Assembly (NCBI GenBank): GCA_021806645.1
Contig: JAJZQX010000010.1
Location: forward strand, 1 to 64,000
Source of the DNA: Myxococcales bacterium
GTDB lineage: Bacteria > Myxococcota > Myxococcia > Myxococcales > Anaeromyxobacteraceae
DNA length: 64,000 bases
Direction of reading: 5' to 3'
The notes below the pieces were generated by a model. The model saw only the letters and a program-made list of their open reading frames with translations. It was not told the DNA's origin and did no database searches. Positions 1 to 64,000 of this stretch are shown one piece after another; positions within the stretch are counted from its first letter, which is position 1; every line of letters starts with the position of its first letter. Position numbers and translations under genes: made by a program.

Positions 1-1
1 C

Positions 2-123
2 TGCCTGACGATCGAGGAACTGATGGTTCAAGTCGTCGCCTTCATGAAGGCCTACAACCAGCGGAAGAAGCTCAACCCCTCCCTCAAGCTCGCGGTCGGT
101 GTTTCCGAATCGCGATCGGTCGT

Positions 124-127
<4 letters not shown>
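2..127 (+). CDS. C-terminal fragment, possible IS630-type transposase
   Basis: A reading frame enters from the left edge and ends at TAG 125-127. The 41 visible residues begin CLTIEELMVQVVAFMKAYNQ. That segment resembles the end of the DDE domain of IS630-family transposases, where an EEL...I..F...YN stretch closes the protein. The usual PFxWT motif after the YN is absent, and the tail reads KLNPSLKLAVGVSESRSVV, so the end may be frameshifted or fused to foreign sequence. It runs convergently into the histidine kinase gene and overlaps its stop codon. No terminal inverted repeat can be seen. The assignment rests on a short stretch and is tentative. Confidence 0.35.
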
Positions 128-4658
<4,531 letters not shown>

Positions 4659-4685
4659 GGGTGGTCGGGCGCGCGCGGAACGCCG

Positions 4686-5366
4686 CTACACGCCGGCCTC
4701 GCCGGGGTCGAAGGTCAACGAGCCGGTGGCCTGGAGGTCGTAATCCCACCCGAAGAGGACCAGCTGGTCGGTCTCGAAGGCGAACCAGTCGGGCCGGGCG
4801 CCGCCCGGGCGCTTCACCAGCACGGCGGTCTGGACCTGCCGCGCACCCGCCTTGCGCGCCACGGCGCGCGCCTTTGCCAGCGTGGAGCCGGTGGTGCAGA
4901 CGTCATCCACCACCAGGACCCGCTTGCCGGTGAGATCCGGGAGTTGCTCGAACGGCGTGGCGCGGGAGCCGGCGTCGCGGCTCCGCTTCTCGATCCGGAC
5001 CGCGTGGAAGTCGGCCTGCAGCGCCGCGGCCAGGGCGCCGCCGACGAAGACTCCACCCTTGGCGATGCCGAGGACCACGGCCGGCTGGTCGCGGGCCGAG
5101 ATGCGCGCCGCCAGCTGCCGCGCCACCTCGCCGAAGGCGGCCCAGCCCAGCTCGCGCACCGCCTTCCTGGGGGTGCGGGAGAGGCGGGCCGGCGCCTTCA
5201 GGCGGCGGAGGGCGAAGCCGTCGGCCACGCCCTCGCCGAGCGGGTGGTCGGACGGCGAGGCGACCGGGGCCCGGCGCCTGGTCGGACGCGGCGCCTTGGC
5301 CGGCAGGGGGCGCTTGGCGCGGCGGGCGGGGACCTTCCGGGCGGTCTTCTTCTTCGAGCGGGTGAT
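4686..5366 (-). CDS. Phosphoribosyltransferase with basic N-terminal tail
   Basis: A type I phosphoribosyltransferase. The PRPP-binding signature is VLVVDDVCTTGSTL and the fold starts around AVVLGIAKGGVFVGGALA. The C-terminal PDWFAFETDQLVLFGWDYD resembles xanthine/guanine or related purine phosphoribosyltransferases, so base salvage is likely but the base is not determined. The conserved core is preceded in frame by a Lys/Arg/Pro-rich tail (SKKKTARKV, RPTRRRAP). No ATG, GTG or TTG precedes the tail nearby. The first canonical start is GTG 5228, which gives a 180-aa protein without the tail. However, GGAGGG lies 6 nt upstream of an ATC codon at 5366, so initiation there is possible; I give the longer form. 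It sits 27 nt upstream of selB on the same strand. Confidence 0.75.
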   Translation of the reverse strand: MTRSKKKTARKVPARRAKRPLPAKAPRPTRRRAPVASPSDHPLGEGVADGFALRRLKAPARLSRTPRKAVRELGWAAFGEVARQLAARISARDQPAVVLGIAKGGVFVGGALAAALQADFHAVRIEKRSRDAGSRATPFEQLPDLTGKRVLVVDDVCTTGSTLAKARAVARKAGARQVQTAVLVKRPGGARPDWFAFETDQLVLFGWDYDLQATGSLTFDPGEAGV

Positions 5367-5648
5367 GGCTTTCCCTCCGGCAGTGGGCCGAACGCGCGGC
5401 CGACGGGCCGGAATGTACCACGCGGACCAGCCATCCCCTTTTCGTTGGGCGTGACAGCCCTGGGCCCCGGGTCCGCATTCACCTGCCCCCGGCAGGACCC
5501 AGCGTGGCCTCCACCGACTCGAACGCGGAACCTCACCTGGATTCTGGCTGGTCGGGTGCTGGCCCAACGGCCATGCGGCGGCACGAGATATGCGATGGAT
5601 GAGCCCGGAGGGGGGGAGGCCGACATCGTGGAGCGGCCTCCCGGGATC

Positions 5649-7865
5649 ATGACCATGTCGAACATGCTGGTTGGCCAGCTTGACTACGTCTACTTTTTCT
5701 ACGGGCTGGCGCTCCTCCTCCTCGGCGCGGTCTGCCTGTCCATGCCGCGGGCCGGGCCGCTCCCCACGCCCTGGTGGCTCCTTGGCGCCTTCGCCATCAC
5801 CCACGGGTCCGCCGAGTGGCTGCGGCTCGTCGCGCTGACGGGGGGCGATTCGGGGCCGTTCAGCTTCTTCCGCACCGTGCTGGTCGGGGCGAGCTTCCTG
5901 TTCCTGCTCGAGTTCGCTCGTCGGACCCACCGGGTCGTCCACGGGACCACGGTGAGCCCGTGGCTCCACGTCCTGCTCGGTGGCGTCCTGTCCGGGCTGG
6001 CCCTGGCCTTCGGTCCGGCGCACATCGAGTCCGCGGTTCGCCCGGTCATCGCAGCGCCCGCCGTCTTCTGGACGGCGGGGCTGTTCTTGACCGCGGCCGC
6101 CCGCAACCAGGCCCTGGGAGGTGGGTCCGGATCTCGACGCGCCCGGCAATGGGGCGCTGCCAGCTTCGGGGCCTTTGGCCTGGCCGCGGGGCTGGTCGTC
6201 CCCCAGGCCCCTTTCCTCCCCGGAACCTGGCTCAGTTCCGAGGCCTTCCTCGAGCTGACGGGGGTTCCCATCGAGCTGGTCCGGGGGCTCCTGGTCTGGG
6301 GAATGGCCCTGTCGATCTGGGCGCTGGCCGTCTCCCTCGACTCACGCGGCAGCGTCTCCAGGAAGAGGCGAATGCTGTTCTGGGTGATGGCCGCGTCCCT
6401 CGTGGTGCTGCTCGCCGGTGGGTGGCTCTTCACCGACAGGCTCGGCAAGCTGCACGAGAAGGACATCCTCCAAGACGCCGAGTCGTCGTCGGTCCTGGTC
6501 CACGAGCACCTGCTGGACGAGATGCGGGGAGCCGAGGGCGGCGCGAGGGCCATGGCGAAGCTGCTGGGCCGCCTCGACGTCGCCGAGGGCGCTCTCGTGA
6601 CCACCAGGCTCGACGACATCGTGGACTCGATCGCGCTGGCCTCGGACGGCTGGGTCGCCTACGTCATCGACCCCACCGGGAGGACCATCTCGACCTCCAA
6701 TCGAGGCCAGCCCGACAGCTTCCTGGGGAAGAACTTCTCCGTTCGTCCCTACTTCAAGGAGGCGGTGCGCGGGCGCCCGGACCGGTTCCTCGGCGTGGGG
6801 CTGGTGAGCGGGATCGCCGGCTACTACGCGAGCGAGCCGGTGCGTGGCGCGGACGGGCGGGTGGTGGCGGTGGCGGTGGTCAAGTGCAACCTCACCGCCG
6901 AGCAACTCGGGCCGGCCGGGACCAACGACGCCAGCATCGTCTCGGCCGAGGGCCGGATCCTCGTCTCCAGCGTGGAAGGCCGGGTGAACCGTCTCCTCTG
7001 GAGCGCGGGGAACGGTCGCGGGTCCCGGACCCCACCGCCGGGTGTCGCCCCCGGCGCGGCCCCCGCCGTCCTCGGTCACCCCGTCGTGGGCACGGAGTGG
7101 GTCTCCGTCGACGGACGCAAGGAGATCGCCGTCGGCAAACCGATCCCGGGGTCCGACTGGTCACTCGTGGTCCTCAAGAGGGAGAAGGCCCAGGTCGCCA
7201 ACCGGCTCCTCGGGATCGTCATCACCCTGCTGCTCTGCGCCGTGGTCCTCACCTACTTCGTGGCCATGCAGCGCCAGTACGGCGCCGAGGCGCACATCGC
7301 CGGCAAGCGGCGGGAAGCCGAGGGGCGAGCCCGCGAGTTCGAGCGGAAGGCGGACAGCGACGCGCTCACCGGGCTCCTCAACCGGCTCGGTTTCAACGGC
7401 GCCTTCTCGCGCGAGTTCGAGCGGTCCCGCCGCTACGGGCACCCCCTCTCGGTGGTGATCCTCGACCTCGACCACTTCAAGCGGGTGAACGACGAGCACG
7501 GCCACGTGGCCGGCGACCAGGTCCTGGTCGGCGTGGCCCGGCTCATCGAGACCGGCACCCGCGAGTCGGACCTCCTCGCCCGATGGGGCGGCGAGGAGTT
7601 CGTGGTCGTGGCGGCGATGACCCCCGAGAAGGGCGCCCTCCAGCTGGCCGAGAAGCTCCGGGTCCGGCTGGCGGCGACGCCCCTTGGGCCGGCCGGCGCC
7701 GTGACCGGGAGCTTCGGCGTGGCGGAGCTGCGGCCTGGCGAGAGCAGCGAGGGGCTCCTCGACCGGGCCGACGCCGCGCTCTACCGGGCCAAGAACGGTG
7801 GCCGCAACCGGGTGGAGTGCGCGGAAGCCGGCGCGGATGCGGCGGCGCCAGCGGCGAAGGCATGA
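5649..7865 (+). CDS. Membrane Cache-GGDEF diguanylate cyclase
   Basis: A 738-aa inner-membrane enzyme predicted to make cyclic di-GMP. An N-terminal block of several hydrophobic helices (from YFFYGLALLLLGAVCL onward) resembles a 7TM/MASE-type sensor. A transmembrane segment at about 242-262 follows, then a periplasmic Cache-like domain (about 270-510, with GWVAYVIDPTGRTISTSN and FSVRPYFKEAVRGRPDRFLG), another transmembrane segment at about 520-541, and a GGDEF domain. The active-site loop is GGEEF (647-651). RESD at 638-641 sits five residues before it and forms a feedback I-site. Start ATG 5649 was chosen because it directly precedes the first helix; ATG 5595 is an in-frame alternative. No EAL or HD-GYP partner is adjacent. 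Confidence 0.88.
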   Translation: MTMSNMLVGQLDYVYFFYGLALLLLGAVCLSMPRAGPLPTPWWLLGAFAITHGSAEWLRLVALTGGDSGPFSFFRTVLVGASFLFLLEFARRTHRVVHGTTVSPWLHVLLGGVLSGLALAFGPAHIESAVRPVIAAPAVFWTAGLFLTAAARNQALGGGSGSRRARQWGAASFGAFGLAAGLVVPQAPFLPGTWLSSEAFLELTGVPIELVRGLLVWGMALSIWALAVSLDSRGSVSRKRRMLFWVMAASLVVLLAGGWLFTDRLGKLHEKDILQDAESSSVLVHEHLLDEMRGAEGGARAMAKLLGRLDVAEGALVTTRLDDIVDSIALASDGWVAYVIDPTGRTISTSNRGQPDSFLGKNFSVRPYFKEAVRGRPDRFLGVGLVSGIAGYYASEPVRGADGRVVAVAVVKCNLTAEQLGPAGTNDASIVSAEGRILVSSVEGRVNRLLWSAGNGRGSRTPPPGVAPGAAPAVLGHPVVGTEWVSVDGRKEIAVGKPIPGSDWSLVVLKREKAQVANRLLGIVITLLLCAVVLTYFVAMQRQYGAEAHIAGKRREAEGRAREFERKADSDALTGLLNRLGFNGAFSREFERSRRYGHPLSVVILDLDHFKRVNDEHGHVAGDQVLVGVARLIETGTRESDLLARWGGEEFVVVAAMTPEKGALQLAEKLRVRLAATPLGPAGAVTGSFGVAELRPGESSEGLLDRADAALYRAKNGGRNRVECAEAGADAAAPAAKA

Positions 7866-7984
7866 CGCCATCGCCGTCCCCGACGCCGCCCCGGCGATCC
7901 TCCGGCGCCGTACCATCGGCGAGGCGGGCGTCGCCGGCGACCGGTGCCGACTGGCGGTCCGGATGGGTTAGGGTGGACACCCGC

Positions 7985-8224
7985 ATGGCCGCAGGAACCA
8001 TCAGCGAACGGATCGAGGCGCGGCTAGCGCCGCTGCTCGGGCCCAACATGGCCCGGAACGCGACGCGCACCTTCTGCCGTCGCGACCTTTCGAAGGAGGC
8101 GGAGGCTCTCACCGCCGCCGACGTCCCGCGCCTCGCCGCGGCGCTGCGGCCCGCGCTCCGGACGCTGCTCGGGGCCGCCACCACCGAGCAGCTCCTCGGC
8201 GAGATCACCCGGGAGTTCCAGTGA
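7985..8224 (+). CDS. Small hypothetical protein (79 aa)
   Basis: A 79-residue, mainly helical, Ala/Leu/Arg-rich protein starting MAAGTISERIEARLAPLLGP and ending EQLLGEITREFQ. No signal peptide or membrane segment is visible, and I do not recognise the family. GGGTGG lies upstream of the ATG. Its TGA overlaps the GTG of the next gene (GTGA), which supports it as a real, translationally coupled gene. Upstream, 119 nt separate it from the diguanylate cyclase. Function unknown. Confidence 0.6.
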   Translation: MAAGTISERIEARLAPLLGPNMARNATRTFCRRDLSKEAEALTAADVPRLAAALRPALRTLLGAATTEQLLGEITREFQ

Positions 8225-9048
8225 GCCAGGCCAGGCGACACCGCCGCTTCCAGGCCCTCGCCTTCGTCACCCTGGCGGTCGGCCTGCTCCCGGCGCCGTT
8301 CGCCGCCACCATCGCCGACCCGGTGCAGCTGGCCGGCGCCCTTTTCGGCTGGGCCATCGCCATGTACCTCCTCGCCGCCAGCGGGACGCTGGTGGCCGCC
8401 CTCACCTACGACCGTGGCGCGCCCATGCGGCCGGGCTGGCTGCTGCTCTCCGGCTCCTACCTGGTCCTGGTGCTGGCGCTGCTGCGCATCGGGCCCAGGG
8501 CGAACGGCCTCTACCCGGCCATCCACGGCGCGCCCTGGGTGGATTTCCTCGGCAGCGTCTTGTCCGGCGCCATGGCGGTGACGGGCTTCATCCTGCTCTC
8601 CCGCGCCTGGCGCGCCTCGGGGCTGGACACCACGTCGCGCGCCGCCCGGGTGGCGGCCCGGCTGGTGGCGGTGGCGGTGGCGGTGGCGGTGGCCGGTCCG
8701 GACCTGGTGGAGCGGCTCCCCGCCGCCATGAACGGCGACGTGCTGGCGATCGGCGACGTCGTCACCGACCTGCTCGACGGGGGCGTCTTCGTGGTCGCCG
8801 TCCCGGTGCTGGGCGCCGCGCTGATGCTGGGTGGTGGGCTGGTGGCCTGGCCCTGGCTGATGCTCACCGCCAGCCTGGTGGCCTGGCTCGGCTACGACGC
8901 CACCGGGGCCTACTGCGGCGCGGCCGGCCTCGACGCCCGGACCCTGCGCGTCGCCGACGAGGTGCTGCGCACCCTGGGCGCGGCCTTCGCCTTCTCGGCA
9001 GGCATCGCGCAGCGCTGGGTGATGACGGACGCGCTCCGGGATGATTAG
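8221..9048 (+). CDS. Hypothetical multi-pass membrane protein
   Basis: A 275-aa integral membrane protein with about seven or eight hydrophobic helices, for example FVTLAVGLLPAPFAATI, ALFGWAIAMYLLAASG, WLLLSGSYLVLVLALLRI and PWLMLTASLVAWLGYDA. It starts at GTG 8221, which overlaps the stop of the 79-aa gene. One helix is encoded by a GTGGCG hexanucleotide repeat that gives alternating Val-Ala. No catalytic motif is recognisable. Its end overlaps the hslO stop convergently by 4 nt. Function unknown. Confidence 0.7.
   Translation: MSQARRHRRFQALAFVTLAVGLLPAPFAATIADPVQLAGALFGWAIAMYLLAASGTLVAALTYDRGAPMRPGWLLLSGSYLVLVLALLRIGPRANGLYPAIHGAPWVDFLGSVLSGAMAVTGFILLSRAWRASGLDTTSRAARVAARLVAVAVAVAVAGPDLVERLPAAMNGDVLAIGDVVTDLLDGGVFVVAVPVLGAALMLGGGLVAWPWLMLTASLVAWLGYDATGAYCGAAGLDARTLRVADEVLRTLGAAFAFSAGIAQRWVMTDALRDD
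8663..8694 (+). repeat. GTGGCG hexanucleotide tandem repeat in a coding region
   Basis: Five near-perfect copies of GTGGCG sit inside the membrane-protein gene and encode a Val-Ala run in a predicted helix. The unit is 6 nt, so copy-number change would stay in frame. The G-rich strand could fold into a quadruplex. Confidence 0.8.
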
Positions 9049-9920
9049 TGCCCCGCCCGCATCCTCCGCTCCAGCTCGCGCAGTTCGTCCGCCTCCAGCA
9101 CGTAGTGGGCGTGGCAGAACTCGCAGTCCACCTCGGCCCGCCCCACGGTGGCGACCAGGTCGGCGATCCCGTCGGCTCCGAGCGCGGTGACGGCGTTCCG
9201 CACCCGGTCGAGGCCGCAGCCGCACCGGTAGGCCACCTCCTGCTCCCCCAGCAACTCGAAGCCGGGGCCGGCCACCGCCTCGACCAGCCCGAGCGCCGGC
9301 GCGCCGGCCGCCAGCGCGTCGCGGAAGGCGCCGGCCGCGACGGCGCCGCGCGCCGCCACCACCGCCGCGGCGTCGCCCCCGGGGAGCCGCTGCACCAGCA
9401 GCCCGGCCACCTGGCCGAGCGGCTCGTCGCCCCGCGGCAGCACCTCCAGCGCCAGCGCCGTCTCCACCTGCTCGCTGGAGGCGAACCAGCGCCGCAGCGC
9501 CCCGGCCAGCGGCTCGCGGGTGAGCTCCACCGAGCTCCGGTAGAAGGTGCCGTCGGCGCGGGCGAGGAGCAGAGAGAGGAAGCCGCTCCCGCCCAGGGCC
9601 GCCACGGTCGCCTCGGCGGGAGCGCCGGGGATGCCGACCGCCGTGCCGCGCACGTAACCGCGCAGGTTGCCACCGGAGTCGGCGTCCACGAAGAGGCCTC
9701 GCAGCGGCCCGGCGCACTCCAGCTGCAGGTTGATCCGCTCCGCGTCCTTCCGCAGCGCCGCCACCAGCGCCGCCGCGGCCAGCGCCTCTCCGAAGAGCTG
9801 GGCGCTGGTCGGGGCCAGGCCGTGGAGCAGCCGCGTCATGCGCGCGAGGTCGCCGACCTGGACCACCAGGGCTCGCAGGCCGCGGCCGTCGTCGAGCGCG
9901 CGCGAGAGCCGGTCGATCAT
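9045..9920 (-). CDS. hslO: Redox-regulated chaperone Hsp33
   Basis: A 291-aa cytoplasmic holdase activated by oxidation. The N-terminal fold (RALVVQVGDLARMTRLLHG, then PLRGLFVDADSGGNLRGYVR) matches Hsp33. The C-terminal zinc redox switch is complete, with Cys233-x-Cys235 (YRCGCG) and Cys266-xx-Cys269 (CEFCHAHY). In the family these four cysteines bind zinc when reduced and form disulfides under oxidative heat stress. It is the last gene of a three-gene minus-strand operon; its ATG overlaps the epimerase stop (ATGA). Its end overlaps the convergent membrane-protein gene. Confidence 0.95.
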   Translation of the reverse strand: MIDRLSRALDDGRGLRALVVQVGDLARMTRLLHGLAPTSAQLFGEALAAAALVAALRKDAERINLQLECAGPLRGLFVDADSGGNLRGYVRGTAVGIPGAPAEATVAALGGSGFLSLLLARADGTFYRSSVELTREPLAGALRRWFASSEQVETALALEVLPRGDEPLGQVAGLLVQRLPGGDAAAVVAARGAVAAGAFRDALAAGAPALGLVEAVAGPGFELLGEQEVAYRCGCGLDRVRNAVTALGADGIADLVATVGRAEVDCEFCHAHYVLEADELRELERRMRAGH

Positions 9921-10867
9921 GCCAGGACGCTCCGGATGGTCTCGCGCAGCGAGTGGCGCGGGGCCCAGCCCAGCTCCCGGACGGCCCGCGACCCGTCCAC
10001 CACGCAGAGGTACTGCAGGTGGTCCAGCTCCTCGGGCGGGAACGAGACCAGGCCGGCCTTGAAGAGCCGCCGCAGCGCCGGCCGCAGCAGGAAGTCGGGC
10101 ACCGGCAGCGGCTCCCGCCCCAGCTCGCGCAGGATGGCCGAGAGCGGCGCCTCACCCGGTCCCACCAGGTTGTACACGCCGCGCGAGCCGGGGCGGAGCG
10201 CCAGCAGCAGCGCGCCGGCTACGTCGTCCTCGTGGATGAGCTGGATCATCGGGTCGAAGCCCATCACGGTGGCCGGCCGCGCCAGCCGGAGGTAGTTGGA
10301 CGGCGCGTTGCGGACCGTGGGGCCGACGATGTTGCACGGCCGCAGGATGACCGTCTCCACCTCCGGGTGTCGCCACAGGAACGACTGCGCGTACATGTCC
10401 AGCTCGATCAGGTCGCGCACGCCGGAGAAGCGATCCGCCGCCATGAGCGGCGTCTCCTCGGCGAGGAAGTTGGAGTTGTGGGGGAGCGGCCCGTAGACGT
10501 TGGCGCTGGAGAGCACCACCACCTTCTTGACGCCGTGGTGGACGCACAGCTCGAGGATCTTCTGCGTCCCCACCACGTTGAAGCTGTGGGCCTCGGAGAA
10601 GGGCATGCGCGGGTCGTGCGAGATGCCGAGGTGGATGAGCGCCTCGGGGCGGCGGCGGCGGAAGAGGTCGTCCACGCGGGCCTTGCGCAGGTCGAGCTGG
10701 TGGTGCTCCACGGCCCTGGGCCTGTCGGGGAAGGGGCGGCGGTCTACGCCGATCACCGTGGTCGCGAGGTGGAGCTGCCTGGTCAGCGCCCGCCCGAGGT
10801 TGCCGGCGATGCCGGTGACCAGCACCGGGTCGGGGAGCGGCGTGGGCGGGGGAAGCGGCGCCGTCAC
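9917..10867 (-). CDS. NAD-dependent epimerase/dehydratase family protein
   Basis: A 316-aa extended short-chain dehydrogenase/reductase. The Rossmann motif is VLVTGIAGNLGRALT near residue 20; other fold markers are DLRKARVD, ALIHLGI and VVVLSSANVYGP. The expected YxxxK catalytic pair is not evident: the region reads FSGVRDLIELDMYAQSF, so activity may differ from a classical sugar epimerase. GTG 10867 was chosen because it overlaps the acyltransferase stop (GTGA) and leaves a short Pro-rich lead before the nucleotide-binding motif. The gene sits between an acyltransferase and hslO in a tightly overlapping operon. A role in lipid or surface-sugar modification is possible, but the substrate is unknown. 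Confidence 0.8.
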   Translation of the reverse strand: MTAPLPPPTPLPDPVLVTGIAGNLGRALTRQLHLATTVIGVDRRPFPDRPRAVEHHQLDLRKARVDDLFRRRRPEALIHLGISHDPRMPFSEAHSFNVVGTQKILELCVHHGVKKVVVLSSANVYGPLPHNSNFLAEETPLMAADRFSGVRDLIELDMYAQSFLWRHPEVETVILRPCNIVGPTVRNAPSNYLRLARPATVMGFDPMIQLIHEDDVAGALLLALRPGSRGVYNLVGPGEAPLSAILRELGREPLPVPDFLLRPALRRLFKAGLVSFPPEELDHLQYLCVVDGSRAVRELGWAPRHSLRETIRSVLA

Positions 10868-11718
10868 AGGAAGACCCCGGGCCGCCCGGCCAGCCCCTGG
10901 TCCACCAGCCCCTGGACGGCGGTCCGCACCTCGCCGGCCTGCCGCTCCAGCTCGGCGTCGTCGGCGTCGGGAGAGCCGGTGAAGCGGAGCGGCTCGCCGA
11001 AGTGGAGGTGGTAGTGGACCGGCAGCGGCAGCGGCAGGAGGTAGGGCGTGATCGGGAGCGCCGGCAGGCCGAGCAGCCTCGCCAGCGGCTTCAGGTCCAC
11101 CAGGGCCGGCGCCTGCTCCTCCGCGCCCACCACGCCGACCGGCACGATGGGCGCGCCGGCCTCGAGCGCCAGCCGCATGAAGCCGGTCGAGAAGGTCTGC
11201 AGCTTGTACCGGGCGTCGAAGGTCTTGTTGAGGCCGCGCACCCCCTCGGGGAAGACCAGCAGCGCCTCCTCGGCCGCCAGGAGCCGCCGGCAGTTCTCCG
11301 GGGTCCCCACCACCTGGCCGAGCCGCGCGAAGAAGGGGGCGATGAAGGGGAGGGTGGGGACCCAGCGCTCCACCAGCGCGCGGGCGATGCGCGGCGGGTC
11401 CATGTCGACGAGCAGCGCCAGCTCGATCATGGCGGCGTCGAAGGGGAGCTGGCCGGAGTGGTTGGCGACGAGCAGGACGCGGCCGCTGGCCGGGACGCGC
11501 TCGATGCAGTGGAGGGTCACCCGGAAGTACTTGCGGTAGAGCCAGAGGAACGGGGCGGCCGCCGCGACGGTGAAGTCGATGTCGAAGCCGTAGGGATCGA
11601 CCCCGTACTCGTTGCGTGGCTGCGTGAGCGTCCCCAGCCGCTCCCGGGTCCCGGGACCGCCCAGCTCGTAGGTCCACTCGCGGAGGTGCTGCCGCATGGT
11701 CTTGCCCGGCGCCGACAC
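10864..11718 (-). CDS. PlsC-like lysophospholipid acyltransferase
   Basis: A 284-aa membrane-associated acyltransferase of the LPLAT superfamily. The acyl-acceptor motif is ANHSGQLPFDAAM, a looser form of the NHxxxxD block, and the second motif is VFPEGVRGLNK. A hydrophobic segment around APFLWLYRKYFRV precedes the motif. A start at GTG 11718 gives MSAPGKTMRQHL; ATG 11697 inside it is an alternative. It is the first gene of the acyltransferase - epimerase - hslO operon. Acyl transfer to a phospholipid or glycerolipid at the inner face of the membrane is likely, but the exact acceptor cannot be told. Confidence 0.8.
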   Translation of the reverse strand: MSAPGKTMRQHLREWTYELGGPGTRERLGTLTQPRNEYGVDPYGFDIDFTVAAAAPFLWLYRKYFRVTLHCIERVPASGRVLLVANHSGQLPFDAAMIELALLVDMDPPRIARALVERWVPTLPFIAPFFARLGQVVGTPENCRRLLAAEEALLVFPEGVRGLNKTFDARYKLQTFSTGFMRLALEAGAPIVPVGVVGAEEQAPALVDLKPLARLLGLPALPITPYLLPLPLPVHYHLHFGEPLRFTGSPDADDAELERQAGEVRTAVQGLVDQGLAGRPGVFL

Positions 11719-11940
11719 TGGTGGGATCTAGCACGGGGGCAATCGGCCGGGCTCGTGGCGGAGCCCCCGCCACCGTCTTGAACGGTCGGTGTTCCGGGTG
11801 TAGCGTCGCGGATCTCCACGGCTTTCGCCTTCGCCGAGCCCGGATGCCCGCCCCGCATGGTCAACCCGACTCCCCACCGCGCCGCCGACGTCCCCTACCT
11901 GGAACTCAAGCGCCGCCTCGAGCCCGAGGGATAACCGATC

Positions 11941-14900
11941 ATGAGGGTCACCTGCCCGCACTGCAGCGCCGCCTACCACGTCGACGACGGGCGCATCCCG
12001 GAGGGCGGCACCAACGTCCGCTGTCCGAAATGCCAGAACTCCTTCCCGGTGCGCCGTGCCGCCGCAGGCGACGCCGCCGGTGTCGCCGCCTCGTCGTCGG
12101 TTCCGCTTCCGGCCCCGGCGGGATTCCCGCCGCCCGTCCCGCCCATGCCGGCCGCCGCTCCGCCGCGCCCGGCCAGCCCACCGGTGATCGCCACGCCACC
12201 GCCGGACCCGTCGCGGGTGCCGCTGCCGTCCCCGGCCGCCAGCCCGTTCGAGGCACCGCCCGTGATGGCCACCGCGCCGCCGGGTCCGCCCCCCGCCGCC
12301 GACTCGCCGTTCGCCGACTCGCCGTTCGCCGCCGCCGGCAGTCCGTTCGCCCCGATCGACTCCCCCTTCGCCGCGGCGGTGGTCTCCTCCACGCCGGCCG
12401 GGATTCCGCCCGCTCCGGCCCAGACGCCGCTCCCGGTTCCTTCCGAGTCGCTCGGTTTCGGCGAGGTCGATTTCGGAGCGCCCGCCGAGGCCCCTCCGCT
12501 TCCGGCCGACCCGCTCCCGGTCCCCGCGCCGCGAGACGACCCCTTCGCGTCACTCGAGCTGGCGCCGCCGCCGCTCCCGCGGGTGGCGTCGCCGCATGCC
12601 GGCGCCTCGTCGCGCGCCCCGGCCGGCGGCGAGGACCTGGAACCGCTGTTCGGTGTTCCGGGCGGCCGGTCGCAGCCCGGCGGGGGACCGGCCGGGGCCG
12701 GTTTCAAGGTCCGGCGGCGGTCTGGCAAGGTCTTCGGGCCGTTCGAGGCGGCCCAGATCGTCTCGATGGTCACCAAGGGGGAGTTGCTGGGCAACGAGGA
12801 CGTCTCCTCCGACGGCGGCGTCTGGGAGCCCATCGGCGCGGTGCCGCGGTTCGCCGACGCGATGCGGACGCTCACCGCCTCGCCGGACGAGCTGGGCGGT
12901 GGCGCCCCGGCCAAGCGGCCGGCGGCGCTGTCCGGCGTGCCGTTCGGCGATCGGATGGCGGTCGCCAAGTTGACCGGGGAGGGGCCGGGAGCCGGGTCGC
13001 GGCCGCGGTGGCTCAAGGCGGCCATCGCGGGCGCCGCCGTGGTGCTGGTGCTCGGCATCGGGGCGAGCGGGCTCCTCACTCGCCACGGCTTCTTCTTCTA
13101 CAAGGTGCTGCGAGGCTCGGGCGACAAGGCCCGCATCGCCCAGCTGGTGGCGCAGGCGCGCGATCTCCTCACCAGGGACGAACTGGTCTCCGACCAGGCG
13201 GCGCTGGCCGCGACCGAGCAGGCGCTGGGCGCCGACGACCGCGAGACGGCCGCGGCGAGCCTCCAGGCCGTGGCGGTGGCGTCGCTCGATCGTCGCCACG
13301 CGGCCCCGGCGGCGGCCTTGCAGCGGGCGCGGGCGCTAGCCACCGGCCTGGCCTCGCAGGAGCCGGAGGACCCGGCCTCGGCGCTGGCGGCGCTGGCGGT
13401 GGCGACGCTCGACGGCGGACCCGCGCTGGCCGCGGCCGAGTCGGCGGTGGAGAAGGCCAAGGGTGGCCCATCGCCCGACGGGCTCGACCTGCTGGGCGAG
13501 GCGGCCCTGCTCCGCGGAGACGCGGCACGGGCGGCCACCATCGACCTTCGCCTCGAGGCGGCGCAGCCCAACACGGTCCGGGCGGCCCGGGCGCTGGGGA
13601 TGGCGGCCGCCGCTCGCGGCGACGTCGCCGGCGCGCGCGGCTGGTTCGAGAAGGCGCTCGCCCGGTCGCCTGGTCACCTCCCCACCCGGCTGGAGCTGGC
13701 GGCGCTGGCCGAGTCGGCCGGGGAGGTGGAGACGGCCGAGAGGGAACTGGTCGTGCTGCTCGCCAAGGAGGCCGGACCGCGGCTCGGCCCCGGGGAGCGC
13801 GCCCGGGCGCTCGGGGTACGCGCCGCGCTGCTGGGACGCCGGGCCGCCACCGCGAAGGCCGGCGACGAGGCCTACGAGGCGGCGCTGGTGCTCGACCCGA
13901 GGCAGTCCGGCCTGCGCCTGGGGTTGGCCCGGCTCCGGCTGAGACGCGGCGACCCGGCCGGGGCGGTGGCCGCGCTGGAGCCGGTGGCCGCCGGCGCCGC
14001 GGGGGACCCGGCCATGGCCGCGCTTCGGGTCCGCGCGCTGGCGGCGGCCGGGCGGGTGCTCGACGCCTCGCAGCTGGTGGACACCGCCCTGGGCCGGTCC
14101 CCCGGGAACCCGCTGCTGCTGGCGGCCAAGGGGGCGGTGCTGGAGGCGCAGGCCAGGCCGGCCGAGGCCCGCAAGCTCTACGAGGAGGCCGCCGCCAAGG
14201 CCCCGGGAGACGTGGCGTTTCGCGTCGCGATCGCGCGGTTGGCGCTCGGCGCGAAGGACCTGTCCGCCGCCGAGGCGGCGCTGGCCGTCGCGGTCGAGAA
14301 GGATGCGCGGGATCCGGCGGCGCAGTCGGCGCTGGGCGACCTGAAGGCGGCCAGGGGGGATGAGCCCGGCGCCGAGGCGGCCTACCGGGCGGCGCTGCTG
14401 CTCGATCCCGAGTACGGCGGCGCCGAGCTGGGGCTGGCCCGGCTGGCGCAAGGCCGGGGCGACGAGGCCGCGGCTCGGGCCGGGCTGGAGAAGGTGCTGG
14501 CGCTCGAGCCACGCAACGCCGGCGCCCACGCGGCGCTCGGGTCCCTGCTCTGGCAGGCCGGCGACCTCGAGGGGGCCGAGAAGAGCTTCGCCACCGCGGT
14601 GCAGCTGGCACCCAAGAACGCGCTGGCGCAGATCCGGCTCGGCGCGGTGAAGCTGCTCCGCCACGACGTGGCCGGGGCGATCGACGCGCTCACGCTCGGG
14701 ACCGGCCTCGACCCCAGCCTGTCGGAGGGGCAGCACTGGCTGGGCCGGGCGCTGCTGGCCAAGGGGGAGAATCCCGCCGCGCTGGCGCGCCTGCGCCGCG
14801 CCGTGGAGCAGGACCCCGGCGACGCCGTCTACCAGCTCCACCTCGGCATCGCGCTGGAGAAGACCAACTCGATGGTCGAGGCGGTGGAGAGCTACCAGGC

Positions 14901-15387
14901 GGCCGCCGCCGCGGACCCGAAGTTCACCGATCCGGTCGAGCGGCTGGGGTTGCTCTACGCCGGCGTCGGCAACTGCGCCACCGCCATGCCGTTCTTCGAG
15001 AGGGCGATGGCCATCGACCCCAGGACCTCCCGCTTCAAGGTGGAGCTGGCCAACTGCCGCCTCAAGGACCACCGGGGGGCCGCTGCCATCAAGCTCTACC
15101 GCGAGGTGCTCAAGTCGGATCCGGCCGAGGTCGCCGTGCTCTACAAGCTGGCCCGGGCGCTCCACGAGACCCAGGGCGCGGCGGCGGCCCTGCCATGGTA
15201 CGAGAAGGCGGCCAGGGCGGAGAAGGGCAACCCCATGCCGCACTACTACCTGGGCTATCTCCACAAGGAGAAGGGGGCCAAGGCGCGCGCGGTGACCGAG
15301 TTCAAGGCCTACCTGGCGCTCAAGCCGGACGCCGACGACAAGGACGACATCCGCCGGGAGATCGAGGACCTGGGCGGCACGCCCTGA
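11941..15387 (+). CDS. Zinc-ribbon, GYF and TPR membrane protein
   Basis: A 1148-aa protein with an MJ0042-type zinc ribbon at its start (Cys5, Cys8, Cys28, Cys31: CPHC...CPKC). A long Ala/Pro-rich linker follows (about 45-250), then a GYF_2-like domain (about 254-310, VFGPFEAAQIVSMVTKGELL), one membrane helix (about 358-380) and about 20 TPR-like repeats to the C terminus. The likely topology puts the ribbon and GYF domain in the cytoplasm and the TPRs in the periplasm. Myxobacterial gliding and secretion-associated proteins have this architecture, and a scaffold role for an envelope complex is an inference. GAGG lies upstream of the ATG. A TolC-type gene follows 51 nt downstream. Confidence 0.85.
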   Translation: MRVTCPHCSAAYHVDDGRIPEGGTNVRCPKCQNSFPVRRAAAGDAAGVAASSSVPLPAPAGFPPPVPPMPAAAPPRPASPPVIATPPPDPSRVPLPSPAASPFEAPPVMATAPPGPPPAADSPFADSPFAAAGSPFAPIDSPFAAAVVSSTPAGIPPAPAQTPLPVPSESLGFGEVDFGAPAEAPPLPADPLPVPAPRDDPFASLELAPPPLPRVASPHAGASSRAPAGGEDLEPLFGVPGGRSQPGGGPAGAGFKVRRRSGKVFGPFEAAQIVSMVTKGELLGNEDVSSDGGVWEPIGAVPRFADAMRTLTASPDELGGGAPAKRPAALSGVPFGDRMAVAKLTGEGPGAGSRPRWLKAAIAGAAVVLVLGIGASGLLTRHGFFFYKVLRGSGDKARIAQLVAQARDLLTRDELVSDQAALAATEQALGADDRETAAASLQAVAVASLDRRHAAPAAALQRARALATGLASQEPEDPASALAALAVATLDGGPALAAAESAVEKAKGGPSPDGLDLLGEAALLRGDAARAATIDLRLEAAQPNTVRAARALGMAAAARGDVAGARGWFEKALARSPGHLPTRLELAALAESAGEVETAERELVVLLAKEAGPRLGPGERARALGVRAALLGRRAATAKAGDEAYEAALVLDPRQSGLRLGLARLRLRRGDPAGAVAALEPVAAGAAGDPAMAALRVRALAAAGRVLDASQLVDTALGRSPGNPLLLAAKGAVLEAQARPAEARKLYEEAAAKAPGDVAFRVAIARLALGAKDLSAAEAALAVAVEKDARDPAAQSALGDLKAARGDEPGAEAAYRAALLLDPEYGGAELGLARLAQGRGDEAAARAGLEKVLALEPRNAGAHAALGSLLWQAGDLEGAEKSFATAVQLAPKNALAQIRLGAVKLLRHDVAGAIDALTLGTGLDPSLSEGQHWLGRALLAKGENPAALARLRRAVEQDPGDAVYQLHLGIALEKTNSMVEAVESYQAAAAADPKFTDPVERLGLLYAGVGNCATAMPFFERAMAIDPRTSRFKVELANCRLKDHRGAAAIKLYREVLKSDPAEVAVLYKLARALHETQGAAAALPWYEKAARAEKGNPMPHYYLGYLHKEKGAKARAVTEFKAYLALKPDADDKDDIRREIEDLGGTP

Positions 15388-15438
15388 CCTCTTTCGGATC
15401 ATCGGCAAGCTGACGGACCTCGCAGAGGAGTAGACCGG

Positions 15439-16737
15439 ATGACGACACTGACCACGGCCCTGCTGGCGCTCTCGCTGGCCCAGGCCCCGCAGACCCTGAC
15501 CCTCGAGGACGCCCTGAAGCGCGCCGACGAGGTGAACCTCGATCTCAAGGCGGCCCAGGCCAGGGTGGGGGTCGCCAAGGCCGGCGTCTGGAAGGCCTGG
15601 AGCTACCACCTGTTGCAGGTCAGCGCGCAGGGGAGCTACGCCTTCAACGACGCCAAGCTGACCTTCCCCCCGCACAACCCGGCGGCGGCGGCCAACACCA
15701 TGTACTTCACCATCCAGCCCTGGGAGCAGACCAGCGCCCAGGTCCAGGCCACGCAGGTGCTGGTGGCGCCGCAGCTCTGGTTCGCCATCCAGAGCGCCTA
15801 CCGGGCCGAGGACGCCGTGGTCTACAGCGTCGAGAACGCCCGGCGCGAGGTGCTCTTCGGCGTGGCGCAGGCCTACTACGCGGTCGCCTCGCTGAAGCGG
15901 CTGGTCGAGGTCTCGCAGCAGCTCCACGAGATCGCCGAGCGGCAGTCGAAGGACGCCAACATCCGGTACCAGGCCGGCACCGTCGCCAAGGTGGCCAGGC
16001 TGCGCGCCGACATGGACCTCGCCCGCGCCGATCAGGACCTGCTCCGCTCCAGGAACTCCTACCAGTCGGCCCGGCTCTCGCTGGCCATCCTGCTCGACCG
16101 GCAGCCCGACTTCGAGGTGGTGGAGCCGCCCGAGCCGGCGCTCCCGGCCGACGTGAGCGGCCTGGAGCTAGGGGCGCTCGACAACCGGCCCGACGTCAAG
16201 GCGGCCCGGGCGCTGGAGGGGGTCTACCTCTCGCAGCGCCGCGTCGCGGCCATGCGCTACCTCCCCACCATCGCGGCCTTCGGGCGATACACCTACGCCG
16301 ATCCGCCCGGCCTGACCGGGCAGACCCAGGCCACCGCGGCCGGGCTCTCCTTCTCCTGGACCATCCTCGACGGCGGCCTGCGCGAGGCCGAGCTGCGCGA
16401 GACCAGCGCCCGGATCGCGGAGGCCGAGGCCAACCGGCGCAACCTGGAGAACCGGGCCCAGGCCGAGGTGCGGGTGGCCTTGCTCGACCTCGAGTCGGCG
16501 CGGGCCAATGCCAAGAAGGCCAAGGAGCAGCGAGACCTGGCCGCGGAGAACCAGCGGCTGGTGGACGTGTCGTTCAAGGCCGGCGCCGCCACGGCGGTGG
16601 AGCAGGCCGACGCCACGTCGGCCTTGCGCAACGCCGAGATCCAGCTGGCCACCGAGATGCTGCAGGCGCAGCTGGCGGCCGTCCGGGTCATGAAGGCGGC
16701 CGGCACCTTCGACCCGGTCAAGGCGGTCCACCGGTAG
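15439..16737 (+). CDS. TolC-family outer-membrane efflux protein
   Basis: A 432-aa outer-membrane channel protein. The short signal peptide is MTTLTTALLALSLAQA, and the mature protein starts with the hallmark TLEDALKRADEVNLDLKAAQARV-type repeat. Two OEP halves follow, with long coiled helices (ARIAEAEANRRNLENRAQAEV and ALRNAEIQLATEMLQAQLA). GAGGAG lies 9 nt before the ATG. No inner-membrane pump or adaptor is adjacent; the upstream neighbour is the large TPR protein. It may be part of a type I-like export or motility complex, or a stand-alone channel. The C terminus abuts the convergent spmB gene. Confidence 0.9.
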   Translation: MTTLTTALLALSLAQAPQTLTLEDALKRADEVNLDLKAAQARVGVAKAGVWKAWSYHLLQVSAQGSYAFNDAKLTFPPHNPAAAANTMYFTIQPWEQTSAQVQATQVLVAPQLWFAIQSAYRAEDAVVYSVENARREVLFGVAQAYYAVASLKRLVEVSQQLHEIAERQSKDANIRYQAGTVAKVARLRADMDLARADQDLLRSRNSYQSARLSLAILLDRQPDFEVVEPPEPALPADVSGLELGALDNRPDVKAARALEGVYLSQRRVAAMRYLPTIAAFGRYTYADPPGLTGQTQATAAGLSFSWTILDGGLREAELRETSARIAEAEANRRNLENRAQAEVRVALLDLESARANAKKAKEQRDLAAENQRLVDVSFKAGAATAVEQADATSALRNAEIQLATEMLQAQLAAVRVMKAAGTFDPVKAVHR

Positions 16738-16743
16738 GGCGCG

Positions 16744-17280
16744 TCACCCGCCGAAGAGCAGCCGCACCACCACCACCGCCGCGGTCATGCCCGCCAGGTC
16801 CGCCAGCAGCGCGGCCGGCAGGGCGTGGCGGTAGCGGGTGATCCCGGCCGCGCCGAAGTAGACGGCCAGCACGTAGAAGGTGGTCTCGGTGGAGCCGCAC
16901 ATCACCGAGACCAGCCGGCCGGCGTAGGAGTCCGGCCCCTCGGTCCGCAGCACGTCGCCCACCACGCCGAGCGCCGCGCCGCCGGAGAGCGGCCGGATCA
17001 CCACCAGCGGCAGCACGCTGGCCGGTATGCCGAGCGGGTCGAGCAGCGGCGCCAGGGCGCGGGCGGCCGCCCCGAGCGCGCCCGAGGACCGGAGCATCCC
17101 CAGCGCCACCAGCACCGCCACCAGCGGCGGCACGATCCGCACGCCGGTCTCGAAGCCGCTCCTGGCCCCCGTGAGGAAGGCGGCGTAGACGTTCACCTTG
17201 CGGGTCAGGGCGTAGAGCGGGATGCCGGCCAGGAGGAGCGGCACGGCCCAGGCCGAGAGCAGGTCGAGCGCGCCCTTCAC
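16744..17280 (-). CDS. spmB: Spore maturation protein B-like (nucleoside recognition Gate domain)
   Basis: A 178-aa polytopic membrane protein matching SpmB: LSAWAVPLLLAGIPLYALTRKVNVYAAFLTG, GARSGFETGVRIVPPLVAVLVALGML, and MCGSTETTFYVLAVYFGA, a highly conserved family segment. It starts at GTG 17280, overlapping the spmA stop (GTGA). In Bacillus, SpmA and SpmB are needed for spore-core dehydration. In Gram-negative bacteria the pair is widespread and its role is unknown; membrane transport of a small molecule is a reasonable guess. Confidence 0.88.
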   Translation of the reverse strand: MKGALDLLSAWAVPLLLAGIPLYALTRKVNVYAAFLTGARSGFETGVRIVPPLVAVLVALGMLRSSGALGAAARALAPLLDPLGIPASVLPLVVIRPLSGGAALGVVGDVLRTEGPDSYAGRLVSVMCGSTETTFYVLAVYFGAAGITRYRHALPAALLADLAGMTAAVVVVRLLFGG

Positions 17281-17864
17281 GGCGCCTCCCCGAGCCGGAG
17301 CCGGGCCAGCAGCCTGGCCACGGTCACCGCCACCACCAGCCCGAAGGCGCTGGCCACCAGCGTGGCGCCGAGGATCTCGGCCGGCGCGCGCGAGCCGGCC
17401 CCGGCCCGCAGCGCGATGACAGTGGCCGGCACCAGCTGGAGCGAGGCGGTGTTCATGACGGCGAAGAGGGCCTGGGCGTCGGTGGCCACCCCCTTCCTCG
17501 GGTTGAGCGTCTCCAGCTCCTGCATGGCCCGCACGCCGAAGGGCGTGGCGGCGTTGCCGAGGCCGAGCAGGTTGGCGGAGAGGTTGAGCACCATCGAGCC
17601 GAGGGCCGGGTGGTCGGGCGGGATCTCCGGGAAGAGCCGCCGCATCACCGGCCGGACCAGCCGCGCCACCTGCGTGACCAGCCCGGCCTCCTCGGCCACC
17701 CGCATCAGGCCTAGCCAGAGCGTCATCACCCCGACCAGCCCGAGCGCGACGGTCACGGCCTTGCCGGCCGACTCGGCGATGGCGCCGGTCAGGGCGGCCA
17801 CCGAGCCGGTGAAGGCGGCGGTGATGACCGCGGCGGCGACCAGGAAGGTCCAGACCAGGCTCAT
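17277..17864 (-). CDS. spmA: Spore maturation protein A-like (nucleoside recognition Gate domain)
   Basis: A 195-aa integral membrane protein matching SpmA, with GLVGVMTLWLGLMRVAEEAG, LVRPVMRRLFPEIP, LNLSANLLGLGNAATPFG and the MNTASLQLVPATVIALR block. ATG 17864 places the start at the first helix (MSLVWTFLVAAAVITAAF); the open frame further upstream has no hydrophobic match. It is divergent from the transglutaminase gene across 57 nt and coupled to spmB. The partners probably act as a heteromer in the inner membrane. In the family the Gate domain is linked to nucleoside or ion passage. Confidence 0.88.
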   Translation of the reverse strand: MSLVWTFLVAAAVITAAFTGSVAALTGAIAESAGKAVTVALGLVGVMTLWLGLMRVAEEAGLVTQVARLVRPVMRRLFPEIPPDHPALGSMVLNLSANLLGLGNAATPFGVRAMQELETLNPRKGVATDAQALFAVMNTASLQLVPATVIALRAGAGSRAPAEILGATLVASAFGLVVAVTVARLLARLRLGEAP

Positions 17865-17906
17865 GCGCCGCGATCCTGGGGTGGTGGACCCGCCACGGCC
17901 AGTTTT

Positions 17907-17915
17907 TGGTACAAC
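17907..17915 (+). promoter_or_regulatory. Possible extended -10 element, leaderless gene
   Basis: TGGTACAAC matches an extended -10 (TGnTATAAT type) and ends 6 nt before the ATG of the transglutaminase lipoprotein. Transcription would start at or next to the start codon, so the message would be leaderless; no ribosome-binding site is present. No -35 is evident. Confidence 0.35.
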
Positions 17916-17921
17916 CCCGGC

Positions 17922-19448
17922 ATGCGCGCCTCTCGCCTCGCCACCGCCCTGGGCCTCGCCGCTGGCCTCGCCGCCTGCCCCGAGGCCGCGACCCGGCACG
18001 CGCCCCAGGCCCCCGGCCCGGCGCTCCCCGGCACCCGCGCCGCCAGCCCGGCCGCCATCGACGCGCTCTCCCTGCGCCGCCCGGCCGGGCCGGAGTGGTT
18101 CGGCCTCTACCTGATGGGCAAGAAGGCCGGCTGGACCCGCACCGAGCTGAAGCGCGAGCCGCGCGACGGCCGGGACGTCATGGTGGCCAGCAGCGAGACG
18201 CTCCTCTCGGCGACCGTGGGGGACAAGTCGGTCTCACGCAGGGTGATGGAGCAGCGGGTCTACGAGGCCCGGCCGGCCGGCCGGCTCCTCTCCTTCCGGG
18301 CCGAGTGGAGCGGCGACGGCGGAGACCGTAGCGTCAGCGGCCGGTGCGCCCCCTCGGGCTGCACCGCCCGGCTGGTCTCGGGCGCCGGGGCTCCGCGGGA
18401 GAGGCCGCTGGGGCCGGTGGCCGAGACGCTCGACCAGGCCGAGGGGGTCCGGCTCGCGGCGGCGCGGCGCGCCACGGTGCGCGGCCCCCAGCTCGATCTC
18501 GAGAAGCTCCGCGTCCGTGAGCTGGAGCAGCGGTTCGTGGGCCGGGAGCGGGTGGCCGGCGCCGGCGTCGAGGCCGAGGTCTCGGTGGTGTCGGAGGCCG
18601 AGGTGGGCGATCGGATGGCCACCGAGTACCGGGTCGCCGATGACGGCCGCGTGGTGGAGATCCGGATCGGCGGGTCGATCGTGGCCCGCCCCGAGAGCGC
18701 CGAGGCGGCCCGCAAGCTCGAGGCCATCGACCTCTTCGCCATGTCGCGGGTGGCGCTCCCCGGGCCGCTGCCGCGGACGGTGCCGGCCACGGTGACCTAC
18801 CGGCTGGCCGGGCTGCCGCCGAGCTTCCGGCGCCCCGACGCCCGGCAGGGCTTCGCCGACGGCCCCAGCGGCACGACGCTCCTCACCGTCAAGGCCCGGC
18901 TGCCGGCCGCCGTAAACCCGGCCCGGGACACGCCGCGCGCCGCGCCCAGTCCCGATCCGGAGCTGGTGGCGCCCAGCCCCACCGTCGACTCGGACAACCC
19001 GGCGGTGGCCGCGCTGGCCCGCGAGGTGGCCGGAGACGTCAAGGGGCGGTACGCCGCGGCGCTGCGCCTCTCCGAGCTGGTCAACCGCCGGCTGGAGAAG
19101 GCCTACGGCGCCTCCAACGACCGGGCCAGCGACGTGCTGGCCGCCGGCAAGGGGGACTGCACCGAGCACTCGGTCCTGCTGGTGGCGCTGGCCCGCGCCC
19201 TGGGGATCCCGGCGCGCCAGGTCCACGGCCTGGTCTACGCCCGCTACGCCGACGGCAAGGACGCCCTCTACTGGCATGCCTGGGCCGAGGTGCGCTCGGC
19301 CGGCGAGTGGATCGCCATCGACCCGACCTTCGGCCAGCCGGTGGCCGACGCCACCCACATCGCCCTCGGCACCGGCACGCAGGTCGACACCATCGGCCTG
19401 CTCGGCGCCCTCCGCGTGGAGAGCGTCGAGGTGAAGCCCGGGCGCTGA
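17922..19448 (+). CDS. Transglutaminase-like lipoprotein
   Basis: A 508-aa probable lipoprotein. The signal peptide ends in the lipobox LAAC (LGLAAGLAACPEA), so it is likely membrane-anchored outside the cytoplasm. The C-terminal transglutaminase core carries a complete triad: Cys413 (GKGDCTEHSVLL), His452 (YWHAWAEV) and Asp467 (IAIDPTFGQ). These domains in bacteria act as peptidases or amide-forming enzymes. The 380 residues before the core have no recognised domain. ATG 17922 fits the signal peptide. It is divergent from spmA and followed 33 nt later by methylmalonyl-CoA epimerase. Substrate unknown. Confidence 0.85.
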   Translation: MRASRLATALGLAAGLAACPEAATRHAPQAPGPALPGTRAASPAAIDALSLRRPAGPEWFGLYLMGKKAGWTRTELKREPRDGRDVMVASSETLLSATVGDKSVSRRVMEQRVYEARPAGRLLSFRAEWSGDGGDRSVSGRCAPSGCTARLVSGAGAPRERPLGPVAETLDQAEGVRLAAARRATVRGPQLDLEKLRVRELEQRFVGRERVAGAGVEAEVSVVSEAEVGDRMATEYRVADDGRVVEIRIGGSIVARPESAEAARKLEAIDLFAMSRVALPGPLPRTVPATVTYRLAGLPPSFRRPDARQGFADGPSGTTLLTVKARLPAAVNPARDTPRAAPSPDPELVAPSPTVDSDNPAVAALAREVAGDVKGRYAAALRLSELVNRRLEKAYGASNDRASDVLAAGKGDCTEHSVLLVALARALGIPARQVHGLVYARYADGKDALYWHAWAEVRSAGEWIAIDPTFGQPVADATHIALGTGTQVDTIGLLGALRVESVEVKPGR

Positions 19449-19481
19449 GCCCACCCCGTGACCCGCCGCCCAGGAGCCCCA

Positions 19482-19877
19482 GTGACCGGACTCGACCACG
19501 TCGCCATCCTCGTCTCCGACCTCGACGCCGCGGTGAAGCTCTACCGCGACGTCTACGGCCTCCACCTCGACGAGATCGAGGAGGTGCCGGCCGAGAAGGT
19601 CCGCGTCGCCATCTTCGGCCACGGGCTGGGGCGCGTGGAGCTGGTCTGTCCGACCGATCCGGAGAGCCCCCTGGCCCAGCGGCTCAAGGAGAAGGGGGAG
19701 GGGTTGCACCACCTCTGCCTGGCGGTGCCCGACCTCCAGCAGGCCATGGACACCCTCCAGGCGGGCGGCGCGCCACTGCTCGACAAGGTCCCGAGGACCG
19801 GGGCGGGCGGTTCCAGGGTGGCTTTCGTGCATCCCCGGGGAAGCCGCGGCGTGCTCGTGGAGTTGAAGCAGAGTTGA
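19482..19877 (+). CDS. mce: Methylmalonyl-CoA epimerase
   Basis: A 131-aa vicinal-oxygen-chelate enzyme that interconverts (R)- and (S)-methylmalonyl-CoA in propionate and odd-chain/branched-chain catabolism. Metal ligands of the family are visible: His in GLDHVAILV, His in GLHHLCLAV and Glu in GVLVELKQS. Length is normal. GTG 19482 was chosen because AGGAG lies 5 nt upstream; GTG 19458 is an in-frame alternative. The mutase is not in the window. A large hairpin follows. Confidence 0.9.
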   Translation: MTGLDHVAILVSDLDAAVKLYRDVYGLHLDEIEEVPAEKVRVAIFGHGLGRVELVCPTDPESPLAQRLKEKGEGLHHLCLAVPDLQQAMDTLQAGGAPLLDKVPRTGAGGSRVAFVHPRGSRGVLVELKQS

Positions 19878-19926
19878 CCACCGGCCCCCTCGCGGGTGGC
19901 CGTCGTCCCGCGGGGCGCCCGGTGGT
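19877..19926 (+). terminator. Large imperfect hairpin after mce
   Basis: Outer arms ACCACCGG (19877-19884) and CCGGTGGT (19919-19926) are perfect complements. The interior also pairs (CCCC-CGCGGG with CCCGCG-GGG). There is no T tract. The position between mce and the next promoter suggests termination. Confidence 0.45.
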
Positions 19927-19938
19927 GGCTGGACCTCC

Positions 19939-19968
19939 TTGACCGTACTCGGGAGGCCGTGATGTATG
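19939..19968 (+). promoter_or_regulatory. Possible sigma-70 promoter for the TIGR04551-like gene
   Basis: TTGACC (19939-19944) and TGTATG (19963-19968) are separated by 18 nt, with the start codon about 30 nt further on. The -35 is good and the -10 is weak. Confidence 0.35.
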
Positions 19969-20000
19969 GACCCGTTTCCGACCACATTCGAGAGGTTTCC

Positions 20001-21902
20001 ATGTCCCGCTCCACCGCCATCGCCGCGCTCGCGGCCCTCCTGCTCTCGTCCGGCGCGCTCGCCGAGGAGCCGAAGAAGGACGCGCCCGTAGACCCCAAGG
20101 TGGAGGCGCTGATCCGCCAGGCGGTGGAGAAGGCCAAGCAGGAGCTGCGCGACGAGGTCCGGCAGGAGCTGCAGACCGCGCAGGCGACCGCCGAGTTCTC
20201 CGGCGCCTCCGCGCCCGGGCCGAAGCTCCAGCTCATCGAGCTCGACGGCTACTTCCGGCTCCGCGGCGACCTGAAGGACTCGTACGACCTCCACCGCGCC
20301 GCCGACAACGCCAACGGGTACTACAGGGCCGATTTCAACAGCACTGACGGAAACCGGGGCAACTACGTCTACCCCGGGCCGGTGCTCCCCGGGAACCTGG
20401 GAGGCGCCGCCAACCCGCGCAGCACCATGACCAGCTTGAACATGAGGCTGCGGCTCCTGCCCACCATCAACGTCTCGGAGCGGGTCCGGGTGCGGGCCGA
20501 GGCCGACCTGTTCGACGACTACGTGCTCGGCTCCAGGCCGCTCGACCAGTTCGGCCTGACCGGCTGCGCCACCGGAACCACCTGCAACTACGCCGGCCAC
20601 TCCAGCGCGTCCTCCAGCGGCGCGGTCCTGACCGATCGCCCGGTCATCAACCTGAAGCTGGCCTGGGCCGAGGTGGAGACGCCGCTGGGGCTCCTCTCCT
20701 TCGGGCGCATGCCGTCGGTCTGGGGGCTCGGCATCGTCGCACCGGCGCAGGACGGGCTCGACGACGACTTCGGCGACATCGCCGACCGGATCCAGTTCGC
20801 CAGCATGCCGGTGGGGACCGTCTTCGGGAACCTCACCTTCATCCCCTACCTCGACTTCTTCGCCAACGGGCCGCTGCAGGGGGACCCGCGCTGGTCCAAG
20901 ACCTCGCTGGCCGGGACCGGGTCGGGCCAGCCCTTCACGCTGGGCTCCTCGGGCGACGGCCGCGTGCTCGGCCTCAAGATGGTGAAGCTCGACACCGCCG
21001 ACGAGCTGCGGCGCAAGCTGGAGCGCGGCGAGTGGAGCCTCAACTACGGCGCCTTCTACGAGTACACCACGCTCTCCACCATCTTCCCGACCGCCATCGA
21101 CCCGGCCACCACCGGCACCTTGACGGCGGGCGACGCGGTCCACCGTGGCGAGTACGATCACCAGGCCGATCTCTGGCTGCGGTACCGGACGCCGCGCCTC
21201 GCCGCGGAGTTCGAGGGGACCTACCTCTACGGCCACGTCAACAACCCGACCACCGACCCGGGCTACGGCTCGGGGGACAGCACCCGGCCGACCGGCATCA
21301 AGGAGCTGCCCATCCTGCTCCGGCAGTTCGGCGCCGCGCTCCGCACCAGCTACCAGGTCTCGCCCAACAAGGTGACGCTCGGGTTCGAGCTGGGCGTCGC
21401 CTCGGGCGACCGGGCGCCCGGCTACGGCAACCGGCCCTGGATGGCCAACAGCGACCAGACCAAGGGGCCGTATCACGGCGTCTTCGAGGGTACGCAGTAC
21501 AACCTGAAGACCGGCGACCATGACATCCGCAACTTCCGCTTCGACCCGGGCTACCGGCCCGACCTGATCTTCTGGCGCGACATCATGGGGCAGGTGACCG
21601 ACGCCTGGTACGCCAAGCCCAACCTCCGCGTGGACGTCTTGGACGGGCTGGCCTGGGAGCTGGCGGCCATCTTCTCGCAGTCGCTCTACAAGTCGTCGTC
21701 CCCATCGACCAACGTGGAGACCGGCGCCGGGGGCAGCACCCTGCTCGGCCTCGAGGCCGACACCAGGCTCACGCTCACCAGTGACGAGGGCTTCTCGGCC
21801 TGGGGCGCCGCCGGTGTCTTCCAGCCGCTCTCCGCCTTCGACGGCGCCGGCACCGTCACCAGGGCCTGGACGCTCAAGTTCGGACTGGCGGCGCGCTTCT
21901 AG
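20001..21902 (+). CDS. TIGR04551-like outer-membrane beta-barrel protein
   Basis: A 633-aa predicted outer-membrane protein. The signal peptide is MSRSTAIAALAALLLSSGALA. A short coiled coil follows (VEALIRQAVEKAKQELRDEV), and then a long run of alternating, aromatic-rich strands that starts LIELDGYFRLRGDLKDSYDL and ends TRAWTLKFGLAARF with a terminal Phe, as barrels require for BAM insertion. Size and features fit the TIGR04551 family described from myxobacteria; I recognise it by pattern only. GAGAGG lies 5 nt before the ATG. Function unknown; a porin-like role is plausible. Confidence 0.75.
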   Translation: MSRSTAIAALAALLLSSGALAEEPKKDAPVDPKVEALIRQAVEKAKQELRDEVRQELQTAQATAEFSGASAPGPKLQLIELDGYFRLRGDLKDSYDLHRAADNANGYYRADFNSTDGNRGNYVYPGPVLPGNLGGAANPRSTMTSLNMRLRLLPTINVSERVRVRAEADLFDDYVLGSRPLDQFGLTGCATGTTCNYAGHSSASSSGAVLTDRPVINLKLAWAEVETPLGLLSFGRMPSVWGLGIVAPAQDGLDDDFGDIADRIQFASMPVGTVFGNLTFIPYLDFFANGPLQGDPRWSKTSLAGTGSGQPFTLGSSGDGRVLGLKMVKLDTADELRRKLERGEWSLNYGAFYEYTTLSTIFPTAIDPATTGTLTAGDAVHRGEYDHQADLWLRYRTPRLAAEFEGTYLYGHVNNPTTDPGYGSGDSTRPTGIKELPILLRQFGAALRTSYQVSPNKVTLGFELGVASGDRAPGYGNRPWMANSDQTKGPYHGVFEGTQYNLKTGDHDIRNFRFDPGYRPDLIFWRDIMGQVTDAWYAKPNLRVDVLDGLAWELAAIFSQSLYKSSSPSTNVETGAGGSTLLGLEADTRLTLTSDEGFSAWGAAGVFQPLSAFDGAGTVTRAWTLKFGLAARF

Positions 21903-21912
21903 CGACCGCCGG

Positions 21913-21930
21913 CCGTGGTACCGTCCACGG
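21913..21930 (+). promoter_or_regulatory. Hairpin or operator-like inverted repeat before argH
   Basis: CCGTGG and CCACGG (6-bp arms, 6-nt spacer) end 5 nt before the argH start codon. It may act as an operator or as an mRNA hairpin that masks initiation, because no clear ribosome-binding site is seen. Confidence 0.35.
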
Positions 21931-21935
21931 TCGAA

Positions 21936-23336
21936 ATGACCCGCAAGAACAAGGCGAAGCCGGTCTCCCGCGCCGCGCTCTCCGGCGAGGCCGACCCGCG
22001 GCTGGTGGCGCTCTCCGTCTCCATCCAGGACGACGGCGCCCTCCATGCCGAGGACATCCGCGGCTCCCAGGCCCACGTCACCATGCTGGCGAAGCAGGGG
22101 ATCGTCCCCGCCGCCGTGGCAAGGCGGCTGGTGAAGGCCCTCGACCGGGTGCGGGACGAGTTCGCCGCCGGGAAGATCCGCTTCGACCCCGCCCTCGAGG
22201 ACGTCCACACCCACGTCGAGCGGCGGCTCGGCGAGCTGACCGGCAAGGACGCCGGCTACCTGCACGCCGGGCGCAGCCGCAACGACCAGGTGGCGCTCGA
22301 CGAGCGGCTCTTCATAGTCGGCGCCTGCGATCGCACCGACGCCGCCCTGGGCCGGCTGCAGCGCGCCCTCTGCCTGCAGGGGCGCCGCCACCAGCGGACC
22401 ATCCTCCCCGGCTACACCCACCTGCAGCGGGCCCAGCCGGTCTCGCTGGCCCACCACCTGCTCGCCCACGTGGAGATGCTGGGGCGCGATCGGCAACGGC
22501 TCGCCGAGGTGCGGGCCCGCGCCGCCGTCTCGCCGCTCGGCTCCGGGGCGCTGGCCGCCACCACGCTGAAGCTGGACCGCGAGGCCGTGGCGAAGGCGCT
22601 CGGCCTGGCCGGCGTCACCCGCAACTCGCTCGACGCCGTGAGCGACCGCGACAGCGCCATCGAGCTGCTCTTCGCCGTGGCGCTCTCCGCGGTCCACCTC
22701 TCCCGGCTGGGCGAGGAGATCGTCCTCTGGACCACGCGCGAGTTCGGCTTCATGACGCTCGACGACGCCTTCGCCACCGGCTCGTCGCTCATGCCGCAGA
22801 AGAAGAACCCGGACGTGGGCGAGCTGGCCCGTGGCCGGGCCGGGCGCGCCATCGGCGACCTGGTGGCGCTCCTCTCCATCGTGAAGAACCTGCCGCTCAG
22901 CTACAACCGCGACCTGCAGGAGGACAAGCGTCCGCTCCTCTCCGGCCCGGAGGCGCTCGCCCTCACCGCCGATGCGCTGGCCGGCGCCGTGGAGACCGCC
23001 ACCTTCCATGCCGGCCGGATGGAGGAGGCGCTGGGCGGCGGCGAGGCGCTCGCCACCGACGCCGCCGAGTACCTGGTCGAGCGAGGGGTGCCGTTCCGCG
23101 AGGCGCACGAGGCGGTCGGGGCGGCCGCCAAGCTGGCCGCCCGGCTGGGCAAGCCGCTGGCGGCGCTCGACGCCGCCGAGTGGCGCTCCCTCCACCGGCG
23201 TTTCGACGCCGACGTGCTCCGCTGCTTCGACGCGCGGCGGTCGCTCTCCCGCCGCGAGCTGCCCGGCGGGCCCGGGCCGAAGGCGGTGGCCGGCGAGCTG
23301 CGCCGCTGGGAGCGGTCGCTGGGGATCCGCCGGTGA
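21936..23336 (+). CDS. argH: Argininosuccinate lyase
   Basis: A 466-aa cytoplasmic enzyme that splits argininosuccinate into arginine and fumarate. Diagnostic blocks are [42 protein letters not shown] and the mobile catalytic loop [13 protein letters not shown] (about residue 282, containing the catalytic Ser). Length is typical. ATG 21936 is preferred over the upstream in-frame GTG 21915, which lies inside an inverted repeat. Its stop overlaps the start of a small lipoprotein gene (GTGA), so it heads the argH - lptM-like - lysA - dapA - dapB run. Confidence 0.96.
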
Positions 23337-23551
23337 GCGGCCGCGCGCCGACCGCCGCCCTCCTGCTGGCGCTGCTCGGCGCTTGCGGTGTCAAGGCGCC
23401 GCCGCGGGCCTCCGGCGCCCCGGACAAGGAGGCCCCCAACGAGCTCTTCCGGCCGGCCGAGGACCCCGACACGCACCGGGCGGCCTTCGTCCAGCCAGAC
23501 GACCAGCCCGTCCAGCCGGCCGCTCCTCCCGCCACGGGGCCCGCCAGGTGA
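23333..23551 (+). CDS. Small LptM/YifL-like lipoprotein
   Basis: A 72-aa lipoprotein with signal peptide and lipobox [10 protein letters not shown], followed by [10 protein letters not shown] and a disordered Pro/Asp-rich tail. In proteobacteria a tiny lipoprotein with a CGxKGPxxxP start (YifL/LptM) is commonly encoded beside lysA or dapF. LptM helps form correct disulfides in the LptD LPS translocon. The CGVKAPP start and the place directly before lysA fit that family. GTG 23333 overlaps the argH stop, and its own stop overlaps lysA. Homology rests on a very short motif. Confidence 0.65.
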
Positions 23552-24840
23552 ACCACTTCCAGCCGCGCCGTGGCCAGCTCCACGCCGAGCGGATCCCGGT
23601 CGCCACGCTCGCCGAGGCGCACGGCACGCCGCTCTACGTCTACTCGACGGCGACGCTGACCCGGCACTGGAAGGTGCTGAAGGGCTCGCTGCGCGGCCTC
23701 GACGCCACCATCTGCTACGCGGTCAAGGCCAACTCCAACCTGGCGGTGCTGGCCCACTTCGCGCGGCTCGGCTCCGGCTTCGACATCGTCTCGGGCGGCG
23801 AGCTCTACCGCGTGCTCAAGGCCGGCGGCCACCCGGCCAAGGTGGTCTTCAGCGGCGTCGGCAAGCGCGACGACGAGCTGGCCTTCGCGCTCGACGCCGG
23901 GGTCGGCACCATCAACGTGGAGAGCGCCGGGGAGCTGGTGCGCCTCTCGGCGGTGGCGCGGCGGCTCAAGGTCCGCGCCCCAGTCGCGCTCCGCGTGAAC
24001 CCGGACGTCGATCCCAGGACCCACCCCTACATCGCCACCGGACTGCGCGAGTCGAAGTTCGGCATCCCGGTCGCCGAGGCGCGGCGGCTCTACCACCAGG
24101 CGGTGAAGGATCCCCACCTCGACGTCCGCGGCGTGGCCTGCCACATCGGCTCGCAGCTCACCACGTTGCGACCCTTCGTGGACGCGGTGGGGCGGGTGCG
24201 GGCGCTGGCGGCCGACCTGGCCGGGGCCGGCATCCGGCTGCGCCACCTCGACGTGGGGGGCGGGCTGGGTGTCACCTACCGCGACGAGCAGCCGCCCTCG
24301 CCCGACCAGTACGGCGCCGCCATCCGCAAGGCGCTGGCGGGCTGGGAGGGGGCGGTCCACCTCGAGCCGGGCCGGGTGCTGGTGGGGAACGCCGGCGTCC
24401 TGCTCACCCGCGTCATCCAGGTGAAGCGGAGCGGCAAGAAGACCTTCGTGGTGGTGGACGCGGCCATGAACGACCTGGTCCGGCCCGCCTTCTACGGCGC
24501 CTGGCACGCCATCGAGCCGGTGGTGGCGCCGCCGGCGGGCGCCCGCGCCGTCACCTGCGACGTGGTCGGGCCGGTCTGCGAGTCGAGCGACTTCCTGGCC
24601 CGCGGCCGCAAGCTGGTCCTGCCGGCCGAAGGGGACCTGCTCTGCATCCGGACGGCCGGCGCCTACGGCTTCACCATGTCCTCCAACTACAACTCCCGGC
24701 CGCGCGCCGCCGAGGTGCTGGTGGACGGCGACCGCGCCCTGCTGGCCCGCCAGCGCGAGACCTACCCCGACCTGATCCGCGGCGAGGCCTTGGCCCGGCC
24801 GGCGCCGAAGCCGAGGCCGTTCCGGCGGCGGCGCGGTTGA
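23548..24840 (+). CDS. lysA: Diaminopimelate decarboxylase
   Basis: A 430-aa PLP enzyme catalysing meso-diaminopimelate to lysine plus CO2. The PLP lysine is Lys60 in CYAVKANSN. Other family motifs are GSGFDIVSGGELYR, CHIGSQ, HLDVGGGLGV, EPGRVLVGNAG and CESSDFLARGR, the last containing the conserved active-site Cys. It starts at GTG 23548, which overlaps the lipoprotein stop. The C-terminal tail (PKPRPFRRRRG) is basic. With dapA and dapB downstream it covers part of the lysine/DAP pathway that also feeds murE in this window. Confidence 0.96.
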   Translation: MNHFQPRRGQLHAERIPVATLAEAHGTPLYVYSTATLTRHWKVLKGSLRGLDATICYAVKANSNLAVLAHFARLGSGFDIVSGGELYRVLKAGGHPAKVVFSGVGKRDDELAFALDAGVGTINVESAGELVRLSAVARRLKVRAPVALRVNPDVDPRTHPYIATGLRESKFGIPVAEARRLYHQAVKDPHLDVRGVACHIGSQLTTLRPFVDAVGRVRALAADLAGAGIRLRHLDVGGGLGVTYRDEQPPSPDQYGAAIRKALAGWEGAVHLEPGRVLVGNAGVLLTRVIQVKRSGKKTFVVVDAAMNDLVRPAFYGAWHAIEPVVAPPAGARAVTCDVVGPVCESSDFLARGRKLVLPAEGDLLCIRTAGAYGFTMSSNYNSRPRAAEVLVDGDRALLARQRETYPDLIRGEALARPAPKPRPFRRRRG

Positions 24841-24886
24841 GCTAGATTCGACACCGACCCTCAACCTGTTCCGCCTGGAGTCCCGC

Positions 24887-25771
24887 ATGCGCCTCGAAGG
24901 ATCGATGGTGGCCATCGTCACCCCCATGAAGGACGGGGCCGTGGACCACAGGAGCCTGCGCGAGCTGTGCGAGTGGCAGCTCAGCGAGGGGACCGACGGG
25001 ATCATCCCCTGCGGCACCACCGGGGAGAGCGCCACGCTCACCGCCAGGGAGCGGTACGAGGTGGTGAAGACGGTGGTCGAGCAGGTGAGGGGGCGGGCCC
25101 TGGTGATCGCCGGCGCGGGCTCCAACGCCACGCACGAGGCCATCGAGGGGGTCAAGGCGGCCAGGGAGCTGAAGGCCGACGCCGCGCTGGTGGTCACCCC
25201 GTACTACAACAAGCCGACGCAGGAGGGGCTGTACCGCCACTACCAGGCCATCTGGGAGGCGGCCCGCTTCCCGGTGGTGGCCTACAACGTCCCCTCGCGC
25301 ACCGCCGTGGACCTGCTGCCGGAGACGGTGGCCCGCCTGGTCAAGGCCGGCGCCATCTGCGGCATCAAGGAGGCGACCGCCAGCATGGACCGGCAGGTCC
25401 AGCTGGTGGAGCTGTGCGGGCCGAGCGGGCTGGCCTACCTCTCCGGCGACGACTTCACCGTCCTCCCCTACATCGCCTGCGGCGGCCACGGGGTCATCTC
25501 GGTGGTGGCCAACATCGCGCCGCGGGCCATGAAGGAGCTGGTGGTGGCCTGCCGCACGGGCGATCTCGCCACGGGCTTGAGGCTGCAGGTGGCCATGGCG
25601 GAGCTGAACCGGATGATGTTCGTCGAGACCAACCCCGGCCCGGTCAAGGCCGGCGTGGCGCTGCTGGGTCGCGCCGGGCCCGAGCTGCGGTTGCCGCTGG
25701 CGCCGGTCTCGGAGGCCAGCCTGGCCAAGGTGCGCGCCGCCATGCAGCGGTTCGGCCTGAAGCTGGCCTGA
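24887..25771 (+). CDS. dapA: 4-hydroxy-tetrahydrodipicolinate synthase
   Basis: A 294-aa TIM-barrel aldolase that condenses pyruvate with aspartate semialdehyde, the committed step of DAP/lysine synthesis. The Schiff-base lysine is Lys161 (GIKEAT). The catalytic tyrosine lies in VTPYYNKPTQEG, and GTTGESATLT binds pyruvate. GGAG lies 6 nt before the ATG. It sits 46 nt after lysA and 51 nt before dapB. Confidence 0.97.
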   Translation: MRLEGSMVAIVTPMKDGAVDHRSLRELCEWQLSEGTDGIIPCGTTGESATLTARERYEVVKTVVEQVRGRALVIAGAGSNATHEAIEGVKAARELKADAALVVTPYYNKPTQEGLYRHYQAIWEAARFPVVAYNVPSRTAVDLLPETVARLVKAGAICGIKEATASMDRQVQLVELCGPSGLAYLSGDDFTVLPYIACGGHGVISVVANIAPRAMKELVVACRTGDLATGLRLQVAMAELNRMMFVETNPGPVKAGVALLGRAGPELRLPLAPVSEASLAKVRAAMQRFGLKLA

Positions 25772-25792
25772 CCTTCCTGAAGCCTGGTCGGT

Positions 25793-25809
25793 GCCCGGCG
25801 AGGCCGGGC
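25793..25809 (+). promoter_or_regulatory. Hairpin in the dapA-dapB spacer
   Basis: A perfect 7-bp stem (GCCCGGC / GCCGGGC) with a 3-nt loop ends just before the GGAGGAG ribosome-binding site of dapB. It could adjust relative expression of the two genes or protect an mRNA end. Confidence 0.4.
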
Positions 25810-25822
25810 GCGGAGGAGCCCG

Positions 25823-26635
25823 ATGATCGACGTGGTGGTGAGCGGCGCAGCGGGCCGGATGGGGCGCGAGATCGTTCGACTGGTGGCCGCCTCCGGCGCG
25901 CTCAAGCTCCACGGAGCGGTGGACCGCGCGCCGGACGGCCTGGGGCAGGATGCCTTCGCGCTGGCCGGGTTGCCGCCCGGCGGCGTCAAGGTGGTGGGCA
26001 CGCTGGCCGCCGCGCTCCCGGGCGCCGGCGCGGTGATCGACTTCACCCACTTCGAGGCGTCGGTGGCCCACGCCGAGGCCTGCGCCGCCGCCGGCGTGCC
26101 GCTGGTGATCGGCGCCACCGGCTTCACGTCCGAGGCCAGGGCGCGGGTGGCGGCCGCCGCCAGGCGGATCCCGATCCTGCTCTCGCCCAACATGAGCGTG
26201 GGCGTGAACGTCCTCTTCGAGCTGGTTCGCCAGGCTGCCGCGGCGCTGGGCGACGCCTATGACGTCGAGATCGTCGAGCTGCACCACAAGCGGAAGAAGG
26301 ACGCGCCGAGCGGCACCGCCATGAAGCTGGCCGAGGTGGCCGCGGCGGCGCTCGGACGGGACGCCGCCAGGGACCTCACCTTCGCCCGCCACGGCATGAT
26401 CGGCGAGCGGCCCCCCCGCCAGATCGGTGTCCAGACCGTGCGCGGCGGCGACATCGTCGGCGAGCACACCGTCTACTTCTGCGGCGAGGGCGAGCGGCTC
26501 GAGCTGACCCACCGCGCCACCGCCCGCGACCAGTTCGCGCGCGGCGCCGTCCGCGCCGCCGCCTGGCTCCCGGGCCGCCCGCCCGGCCTCTACGACATGG
26601 CCGACGTGCTCGGGTTCAAGCGAGGGACGCCATGA
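25823..26635 (+). CDS. dapB: 4-hydroxy-tetrahydrodipicolinate reductase
   Basis: A 270-aa NAD(P)H-dependent reductase of the DAP pathway. It has the Rossmann motif [15 protein letters not shown], the catalytic block [20 protein letters not shown] and [19 protein letters not shown] lies 5 nt before the ATG. Its stop overlaps the next start (ATGA), linking the fumarylacetoacetate-hydrolase-family gene to the same message. Confidence 0.97.
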
Positions 26636-27384
26636 GGACCTGCCGCTACCGCCACGGCGGCTCCGAGCGCTGGGGCCTCATCGAGGGGGACCGGGTCCGG
26701 CCCCTCACCGGCGAGCCCTGGGCCGGTGGCCTGCCCGAGGGGAAGCCGCTGGCGCTCGGCGACGTGACGCTGCTGGCGCCGGTGCGGCCGAGCAAGGTGG
26801 TCTGCGTGGGGCGCAACTACCTGGCCCACGCCAGGGAGATGGGGAACGAGGTGCCGAAGCAGCCGCTCCTCTTCCTCAAGCCGCCCAGCGCGGTGATCGG
26901 CCCGCTGGAGCCGATCCGCTGCCCGGCCGGCTCGACCGACGTGCAGCACGAGGTCGAGCTGGGGGTGGTGGTGGGGCGGGCCCTCTCCCGCGCCGGGGCC
27001 GCCGAGGCCAGGCAGGCCGTCTTCGGCTACACCTGCGTCAACGACGTCACCGCCCGTGACATCCAGCGGGAGGAGAAGCACTTCACCCGCGCCAAGGGGT
27101 TCGACACCTTCTGCCCGGTGGGGCCCTGGATCGACACCGGCCTCGACGCCGCGGACCTGTCGGTCAGCTGCCGGGTCAACGGGAGCGAGCGGCAGCGAGG
27201 GTCCACCCGCGACATGGTCTTCGACCCGCCGGCGCTGCTGGCCTTCATCTCCAGCGTCATGACGCTCTGGCCCGGCGACCTGGTCTCCACCGGGACGCCC
27301 GAGGGTGTTGGGCGAATCCAGGCGGGGGACTGGGTCGAGGTCGAGGTGAGCGGGCTCGGGATCCTGCGCAACCCGGTGGCCTGA
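26632..27384 (+). CDS. Fumarylacetoacetate hydrolase family protein
   Basis: A 250-aa FAH-fold protein. Metal-binding residues of the family are in [13 protein letters not shown], and other hallmarks are [29 protein letters not shown] and [20 protein letters not shown]. Members act as acylpyruvases, oxaloacetate decarboxylases or hydrolases of aromatic ring-cleavage products. In this operon context a housekeeping acylpyruvase or oxaloacetate tautomerase/decarboxylase is at least as likely as aromatic degradation. The start overlaps the dapB stop. Confidence 0.88.
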
Positions 27385-27435
27385 CCCGGAGCCCGGCTGC
27401 GCAGGGTCGTCAGGAAGCAGGCCATGTAGGTGGCT

Positions 27436-27455
27436 CGGGCGGTGGCGTCCGCCCG
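27436..27455 (+). terminator. Hairpin after the argH-dapB-FAH operon
   Basis: CGGGCGG and CCGCCCG form a perfect 7-bp stem with a 6-nt loop, 51 nt after the FAH stop. No T tract follows. Just downstream ACCTCT and AGAGGT form a second weak inverted repeat in front of alaS. Confidence 0.4.
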
Positions 27456-27512
27456 GCACCTCTGTTATCTCAAGAGGTTCCCGGCGCCCCAGGCTCCGGC
27501 CCACAAAACGCC

Positions 27513-30221
<2,709 letters not shown>

Positions 30222-30271
30222 AGGAGCGCGCCGCGCCCTCCGCTGGAGCGGCGGCGCACCGCTTGAGCCCG

Positions 30272-30301
30272 TTGACCGCCGTGGCGGGCGGTGCCTACAT
30301 T
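30272..30301 (+). promoter_or_regulatory. Predicted sigma-70 promoter for the 126-aa gene
   Basis: TTGACC (30272-30277), an 18-nt spacer and TACATT (30296-30301). The predicted transcription start lies only about 5 nt before the ATG at 30313, so the transcript would be almost leaderless. Confidence 0.5.
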
Positions 30302-30312
30302 TCCGCGCGTCG

Positions 30313-30693
30313 ATGCCCGCCGCCCGGACCGCCACCAAGCAGAGCGTCTGCGACCTCACGGTCGTCGATCTCTGCGCGGCGCGCGAGGCGCGGCGGCTGC
30401 GCGAGTTCCAGGCCCGGACCCGCGCCGTGGACGACCTCAATCGCAAGGCGCTGGCGCGGCTCTACCAGACCGGGCTGGTCTACACGCGGCAGGGGGCGCG
30501 GCTGGGGCGTGACCTCCTGCTGGCCCACCAGCACCTGCTCCGCGTCGGCGACCTGCTGATCCGGATCGGCGAGCTGGCCGGCCCGACCGCCCTGGCCGAC
30601 GCCGAGGGCTTCTACGCCGAGGCGCGCGACCTGCTGGCCCGCACCACCAAGCTCACCAGCCGGACCGGGCTGGTCTTCGCGCGCGGGCGGTGA
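30313..30693 (+). CDS. Small helical hypothetical protein
   Basis: A 126-aa soluble protein, largely alpha-helical (LCAAREARRLREFQARTRAV, ALADAEGFYAEARDLLARTTK). I do not recognise the family. There is no signal peptide. ATG 30313 was chosen because a good promoter ends just upstream. The gene is flanked by alaS and by a terminator-like hairpin, so it is probably monocistronic. Function unknown. Confidence 0.6.
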   Translation: MPAARTATKQSVCDLTVVDLCAAREARRLREFQARTRAVDDLNRKALARLYQTGLVYTRQGARLGRDLLLAHQHLLRVGDLLIRIGELAGPTALADAEGFYAEARDLLARTTKLTSRTGLVFARGR

Positions 30694-30726
30694 GCGCGGC
30701 GCCGGGCGCTTCCCGTGAAACGGACG

Positions 30727-30755
30727 GGGCGGCACGGTGGTGCTCCGTGCCGCCC
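30727..30755. terminator. Perfect GC-rich hairpin, likely bidirectional terminator
   Basis: GGGCGGCACGG (30727-30737) pairs perfectly with CCGTGCCGCCC (30745-30755) across a 7-nt loop. It lies after the 126-aa gene on the plus strand and after the protease remnant on the minus strand. No T tract is present. Confidence 0.6.
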
Positions 30756-30783
30756 AGGTTCTCCGCAGCGACCACGGGTGCGC

Positions 30784-30963
30784 TCACGGGTAGAGCGACC
30801 TGGCGCCCGTCTTGTCGAGGCTGGTCAGCACCAGGTCGCCCCGGTTGGAGCCGTTGCACTGGGGGTAGTGCATCACCGAGGCAGCGTCGTAGCTGCTCAG
30901 CGCGCGCCAGTGGTCGTCCTCGAAGCAGGCTCCGGACTCGGGGCGGGTATGATGCGTCAAATG
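30784..30963 (-). pseudogene. Remnant of a zinc metalloprotease (astacin/matrixin-like) gene
   Basis: A minus-strand frame ending at 30784 encodes HTRPESGACFEDDHWRALS, then YDAASVMHYPQCNGSN and LTSLDKTGARSLYP. The SxMHY Met-turn and the preceding HTRPE segment match the C-terminal end of myxobacterial M12A-like secreted metalloproteases. In those enzymes the segment follows the HExxHxxGxxH zinc site. Upstream of HHTRPES the family similarity stops and the esterase gene begins on the other strand, so only the last 57 or so codons survive. The downstream hairpin at 30727-30755 is probably its original terminator. Confidence 0.6.
30948..30953 (+). promoter_or_regulatory. -10 element for a leaderless esterase gene
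   Basis: TATGAT is one mismatch from the sigma-70 consensus and ends 7 nt before ATG 30961, placing the transcription start at the start codon. No ribosome-binding site is seen. No good -35 was found. Confidence 0.4.
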
Positions 30964-31968
30964 AACGGCCGCCTCCTCGAGCTGGAACTCGATTCGCCCG
31001 CCCTCGCCGGCAACCCGCTCGGCGACCCGTCCCGCCGCCCGCTCCTCGTCTACCTCCCACCCGGGCGCGGCGACGGGGCCGGGCTGCCCGCCGTCTACTT
31101 CCTGCACGGGTTCACCGGAAGCGGACGGAGCTGGCTCAACGTCTCGCCCTGGAGCCCCACCGTGCCGGAGCGGCTCGACGCCCTGGTCTCGGCCGGCGAG
31201 GTGCCGCCGCTGGTGGGCGTCTTCGTCGACGGCTGGACGGCGCTGGGCGGCAGCCAGTGGCTCAACTCGCCCTCCATCGGCCGCTACCAGGACTACCTGG
31301 CCGACGACGTGGTGGCCTTCGTCGAGCGAACGCTCTCGACCCGGTCACGCCGCGAGGCGCGGGCCGTCGTCGGCAAGAGCTCGGGCGGCTACGGAGCGCT
31401 GCGGATGGGGCGCGACCGGCCGGAGGTCTTCGCCCACCTGGCCTGCCACGCCGGCGACGCCGGCTTCGACTGGTGCTACGGCCCGGACCTCCCCAGGGCG
31501 GCCGCCGCCCTGCTCGCCGCGGGGGGCGATCCCGCGGCGTGGCTCGGCGCGGCGGTGAAGCGGGCCCGGGAGACCAGGCTGGGCGGGAGCGACCACCCGG
31601 TGCTCAACGTCATCGCCATGAGCGCGGCCTACTCGCCGGACGCCTCCGTCCCGCTCGGCGCCGCGCTGCCGTTCGAGCTGCCGAGCGGACGGCTGCGGCC
31701 GGAGGTCTGGGCTCGCTGGCTGGCGCAGGACCCGGTCCGCTTCGTGCCCGCCGCGCTCGACGCCTACCGGCGGCTGTCCACCGTCTTCCTCGACTGCGGC
31801 ACCCGCGACGAGTTCCACCTGCGCTGGGGCGCGCGGCAGGTGGCCGAGGCGCTGCGTGCCGGCGGCGTGGAGGTGATCCACGAGGAGTTCGAGGACGGCC
31901 ACATGGGCATCAACTACCGGTACGATCGCTCGTTGCGGCTGCTGGGGGCGCGGCTGGCCTCCGGCTGA
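30961..31968 (+). CDS. Alpha/beta-hydrolase esterase (esterase D/antigen 85-like)
   Basis: A 335-aa putative serine esterase of the esterase D / S-formylglutathione hydrolase / mycolyltransferase-like group. The nucleophile is Ser140 in VVGKSSGGYGALRM. The oxyanion region is YFLHGFTGSGRSWLN. The acid and base would be in DCGTRDEFHLRWG and EEFEDGHMGINYR. No signal peptide is present, so it is probably cytoplasmic. ATG 30961 fits a -10 placed for leaderless transcription; ATG 30949 and 30952 are alternatives. The substrate cannot be told. Confidence 0.82.
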   Translation: MNGRLLELELDSPALAGNPLGDPSRRPLLVYLPPGRGDGAGLPAVYFLHGFTGSGRSWLNVSPWSPTVPERLDALVSAGEVPPLVGVFVDGWTALGGSQWLNSPSIGRYQDYLADDVVAFVERTLSTRSRREARAVVGKSSGGYGALRMGRDRPEVFAHLACHAGDAGFDWCYGPDLPRAAAALLAAGGDPAAWLGAAVKRARETRLGGSDHPVLNVIAMSAAYSPDASVPLGAALPFELPSGRLRPEVWARWLAQDPVRFVPAALDAYRRLSTVFLDCGTRDEFHLRWGARQVAEALRAGGVEVIHEEFEDGHMGINYRYDRSLRLLGARLASG

Positions 31969-31979
31969 GGCGGCTCGAC

Positions 31980-32008
31980 TGGCAGATTCCCGCCATCCGG
32001 GGTATCTG
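31980..32008 (+). promoter_or_regulatory. Weak promoter candidate for the small outer-membrane protein
   Basis: TGGCAG (31980-31985), a 17-nt spacer and TATCTG (32003-32008) lie 30 nt before the start codon, and AAGGAG precedes the ATG. Confidence 0.3.
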
Positions 32009-32038
32009 GAACCCACCAATCCAGCAAGGAGTCGCCAC

Positions 32039-32602
32039 ATGAACCGCCTCGTCACCGCCGCCCTCGCCGCCGTCCTTCTCTCCGCCACGCCCGCCATGGC
32101 CGCCGAACCTGCCTACGCCAGTGCCGTCAACAGCAAGTCGCTGGTGGGCTGGGCCATCCTCGGGTGGGGCAGCGCCGTCGGCGTCGGCGCCTCCTTCCAG
32201 TTGCCCCTGGTGCCGCAGGGGCTGATCCACGACCCCGGCTTCCGGCTCCGCGACAGCCTCGACCTCGACCTCGGCGTCGACTACCTGAGCTACTGGAACC
32301 ACTACTACTACTACGACGGGGGTCCCTACTATGACGTCAGCATGTTCAACCTGCACGCCGGGTTGATCTGGAACTTCTGGCTGACGCCCAAGGTGGCGGT
32401 CTACCCGAAGGCCGGGCTGGGCTTCGGCATCGTCCACTACACCTACTCGTCCAACTGGAATCCGGTGTACGCCACCAGCAGTTACGGCGGCGTCTACCCG
32501 GAGCTGGCGGTGGGCGGCCAGCTAAGGCTCTCCAACGCGCTCTCGCTGCGTGGCGAGCTGGGCTGGTCGGGGCTGAAGGTCGGCCTCGGCTTCGCCTTCT
32601 AG
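32039..32602 (+). CDS. Small outer-membrane beta-barrel protein
   Basis: A 187-aa exported protein. The signal peptide is MNRLVTAALAAVLLSATPAMA. The mature part alternates Gly, Tyr and hydrophobic residues (DYLSYWNHYYYYDGG, FNLHAGLIWNFWL, KVAVYPKAGLGFGIVHYTY) and ends GLKVGLGFAF with a terminal Phe, as expected of an eight-strand barrel. AAGGAG lies 8 nt before the ATG. It is convergent with ftsZ. I do not recognise a specific family. Confidence 0.75.
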   Translation: MNRLVTAALAAVLLSATPAMAAEPAYASAVNSKSLVGWAILGWGSAVGVGASFQLPLVPQGLIHDPGFRLRDSLDLDLGVDYLSYWNHYYYYDGGPYYDVSMFNLHAGLIWNFWLTPKVAVYPKAGLGFGIVHYTYSSNWNPVYATSSYGGVYPELAVGGQLRLSNALSLRGELGWSGLKVGLGFAF

Positions 32603-32618
32603 CGCCCCGAGCGCCCGC

Positions 32619-33815
<1,197 letters not shown>

Positions 33816-33833
33816 GTGCCGGTCTCCCACGGG

Positions 33834-35063
<1,230 letters not shown>

Positions 35064-35114
35064 GACTGAGTCCTCCAGGCGGAAGGCGCGCCGCGCCCAC
35101 GCCGATTCGTTTCT

Positions 35115-35969
35115 TCAGGGCCCTCTCGGACCCCGCCCGTCCACCACCACGCCCGTCCGCCCCTTGACCCGCACCGCCACCCAGTCCGGGTGGCGCCGGT
35201 TGTCGAGGTGGATCACCTCGCCCTGCACGCCGTCGGTCTCCAGCCGTGCCAGCAGCACGTCGAGCCGCTCCAGCTTCCGCGGCAGGTCTCCCTGCCCCAG
35301 TCGAATCTCCATGCCGTCGTCGCCGGCGTAGACCGTGGTCCCCAGCACCGGGTCGAGGTGCACCTCGGAGACCGCGGCGCGGCGGTCGAGCCCGCGCTCC
35401 CGCCAGCGCCCCAGCAGCCCCAGCGCGCTCCGCAGCCGGTGCTCCTCTCCGCCGTCGTCCCGCCGCGTCTCGAACGCCTCACGCTCCAGCCCGGTCACGA
35501 TCGGCAGGTCGAGGCCGTCGCCGGGGGCGGCCCGCTTGTAGACCTGCCCGGTGGCGTCGACGAGGTAGAGGCCGCCGAGATCGACCAGCGCCGCCGCCTG
35601 CCGCTCGGTCACCACCACCTCGAGCGCGGGAGGGAGCCGCCGCTCGATCTCCACGGTGGCCACCCAGGGGTTGCGCTTCAGGGCCCTGGCCATCGCCTCG
35701 GTGTCGGAGAAGAGCAGGTGGTCGCCGGGCCGGACGGGCGAGAGTTCCGCCAGCGCCGAGGCCGGGACCTGCGAGAGGCCGAGGTAGCGGATCTCGCGGA
35801 TGCGGAGCAGGTCGCCCCGCACGCCGTATTCCCAGGTGGCCCAGCCGGCCCCGGCGATGGCGGCGAGGGTGACCACGGTCGGGAGCAGGAGCGCCACGGC
35901 GCGGCGGAGACGGCGGGCCGTCTCGCCAGGTTGTCTCGCCGCCGTCCGCCGGTTGTTTCCCCGCGCCAC
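35115..35969 (-). CDS. ftsQ: Cell division protein FtsQ
   Basis: A 284-aa bitopic division protein. A basic cytoplasmic tail (RGNNRRTAARQ) is followed by one helix (AVALLLPTVVTLAAIAGAGW), a POTRA domain (LLRIREIRYLGLSQVPASAL and ALKRNPWVATVEIERRLPPA) and the FtsQ beta domain. GTG 35969 was chosen because GGGAG lies about 6 nt upstream and gives a normal length; the frame stays open further upstream. In most bacteria ftsQ follows ddl. Here the plus-strand cytochrome/redoxin block separates them, so this gene must have its own promoter in the 234-nt divergent spacer. Confidence 0.92.
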   Translation of the reverse strand: MARGNNRRTAARQPGETARRLRRAVALLLPTVVTLAAIAGAGWATWEYGVRGDLLRIREIRYLGLSQVPASALAELSPVRPGDHLLFSDTEAMARALKRNPWVATVEIERRLPPALEVVVTERQAAALVDLGGLYLVDATGQVYKRAAPGDGLDLPIVTGLEREAFETRRDDGGEEHRLRSALGLLGRWRERGLDRRAAVSEVHLDPVLGTTVYAGDDGMEIRLGQGDLPRKLERLDVLLARLETDGVQGEVIHLDNRRHPDWVAVRVKGRTGVVVDGRGPRGP

Positions 35970-36203
35970 CCGCCGCTCCCGGCCCGGAGGGCGGCCGCGC
36001 TGCCGGCCGCTTCCAGGCGCTATCGCCCAGTGGCTCACCTTGCCGCAGAACCCCGACCTGTAAAGTTTTCGCCTGGTTCCCAGGAGGTCGAGGCGAGTCG
36101 CCGCGGCTTCCTCTCTTGACGGCCGGCGCGCGGCGGGCCAAGAGGTAACGATATCGGCCCCCGGCCGGACCCGCCCCGCGACTCGAATCGGAGCCTGGAC
36201 CTC

Positions 36204-36551
36204 ATGCGCCTCATCACCATCGCCCCCGCCGTCCTCACCTTGCTGCTGCTGCTGGCCGCGGTCCCCACCGGGGCCGGTGGCACGAGGCTGGCGCCGCTCC
36301 CCAGGGATCGGGCCACTGTGGTCCACGGCCCCTACGAACAGGGAGCCTGCGACACGTGCCACCAGCGGGCCGACGCCCGGGACCCGGGCCCCGCCAGGGT
36401 GGGCAACGAGACCTGCCTCGCCTGCCACGACGAGTTCGCCGGCACGGCGCCGGTCAGGCTCGGCAAGGGCAAGTCACATCCCTCGGGCAAGGCCACCTGC
36501 ACCGCCTGCCACAACCCGCACAACTCGAAGAAGAAGAAGCTGCTGCTGTGA
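36204..36551 (+). CDS. Periplasmic triheme c-type cytochrome
   Basis: A 115-aa exported cytochrome. The signal peptide is about residues 1-25 (ITIAPAVLTLLLLLAAVPTGA). Three heme sites (CDTCH, CLACH, CTACH) are spaced as in the paired-CXXCH family, and the C terminus is basic (SKKKKLLL). Its whole mature sequence parallels the first three heme sites of the next gene, with matching PYExGxC, CHxEFxG and CHNPHN segments. It is therefore a duplicate of that module. It is divergent from ftsQ and opens the plus-strand block inside the dcw cluster. Confidence 0.9.
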   Translation: MRLITIAPAVLTLLLLLAAVPTGAGGTRLAPLPRDRATVVHGPYEQGACDTCHQRADARDPGPARVGNETCLACHDEFAGTAPVRLGKGKSHPSGKATCTACHNPHNSKKKKLLL

Positions 36552-36745
36552 CCAGAGCGGTCGGTGCAGCGACCAGCTCGCGCAGACCGGACAATCATGG
36601 CGGTGCTGGCGGACAAGGCTTTTGTGGAGGCTGGTTGTCTTCGGTCAAGGCTCTCCGGGATCCCCATCGTAGGATTGCCCCACGCGGACCAACTTGGGAG
36701 GGGGCACCGGTGGAACGCGTGGAACTCCCCTCCGGAACGGACTCG

Positions 36746-37828
36746 ATGACGATGCGCCCATTGCGCCCTGCCTGGCTCCTCCTGTGGCCCGCCCTGCTCC
36801 TCACCACGCCGGCGCTCGCCGCGCCGCTCAAGACCGAGGTGATCAAGAGGGCGACGCGCCGGGGCCTCGCCGTGGCGCCGCTGCCGCCAGGACCCAACGT
36901 CAAGTGGTCCCATGCCCCGTACGAGGCCGGCGACTGCGCCATCTGCCACGAGCGGAACGACCGCGCCAACCCGGGCCCCATCTCCACCAGCGTCAACGAG
37001 AACTGCTACTCGTGCCACGAGGAGTTCAAGGGGATCATGGCGCGCAGGTTCAAGCACGTGCCGGCCGTGGAGGCCTGCACCAACTGCCACAACCCGCACA
37101 ACGCCACCGAGCGGAAGCTGCTGAGCGGCGAGATGGTCGAGATGTGCGTGGCCTGCCACAAGGGCATCAAGGACCAGATCGCCAACGCCAAGGTCCGGCA
37201 CGACGCCGTCTCCACCGGCGAGAAGTGCTCCAACTGCCACAACCCGCACGCCGCCAACATCGAGAAGCTGCTGATCCAGCTGCCCTTCGACCTGTGCGTC
37301 AAGTGCCACTCCAGGGACGGCATGATCGCCGGCGACGGCAAGCCGATGACCAACTTCAAGGCCTGGCTCGCCGACAACAAGGTCTGGCACGAGCCGGTCA
37401 AGGCCAAGGACTGCTCCGCCTGCCACCGCACCCACGGCGGCAGCAACTTCCGCCTGCTGGTGGCGCCGTACCCCCCGGCCTTCTACGCGCCTTACGAGAC
37501 CAAGGCCTACGCGCTCTGCTTCGGCTGCCACAACGACAAGGTGGTGTCGGTCCCCGAGACCACCACGCTGACCGGCTTCCGCGACGGCTCGCGCAACCTG
37601 CACTACGTCCACGTCCACAAGGAGCGCGGCCGCACCTGCCGCGCCTGCCACGAGGTCCACGCCTCCAAGCAGGCTCACCACATCCGCGAGGGCGTGCCCT
37701 ACGGCCCCAAGGGCTGGATGCTGAAGATCAACTACACCCGGACACCGACGGGCGGATCGTGCGCGAAGACCTGCCACGAGACCAAGTCGTACAACAACAA
37801 GACGCTCACCTCCTCGGCGCCGAAGTAG
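36746..37828 (+). CDS. Multiheme c-type cytochrome with ten heme-binding sites
   Basis: A 360-aa exported cytochrome. The signal peptide ends LLTTPALA. Nine CXXCH sites are present (CAICH at residue 64, then CYSCH, CTNCH, CVACH, CSNCH, CVKCH, CSACH, CFGCH, CRACH). A last site, CAKTCH at 339, has three residues between the cysteines, a rarer heme-attachment form. CHNPHN/CHRTH segments match doubled-CXXCH cytochromes. It would carry electrons through the periplasm or at the outer membrane. ATG 36746 has a second ATG two codons on. The 194-nt gap from the triheme gene includes a short hairpin. The redoxin/TPR genes follow immediately. Confidence 0.92.
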   Translation: MTMRPLRPAWLLLWPALLLTTPALAAPLKTEVIKRATRRGLAVAPLPPGPNVKWSHAPYEAGDCAICHERNDRANPGPISTSVNENCYSCHEEFKGIMARRFKHVPAVEACTNCHNPHNATERKLLSGEMVEMCVACHKGIKDQIANAKVRHDAVSTGEKCSNCHNPHAANIEKLLIQLPFDLCVKCHSRDGMIAGDGKPMTNFKAWLADNKVWHEPVKAKDCSACHRTHGGSNFRLLVAPYPPAFYAPYETKAYALCFGCHNDKVVSVPETTTLTGFRDGSRNLHYVHVHKERGRTCRACHEVHASKQAHHIREGVPYGPKGWMLKINYTRTPTGGSCAKTCHETKSYNNKTLTSSAPK

Positions 37829-37834
37829 GTCCGC

Positions 37835-38662
37835 GTGCCTACGCCCCGCCGGATCGTCGCCTGGGTGGTCGCCGGGGCACTGGCCGGTGCCGGCGTGCCC
37901 GCGGTCGCCCGGGGCTTCACCAACGTCGCGGTCGGCGAACGGCTCGACAACCCCAGGCTCCCGCTGCTCGGTGGCGGGAGCGCCCGGCTGCTCTCGCCCA
38001 GCTCGACGGTCAGCCTCTTCGTCTTCTTCCGGCCGGAGCAGGATCACTCGCTCGAGACGCTCAAGGCGCTGGTCGGGCTCCAGAAGGACCTGGCCGGCAA
38101 GCGGGTCCGGATGGTCGGCGTGGTCTCGGACAGCTGGCGGGCGGACCAGGTGCGGGCCACCGTGGCCGAGGCCGGCTTCACGGCGCCGGTGCTCATCGAC
38201 GTCAAGGACGCGCTCTACGGCGCCCTCGGCGTTCGGCTCCATCCGGTGGTCGGGCTGGCCGACCGGAACCAGAAGCTGGCCGCCTACGAGCACTTCCGGA
38301 AGATCAACTACACCGAGATCATCCGGGGGCGCATCAAGGTCATGCTGGGCGAGGCGACCGAGGCCGACATGGCCAAGGTGCTCGAGCCCGAGCAGGCGAC
38401 CTCCGGGTCGCCCCAGGCCAGCGCCCGGCGCCACTTCAACCTGGCCCGCATGCTCTGGGCGCGGAAGAACGCCGCCAAGGCCCTCGAGGTCGTCCGGCGC
38501 AGCCTCGCCATCGTCCCCACCGCGCCCGCCTACGCGCTGCAGGGCCAGATCACCGCCGCCGGCGGCGACTGCGAGGCCGCCAGGCTCCTCTTCGATCAGG
38601 CCCTGAAGATCGACCCCGCCGAGCCCGCCGCCATCCAGGGGCTGAAGGGCTGCGCCCGCTGA
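37835..38662 (+). CDS. Exported thioredoxin-fold/TPR protein, paralog 1
   Basis: A 275-aa secreted protein. The signal peptide is about residues 1-26 (VAWVVAGALAGAGVPAVARG). A redoxin/TlpA-like domain follows (about 35-190) and then two TPR-like repeats (about 205-275). Where thioredoxins have CXXC, it reads PEQDHSLETLK (EQDH 68-71), so no dithiol activity is expected. The C-terminal repeats carry GGDCEAA and a final LKGCAR, a cysteine pair shared with the two paralogs. It starts at GTG 37835, only 6 nt after the decaheme-type gene, so co-transcription is likely. Confidence 0.8.
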   Translation: MPTPRRIVAWVVAGALAGAGVPAVARGFTNVAVGERLDNPRLPLLGGGSARLLSPSSTVSLFVFFRPEQDHSLETLKALVGLQKDLAGKRVRMVGVVSDSWRADQVRATVAEAGFTAPVLIDVKDALYGALGVRLHPVVGLADRNQKLAAYEHFRKINYTEIIRGRIKVMLGEATEADMAKVLEPEQATSGSPQASARRHFNLARMLWARKNAAKALEVVRRSLAIVPTAPAYALQGQITAAGGDCEAARLLFDQALKIDPAEPAAIQGLKGCAR

Positions 38663-38709
38663 CGGGTCGGGGGGCGAGAGCCGTCAGGAACACCACCGGG
38701 AGGACACCC

Positions 38710-39534
38710 ATGCGCCGATGCCTCGCCCTCGCCCTCCTCGCCGCCGTGACCGGCCTCGCGGGGGCGCCCTTCGTGGCCCACGCCCACGCCGAGGTCGGCA
38801 CGCCCGTGCCCGGCGTCGAGCTGGCCTCGGTGAGCGGCGAGAAGGTCAAGCTCATCGACCCGAAGGCCAGGGTGAGCGTGCTGGTCTTCGTGAGGGCCGG
38901 CCAGGACCGGTCGCTCGAGGCGCTCAAGGCGATGGCCAGGTGCGAGAAGGCGCTCTCCGGCAGGCCGGTCCGGTTCCTCGGCGTGCTGCCGGGCGACACC
39001 ACTACCGACCAGGCCAGGGCCCTGGCGGCGGCCGCCGGCGTCAAGCTGCCGCTGCTCTTCGACGCCAAGGACGCGCTCTACGAGAGGCTGCTGGTGCGGG
39101 GCCACCCGGTCGTCTTCCTGGTCGACGCCAGGGCCAGGGTGGCCGGCTTCGAGCCCTACCGGCAGATCGACTACGGCGAGGTGATCACGGCGCGCATCCG
39201 CTTCCAGCTCGGGGAGATCGACCAGGCGGCGGTCGACCAGGTGGTGGAGCCCCAGCGCGGCTCCATGCCGGGCGACGACCCGAGGGACGTCTCCAACCGC
39301 GACGTCAACCTCGGTCGCCGCCAGCTCAAGATCGGGCAGTACGACAAGGCGATCGCCAGCGCGAACAAGGCCCTCGGCGTGGCCCCCAACCCAGGGGCCT
39401 TCGCCCTGCTCGGCGATGTAGCCGCCGCCAGGGGGGACTGCGCCGCCGCCCTGAAGCAGTACGAGCAAGCCCTCAAGCTCGACCCGCACGAGAAGCACGC
39501 CATCGAGGGACGGAAGGCCTGCGCCGGCAAGTAG
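38710..39534 (+). CDS. Exported thioredoxin-fold/TPR protein, paralog 2
   Basis: A 274-aa protein whose signal peptide ends around FVAHAHA. The redoxin-like domain (about 28-190) has RAGQDRSLEALK where CXXC would be (GQDR 64-67), and one Cys at 78 (MARCEKAL). Family-specific blocks are YRQIDYGEVI, MPGDDPRDVSNRDVNLGRRQL and a TPR ending DVAAARGDCAAALKQYEQAL and RKACAGK. GGGAGG lies before the ATG. It is much closer to paralog 3 than to paralog 1. I infer a structural or carrier role in the periplasm, not oxidoreductase activity. Confidence 0.8.
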   Translation: MRRCLALALLAAVTGLAGAPFVAHAHAEVGTPVPGVELASVSGEKVKLIDPKARVSVLVFVRAGQDRSLEALKAMARCEKALSGRPVRFLGVLPGDTTTDQARALAAAAGVKLPLLFDAKDALYERLLVRGHPVVFLVDARARVAGFEPYRQIDYGEVITARIRFQLGEIDQAAVDQVVEPQRGSMPGDDPRDVSNRDVNLGRRQLKIGQYDKAIASANKALGVAPNPGAFALLGDVAAARGDCAAALKQYEQALKLDPHEKHAIEGRKACAGK

Positions 39535-39591
39535 GCCCCACGCTGTTTTTCCAACCATCTGCCCGTTCGGGGTGCGATCATTCGCCGCGTC

Positions 39592-40413
39592 ATGAAGATC
39601 ACCTTCCGCCTAGCCGTCATCGCGGCGGCCGTCGTCCTGGCGGCCCCTTTCGCCGCCCAGGCTCACGCCGAGGCCGGCACCGCCATCGAGAACCTCGAGC
39701 TGAAGACCATCAACGGCGGCAAGCATTGGCTGCTCTCCTCGAAGGCCAAGGCCAACATCGTGGTCTTCTTCCGCACCGGCCAGGAGCGCTCCTTCGAAGC
39801 GCTCAAGATGCTGGCGACCTGCGAGAAGGAGCTGGCGGGCAAGCCGGTCCACTGGGTCGGCCTGGTCTCTTCCAGCGAGGTCCCGGCGGAGGTGCGGGAC
39901 CTGGTGACCAGGACCGGCATCGCCATGCCGGTGCTCGTCGATCAGGACGACAGGCTCTACGGGGCGCTGGGCATCCGGCTCCACCCCATGGTCGCCATCG
40001 CCGACGGCAAGTTCAAGCTGGTCACCATCGAGATGTACCGCCAGATCGACTACTGCGAGATCGTCAAGGGGCGCATCAAGGTGCTGCTGGGGGAGCTCGA
40101 CGCCGCCGGGATGGAGCTGGTGCTCAACCCGCCGATCGGGACCATGCCAGGCGACGACATCCGCGACGTGGCCCGGCGCGACGTCAACCTCGGCCGCATG
40201 CAGCTCAAGATCAAGCAGTACGACAAGGCCCTGGTCAGCGCCGGCAAGGCGCTGGAGAAGGCGCCCATGGGCTCGGCCTTCGCCCTCATCGGCGACGTCC
40301 ACGCCGCTCGCGGCGACTGCGCCGCCGCGGTGAAGCAGTACGACCAGGCGCTCAAGCTCGACCCCACCGAGAAGCACGCCCTGGCCGGCAAGATCGCCTG
40401 CGCGGGGAAGTAG
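39592..40413 (+). CDS. Exported thioredoxin-fold/TPR protein, paralog 3
   Basis: A 273-aa protein with signal peptide MKITFRLAVIAAAVVLAAPF and cleavage near AAQAHA. The redoxin-like domain has RTGQERSFEALK (GQER 63-66) instead of CXXC, a lone Cys77 (LATCEKEL), and YRQIDYCEIVKGRIK. The C terminus repeats the MPGDDIRDVARRDVNLGRMQ and GDCAAAVKQYDQALKL blocks of paralog 2. It lies 57 nt after paralog 2. Three successive copies after two cytochromes indicate duplication within one functional unit. Confidence 0.8.
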   Translation: MKITFRLAVIAAAVVLAAPFAAQAHAEAGTAIENLELKTINGGKHWLLSSKAKANIVVFFRTGQERSFEALKMLATCEKELAGKPVHWVGLVSSSEVPAEVRDLVTRTGIAMPVLVDQDDRLYGALGIRLHPMVAIADGKFKLVTIEMYRQIDYCEIVKGRIKVLLGELDAAGMELVLNPPIGTMPGDDIRDVARRDVNLGRMQLKIKQYDKALVSAGKALEKAPMGSAFALIGDVHAARGDCAAAVKQYDQALKLDPTEKHALAGKIACAGK

Positions 40414-40453
40414 CGGGCGACGGCGCTGGTCGGCGGGCGGGTTTCCGGCGGCT

Positions 40454-40487
40454 GGGAGCGGGAGCGGGGGCGGGGAGCGGGAGCGGT
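40454..40487 (+). repeat. GGGAGC-type G-rich tandem repeat
   Basis: Degenerate copies of GGGAGC/GGGGGC lie in the 183-nt spacer between the third redoxin/TPR gene and the HNH gene. At least four G runs on one strand could form a quadruplex. Confidence 0.6.
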
Positions 40488-40596
40488 GAGCGCAGCGGAG
40501 TCGGAGGCGGCGTGGTGCGCGAAATGGGCGTACCACCTGGGTTTCCTTCACTTCCACGACTCCGGAAATGTCAGACTCGCGTGCGACTGTACGTGA

Positions 40597-41895
40597 ATGT
40601 TCGCCACCGCAAACCCGATTCCCTCCTCGGCCGCGGCCTCGCACCACGCTGCGACCTCCCCTTCCCTCGAACTCCTCGAAGCCCGCCAGGCCCGCGACGG
40701 CCTGGCCACCCTGCTGCGCGCCGAGCGGACGACCGCGGCCGAGTTCCTGCTGGCCCTCTCCGACTTCGACCGGCGCCGCGGCTGGGAGCCGCTGGGCTTC
40801 GCGAGCCTGTTCGCGTTCCTGCACATCGAGCTGGGGCTGTCTAAGGGCGGTGCCTTCTTCCGGCAGACGGCCGCCCGCCTGCTCCAGCGCTTCCCCGAGG
40901 TCATCGGGCCTCTTCGCGACGGCCGCCTTTGCATCACGACGGTGGTGGAGTTGGCCAAGGTCCTGACCGAGGCGAACCGGGCCGAGGTGCTGCCCAGGTT
41001 CTACGGCTGCTCCTCCCAGGAGGCGAAGGAGGTGGTCGCTGCGTTGAATCCCATGGCAGCGCCCCCGCTGCGCGCCGTCGTGACGGCCCTGTCGGCGCCG
41101 AAGGCGGTCCTCCCAGCGGCGATGGTGGCGCAGACGGCGGGGCCCACGGCTGCGCCGGCGGCGGAACTCATGCCGGCTCCCGCCAGCGCTGAACCGGCAA
41201 CGGTTCAGTTGACTGAACCGCTCCTGACCCACCCCGCGAGGGACGTCGCGCGCCGCGACGACGTCGAACCGCTCACCGCCGACCTTCGCCGACTCCACAT
41301 CACCGTGGACGCGCAGTTCCTCAAGATGCTCGACACCGCCAGGGACGGCATCTCGCACAGCATCCCGGGCGCCAGCATGGAGCAGGTGCTGAAGGCCGCG
41401 CTCGAGCTCCTCCTCGAGAAGCAGGCCAGGGCTCGCGGGTTGGTCAAGAAGCCGCGCCAGGCGCTCGCGAACCCGAACACGGCGCCGACTGCCACCGCGA
41501 CCCCGACCCCGACCCCGACCGCGACTCCGACCGCGACTCCGACCGCGACCCCGACGCTGAGCGAGACGCCGGTCCAGGGCTTCGCCGATCCGCCTCATCG
41601 CCGCAGCGGTTCGCGTCAGCCCATCGCCGCGGCCGTGAAGCGCGCGGTCTGGCGACGCGACGGCGGCCGCTGCTCGTGGCCGCTCGACGGCGGCGGCGTT
41701 TGCGGCTCGACGCACCGGCTGGAGCTCGACCACGTGGTGCCCTGGGCGCGCGGTGGCGGTGACACGGCGGATGACCTCCGGATCGTGTGTCGCGCTCACA
41801 ACGCCCTGGCGGCGCGGCAGGCCTTCGGAGACCGGTGCGTGGCGAGGTACGGGGGACGATCGCGCCCGCGGGGCCCGGCAGGTGGCGCGTACTGA
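40597..41895 (+). CDS. HNH endonuclease-domain protein with TP-repeat linker
   Basis: A 432-aa protein. The N-terminal helical domain (about 25-150, ELLEARQARDGLATLLRAER and LRDGRLCITTVVELAKVLTE) resembles the DUF222-like part of HNH-repeat proteins. A Thr/Pro/Ala linker (about 300-325) is encoded by tandem repeats. The C-terminal HNH domain has DGGRCSWPL, LELDHVVPWARGGGDTADDLRIVCRAHN and conserved Cys residues. Such genes are often multicopy and may be mobile or defence-related; their biological role is poorly known. It ends the plus-strand block and is convergent with ddl. Confidence 0.82.
   Translation: MFATANPIPSSAAASHHAATSPSLELLEARQARDGLATLLRAERTTAAEFLLALSDFDRRRGWEPLGFASLFAFLHIELGLSKGGAFFRQTAARLLQRFPEVIGPLRDGRLCITTVVELAKVLTEANRAEVLPRFYGCSSQEAKEVVAALNPMAAPPLRAVVTALSAPKAVLPAAMVAQTAGPTAAPAAELMPAPASAEPATVQLTEPLLTHPARDVARRDDVEPLTADLRRLHITVDAQFLKMLDTARDGISHSIPGASMEQVLKAALELLLEKQARARGLVKKPRQALANPNTAPTATATPTPTPTATPTATPTATPTLSETPVQGFADPPHRRSGSRQPIAAAVKRAVWRRDGGRCSWPLDGGGVCGSTHRLELDHVVPWARGGGDTADDLRIVCRAHNALAARQAFGDRCVARYGGRSRPRGPAGGAY
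41190..41220 (+). repeat. Overlapping inverted repeats inside the HNH gene
   Basis: Three arms alternate: TGAACCG (41190-41196), CGGTTCAG (41201-41208) and CTGAACCG (41213-41220). The middle arm can pair perfectly with either neighbour across 4-nt loops, so two exclusive hairpins are possible. Confidence 0.7.
41493..41554 (+). repeat. GACCGCGACTCC/GACCCC tandem repeat (TP/TA linker)
   Basis: Imperfect 6- and 12-nt units encode the TPTPTATPTATPT linker between the helical and HNH domains. The unit length keeps frame when copy number changes. Confidence 0.75.
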
Positions 41896-41980
41896 CCACG
41901 ATACTGGCCCGCGGGGGCGGCACCAGCGTGGCCATCCGGGCCAGCTCGAGCGACTGCGTCGCGAGGTGACGGTCCGCGGC

Positions 41981-42907
<927 letters not shown>

Positions 42908-42962
42908 GGTCCCTCCCGACCGGCCGCCCGCCCGCCCGCCCAGCCGGGGCGGCCAGCCTCGT

Positions 42963-43877
42963 TCATACCTCGACGGGGTCGAGCTGGCCGAGCAGCTTCA
43001 CCTCGGTCTGCAGCCGGACCCCGAACCGCTCCTCGACCCGCGCCTGGGCGAGCCGCACCAGCCCGAGCACGTCGCGCGCCGAGGCCGTCCCCAGGTTGAC
43101 GATGAAGTTGGCGTGGAGGTCGGAGAACATGGCGCCGCCGACCCGGTGCCCCTTCAGCCCGACCGCCTCGATGAGCTGGCCGGCGAAGCGGCCGGGCGGG
43201 TTCCAGAAGGTGGAGCCGAAGCTGGGCTGGTGGAGCGGCTGGGTGCGGCGCCGGTGGGCCACGTCGGCCTCCATGGCCGCGCGGCTGGCGGCCACGTCGC
43301 CCGGCCTGAGCCGGAGCTCCACGCGCGTCACCACCGATCCGGCCGGCAGCTCGCAGCGGCGGTAGGCGAGCCGGAGCGCCTCGGCCGGGACGAAGGCCAG
43401 CCCCTCGGCGCTGGCCAGCTCGACGCGGGTGAGGAGCTGCTTCATTTCGCCGCGGCGGGTGCCGGCGTTCATGGCGGTGGCGCCACCCAGCGTGCCGGGG
43501 ATGCCGGCGCTGAACTCCGCCCCCACCAGCCCCAGGGCGTGGCCGCGCGCCGCCAGCCGGCCGATGGGGGCGCCGGCCGAGAGGAGGAGGGTCTCGCCGT
43601 CGGCGCGCTCCTCGCCGAAGTCGTTGGGGAGCCGGATCACCACGCCACGGACCCCGGCGTCGGCCACCAGCGTGTTGGCGCCGCCGCCGAGGACGGAGAG
43701 CGGGACCTGGAGCTCTCGGACCGCCCCGAGCAGCGCCGCCAGATCGGCCGGGTCGGCCGGGCGGACCAGCAGGTCGGCCGGCCCCCCCACCCGGATCGAG
43801 GTCCGCGGGGCCAGCGGCTCGTCGCGCCGGCACTCCCCTCGCACGCGGCGGGCGATCTCGTCGCGCCAGTCGGTCAC
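42963..43877 (-). CDS. murB: UDP-N-acetylenolpyruvoylglucosamine reductase
   Basis: A 304-aa FAD/NADPH enzyme that makes UDP-MurNAc. FAD-binding blocks are TSIRVGGPADLLVRP and VLGGGANTLVADAGVRGVVIRL. The catalytic region is GIPGTLGGATAMNAG, and HQPSFGSTFWNPPG holds the family serine and marks the short type II form; the C terminus has SDLHANFIVNLG. It starts at GTG 43877, 7 nt after murC. Confidence 0.95.
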   Translation of the reverse strand: MTDWRDEIARRVRGECRRDEPLAPRTSIRVGGPADLLVRPADPADLAALLGAVRELQVPLSVLGGGANTLVADAGVRGVVIRLPNDFGEERADGETLLLSAGAPIGRLAARGHALGLVGAEFSAGIPGTLGGATAMNAGTRRGEMKQLLTRVELASAEGLAFVPAEALRLAYRRCELPAGSVVTRVELRLRPGDVAASRAAMEADVAHRRRTQPLHQPSFGSTFWNPPGRFAGQLIEAVGLKGHRVGGAMFSDLHANFIVNLGTASARDVLGLVRLAQARVEERFGVRLQTEVKLLGQLDPVEV

Positions 43878-43884
43878 GGCCTCG

Positions 43885-45261
43885 TCACCGGCCCAGCAGC
43901 CCGAGCAGCTCCGGGCCGACCTGCGTCACGTCGCCCGCACCGAGGGTTATGACGATGTCACCCGGCAGCAGCCGGGCCCGCGCCGCGGCGGCCAGGCCGG
44001 CGCGAGGGACGAAGTGGGCGTCGCGGTGGCCGCAGCCGCGCACCGCCTCGACCAGCCGCTCGGCGGTCACCCCCGCCAGCGGCTCCTCGCCGGCGGCGTA
44101 GATGTCGGTGAGGAGCAGCACGTCGGCGTCGTTGAAGGCGGTGGCGAACTCGTCGAGCAGGTCGCGGGTCCGCGTGTAGCGGTGCGGCTGGAAGACGCAG
44201 ACCACGCGGCGGCCGAAGGCCTCGCGGGCGCCGCGCAGCGTGGCCCGCACCTCGGCCGGGTGGTGGCCGTAGTCGTCCACCACGGTGACGCCCCCGGCCT
44301 CCCCGCGCACCGTGAAGCGCCGCTGCACCCCCTGGAACGCCGCCAGCGCGGCGCGGGTGGTGGCGGGGTCGATCCCCAGCTCGTCGGCCAGCGCGATCAC
44401 CGAGAGGGCGTTGAGGGCGTTGTGGCGCCCCACCATGGCCACCTCGAAGCGGCCGAGCGGCTCGCCGCGCCGCGAGGCGTCGAAGCGGACGGCGTGTCCA
44501 GAGACCTCGATCCGCTCGGCGCGGTAGTCGGCCTGGTGCCCCTCCCCGTAGGTGACGTACCGCTTCCCCACCTCGGGGAGCAGCCCCTGCACCGTGGGGT
44601 GGTCGATGCAGAGGATGGCCAGCCCGTAGAAGGGGACCCGGTTGACGAAGGAGATGAAGCCCTGCCGCAGCGCCTCCTCGGTCTTCCAGTGGTCGAGGTG
44701 CTCCGGGTCGATGTTGGTCACCACCGCGATGGTGGGCGGGATGTGGAGGAAGGAGCCGTCCGACTCGTCGGCCTCCACCACCATGTACTCGCCCTTGCCC
44801 AGCCTGGCGTTGGAGCCGAAGGCGTTCATCTTGCCGCCCACCACCGCGGTCGGGTCGAGGCCGGCGTGGGCGAGCAGGTGGGCGGCCATCGAGGTGGTGG
44901 TGGTCTTGCCGTGGGAGCCGGCGATGGCGATGCCGTGCTTGAGCCGCATCAGCTCGGCCAGCATCTCGGCGCGCGGGATGACGGGGATCTTCCGCGTCCG
45001 GGCCTCCACCAGCTCGGGGTTGTCGCGGCGGACGGCGGACGAGATCACCACCACGTTGGCGTCCTGGACATGGGCGGCGTCGTGCCCGATCTCGATGCGA
45101 CCGCCCAGCCCGGCCAGCCGGCGGGTGAGCTCGCTGCCCTTCAGGTCGGAGCCGGAGACGGCGTAGCCGAGGGTGAGGAGCACCTCGGCGATGCCGCTCA
45201 TGCCGATGCCTCCGATGCCCACGAAGTGGATCCTGGCGTGGCGTGAACGGAACAGGGTCAT
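43885..45261 (-). CDS. murC: UDP-N-acetylmuramate-L-alanine ligase
   Basis: A 458-aa Mur ligase adding L-Ala to UDP-MurNAc. Motifs are [17 protein letters not shown], the ATP loop [39 protein letters not shown] and [16 protein letters not shown]. Length is typical. The start overlaps the murG stop (ATGA). Confidence 0.97.
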
Positions 45262-46412
45262 GGTGTCCTCGCGCCACCCGGGCGGACCGGCTTGAAGTCA
45301 GGGCCGCGATCCTGGCCGAAGCGGGAGCCCCAGCGGCGTGCGCTCAGGCCGGCGCAGAAGTCGGCGATCTCGCTGGCGGCGGCCGGGCTGCCCAGCCGGC
45401 CGGCCGCGCGGGCCATGGCCTCCCGCCGCTCGGGGTGGGCGAGGATGGCCCGGATCTCCGAGGCCAGCAGCTCGCCGGTCAGGTCGCGCTCCTCGATCAC
45501 GACCGCCGCGCCGGCGTCGAGCAGGCTCATGGCGTTGATCACCTGGTGGTTGTCGGCCGCGGCGGCGAAGGGGATGAGGATGGACGGCTTGCGGCAGACC
45601 GTCAGCTCGGCCAGCGTGGTGGCGCCGGCGCGGCAGACCACCAGGTCGGCGGCGGCGTAGGCGCCGGCCATGTCCTCAATGAACTCGCGCACCTCGGCCT
45701 GGAAGCCGACCGCCTGGTAGCCGCGCGCCACAGCCTCCCGGTCGCGGCCACCGGTCTGGTGGACGATCCGCAGGTGGCCACGCAGGTCGGCCAGGTGTGG
45801 CAGCGCCTCGATCACCCGCATGTTGAGGGCGTGGGCCCCCTGCGAGCCGCCGAAGACCAACATCCCCGGCACGGCCTCCCCGCCGCTGGGGTGCATGAAG
45901 CTCTCAAGCAACTGGCGCCGGATGGGGTTGCCGAGCTGGAGGGCCTTCCCTGCCGGGAAGCTGGCGGCGGCCTCGGGAAAGGCGGTGAAGGCGGCGTCGA
46001 CCACGTGGCCGAGCAGCCGGTTGGTCAAGCCGGCCACGGCGTTCTGCTCCTGCACCGCGGTCGGGATCCGCAGCGTCCAGGCCGCCAGCACCAGCGGTCC
46101 GGAGGCATAGCCGCCCACCCCCACCACCACGTCGGGCCGCCACCGGCGCAGGATCCGGAGCGACTGCAGGAAGGCCCGGGGGAGCAGGACCAGGTTCTTC
46201 AGCCCAGCCAGCCAGCCCTTGCCCTTCAGCCCCCGGACCTCGATCAGCTCGATGGGGAAGCCGGCCGCCGGGACCACCAGCGCCTCGAGGCCGAGCGCCG
46301 TGCCGACGAAGACGGCGTCGTTGCCGGGGTGCCGGGTCACCACCTCCTCGGCCAGGGCCAGGCCCGGGAAGACGTGGCCGCCGGTGCCGCCGCCCGCGAT
46401 CAGGATCCTCAT
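45258..46412 (-). CDS. murG: Lipid II glycosyltransferase MurG
   Basis: A 384-aa peripheral membrane GT28 enzyme that adds GlcNAc to lipid I. Motifs are [62 protein letters not shown] and [11 protein letters not shown]. The C terminus carries a short extra tail rich in Arg and Pro. It follows ftsW by 28 nt. Confidence 0.96.
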
Positions 46413-46440
46413 GGCGACCCTCGCCTGGCCTGGGCCGCCG

Positions 46441-47616
46441 TCACGTGGCCTCCGCGCCGGCCGGCGGTGCCACCCGCACCGCCTGCACGCCCTGGCGCAG
46501 GAAGCCGCCCCGGTCCCCGGAGATGGAGAGGAGCACGCCGGAGGCGGCCAGCAGCGTCATCAGCGAGCTGCCACCGTAGGAGACGAAGGGAAGCGTCAGT
46601 CCCTTGGTGGGCAGGAGACCGAAGACCACCGCCAGGTTGAGCAGGGCCTGGCCGCCGATCAAGGTGGTCAGGCCGAGCGCGGCGTAGGCGCCGAACGGCT
46701 CGCCGGCGTGGAGCGCGGCCCGCAGGCCCCTCCAGATCACCAGGGTGTAGAGGAGGATGAGGACGCCGATCCCCAGCAGCCCCACCTCCTCGGCGATGAC
46801 CGCGGCGATGAAGTCGGTGTGCGCCGCCGGCAGGTAGAAGAGCTTGCCCTTCCCCTGGCCAAGCCCCTGGCCGATCCAGCCGCCGTTGCCGATGCCGAGC
46901 AGCGACTCGACCAGCTGGAACCCGGCGCCTTCGCGGTGGCCCCACGGGTCGAGGTAGGCGAGCCAGCGCTCCATGCGGTACGGCGTGCCGGCGATGAGCC
47001 GCCAGCCGATGGGGATGGCCAGCAGCACGCCGCCGATGAGGTACGAGATGCGCGCCCCGGCCGCGAAGAGCATGGTGAAGAGCACCATCACCATGATCAC
47101 GCCGGTCCCCATGTCGCGCTCCAACAGGCAGAGCACCACCAGCAGCCCGGTCACCAGCACGTGCGGGAGGAAGCCGATGGAGAAGAGCTTCACCCTGTCG
47201 CGCTGGCGGGCCAGCGAGCGGGCCAGGTAGAGGACCAGCGCCACCTTGGCCAGCTCGGCCGGCTGGAAGTTGACGACGCCGAGCGGGATCCAGCGGCGCG
47301 CCCCGCCGGCGACCCGGCCGAGGCCGGGGACGAGCACCAGCAGGAGCAGGGCGAGCGTCAAGCCGAGCAGCGGGTAGGCCAGCGGGATGAGCCGCCGGTA
47401 GCCGGCGCGAAGGGCGACGATCATCAGGGCCACGCCGATGGCGAAGGCCACCGCCTGGCGCTCCAGGAAGTAGAACTCGTCGTGCAGGTTGCGGGTGGCG
47501 GTGATGGCGCTGGCGGAGTAGACCATCACCGCCCCGCCCGCGGTGAGCACGAGGATGGCGAAGAGGAGCACCCAGTCGAACGGCGCCGGGCGCCGGGCGG
47601 TGGAGGCCTCGCTCAC
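46441..47616 (-). CDS. ftsW: Lipid II polymerase/division protein FtsW
   Basis: A 391-aa SEDS-family membrane protein with about ten helices. Characteristic segments are DWVLLFAILVLTAGGAVMVYSAS, RWIPLGVVNFQPAELAKVAL, AAHTDFIAAVIAEEVGLLG and GLLPTKGLTLPFVSYGGSSL, the last near the C terminus. It starts at GTG 47616, overlapping the murD stop. It should polymerise glycan strands with the FtsI of the same cluster. Confidence 0.96.
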   Translation of the reverse strand: MSEASTARRPAPFDWVLLFAILVLTAGGAVMVYSASAITATRNLHDEFYFLERQAVAFAIGVALMIVALRAGYRRLIPLAYPLLGLTLALLLLVLVPGLGRVAGGARRWIPLGVVNFQPAELAKVALVLYLARSLARQRDRVKLFSIGFLPHVLVTGLLVVLCLLERDMGTGVIMVMVLFTMLFAAGARISYLIGGVLLAIPIGWRLIAGTPYRMERWLAYLDPWGHREGAGFQLVESLLGIGNGGWIGQGLGQGKGKLFYLPAAHTDFIAAVIAEEVGLLGIGVLILLYTLVIWRGLRAALHAGEPFGAYAALGLTTLIGGQALLNLAVVFGLLPTKGLTLPFVSYGGSSLMTLLAASGVLLSISGDRGGFLRQGVQAVRVAPPAGAEAT

Positions 47617-48995
47617 GGCAGGGCCCCCACCAGCTCGCGGAAGCGCTCCCCTCGCTCCTCGTAGCTCTTGAACTGGTCGTAGCTGGCGCAGGCCGGGGAG
47701 AGCAGCACCACGTCGCCTGGACCGGCCAGCGCCGCGGCGCGGGTGACGGCCGCGGTGAGCGTGCCGCAGCTCTCGGTGGCGGCGGCGCCGCCCAGCTCCT
47801 CCTCGATGGCCGGGGCGTCCTCGCCGACGGTGAGCAGCGCCTTGACCCGGCCGGCGAAGAGCGGGCGGAGCGGCGTGTAGGGCGCGTGCTTGCCGCGCCC
47901 GCCGAGGATCAGCACCACCCGGGCGCCACCGGCCGGGAAGGCGGCCAGCCCGACCCCGGTGGAGTCCACGTTGGTGGACTTGGAGTCGTTGATCCACTCG
48001 ACGCCGCCCCGCTCGCGCACCAGCTCGAGCCGGTGGGGGAGGCCGGCGAAGTGGTCGAGGCCGCGCTGCACCGCCGCGCCAGGGACGCCCAGCAGCCGCG
48101 CGCAGAGCAGCGCCGCCATGGCGTTCTCGAGGTTGTGGCGCCCGCGCAGCGCCTTGTTGGCGAGCCGGTACCGCTCCGGGGACCCGGCCGCGTAGCGGTA
48201 GAACCAGAGCTCGCCGGCGCCGTCCTCCGGGGCCCGGGCGGCGGCCCGGGCGGGGGGACCGAAGCCGAAGGTGTAGAGCGCGCCGCGCGAGGCGGCCGCC
48301 ATGGCCATGGCCCGGTCGTCGCGCAGGTTGGCCACCGCGAAGTCGCCCGGCTGCTGGGTCTCGAAGAGGCGCGACTTGGCGGCGGCGTAGGCGTCGATCC
48401 CGTCGTGGCGATCGAGGTGATCCGGGGTGACGTTGAGGACGGCCGCCACGCGCGCGCGCAGCCGCTCGATCCCCTCGAGCTGGAAGGAGGAGAGCTCCGC
48501 CACCACCACGTCGGCCGGTTGGCCGGAGAGGACGTGCTCGCAGAGCGGCGTGCCGAGGTTGCCACCCACGAAGGTGCGCCGGTCCTCCGAGAAGAGGGCG
48601 CCGGCCAGCGCCGTGGTGGTCGACTTCCCGTTGGTCCCGGTGATGGCGACCAGCGGCGTCGTTCCCAGGAAGCGGGCCGCCAGCTCGACCTCGCCCCAGA
48701 TCGGCACGCCGGCGGCGCGGGCCGCCTTCAGCTGCGGCATGGCCATGGGGACGCCGGGCGAGACCACCACCAGGTCCGCGGCGGTGAAGTCGCGCTCGTC
48801 GTGGCCGCCCAGCATCCGCCGAAGCGGCAGCACCTCGAGCGCCGCCAACGACGGCTCCAGCGCCGCGGCCGGACGCGAGTCGGTCACGGTGACCGAGGCT
48901 CCCTCGCGGACGCAGAGCCGCGCCGCGGCCATACCGGAGCGGGCCAGCCCGACCACGGTGACCTTCTTGCCTCTCAGGTTGAGTGCGGTCGGCAC
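47613..48995 (-). CDS. murD: UDP-N-acetylmuramoylalanine-D-glutamate ligase
   Basis: A 460-aa Mur ligase adding D-Glu. Motifs are KVTVVGLARSGMAAARLC, VVSPGVP, the ATP loop ITGTNGKSTTTALAGALF, NVTPDHLDRH, INDSKSTNVDST and LILGGRGKHAPYTPL. GTG 48995 has GAGG 5 nt upstream and gives the typical length. It lies 2 nt after mraY. Confidence 0.96.
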   Translation of the reverse strand: MPTALNLRGKKVTVVGLARSGMAAARLCVREGASVTVTDSRPAAALEPSLAALEVLPLRRMLGGHDERDFTAADLVVVSPGVPMAMPQLKAARAAGVPIWGEVELAARFLGTTPLVAITGTNGKSTTTALAGALFSEDRRTFVGGNLGTPLCEHVLSGQPADVVVAELSSFQLEGIERLRARVAAVLNVTPDHLDRHDGIDAYAAAKSRLFETQQPGDFAVANLRDDRAMAMAAASRGALYTFGFGPPARAAARAPEDGAGELWFYRYAAGSPERYRLANKALRGRHNLENAMAALLCARLLGVPGAAVQRGLDHFAGLPHRLELVRERGGVEWINDSKSTNVDSTGVGLAAFPAGGARVVLILGGRGKHAPYTPLRPLFAGRVKALLTVGEDAPAIEEELGGAAATESCGTLTAAVTRAAALAGPGDVVLLSPACASYDQFKSYEERGERFRELVGALP

Positions 48996-48997
48996 GG

Positions 48998-50140
<1,143 letters not shown>

Positions 50141-50141
50141 C

Positions 50142-51593
50142 CTAGTGGCCCGCCCCCGGGAGGATGCCCACTGCGAGCGCCGATCCTCTCGCTGCGGCGG
50201 GCCCCTGTCTGAGCGCCTCGACGAGCCGCTCCAGCTTCATGCCGCGGCTGCCCTTGACGAGGAGGACGTCGCCGGGCGCGGCGGCGGTGCGCACCGCGTC
50301 GGCCAGCGCCGCCACGTCCTCGGTGTGAAAGGTCCGGTCGGGCGAGAGCCCGGCCGCCAGCGCCCCGGCCAGCGTCTCCCGCGAGCGCGGACCGAAGCCG
50401 AAGAGCCGCGCCACCGGCAGGCCCGCCGCCTCGGCCCCCACGCCACGGTGCAGCTCGGCCTCACCCGATCCGAGCTCCAGCATGTCCCCGAGGGCCGCCA
50501 GCGGGCGGCCCCCCCCGGCGCGCGCCAGCTCCCCCAGGGTCCGCAGCGCGGCGCCCATGGAGAGCGGGTTGGCGTTGTAGCAGTCGTCGACCAGCAGCAG
50601 GCCGCTCGGCAACCGCTCCAGCCGCAGCCGCCGCCCCACCGGCCGGACCCCGGCCAGGCCGCGGACGATCTCCCGGTCGCTGCAGCCCAGCGCGATGGCG
50701 GCGCAGGCGGCGGCGGCGGCGTTCTGCGCGTTGTGCGCGCCCACCAGCGGCAGCGTCACCTCGAGCTCCCGGTTGCCGACGCCGAGCAGGAAGCGCATCC
50801 CGGTGGCGTCCTGGGCCAGCAGGTCCAGCACCGCCACGTCGCCGCGCCGCTGCCGCCCCACCGCGAAGGTGAGGAGGCGGCGGCCGGAGGCGCGGGCGCG
50901 CGCCAGCATCCTCGGGTCGTCGGCGTTGGCCACGGCGATGCCGCCCTCGGGCAGGCCGGCGTAGAGCTCGGCCTTGGCGTCGGCCACGCCGTCTACGGAG
51001 CCGAGCCCCTCGAGGTGCGCCGCGGCGGCGTTGGTCACCACGCCCACCTGCGGCCGGCTCAGGGCCGTGAGCCGGGCGATCTCGCCGGGGTGGCTCATCC
51101 CCAGCTCGATCACCGCCGCCTGGTGCTCGCCGGCCAGCCGGAGCAGGGTGAGCGGCACGCCCACCTCGTTGTTGAGGTTCCCCTCGGACCGAAGCACCGG
51201 GCCGCGTTCGGCCAGGATGGCGGCGATCATCTCGCGCGTGGTGGTCTTGCCGTTGGAGCCGGTGACGCCCACCACCGGCAGCTCGAACCGGCGCCGGTGG
51301 AAGGCGGCGATGGCGCCGAGCGCCAGCAGCGTGTCGGCCACCAGGAGGCGCGGTGGGCCGGTGGGCGCGGCCACCTCGGCGGCGACCACCGCGGCCCTGG
51401 CGCCGGCGCGGGCGGCGGCGGGCAGGAAGGCGTGGGCGTCGAACCTCTCGCCCCGCAGCGCCACGAAGAGCGAGCCTGCCGCGAGGGTGCGCGTGTCGAT
51501 GGAGACGCCGGCCACGTCGCCGGGCGGCGGATCGAGCCAGCGCCCGCCGGTGGCGGCGACCAGCTCGCCGGCGGTGAAGCGCGGTCCGGTCAT
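50142..51593 (-). CDS. murF: UDP-MurNAc-tripeptide-D-Ala-D-Ala ligase
   Basis: A 483-aa Mur ligase adding the D-Ala-D-Ala made by Ddl. Motifs are VSIDTRTLAAGSLFVALRGERFDAH, ATP loop GVTGSNGKTTTREMIA, IELGMSHPGEIARL, TNAAAAHLEGLGS, DDCYNANPLSMGAAL and LLVKGSRGMKLE. The C terminus has a short Ala/Gly tail. The start overlaps the murE stop (ATGA). Confidence 0.96.
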   Translation of the reverse strand: MTGPRFTAGELVAATGGRWLDPPPGDVAGVSIDTRTLAAGSLFVALRGERFDAHAFLPAAARAGARAAVVAAEVAAPTGPPRLLVADTLLALGAIAAFHRRRFELPVVGVTGSNGKTTTREMIAAILAERGPVLRSEGNLNNEVGVPLTLLRLAGEHQAAVIELGMSHPGEIARLTALSRPQVGVVTNAAAAHLEGLGSVDGVADAKAELYAGLPEGGIAVANADDPRMLARARASGRRLLTFAVGRQRRGDVAVLDLLAQDATGMRFLLGVGNRELEVTLPLVGAHNAQNAAAAACAAIALGCSDREIVRGLAGVRPVGRRLRLERLPSGLLLVDDCYNANPLSMGAALRTLGELARAGGGRPLAALGDMLELGSGEAELHRGVGAEAAGLPVARLFGFGPRSRETLAGALAAGLSPDRTFHTEDVAALADAVRTAAAPGDVLLVKGSRGMKLERLVEALRQGPAAARGSALAVGILPGAGH

Positions 51594-53083
51594 GCGAGAC
51601 CGAGGGCCCGGCGGGCCTCCTCCCGGTCGTCGAAGCGGCGCCGCTCGGCGCCCACCAGCTGGTAGTCCTCGTGACCCTTGCCGGCGACGAGCACGGCGTC
51701 GCCGGGGCGGGCGCAGGCCAGCGCCAGCTCGATGGCGGCGCGCCGATCCGGCTCGATCACGTAGCCCGGCTCACCGGCCACCGCCTCGGCGGCGGTGCGG
51801 CGCGGCCGCCCGGCCGAGGAGAGCCCCGGCTCGATCTCGGCGATGATGCGGAGCGGATCCTCGCCGCGCGGGTTGTCGCTGGTGACGATGGCGAGGTCGG
51901 CGCCGCGCCCGGCCACCGCGCCCATGAGCGGCCGCTTGCCGCGATCCCGGTCGCCGCCGCAGCCGAAGACCACCACCACCCGGCGGGGCCCCAGCGAGCG
52001 GAGCGCCTCGACGGCGCGGGCCAGCGCGTCGTCGGTGTGGGCGTAGTCGACGAAGAGCGAGAGGCCGCGCCCGTCGATGCGCTCGAGCCGCCCCGGCGCC
52101 CCGCGGCTCTCCGAGAGGCCGGCCTCCACCGCGGCCAGCGGCAGCCCGGCGGCCAGCGCCAGCCCGGCGGCGCAGAGCAGGTTCTCCAGGTTGTGAGCCC
52201 CCACCAGCGGCGAGCGAAGGGCGAGCGGGCCGCGCGGCGTCCGCACGGTGGCCTCGATGCCGGCCATGGAGAGGCGCGGCGACTCGGCGCGGAGCTGGTC
52301 CTCGGCGCGGGTGCCGTAGCGCCAGGCGGTCCGGCCGGGGCCGAGCTGGTCGGCCAGCCGCGCGCCCCACGCGTCGCGGGCATTCACCACCGCGATGCCG
52401 TCGGGGGCGAGGTGCTCGACGAAGAGCCTGCGCTTGGCGGCGAAGTAGCCCTCCATGTCGCCGTGGTAGTCGAGGTGGTCGCGGGTGAGGTTGGTGAAGG
52501 CGGCGGCGGCGAAGCGCAGGCCGGCCACCCGCTCCTGGGCCAGCGCGTGCGACGAGACCTCCATCACCACCAGCGTGGTGCCGGCGTCGCGCATCTCGCC
52601 GAGCAGCGCCTGCACCGCGGTGGACTCGGGCGTGGTGTGGGCGGCGGCGCGCTCGACGCCGGGGAAGCGGTGCGTGATGGTGCCGATCACGCCGGTGGGG
52701 CGGCCGGCGGCGCGAGCGCAGGCCTCGACGAGGTAGCTCACCGTGGTCTTGCCGTTGGTGCCGGTCACGCCGAGGAGTTGCATGGCGTCGCCGGGCCGGC
52801 CGTGGAAGTTGGCGGCGCAGAGCGCCATGGCCCGCCTCGCCGACGGCGCCAGCAGCAGCCGCGCCGGTGCGCACTCGACCGGCCGCTCGGCGATCACCGC
52901 CACCGCGCCGCGGCCAGCGGCCTCGGCGGCGAAGGCGTGGCCGTCCGCCCGGGCGCCCGGGAGCGCGCAGAAGAGCGAGCCCGGAATCACCTCCCGTGAA
53001 TCACCGGTGACGCGGAGGATCTCCGGGTCGTCGGAGAGCGAGCCGCGCGCGCCGGTGCCTGCGATGACGTCCGAGAGCCGCAT
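51590..53083 (-). CDS. murE: UDP-MurNAc-L-Ala-D-Glu:meso-DAP ligase
   Basis: A 497-aa Mur ligase adding the third residue. ATP loop is GVTGTNGKTTVSYLVE. The specificity motif DNPRGEDP indicates meso-diaminopimelate, the product of the dap pathway also encoded here, so the wall is predicted to be DAP-type. Other blocks are EVSSHALAQERV, NLTRDHLDYHG and FVDYAHTDDAL. It begins 106 nt after ftsI, in a spacer with a 16-bp palindrome. Confidence 0.97.
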   Translation of the reverse strand: MRLSDVIAGTGARGSLSDDPEILRVTGDSREVIPGSLFCALPGARADGHAFAAEAAGRGAVAVIAERPVECAPARLLLAPSARRAMALCAANFHGRPGDAMQLLGVTGTNGKTTVSYLVEACARAAGRPTGVIGTITHRFPGVERAAAHTTPESTAVQALLGEMRDAGTTLVVMEVSSHALAQERVAGLRFAAAAFTNLTRDHLDYHGDMEGYFAAKRRLFVEHLAPDGIAVVNARDAWGARLADQLGPGRTAWRYGTRAEDQLRAESPRLSMAGIEATVRTPRGPLALRSPLVGAHNLENLLCAAGLALAAGLPLAAVEAGLSESRGAPGRLERIDGRGLSLFVDYAHTDDALARAVEALRSLGPRRVVVVFGCGGDRDRGKRPLMGAVAGRGADLAIVTSDNPRGEDPLRIIAEIEPGLSSAGRPRRTAAEAVAGEPGYVIEPDRRAAIELALACARPGDAVLVAGKGHEDYQLVGAERRRFDDREEARRALGLA

Positions 53084-53154
53084 CGATGGAAGGTTCTCAC
53101 GCGCGGGGAAGACCGGCCAATTTCCGGCGTCCGTGCGGGAGGTTGCGTGGCGTC

Positions 53155-53170
53155 GGACCCGGCCGGGTCC
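53155..53170. promoter_or_regulatory. 16-bp palindrome between ftsI and murE
   Basis: GGACCCGGCCGGGTCC is a perfect palindrome in the largest gap inside the dcw operon. It could be a transcription-attenuating hairpin or an operator for an internal murE promoter. Confidence 0.4.
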
Positions 53171-53189
53171 AGCGCCGGGCGATAGTACG

Positions 53190-55253
53190 TCAGCCCGGGG
53201 GCGCGAGGGTAATCTTGACGCGCGCGCCGCGTTCGACGACCCGGCCGGGCGGCGGCGCCTGGGAGACCACCAGGCCCGAGCCGGTCAGGTCGGCCCCGAG
53301 GTCGAGGGCCTCCAGCGTCCGGACGGCGGCGCGGGCCGGCAGGCCGCCCAGCGCCGGGACGGCCACGTTGCCGGTGGCGTGGGCGCCGCGGCGGGCCGCG
53401 ACCTCGACGGGAGGCGGGGTGGGCGACTCGGGCTCGGCGTCGGCGCCGGGAGCAGGGGCAGGGGCCGCCGGGTGGCGAACGGCGGCCCTGGCGACGCGAG
53501 CCATCGACGAGGCGCCGGCGGGCCCGGCGGTGGCGGCCGGCGGACCCTGGGGCGGAACCCCGAGCATCCTCAGGGCGTACTCGGCGATCTCGCGGAACGG
53601 CGGAGCAGCGACCTCCCCGCCGTAGCTCTCCCCCTTCGGCTCGTCGATGAAGACCCCGATCACCACTCGCGGCGCCTCGGCCGGAGCGAAGCCGACGAAG
53701 GAGCTGAAGTGACGGTCGGCCGAGTAGCCGCCCGTGACCGGGTCGGGCTTCTGGGCGGTGCCGGTCTTGCCGGCCACTCGCCACCCGTCGGAGCGGGCTC
53801 GATGGCCCGTGCCATCGGGATCCTCGACCACGCCGATCAGCCACCGGGCCACGGTGGCGGCGGCGGTGGCCGAGACCACCCGCCGGACCGGGGTCGGCCG
53901 CGCCTGGTCGAGCACCGAACCGTCGGCCGGATCGAGCACCCGCTTCACCAGCAGCGGCCTCATCAGCACGCCGCCGTTGGCGATGGCCCCCATGGCGATC
54001 ACCACCTGCAAGGGCGTGGCGGTGAGCCCCTGGCCGAAACTCTGGGTGGCCAGGGTGATGTCGGCCCTGGGGAAGGGGAGCTGGCCGCGCCGCTCGCCCG
54101 GGAGGTCGACGCCGGTCCGTTCGCCGAAGCCGAAGGCGGCCAGCACCTCGGATAGACGCTGCTTGCCGAGCCGGGCGCCGATGCGGGCGGCGCCCACGTT
54201 CGACGAGGCCGCCAGCACCTTGGCCGGCCCGATCCAGCCGAACGCCATGTGGTCGTGGATGACGTGGCCACCCACCGTGTAGCCGGGGGTGCAGTCGATG
54301 GCATCGGTGGGCCTGAGGACGGCGCGGTCGAGGGCCCCGGCGATGGTGAAGGTCTTCATGGTGGAGCCGGGCTCGAAGGCGTCGGTGACGGCCCGGTTCC
54401 TCAGCTCCCGCCCGGTGCGCTGCGCGTTGGGGTTGACCGGCGGATCGCTGGCCATGGCCAGGACCTCCCCGGTGGCCGGGTCGAGCGCCACGGCCACGCC
54501 GGAGAGCGCGTGCGAGCCGCGGACCGCGCTGGCCAGCGCCCGCTCGGCCACCAGCTGCAACCCCTGGTCGATGGTCAGCTCGACCCGCGCCCCTTCGCGC
54601 CCGCGCGCCGAGCCCGGGGCGTCCGGCAGCGCCAGCCTCCCGGCGCCGTCGCGCAGCGAGGGGACGCGCGTCGGCTCGCCGCGCAGCAGGTCGTCGAGCG
54701 CCAGCTCCACGCCGTCGAGGCCGGAGCCCTCGTCGCCGGTGACGCCGAGCAGCTGCCCGGCCAGCGTGACCTTCGGGTAGTAGCGACGGTTCTCGGCCAC
54801 CAGGCCCACGCCGGGCATTGCCAGCCGGCGCACCGCGCCGGCCTCGGCCGGCGAGATGCGCCGCTTGGCCCAGACGAAGCGCGAGCCGCGCTCCACGTTT
54901 CGTCCCAACGCCCTCCAGTCGAGGCCGAGCGCGGCGGCCAGCGGCCGGAGCGCCCGGGCCATCGAGGCGGACCGGTCGGCCAGCCCCTCGGGATCGACGA
55001 AGACCGACTCGGCGTCGGCGCTGCCGGCCAGCAGCACGCCGGCCCGGTCGGTCACCACGCCCCGGCGCGGCTTCAGCACGAACTGGCGTAGGTACTGGTC
55101 GCGCGCCTCGGAGGAGAGCTTGTCGCGCTGCACCACCTGCAGCTGCACGGCGCGCCAGGCGAGCCCGCCGAAGCCTGCCAGGAATAGCAGGCCGATCAGG
55201 CCGACGCGGATGGCGATCCAGCGCGTCGCCTTGGGGTCCGGCCCTGGGCGCAT
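53190..55253 (-). CDS. ftsI: Division transpeptidase FtsI (PBP3) with PASTA domain
   Basis: A 687-aa class B penicillin-binding protein. The N-terminal membrane helix is VGLIGLLFLAGFGGLAWRAV. The pedestal domain follows, then the transpeptidase domain with Ser297 in EPGSTMKTF (SxxK), SSNVGAARIG (SxN) and AGKTGTAQKPD (KTG). After an Ala/Pro linker a C-terminal PASTA domain begins at VPALGGLPARAAVRTLE and ends VKITLAPPG. PASTA on FtsI/SpoVD-type proteins is usual in Gram-positive bacteria and also occurs in delta-proteobacteria. ATG 55253 sits 9 nt after ftsL. Confidence 0.95.
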   Translation of the reverse strand: MRPGPDPKATRWIAIRVGLIGLLFLAGFGGLAWRAVQLQVVQRDKLSSEARDQYLRQFVLKPRRGVVTDRAGVLLAGSADAESVFVDPEGLADRSASMARALRPLAAALGLDWRALGRNVERGSRFVWAKRRISPAEAGAVRRLAMPGVGLVAENRRYYPKVTLAGQLLGVTGDEGSGLDGVELALDDLLRGEPTRVPSLRDGAGRLALPDAPGSARGREGARVELTIDQGLQLVAERALASAVRGSHALSGVAVALDPATGEVLAMASDPPVNPNAQRTGRELRNRAVTDAFEPGSTMKTFTIAGALDRAVLRPTDAIDCTPGYTVGGHVIHDHMAFGWIGPAKVLAASSNVGAARIGARLGKQRLSEVLAAFGFGERTGVDLPGERRGQLPFPRADITLATQSFGQGLTATPLQVVIAMGAIANGGVLMRPLLVKRVLDPADGSVLDQARPTPVRRVVSATAAATVARWLIGVVEDPDGTGHRARSDGWRVAGKTGTAQKPDPVTGGYSADRHFSSFVGFAPAEAPRVVIGVFIDEPKGESYGGEVAAPPFREIAEYALRMLGVPPQGPPAATAGPAGASSMARVARAAVRHPAAPAPAPGADAEPESPTPPPVEVAARRGAHATGNVAVPALGGLPARAAVRTLEALDLGADLTGSGLVVSQAPPPGRVVERGARVKITLAPPG

Positions 55254-55262
55254 GCGTGCCGG

Positions 55263-55712
55263 TCACTCCCGCGACATGGCCACCCGCGACGGCCCCCGGA
55301 GCGCGACCTGGTGCGCCCCGAGGACCTCCGCGTCCCGCCCGGCGTTCGCCGACGCCAGGCGGGCACCCGCCGCCGCCCGTCCACCGCTGGGCTCCACCGC
55401 CAGCCGCGCCGCGGTCGCCTGCACCGCGATGACCGCGCCCGGCGCGGGTGGAGCCATCGAGAGCTTCGTCCGCGCGAACGTCTCCAGCGCCGCCGGCGCC
55501 TTGAGCGCCTCCACCTCCAGCAGCAACTGGTCGTGTTCGGAGTTGAGCCGGGCGTGCTCCTTCTGGAGCATCCCCAGCTGGTAGGCCGCCGTGAGCGTCC
55601 GGGTGCGCGACCAGGTGAAGGCCACCAGCATCGCCGCCAGCAGCGTGACGAACAGGGTGGTCCTCAGGACCGGGCCGGCCACGGCGGGCCGCCTCGAAGC
55701 GGCGCGGATCAC
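55263..55712 (-). CDS. ftsL: Cell division protein FtsL
   Basis: A 149-aa bitopic protein with one helix ([20 protein letters not shown]) followed by a coiled coil ([22 protein letters not shown]) and [14 protein letters not shown], the usual FtsL layout. A 60-residue Ala/Gly-rich tail is longer than in most homologs. Identification relies on topology and on the position between rsmH and ftsI. It starts at GTG 55712, overlapping the rsmH stop. Confidence 0.85.
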
Positions 55713-56641
55713 CGGAGCCGCTCCACCACGCGGAGTCGCGCGCTGCGCGACCGGGGGTTGCGTGCCAGCTCGGCGTCGCCGGCCATGGCCGGCTTGCGCG
55801 TCACCGGCGAGAAGCTGGCCCTGGCGCCGCAGCCGCAGACCGGCATGCCCGGCGGGCAGACGCAGGCCTGGCAGAGGGCACGGAACTTCTCCTTGACGGC
55901 CCGGTCCTCGAGGCTGTGGAAGGCGATGGCGCCGGCGCGGCCGCCCGCCTTCATGAGGCGCGGGAGGGACTCCAGCCAGGCCGCCAGCGCTCCCAGCTCG
56001 TCGTTGACCGCGATGCGGAGCGCCTGGAACGTCCGGGTGGCCGGGTGGATCCGCTTCGGCCAGGCCTTGCGCGGGATGGCGCCGCCCACCAGCTCCGCCA
56101 GCCGGGCGGTGTCGAGCGGCTCGCCGGCCTCGACCGCGCGCTTGATGGCGCGGGCGATGGGGCGGGCGAAGGGCTCCTCACCATAGGTCGAGAGGATGCC
56201 GGCCAGCTCGCGCTCGTCGAGCCGCGCCAGCAGGTCGGCCAGCGTCTGCCCCTCCGGACCCATGCGCATGTCGAGCGGGCCACCCTGGCGGAAGGAGAAG
56301 CCACGCGCCGGGTCGTCGAGCTGCGGCGAGGAGACGCCGAGGTCTACCAGCGCGCCGTCCACGCCGTCGAGCCCGAGGGCGGCCAGCACGTTTCGGGCGT
56401 CGCGGAAGTCCCCACGCACGGCGCGGAAGGCCTCGCCGTAGCGGGCCAGCCGGGCGCCGGCGGCGGCCAGCGCGCGCGGGTCCTTGTCCATCCCGATCAC
56501 GTGGGCCCCCGCCTCGAGGAAGAGCGACGAGTGGCCGCCGCCGCCGAGGGTGCCGTCGAGGAAGAGCAACCCAGGCCCCGGACGGAGCAGCTCCACCACC
56601 TCTCGTGCCAGCACCGGCTCATGGACGAACTCCTCGGTCAC
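55709..56641 (-). CDS. rsmH: 16S rRNA C1402 N4-methyltransferase
   Basis: A 310-aa SAM enzyme (MraW/RsmH). Motifs are [74 protein letters not shown] and [16 protein letters not shown]-terminal cysteine group ([16 protein letters not shown]) fits RsmH proteins with a probable metal site. It starts at GTG 56641, overlapping the STAS gene. Confidence 0.96.
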
Positions 56642-56940
56642 GCGGCCCGGATGGCGGCCTCGACATCGGCGAACATCTCGACGTGCCCGCCGGCCCCGCC
56701 GGCATGCACCAGATCGCGCACGTAGCGCGTCGCCCCCGCGGCGCGCAGCCCCGGGATGGCCTTGAGCAGCGCGGCGCCGGCGTAGTGGAGGTGGGTGACC
56801 CGCTTCAGGTCGACGACCACCGTCCGCCCCTGCGCCCGCGCCTGCGCCGCCACCCGCGCGATGGAGGCCAGCTCCTCGCGGGTCAGCTCGCCGACGCCCC
56901 GGATCACCGTCACCTCGTCCATCTGCCTGGTCTCGTACAT
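56638..56940 (-). CDS. STAS-domain protein inside the dcw cluster
   Basis: A 100-aa single STAS domain: [40 protein letters not shown] and [13 protein letters not shown]. The usual phospho-acceptor Ser of SpoIIAA-type anti-anti-sigma factors would lie in the DxxxVxxxxxxG segment; here it reads THLHYAG, so phospho-control by an anti-sigma kinase is doubtful. It sits between mraZ and rsmH, 18 nt after mraZ, and overlaps rsmH (GTGA). A role in regulating division or the mra operon is an inference from position. Confidence 0.8.
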
Positions 56941-56958
56941 GCCAACGCCCTCCGAGCC

Positions 56959-57393
56959 CTACACCTTGAAGAAGTCGATCCGCTCCGCGACCGGGATCTC
57001 CGCCGCCATCTCCGTCTCGTACGCGGCCTGGTCGTAGAGCTGGATGTAGCCACCCATCCCCACCCAGACGACCTCCTTGGCCAGGCCGGCCCACTCGCGC
57101 AGCGGCGGCGGCACCAGCACGCGGCCGTGGATGTCGAGGTCCACCTCGTGGGCCGAGGCGACGAACTTGAGGACGTTGCGCTGCATGAGCGCGTCGAACG
57201 GCGAGGCGGCGGCGACCTTCTTGGCCAGCTCGGTCCACTGCGACTGCGGCAGCGCCAGCAACGACCTGGAGTGCGAGTTGCGCAGCAGCACGATGCGCGG
57301 CTCGCCGGCCGCCGCGAGCGCCTCGCGCAGCCTGGCCGGGAGGCTGGTGCGCCCCTTGCCGTCGATCGTGTGGTTGTAGGTTCCGAAGAACAC
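56959..57393 (-). CDS. mraZ: Transcriptional regulator MraZ
   Basis: A 144-aa AbrB-like DNA-binding protein that controls its own dcw operon. Two SpoVT-AbrB repeats are visible: [20 protein letters not shown] and [20 protein letters not shown], each with the DxxGR motif. I chose GTG 57393 because family members start M-F-x-G, and because the longer GTG start at 57423 would lie inside the operator. It is the first gene of the operon. Confidence 0.93.
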
Positions 57394-57419
57394 GGGCGAG
57401 TCGATCCTGCGCTGTAGAT

Positions 57420-57443
57420 CCACTTTCTGCCACTTTTTGCCAC
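57420..57443 (-). promoter_or_regulatory. MraZ operator: three GTGG repeats, 10-bp period
   Basis: On the minus strand GTGG occurs three times at exactly 10-nt intervals, separated by A-rich hexamers (starting at 57443, 57433 and 57423). MraZ proteins bind short TGGG-like direct repeats one helical turn apart upstream of mraZ. The position, just after the predicted transcription start and before the start codon, fits autorepression. Confidence 0.75.
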
Positions 57444-57454
57444 AGAGTGGTTTG

Positions 57455-57484
57455 GATCTAGGTGGATCCGGCCCGGGATGTCAA
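57455..57484 (-). promoter_or_regulatory. Predicted sigma-70 promoter of the dcw operon
   Basis: TTGACA, a perfect -35 (57484-57479), an 18-nt spacer and TAGATC (57460-57455). Transcription would start about 57448, so the MraZ repeats fall within the first 30 transcribed bases. Confidence 0.6.
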
Positions 57485-57575
57485 CGGAGCCCACGGGGAC
57501 CCCACCCCGGTACTGCAGGCGTGTTCAGTGGATCCGGCTGGAAGGTGGCCCACCGGGACGAGCGGACCGCACATG

Positions 57576-57610
57576 AGAAGGGGACCTGGGTTGACCCCAG
57601 GTCCCCTTCT
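57576..57610. terminator. Perfect 15-bp hairpin
   Basis: AGAAGGGGACCTGGG (57576-57590) pairs perfectly with CCCAGGTCCCCTTCT (57596-57610) across a 5-nt loop. It lies 46 nt after the substrate-binding-protein stop and upstream of the dcw promoter. It should isolate the two minus-strand operons. No T tract is evident. Confidence 0.7.
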
Positions 57611-57655
57611 GCCGTCCGATGAGTCCTCGGCCGCCCGCGGCGGCCCGGCCTCGGC

Positions 57656-58792
57656 CTACTTCAGGACCTGGAACCGGCCGTCCTTGACCGTCAGCATCTC
57701 GAAGGCGTCGGGGGTCAGTCCGCAGTGATCGGTGGCCGACATGTTGAAGACGCCGGCGGTGCCGGCCATCCCGTGGATCGACTCGATGGCGTCTCGTGCC
57801 TTCTGCCGGTTGGTCCCTCCGCCCTTGAGGCCGGCCTGGAGCATGAGGAAGGCGTCGTAGGCGTGGCCGCCGAAGGTGGAGACGTCCTCCTTGTAGCGTG
57901 CCTCGTAGCCGCGCTTGTACTCGACCAGGAGCTTCTTCTGCGGGTTGGAGTCGGGGAGTGACTCGGCCACCAGGAGCCGCCCGGCCGGGAAGATCACGCC
58001 CTCGGCCGCGGCGCCGGCCGCCTTCACGTAGCCGACGTTGCCGAAGCCGTGGCTCTGGAAGAGCGGGATGGTCAGGCCGATCTGGCGGGCGTTCTTGAGG
58101 ACGATCGACTGGGCCGGTTCGATCGACCAGTTGACCAGCGCCTGGGCACCCGAGGCCTTCATCTTCGTCACCTCGGCGGTGAGGTCGGTGGCCGCCTTGT
58201 CGTAGACCTCGCTGGCCACGACGGTGAGGCCGTAGGTCGGCGCCAGCTTCTCAAGCTGGGCCTTGCCGGCCTGGCCGAAGCCGGTGTTGGAGGTGAGCAG
58301 GCCGACCTTGGTCAGGCCGAGCTTCTTGACGCGCTCGAAGATGCGGATCACCGCGTGGCTGTCGCTCTGTGGCGACTTGAAGACCCACTTCCCCACCGGC
58401 TGGACGATGACCTCGGCCGCCGCGCAGGAGAGCAGCAGCGTGCCGCTCTCCTCGGCCAGCCGCTTCACCTGCATGCTCTCACCGCTGGTGGAGGGGCCGA
58501 TGATGGCGAAGACCTGGTTCTCCTCGATGAGCTGCTTGGCCAGCGACACCGCCTTCTCCGGGCTGCCGCCGGTGTCCTTGATCAACAGCTCGATCTTGAT
58601 GCCGTTGATGCCTCCGGCGGCGTTGGCCTTCTCCACCAGCATCTCCAGCGTGCGCGCCTCCGGGGTGCCCAGGAACGAGGCCGGCCCGCTCACCGACAAC
58701 AGCGCGCCGACCTTGACGGTCTCGCCCGCGGTCGCGGGTCCCACCAGACTGAACAGCACCACAGCCAGAACGAACCTCAGCATCCTCATCAC
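57656..58792 (-). CDS. ABC transporter substrate-binding protein (LivK type)
   Basis: A 378-aa periplasmic type I binding protein. The signal peptide is MLRFVLAVVLFSLVGPATAG. The mature start VKVGALLSVSGPASFLG, AIIGPSTSGESM and FGGHAYDAFLMLQAGL match the Peripla_BP_6/LivK family, which binds branched-chain amino acids, amides or aromatic acids. GAGGAGG lies 5 nt before GTG 58792; ATG 58789 is equivalent. No permease or ATPase genes are adjacent. Its place in the molybdenum-hydroxylase operon suggests the ligand is that enzyme's substrate or a precursor. Confidence 0.88.
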   Translation of the reverse strand: MMRMLRFVLAVVLFSLVGPATAGETVKVGALLSVSGPASFLGTPEARTLEMLVEKANAAGGINGIKIELLIKDTGGSPEKAVSLAKQLIEENQVFAIIGPSTSGESMQVKRLAEESGTLLLSCAAAEVIVQPVGKWVFKSPQSDSHAVIRIFERVKKLGLTKVGLLTSNTGFGQAGKAQLEKLAPTYGLTVVASEVYDKAATDLTAEVTKMKASGAQALVNWSIEPAQSIVLKNARQIGLTIPLFQSHGFGNVGYVKAAGAAAEGVIFPAGRLLVAESLPDSNPQKKLLVEYKRGYEARYKEDVSTFGGHAYDAFLMLQAGLKGGGTNRQKARDAIESIHGMAGTAGVFNMSATDHCGLTPDAFEMLTVKDGRFQVLK

Positions 58793-58828
58793 GTGAGCCT
58801 CCTCGGGGCGCCATGCCCCACTGGTCGA

Positions 58829-59446
58829 TCAACCTGCCGCGCCAAACGTCACCTGGACCCCGAGCGAGGCCAGGGCCTTCCTGGTGTTGAGGTTCTGCGT
58901 CACCGCCGCGTCCCGGCAGGCCACCTCGCCCGGCCCGGTGGCGTGGACCGCGATGGCCTCCGCCAGCGACTCGATCCGGTGGTCGGCGACGAGCCGGTCG
59001 AGGAAGGCGCGGGAGAGGAGGACCGGGTGGCCGCGGCGGCCGAGGTGGGTGGCGATGAGGACATCGCCCCGACCGTCGCGAAAGGCTCGCAGGAGCCGGG
59101 CGTGCGTGCCGGCTCGCAGGAGCGGCTGGTCGACGTGGCAGACCAGCACCGCCGCCAGCCCGGGGTCCTCCTGCAGCGCCGCGAGGAGGCCACAGCGAAG
59201 CGACGCCAGCATCCCGCGCCGCCAGGCCCTGCAGGTGACGGGATGGGCGCCGCCGAACCGGACGCCCCGCCGCACCCGCGCCGACTGGTGGCCGAGCACG
59301 GCGAGGCGGACGCCGACGCCGTCCACCGCCGCCAGGGTGCGGAGGATTCGGCCGAGGAAGGTCTCGCCCCGGATCTCGAGGAGCGGCTTGGGCGACCCCA
59401 TCCGGCTCGACGCCCCCGCGGCCAGGACGATGGCGGCGACGGTCAT
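58829..59446 (-). CDS. MobA/MocA-like molybdenum-cofactor nucleotidyltransferase
   Basis: A 205-aa NTP-transferase. The nucleotide loop is VAAIVLAAGASSRMGSPKPLL, and VLVCHVDQPLLR is the metal-binding block seen in MocA/MobA-like enzymes. It probably converts molybdopterin to its cytosine (MCD) form for the hydroxylase in the same operon. The start overlaps the xdhC stop (ATGA). A MobA-type guanylyl role cannot be excluded. Confidence 0.85.
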   Translation of the reverse strand: MTVAAIVLAAGASSRMGSPKPLLEIRGETFLGRILRTLAAVDGVGVRLAVLGHQSARVRRGVRFGGAHPVTCRAWRRGMLASLRCGLLAALQEDPGLAAVLVCHVDQPLLRAGTHARLLRAFRDGRGDVLIATHLGRRGHPVLLSRAFLDRLVADHRIESLAEAIAVHATGPGEVACRDAAVTQNLNTRKALASLGVQVTFGAAG

Positions 59447-60327
59447 GCGCGCTCCCCGCCCGCCGCGCCGCCGCCCGGGATGAGCCGCACCACCGCGGCG
59501 GCCTCGACGACGGCTGCGCCAGGCCTGGGCCCGCGCCGCACCGCCACCAGCTCGGCCACCACGCTGACCGCGATCTCCTCCGGCGTCACCGCGCCGATGT
59601 CCAGGCCGAGTGGGGTGCGGAGCCGCGCCAGCTGCGCCTCCGACGCTCCTTGCGCCCGGAGCCGCATGAGGAACTTGTCCCGCTTGCGGCGGCTCCCGAT
59701 CATCCCGACGAAGCCGGCCGGCGTGGCCAGCAGCGCCTTCACGGTGGCCTGGTCGACGGCGTGGGAGTGGCTGGCGACGACGCAGAAGGTGGCCTGGTCG
59801 GGAGCGAGCTCCCCCACCACGGCCGCCGGCTCGTCGCAGATGATCGCCAGCGCCGACGGCAGGCGTCCAGCCCCGGTCCATGCCTCCCGCTCGTCGACGA
59901 CCGTCACCGCGAACCCGACGCGCGCCGCCGCCTCGCAGATGGCCCCGCCGATGTGGCCGGCGCCGAAGAGGAGGAGCCGGGCCACCGGCTCGATGCGCTC
60001 GAGGAAGACCTTCATCTGCCCGCCGCAGCACATGCCGAGGTCCCGGGAGAGATCGTAGGCGGCGAACCGCTGCGCCGGGCCCCCGGGCGCGAGCATCGCC
60101 CGCGCCTGCTCGAGGACGCGGTGCTCGATGGTGCCGCCGCCGACGGTCCCGACGGCGCTCCCGTCGGCGAGGAGGAGGAGCTTGGCCCCCGGGGCCTGCG
60201 GCGTGGAACCGTCCACCTCCACCACGGTCGCCAGCACCGCCACCAGGCGCGCTCGCCGGGCGAGCACCAGGGCCTCGTAGACGTCGCCGCCGCGGTCGGT
60301 CCGGTCGCGCTGGTCCCCAGCCTTCAT
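59443..60327 (-). CDS. XdhC/CoxI-family molybdenum hydroxylase maturation factor
   Basis: A 294-aa protein with the XdhC_CoxI domain (VLATVVEVDGSTPQAPGAKL, GTVGGGTIEHRVLEQA, GMCCGGQMKVFLERIEP) and a C-terminal Rossmann domain (LLLFGAGHIGGAICEAAARV, GMIGSRRKRDKF). Family members bind and sulfurate the molybdenum cofactor before its insertion into xanthine-dehydrogenase-type enzymes. GGAGG lies 4 nt before ATG 60327, which overlaps the FAD-subunit stop. Confidence 0.92.
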   Translation of the reverse strand: MKAGDQRDRTDRGGDVYEALVLARRARLVAVLATVVEVDGSTPQAPGAKLLLLADGSAVGTVGGGTIEHRVLEQARAMLAPGGPAQRFAAYDLSRDLGMCCGGQMKVFLERIEPVARLLLFGAGHIGGAICEAAARVGFAVTVVDEREAWTGAGRLPSALAIICDEPAAVVGELAPDQATFCVVASHSHAVDQATVKALLATPAGFVGMIGSRRKRDKFLMRLRAQGASEAQLARLRTPLGLDIGAVTPEEIAVSVVAELVAVRRGPRPGAAVVEAAAVVRLIPGGGAAGGERA

Positions 60328-61361
60328 CGAGCCTCCATGGCCCGGCGCAGCGCCCGCCGCACCAGCACCGGCACCATGGCACGGCGCCAGGCCGGGTCGG
60401 CGGTCATGTTGGCCAGCGGGTGGCACTGCCGGTACGCCTGCGCGGCGACCCGCTCCAGCGCCGCGTCATCCAGCGGTCTTCCCTCGACCAGGTCGCCGAG
60501 GCCGGTGACCACCCGCGGGCGGGCGCTCAGCGCCGACACCACCACCCGCAGCGACCGGCAGGCGCCGCCCGGCGCCAGGTCGGCGACGGCCGCCACCGAG
60601 AGCACCGGGAAGTCGATGGCCTCGCGCATCCGGAGCTTCTCGTAGGCGGCCCGTCGCCCCGGCGGCGCGGCCGGGACGCGAAGCTCGGTGACCAGCTCCC
60701 CGGGCAGGAGGGCGAGGTGCCGCCGTCCCTCGCTCTGGAGCAGCGACTCCACCGGGATCCAGCGGTCGCCAGCCACGCCCTCGACCCGGGCCTCGGCGCC
60801 GAGCGCGGTGAGCAAGGCCGCCCCGTCCGAGCTGCAGGCGGCGACGCAGCCCCTGGCGCCGGGCACCACGTGGCAGGTGGTCCCCTTGCGCTTCAGGCAG
60901 TGACCGAGCGCCGCCCGCCAGAAGGCGGTCTGGTTGAAGTAGGTGCAGCGGGTGTCGAGGCAGAGGTTGCCCCCCACGGTCCCCATGTTGCGAAGCTGCG
61001 GCGAGCCGATCTGGCGGTAGGCGCCGGCCAGCGTGGGGTGGCGCTGGCGGAGCAGTGGATCGGCGGCGGCCGCGGCCAGCGAGGTGAGCGCGCCGACGTG
61101 GAGATGGCCCGCCACCTCGCGGACCCCGCGGAGATGGGGCTCCTCGATCCGGGTCAGGTCGACGAGGAGTTCCACGTCGAGGAGGCGGTGCTTGAGGTTG
61201 GGCACCAGGTCGGTGCCGCCGGCGATGGGGAGGACCGGCCCACGCCGCTGGGCCCCGTCGCCATCCGGCGCGGTCCGGCCGCGGCCGCCCTGCTCGAGCA
61301 GCTCGAGCGCGTCGCGGAGGCGCTTCGGTGCCAGGTAGCGGATGGGAGGGAGCGGCAGCAT
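60324..61361 (-). CDS. FAD subunit of a molybdenum hydroxylase, 4-hydroxybenzoyl-CoA reductase type
   Basis: A 345-aa FAD-binding subunit. FAD motifs are PIAGGTDLVPNLKHRL and TVGGNLCLDTRC. An insertion of about 40 residues carries Cys139, Cys155, Cys163 and Cys172, spaced 16-8-9, plus Cys134 and Cys176. The beta subunit of 4-hydroxybenzoyl-CoA reductase has an extra [4Fe-4S] cluster in the same place, and the spacing matches what I recall for the Thauera enzyme. Ordinary xanthine or CO dehydrogenase FAD subunits lack it. In HCR the cluster carries electrons inward for reductive dehydroxylation. The substrate here remains inferred. Confidence 0.85.
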   Translation of the reverse strand: MLPLPPIRYLAPKRLRDALELLEQGGRGRTAPDGDGAQRRGPVLPIAGGTDLVPNLKHRLLDVELLVDLTRIEEPHLRGVREVAGHLHVGALTSLAAAAADPLLRQRHPTLAGAYRQIGSPQLRNMGTVGGNLCLDTRCTYFNQTAFWRAALGHCLKRKGTTCHVVPGARGCVAACSSDGAALLTALGAEARVEGVAGDRWIPVESLLQSEGRRHLALLPGELVTELRVPAAPPGRRAAYEKLRMREAIDFPVLSVAAVADLAPGGACRSLRVVVSALSARPRVVTGLGDLVEGRPLDDAALERVAAQAYRQCHPLANMTADPAWRRAMVPVLVRRALRRAMEAR

Positions 61362-63727
61362 CAGCGTCGCCCCTTCCAGGACAGGCCGGCCTGGCGTCGG
61401 GTCTCGAGCGCCGCCAGCACGCGCGGCGGAAGGAACGGCAGGCGCGTCAACCGCACGCCCACCGCGTCGTGGATGGCGTTGGCGATGGCCGGGATGGAGG
61501 GGTGAAGCGGTCCCTCGCCGGCCTCCTTGGCGCCGTAGGGCCCCTCCCGGTCGCCGCTCTCGACGATGATCGACTCCAGTTCCGGGGTGTCGAGCGTGGT
61601 CGCCAGCGGGTAGTCGAGCAGGGACGGGCCGCGATGCAGTCCGCGCTCGTCATAGGGCTGCTCCTCGAAGAGCGCCTCGCCGAAGCCCATGGCCGCGCTC
61701 CCCTCCATCTGCCCCTCCACCAGCATGGGGTTGAGGGCGCGTCCGCAGTCGTGAGCCACCCAGATCTTCTTCACCCGGACCTGGCCGGTCTGGTCGTCGA
61801 CCTCGACCTCGGCGACGTGGGCGCTGAAGGAGTAGGCCGGCGAGGCGCCGATGGTGGCCCCGCGGTAGCTCCCGTGGACGTCCTTGGGCGTGTTGTAGGA
61901 CCCCACGCCGCCGAGGGTGCCGAAGCGGGCCTCGGCGGCCTGGAAGGCCTCGGCGATGGGGACGGCGTGCGACGGGGTGCCGGGCGCCGTGGCGAAGCCG
62001 TCGGCCAGCCGGACCTGTCCGGGCGGCACGCTCCAGGCCTGGGCCATGGCGTCCTGGATCCGCCGCTTCACGCCGGCGCAGGCGGCGATGGCGGCGTTGC
62101 CGGCCATGAAGGTGATGCGAGACGAATAGGCCCCCAGGTCGACCGGGGTGAGGTCGGTGTCGGCGGTCACCACCCGGATCGAGTCGAGTGCCACGCCGAG
62201 CTCCTCGGCCACGATGTAGGCCAGCACCGAATCGCAGCCCTGGCCGATGTCGCTCACCCCGGCGAAGACCGTGACCCGGCCGGAGCGGTCCACCTTGAGC
62301 TGCACCGCCGACTGCGGCATCTCGTTGGGGTAGATGGGGTAGTTGGTCCCGGAGATGTAGGTGGAGCCGGCCACCCCGACGCCGCGGCCGAAGGGCAACT
62401 GCCGGAACTTCTCCTTCCAGCCGCTGGCCCGCTCCACGCCGGCCAGGCACTCGAGGAAGCCGTTGGAGGTCACCCGGAACTCGTTGACGGTGCGGGTGTC
62501 GGCGCCGAGGACGTTGCGCCGGCGCAGCTCGATGGGGTCGAGGGCGACGCGCTCGGCCAGCATGTCGAGGGCGCACTCGAAGGCGAAGCGGGGCTGGACC
62601 GATCCGTGGCCACGCTTGGGGCCACAGGAGGGCTTGTTGGTGAAGACGCGCGTCGAGTCGAACTCGTAGGCGGGGAGCCGGTAGGGCGCGCCGAGGAGCT
62701 GCCCCGAGTAGTAGGTGGTCACCAGGCCGAAGGAGGAATGGGCGCCGCCGTCGATCAGGATCCGCGCCTTGACCGCGGTGAGCATGCCGTCGCGCCTGGC
62801 CCCGACCTGGTAGGTCATCAGCATGGGATGGCGGCCGCGGTGCGCGGCGAAGACCTCCTCACGCGTGTAGAGGATCTTCACGGGCCGGCCGGTGAGGCAG
62901 GAGAGCTTGGCCACCGCGAACTCGAGGTCGAAGGGCTCGCTCTTGCCTCCGAAGCCGCCGCCGACCGCCGGCTGGATCACCCGGATGCGGTCAATGGGGA
63001 GCTCGAGGACGCGGCTCAGCTCGCGGTGGAGGTAGTGCGGCACCTGGGTGCTGGAGTGGACGGTGAGGATCCCGTCGGCGCCGAGGTCGCCCACCGCGCA
63101 GTGCGGTTCGATGGCGGCGTGGGTCGAGCCGGCGTGGAACCAGGTGTCCTCCACCACCACCTCGGCCCCGGCCAGCCCGCCCTCGACGTCGCCGAAGGTG
63201 AGGCGGACCTGCTTGGAGACGTTCCCCTTCGCGGAGAAGGTGTTCACCTGGTTCTCGGGGTGGGCCAGCGCGTCCTCCACGGTGAGGACCGCCGGCAGCA
63301 CCTGGTAGTCGATCTCGATGAGCGCGAGCGCCGCCTCGGCGGTCCGCTCGTCGTCGGCGGCCACCGCCGCCACCCCGTCGCCGACGTATAGGACCTTGTC
63401 GATGGCCAGCGGGTACTCGTCGCGGGTCCAGGGGATGATGCCGTAGGCGACCGGCAGGTCGCGCCCGGTGATGACGGCGTGGACGCCGGGGTGGGCCGCC
63501 GCGCGCCGGGTGTCGATGGAGCGGATGCGGGCGTGGGCATGGGGCGAGCGGAGGATCTTGCCGTGGAGGAGCCGCGCCGGCTGCAGGTCGTCGGTGAAGA
63601 TGGACTGGCCGGTGACCTTGCGCCGGCCGTCCACCTTCCTGTTGCGCTTGCCGATCACCGAGAAGGCGGCGCCCTCGCCGCTGCCAGGGCCAGGGCCGGC
63701 CGGCCCGACCGGACGCCGGCCGGTCAC
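61361..63727 (-). CDS. Molybdopterin subunit of a molybdenum hydroxylase, HCR/XDH family
   Basis: A 788-aa large subunit. After a 40-residue variable lead the first domain starts VDGRRKVTGQSIFTDDL. Cofactor-binding blocks are VGGGFGGKSEPFDLE, GPKRGHGSVQPRFAFE and GAYSSRITFMAGNAAI. The catalytic Glu is in GPYGAKEAGEGPLHP. Several of these, notably SSRITFMxGNA and PYGAKEAxEG, resemble the alpha subunit of 4-hydroxybenzoyl-CoA reductase. GTG 63727 overlaps the [2Fe-2S] subunit stop, and the stop overlaps the FAD-subunit ATG by one base. Confidence 0.9.
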   Translation of the reverse strand: MTGRRPVGPAGPGPGSGEGAAFSVIGKRNRKVDGRRKVTGQSIFTDDLQPARLLHGKILRSPHAHARIRSIDTRRAAAHPGVHAVITGRDLPVAYGIIPWTRDEYPLAIDKVLYVGDGVAAVAADDERTAEAALALIEIDYQVLPAVLTVEDALAHPENQVNTFSAKGNVSKQVRLTFGDVEGGLAGAEVVVEDTWFHAGSTHAAIEPHCAVGDLGADGILTVHSSTQVPHYLHRELSRVLELPIDRIRVIQPAVGGGFGGKSEPFDLEFAVAKLSCLTGRPVKILYTREEVFAAHRGRHPMLMTYQVGARRDGMLTAVKARILIDGGAHSSFGLVTTYYSGQLLGAPYRLPAYEFDSTRVFTNKPSCGPKRGHGSVQPRFAFECALDMLAERVALDPIELRRRNVLGADTRTVNEFRVTSNGFLECLAGVERASGWKEKFRQLPFGRGVGVAGSTYISGTNYPIYPNEMPQSAVQLKVDRSGRVTVFAGVSDIGQGCDSVLAYIVAEELGVALDSIRVVTADTDLTPVDLGAYSSRITFMAGNAAIAACAGVKRRIQDAMAQAWSVPPGQVRLADGFATAPGTPSHAVPIAEAFQAAEARFGTLGGVGSYNTPKDVHGSYRGATIGASPAYSFSAHVAEVEVDDQTGQVRVKKIWVAHDCGRALNPMLVEGQMEGSAAMGFGEALFEEQPYDERGLHRGPSLLDYPLATTLDTPELESIIVESGDREGPYGAKEAGEGPLHPSIPAIANAIHDAVGVRLTRLPFLPPRVLAALETRRQAGLSWKGRR

Positions 63728-64000
63728 GGCTTGCCTCCACCCTTCGGGGCGGCGCGAGCCTGGTGGACCTCGCCGGCGGCCTTCACCACCGCGTCCAGGA
63801 TCTTGGTGTAGCCGGTGCAGCGGCAGAGGTTGCCGGACAGCGCCTCGCGGACGTCCTGGCGGCTCGGCTGGTCGTTCTCCTCTATGAGCGCGCAGGCGCT
63901 CATGAGCATCCCCGGCGTGCAGAAGCCGCACTGGGCGGCCCCCTGCGTGTCGAAGGCCTCCTGGAGCGGATGGAGCCGGCCTGCCTCGGCCAGCCCCTCG
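63724..64000 (-). CDS. [2Fe-2S] subunit of the molybdenum hydroxylase (5' end outside window)
   Basis: The last 91 residues of the iron-sulfur subunit are visible, running off the right edge. The second cluster of the family is complete: QCGFCTPGMLMSA and GNLCRCTGYTKILDAV. The plant-ferredoxin-like first cluster would be beyond the window. It passes electrons between the molybdenum centre and FAD. Its stop overlaps the large-subunit start (GTGA), giving the order small - large - FAD subunit. Confidence 0.93.
   Translation of the reverse strand, partial: EGLAEAGRLHPLQEAFDTQGAAQCGFCTPGMLMSACALIEENDQPSRQDVREALSGNLCRCTGYTKILDAVVKAAGEVHQARAAPKGGGKP

Follow-up and report, generated by a model that had tools for sequence, protein, structure and literature searches.

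Three adjacent genes in a genome of the Anaeromyxobacteraceae, here called T1, T2 and T3, encode members of an undescribed two-domain protein family. A ResA/TlpA-type thioredoxin domain is followed by two TPRs (Trx-TPR), there are no cysteines at the redox site, and the sequence is constrained there. In the sampled genomes the family is exclusive to one family of decaheme c-type cytochrome, a conclusion that is well supported. The best explanation, a tentative one, is that T1–T3 are redox-inactive periplasmic accessories dedicated to that decaheme, acting most probably in apocytochrome holding and assembly (holdase/assembly factor). The partnership is thus well supported; the mechanism is a proposal.

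The window, i.e. the whole stretch of 64,000 nucleotides that was analysed, is part of contig 33 of a 4.14 Mb genome (99% complete) whose nearest named relatives are Anaeromyxobacter. The cytochrome and Trx-TPR genes (positions 36204–40413, plus strand) are embedded in the cell-division/murein (dcw) cluster. The flanking genes are on the minus strand: ftsZ, ftsA and ftsQ at one end, ddl, murB, murC and murG at the opposite end (names read from translations). Between ftsQ and ddl the plus strand shows a triheme cytochrome, the decaheme cytochrome, T1, T2 and T3. An HNH-endonuclease-like gene (40597–41895, PF01844 match) is found downstream of T3. Promoter and terminator scans at the locus were empty, and are uninformative for this GC-rich genome.

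The triheme c-type cytochrome (36204..36551, plus strand; ORF translation and BLASTP) is a 115 aa protein with a signal peptide and the heme sites CDTCH, CLACH and CTACH. It matches the decaheme at 43% over 91 aa (E-value = 7e-21, BLASTP) and, judged from this alignment, duplicates the decaheme N-terminal part in short form. The decaheme (36746..37828, plus strand, 360 aa; ORF translation, profiles and Foldseek) carries nine CXXCH sites and, at the C-terminal end, a CAKTCH site (CX3CH). A CX3CH ends every decaheme of the family, including five that occur without Trx-TPR. The sole significant PDB fold match of the decaheme is MtrA (6r2q_A), with a profile score of 95 bits and a Foldseek E-value of 1.2e-5 for a model of pLDDT 73; one further weak PDB profile match is to another multiheme cytochrome. 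The sequence fails the cut-off of the DmsE family TIGR03508 (88 vs 192.2 bits). An MtrAB-type conduit was considered for the source genome and rejected, as a search with MtrB_PioB gave no match to an MtrB-type porin there; a porin of another type may be present.

The initial annotation described three tandem paralogs after a ten-heme cytochrome, each consisting of a signal peptide, a TlpA-like fold and two TPRs, and the open reading frames, the Pfam matches and the T3 model agree with it. T1 (37835..38662) starts 6 bp past the decaheme stop and is followed by T2 (38710..39534) and T3 (39592..40413), all on the plus strand and of the same architecture; T2 and T3 show 41–43% identity to T1. The signal peptides of T1–T3 were judged by eye, and the three proteins are presumably periplasmic. 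T2 scores above the cut-off of Pfam AhpC-TSA, and TPR models are matched by T1, T2 and T3. The classical thioredoxin model PF00085 gives no match in the T proteins at E up to 1, the match being to AhpC-TSA/Redoxin instead. An AlphaFold model of T3 that draws on 49 family members has a mean pLDDT of 93.2 and displays a thioredoxin fold to about residue 180. Helices 190–206, 210–223, 227–239 and 243–256 form the two TPRs and residues 261–271 a cap helix. The best fold matches of T3 among solved structures are ResA (Foldseek prob 1.00, target TM-score about 0.87). The TPR matches are generic, and the T proteins lie far below the cut-off of the CcmH/CycH TPR model PF23914 (21.6 and 14.9 bits, cut-off 42), an observation that counts against a holdase.

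The fused protein is covered by no Pfam, NCBIfam or PDB entry searched, and a literature search for the architecture found nothing describing such a protein, in line with the earlier suggestion that the family is undescribed. Spread by plasmids was rejected, there being no match among 72,556 plasmid records. Viral relatives by fold were also rejected; the matches are mainly ordinary redoxins and peroxidases.

The CXXC of the thioredoxin fold is replaced, as had been proposed, but the replacing motif lies one residue later than the EQDH, GQDR and GQER first given, and reads QDHS in T1, QDRS in T2 and QERS in T3. In the alignment to 3kcm_A, IVVFFRTGQERS pairs with IVNFWATWCPPC. When T3 is aligned to CXXC-bearing 3kcm_A and to the TlpA of L070, both cysteines map to Q64 and S67. 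The surrounding segment RxxQxxSxExLK, noted at the outset as conserved, is invariant in T1, T2 and T3. The family pattern is Q-[DE]-x-S. Position 64 (T3 numbering) is Q in 44 of the 49 aligned homologues, H in 4 and N in 1; residue 65 is acidic in 47/49, S67 is present in 49/49, and residue 61 is basic (R or K) in 49/49. A CXXC in the mature protein is found in none of the 49, so its loss is not due to chance, and the initial view that these are not CXXC oxidoreductases holds. The position matching ResA E80, the active-site Glu following CXXC, is A, T, V, G or M in 49/49 (column 70), and this residue is therefore absent as well. Canonical redoxins are encoded elsewhere in the source genome.

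The dead active site does not appear to be decaying, since it is among the most conserved parts of the protein: the active-site shell carries 3.27 bits vs 2.21 for the rest of the thioredoxin domain (p = 2e-4). The candidate cis-proline P132 is found in 49/49 and is preceded by H131 in 41/49. A pocket of QxxS and His-cisPro could in principle bind heme or metal, making T a carrier to the cytochrome. The His by the cis-proline and the Q and S that replace the cysteines are indeed among the most conserved positions, and other thioredoxin-fold proteins (Sco) bind metal. However, T shows no recognised heme or metal motif and H131 varies, being T, M, L, N or R in 8/49, which makes a carrier quite unlikely.

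Two other cysteine pairs are present. The pair in the TPR part of T3, described from the start as conserved, is found widely in the family: C243 in 47/49 and C270 in all 47 members having a residue there. C77 and C155 are both present in 29/49 and both missing in 15, while 5 members have just one of the two or are otherwise mixed (Fisher p = 3.5e-8, phylogeny being uncorrected for). As the latter two covary they are read as a structural disulfide, and both pairs look like structural disulfides. Thiol activity through these cysteines would account for the near invariance of C243/C270 and the joint presence of C77/C155, but it is very unlikely. C77 and C155 are both missing in those 15 proteins; L015 and L017, which miss C243, and G531, which misses C243 and C270, keep an unchanged gene context; and the positions of the pairs fit structural disulfides and not a dithiol active site.

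A pattern search through 84,980 species genomes yielded 14 Trx-TPR loci. Wherever enough sequence precedes the locus, the same decaheme is found directly upstream, with L022 as the one exception. L022 coincides with an orphan Trx-TPR copy in G048; the decaheme of G048 is elsewhere in that genome. Co-occurrence was then counted in three groups. Among 195 Myxococcota genomes, 19 carry Trx-TPR and 24 a strong decaheme match (above 400 bits), all 19 included; weaker cytochrome matches there, below 170 bits, were excluded from the family. The phylum of G195 shows both in the identical 2 of 388 genomes, and the order of G197 shows both in the identical single genome of 399. In total, 22 of the 982 genomes carry both, 5 the decaheme only, none Trx-TPR only and 955 neither (Fisher p = 1.7e-40, uncorrected for phylogeny). 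Kinship among genomes means that the p-values overstate independence; the pattern recurs in three groups. Thus co-occurrence with cytochromes is found well outside the window, and the linkage to multiheme cytochromes first proposed is upheld, but it concerns one decaheme family and not doubled-CXXCH cytochromes generally.

In 22/22 genomes the decaheme and T genes adjoin each other on the same strand, with a gap of about −14 to +61 bp (25 loci measured), and the pair recurs in three or more bacterial phyla. Distances among decahemes follow those among the adjacent T proteins (Spearman 0.60, 0/2000 permutations; the species tree was uncontrolled). These results suggest that the T proteins bind that decaheme. 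In the Anaeromyxobacteraceae genomes G031, G032 and G037 the decaheme is found alone beside ddl in the dcw cluster, and therefore the cytochrome can stand without Trx-TPR.

In the tree, T1 is apart from T2 and T3, and each of the three groups with its positional counterparts in related genomes. Because of this clustering the triplication appears to predate the closest sampled relatives of the window, the T2/T3 split being younger than the T1 split; several deep branches are weak. It could be argued that the T genes are degenerate, hitch-hiking thioredoxin copies with no specific role, as their distribution is sporadic (19 of the 195 Myxococcota genomes) and some lineages have no T. This is the least probable of the readings considered. 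The dead site is conserved above the rest of its domain, dN/dS is about 0.4–0.57 for T1–T3 between the window and L009 (NG86, a rough estimate), orthology of the paralogs is maintained across the genus, and the linkage to the decaheme is exclusive.

The holdase/assembly reading is favoured because the first domain has an apocytochrome-handling fold. It is favoured also because thiol-less CcmG is still able to bind apocytochrome, Cys-to-Ser CcmG retaining low activity (PMC3601427), and because the TPRs of CcmI and NrfG bind apocytochrome C-termini, aggregation being suppressed by CcmI (PMC3884852). A further reason is the ResB/CcsA neighbour of G531, where the order on one strand is 11-heme cytochrome, decaheme, T, lipoprotein, ResB and CcsA; ResB/CcsA adjoining T is seen in this one genome only. 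In G163 a CXXC-bearing TlpA-like protein follows T.

In the proposed mechanism the thioredoxin domain would act in the manner of ResA/CcmG domains, which contact periplasmic apocytochrome c. With QxxS in place of CXXC, the groove beside the cis-proline (H131–P132 of T3) would bind polypeptide with no disulfide exchange. The TPR domain would provide a second binding surface, like that of CcmI/NrfG on the apocytochrome C-terminus, and the two cysteine pairs would form structural disulfides. Together the thioredoxin and TPR parts may keep the ten-heme polypeptide unfolded, soluble and accessible for heme attachment; peptide binding and the holdase role are both putative.

Trx-TPR is not strictly required for maturation, since five genomes keep the decaheme and its CX3CH without it, and a CX3CH-specific maturation factor, as a strict requirement, is rejected on the same ground. 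Nor is the pair tied to one heme-ligation machine, because it occurs with ResB-type System II in the source genome, in which a CcmF match is absent, and with CcmF (System I) in G197, in which a ResB match is absent. A tie to a single maturation system was thus also rejected.

The absence of T in the five decaheme-keeping genomes fits an electron-transfer accessory better than a maturation factor. T may then bind the folded decaheme (and the triheme) in the periplasm, arranging the cytochromes into an electron bridge or anchoring them at an envelope complex. Here three paralogs lie beside two cytochromes, and in L091, L094, L095 and L096 the pair adjoins 11-heme and 4–5-heme cytochromes and NHL-propeller lipoproteins, as in Uet-like conduit clusters. 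In Tenderia, a TPR protein whose gene is cotranscribed with those of three triheme cytochromes is proposed to align cytochromes (PMC5371394). Docking of this kind leaves unexplained why the first domain has a ResA-type fold whose dead active site is conserved, and in one genome T sits between the decaheme and ResB/CcsA. Since five genomes do without T, and given the Uet context, docking is nearly as likely as a holdase, and is regarded as a real possibility, less favoured than holdase/assembly.

The four loci also carry a protein of about 660–780 aa, with no Pfam match where scanned, which may be the porin of a Uet-like cluster. The hosts of this neighbourhood are Verrucomicrobiota, Kiritimatiellota and Sphaerotilaceae; the window has no such neighbourhood. 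Locus L019 belongs to the Sphaerotilaceae, which also include Leptothrix, and because both are within this family an unnamed Leptothrix decaheme may be a cytochrome of the L019 type; this is a lead only. That decaheme is described in the UetJ-bearing Leptothrix group, with no porin nearby (PMC13386937).

Little is understood of the way in which long multiheme wires are folded and positioned in bacteria. The general heme-attachment systems are thought to recognise little beyond CXXCH (PMC3601427). Trx-TPR, with its redox chemistry lost, its docking groove kept and no occurrence found in a genome without the decaheme, would offer a direct handle on substrate-specific multiheme assembly or docking. 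It also marks a candidate module for electron transfer among relatives of the metal-reducing Anaeromyxobacter. More broadly, and again as a tentative view, the cytochrome-specific fusion of a dead ResA/CcmG-like domain with TPRs might represent a new class of chaperone, periplasmic and built on a pseudo-thioredoxin, assembling or positioning one decaheme wire in an undescribed interphylum extracellular electron-transfer module.

Of the known systems, MtrA/DmsE is the nearest to the cytochrome, as the decaheme matches MtrA in profile and fold; it differs in falling below the DmsE cut-off, in the unusual C-terminal CX3CH and in a source genome without an MtrB-type porin. The Uet complex of Tenderia and Gallionella consists of 11-heme UetJ, tetraheme UetA, NHL UetHI and porin UetC (PMC10734462). 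The clusters at L091, L094, L095 and L096 resemble it by gene content, with 11-heme, tetraheme and NHL genes beside the pair, and a TPR gene is found among triheme cytochromes in Tenderia. However, the pair in Anaeromyxobacteraceae has no adjoining Uet-like genes and the published Uet descriptions found name no Trx-TPR protein. Like ResA/CcmG, T shares the fold, is exported and adjoins a c-type cytochrome, but has QxxS for CXXC (49/49), a TPR fusion and a tie to one cytochrome family. Like CcmI/NrfG/CycH, it is an exported TPR-domain protein linked to a c-type cytochrome, but without a visible membrane domain, with generic TPR matches only and with a thioredoxin domain in front. CnoX (YbbN) also has a thioredoxin fold followed by TPRs and is a holdase, its E. 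coli form being SXXC, without the first Cys, and no oxidoreductase (PMC6282202). However, CnoX is a cytoplasmic protein with a classical thioredoxin domain, whereas T is exported, ResA-type and cytochrome-linked.

The CX3CH heme site forms the C-terminal end of every decaheme cytochrome of the family aligned in A5, whether or not Trx-TPR proteins (Cys-less thioredoxin domain plus two TPRs) accompany it.

The triheme cytochrome (window 36204-36551) is a duplicated and truncated decaheme N-terminus, the two matching at 43% over 91 aa. Genes for 3-heme proteins resembling it are found ahead of the decaheme gene in loci L009-L012, L018 and L020.

The module of triheme, decaheme and three Trx-TPR genes (T1-T3) is situated in the dcw cluster of cell-division and murein genes, between ftsQ and ddl and on the opposite strand (window 35115-42907). 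Genomes G031, G032 and G037 keep the decaheme alone at this site (loci L064, L065 and L082). An HNH-endonuclease-like gene (window 40597-41895, 432 aa) is flanked by T3 and ddl, and in L009 its place is taken by a different gene on the other strand.

Orphan Trx-TPR copies, apart from the decaheme, are present in L072 (7542-8564), L074 (7050-7907), L071, L076 and L077. The cbb3 oxidase gene FixO and a heavy-metal ATPase lie close to one orphan copy, and 7- and 12-heme cytochromes close to another.

In G531, from the phylum of G195, the decaheme, Trx-TPR, a lipoprotein and the System II maturation genes ResB and CcsA form a single run on the minus strand (L091, 5974-11660). Clusters resembling Uet, the undecaheme electron transfer clusters of Tenderia and Gallionella, are found in Kiritimatiellota, Verrucomicrobiota and Sphaerotilaceae (L094, L095, L096 and L091). 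These include a protein of ~660-780 aa, without a Pfam match where scanned, which is possibly a porin.
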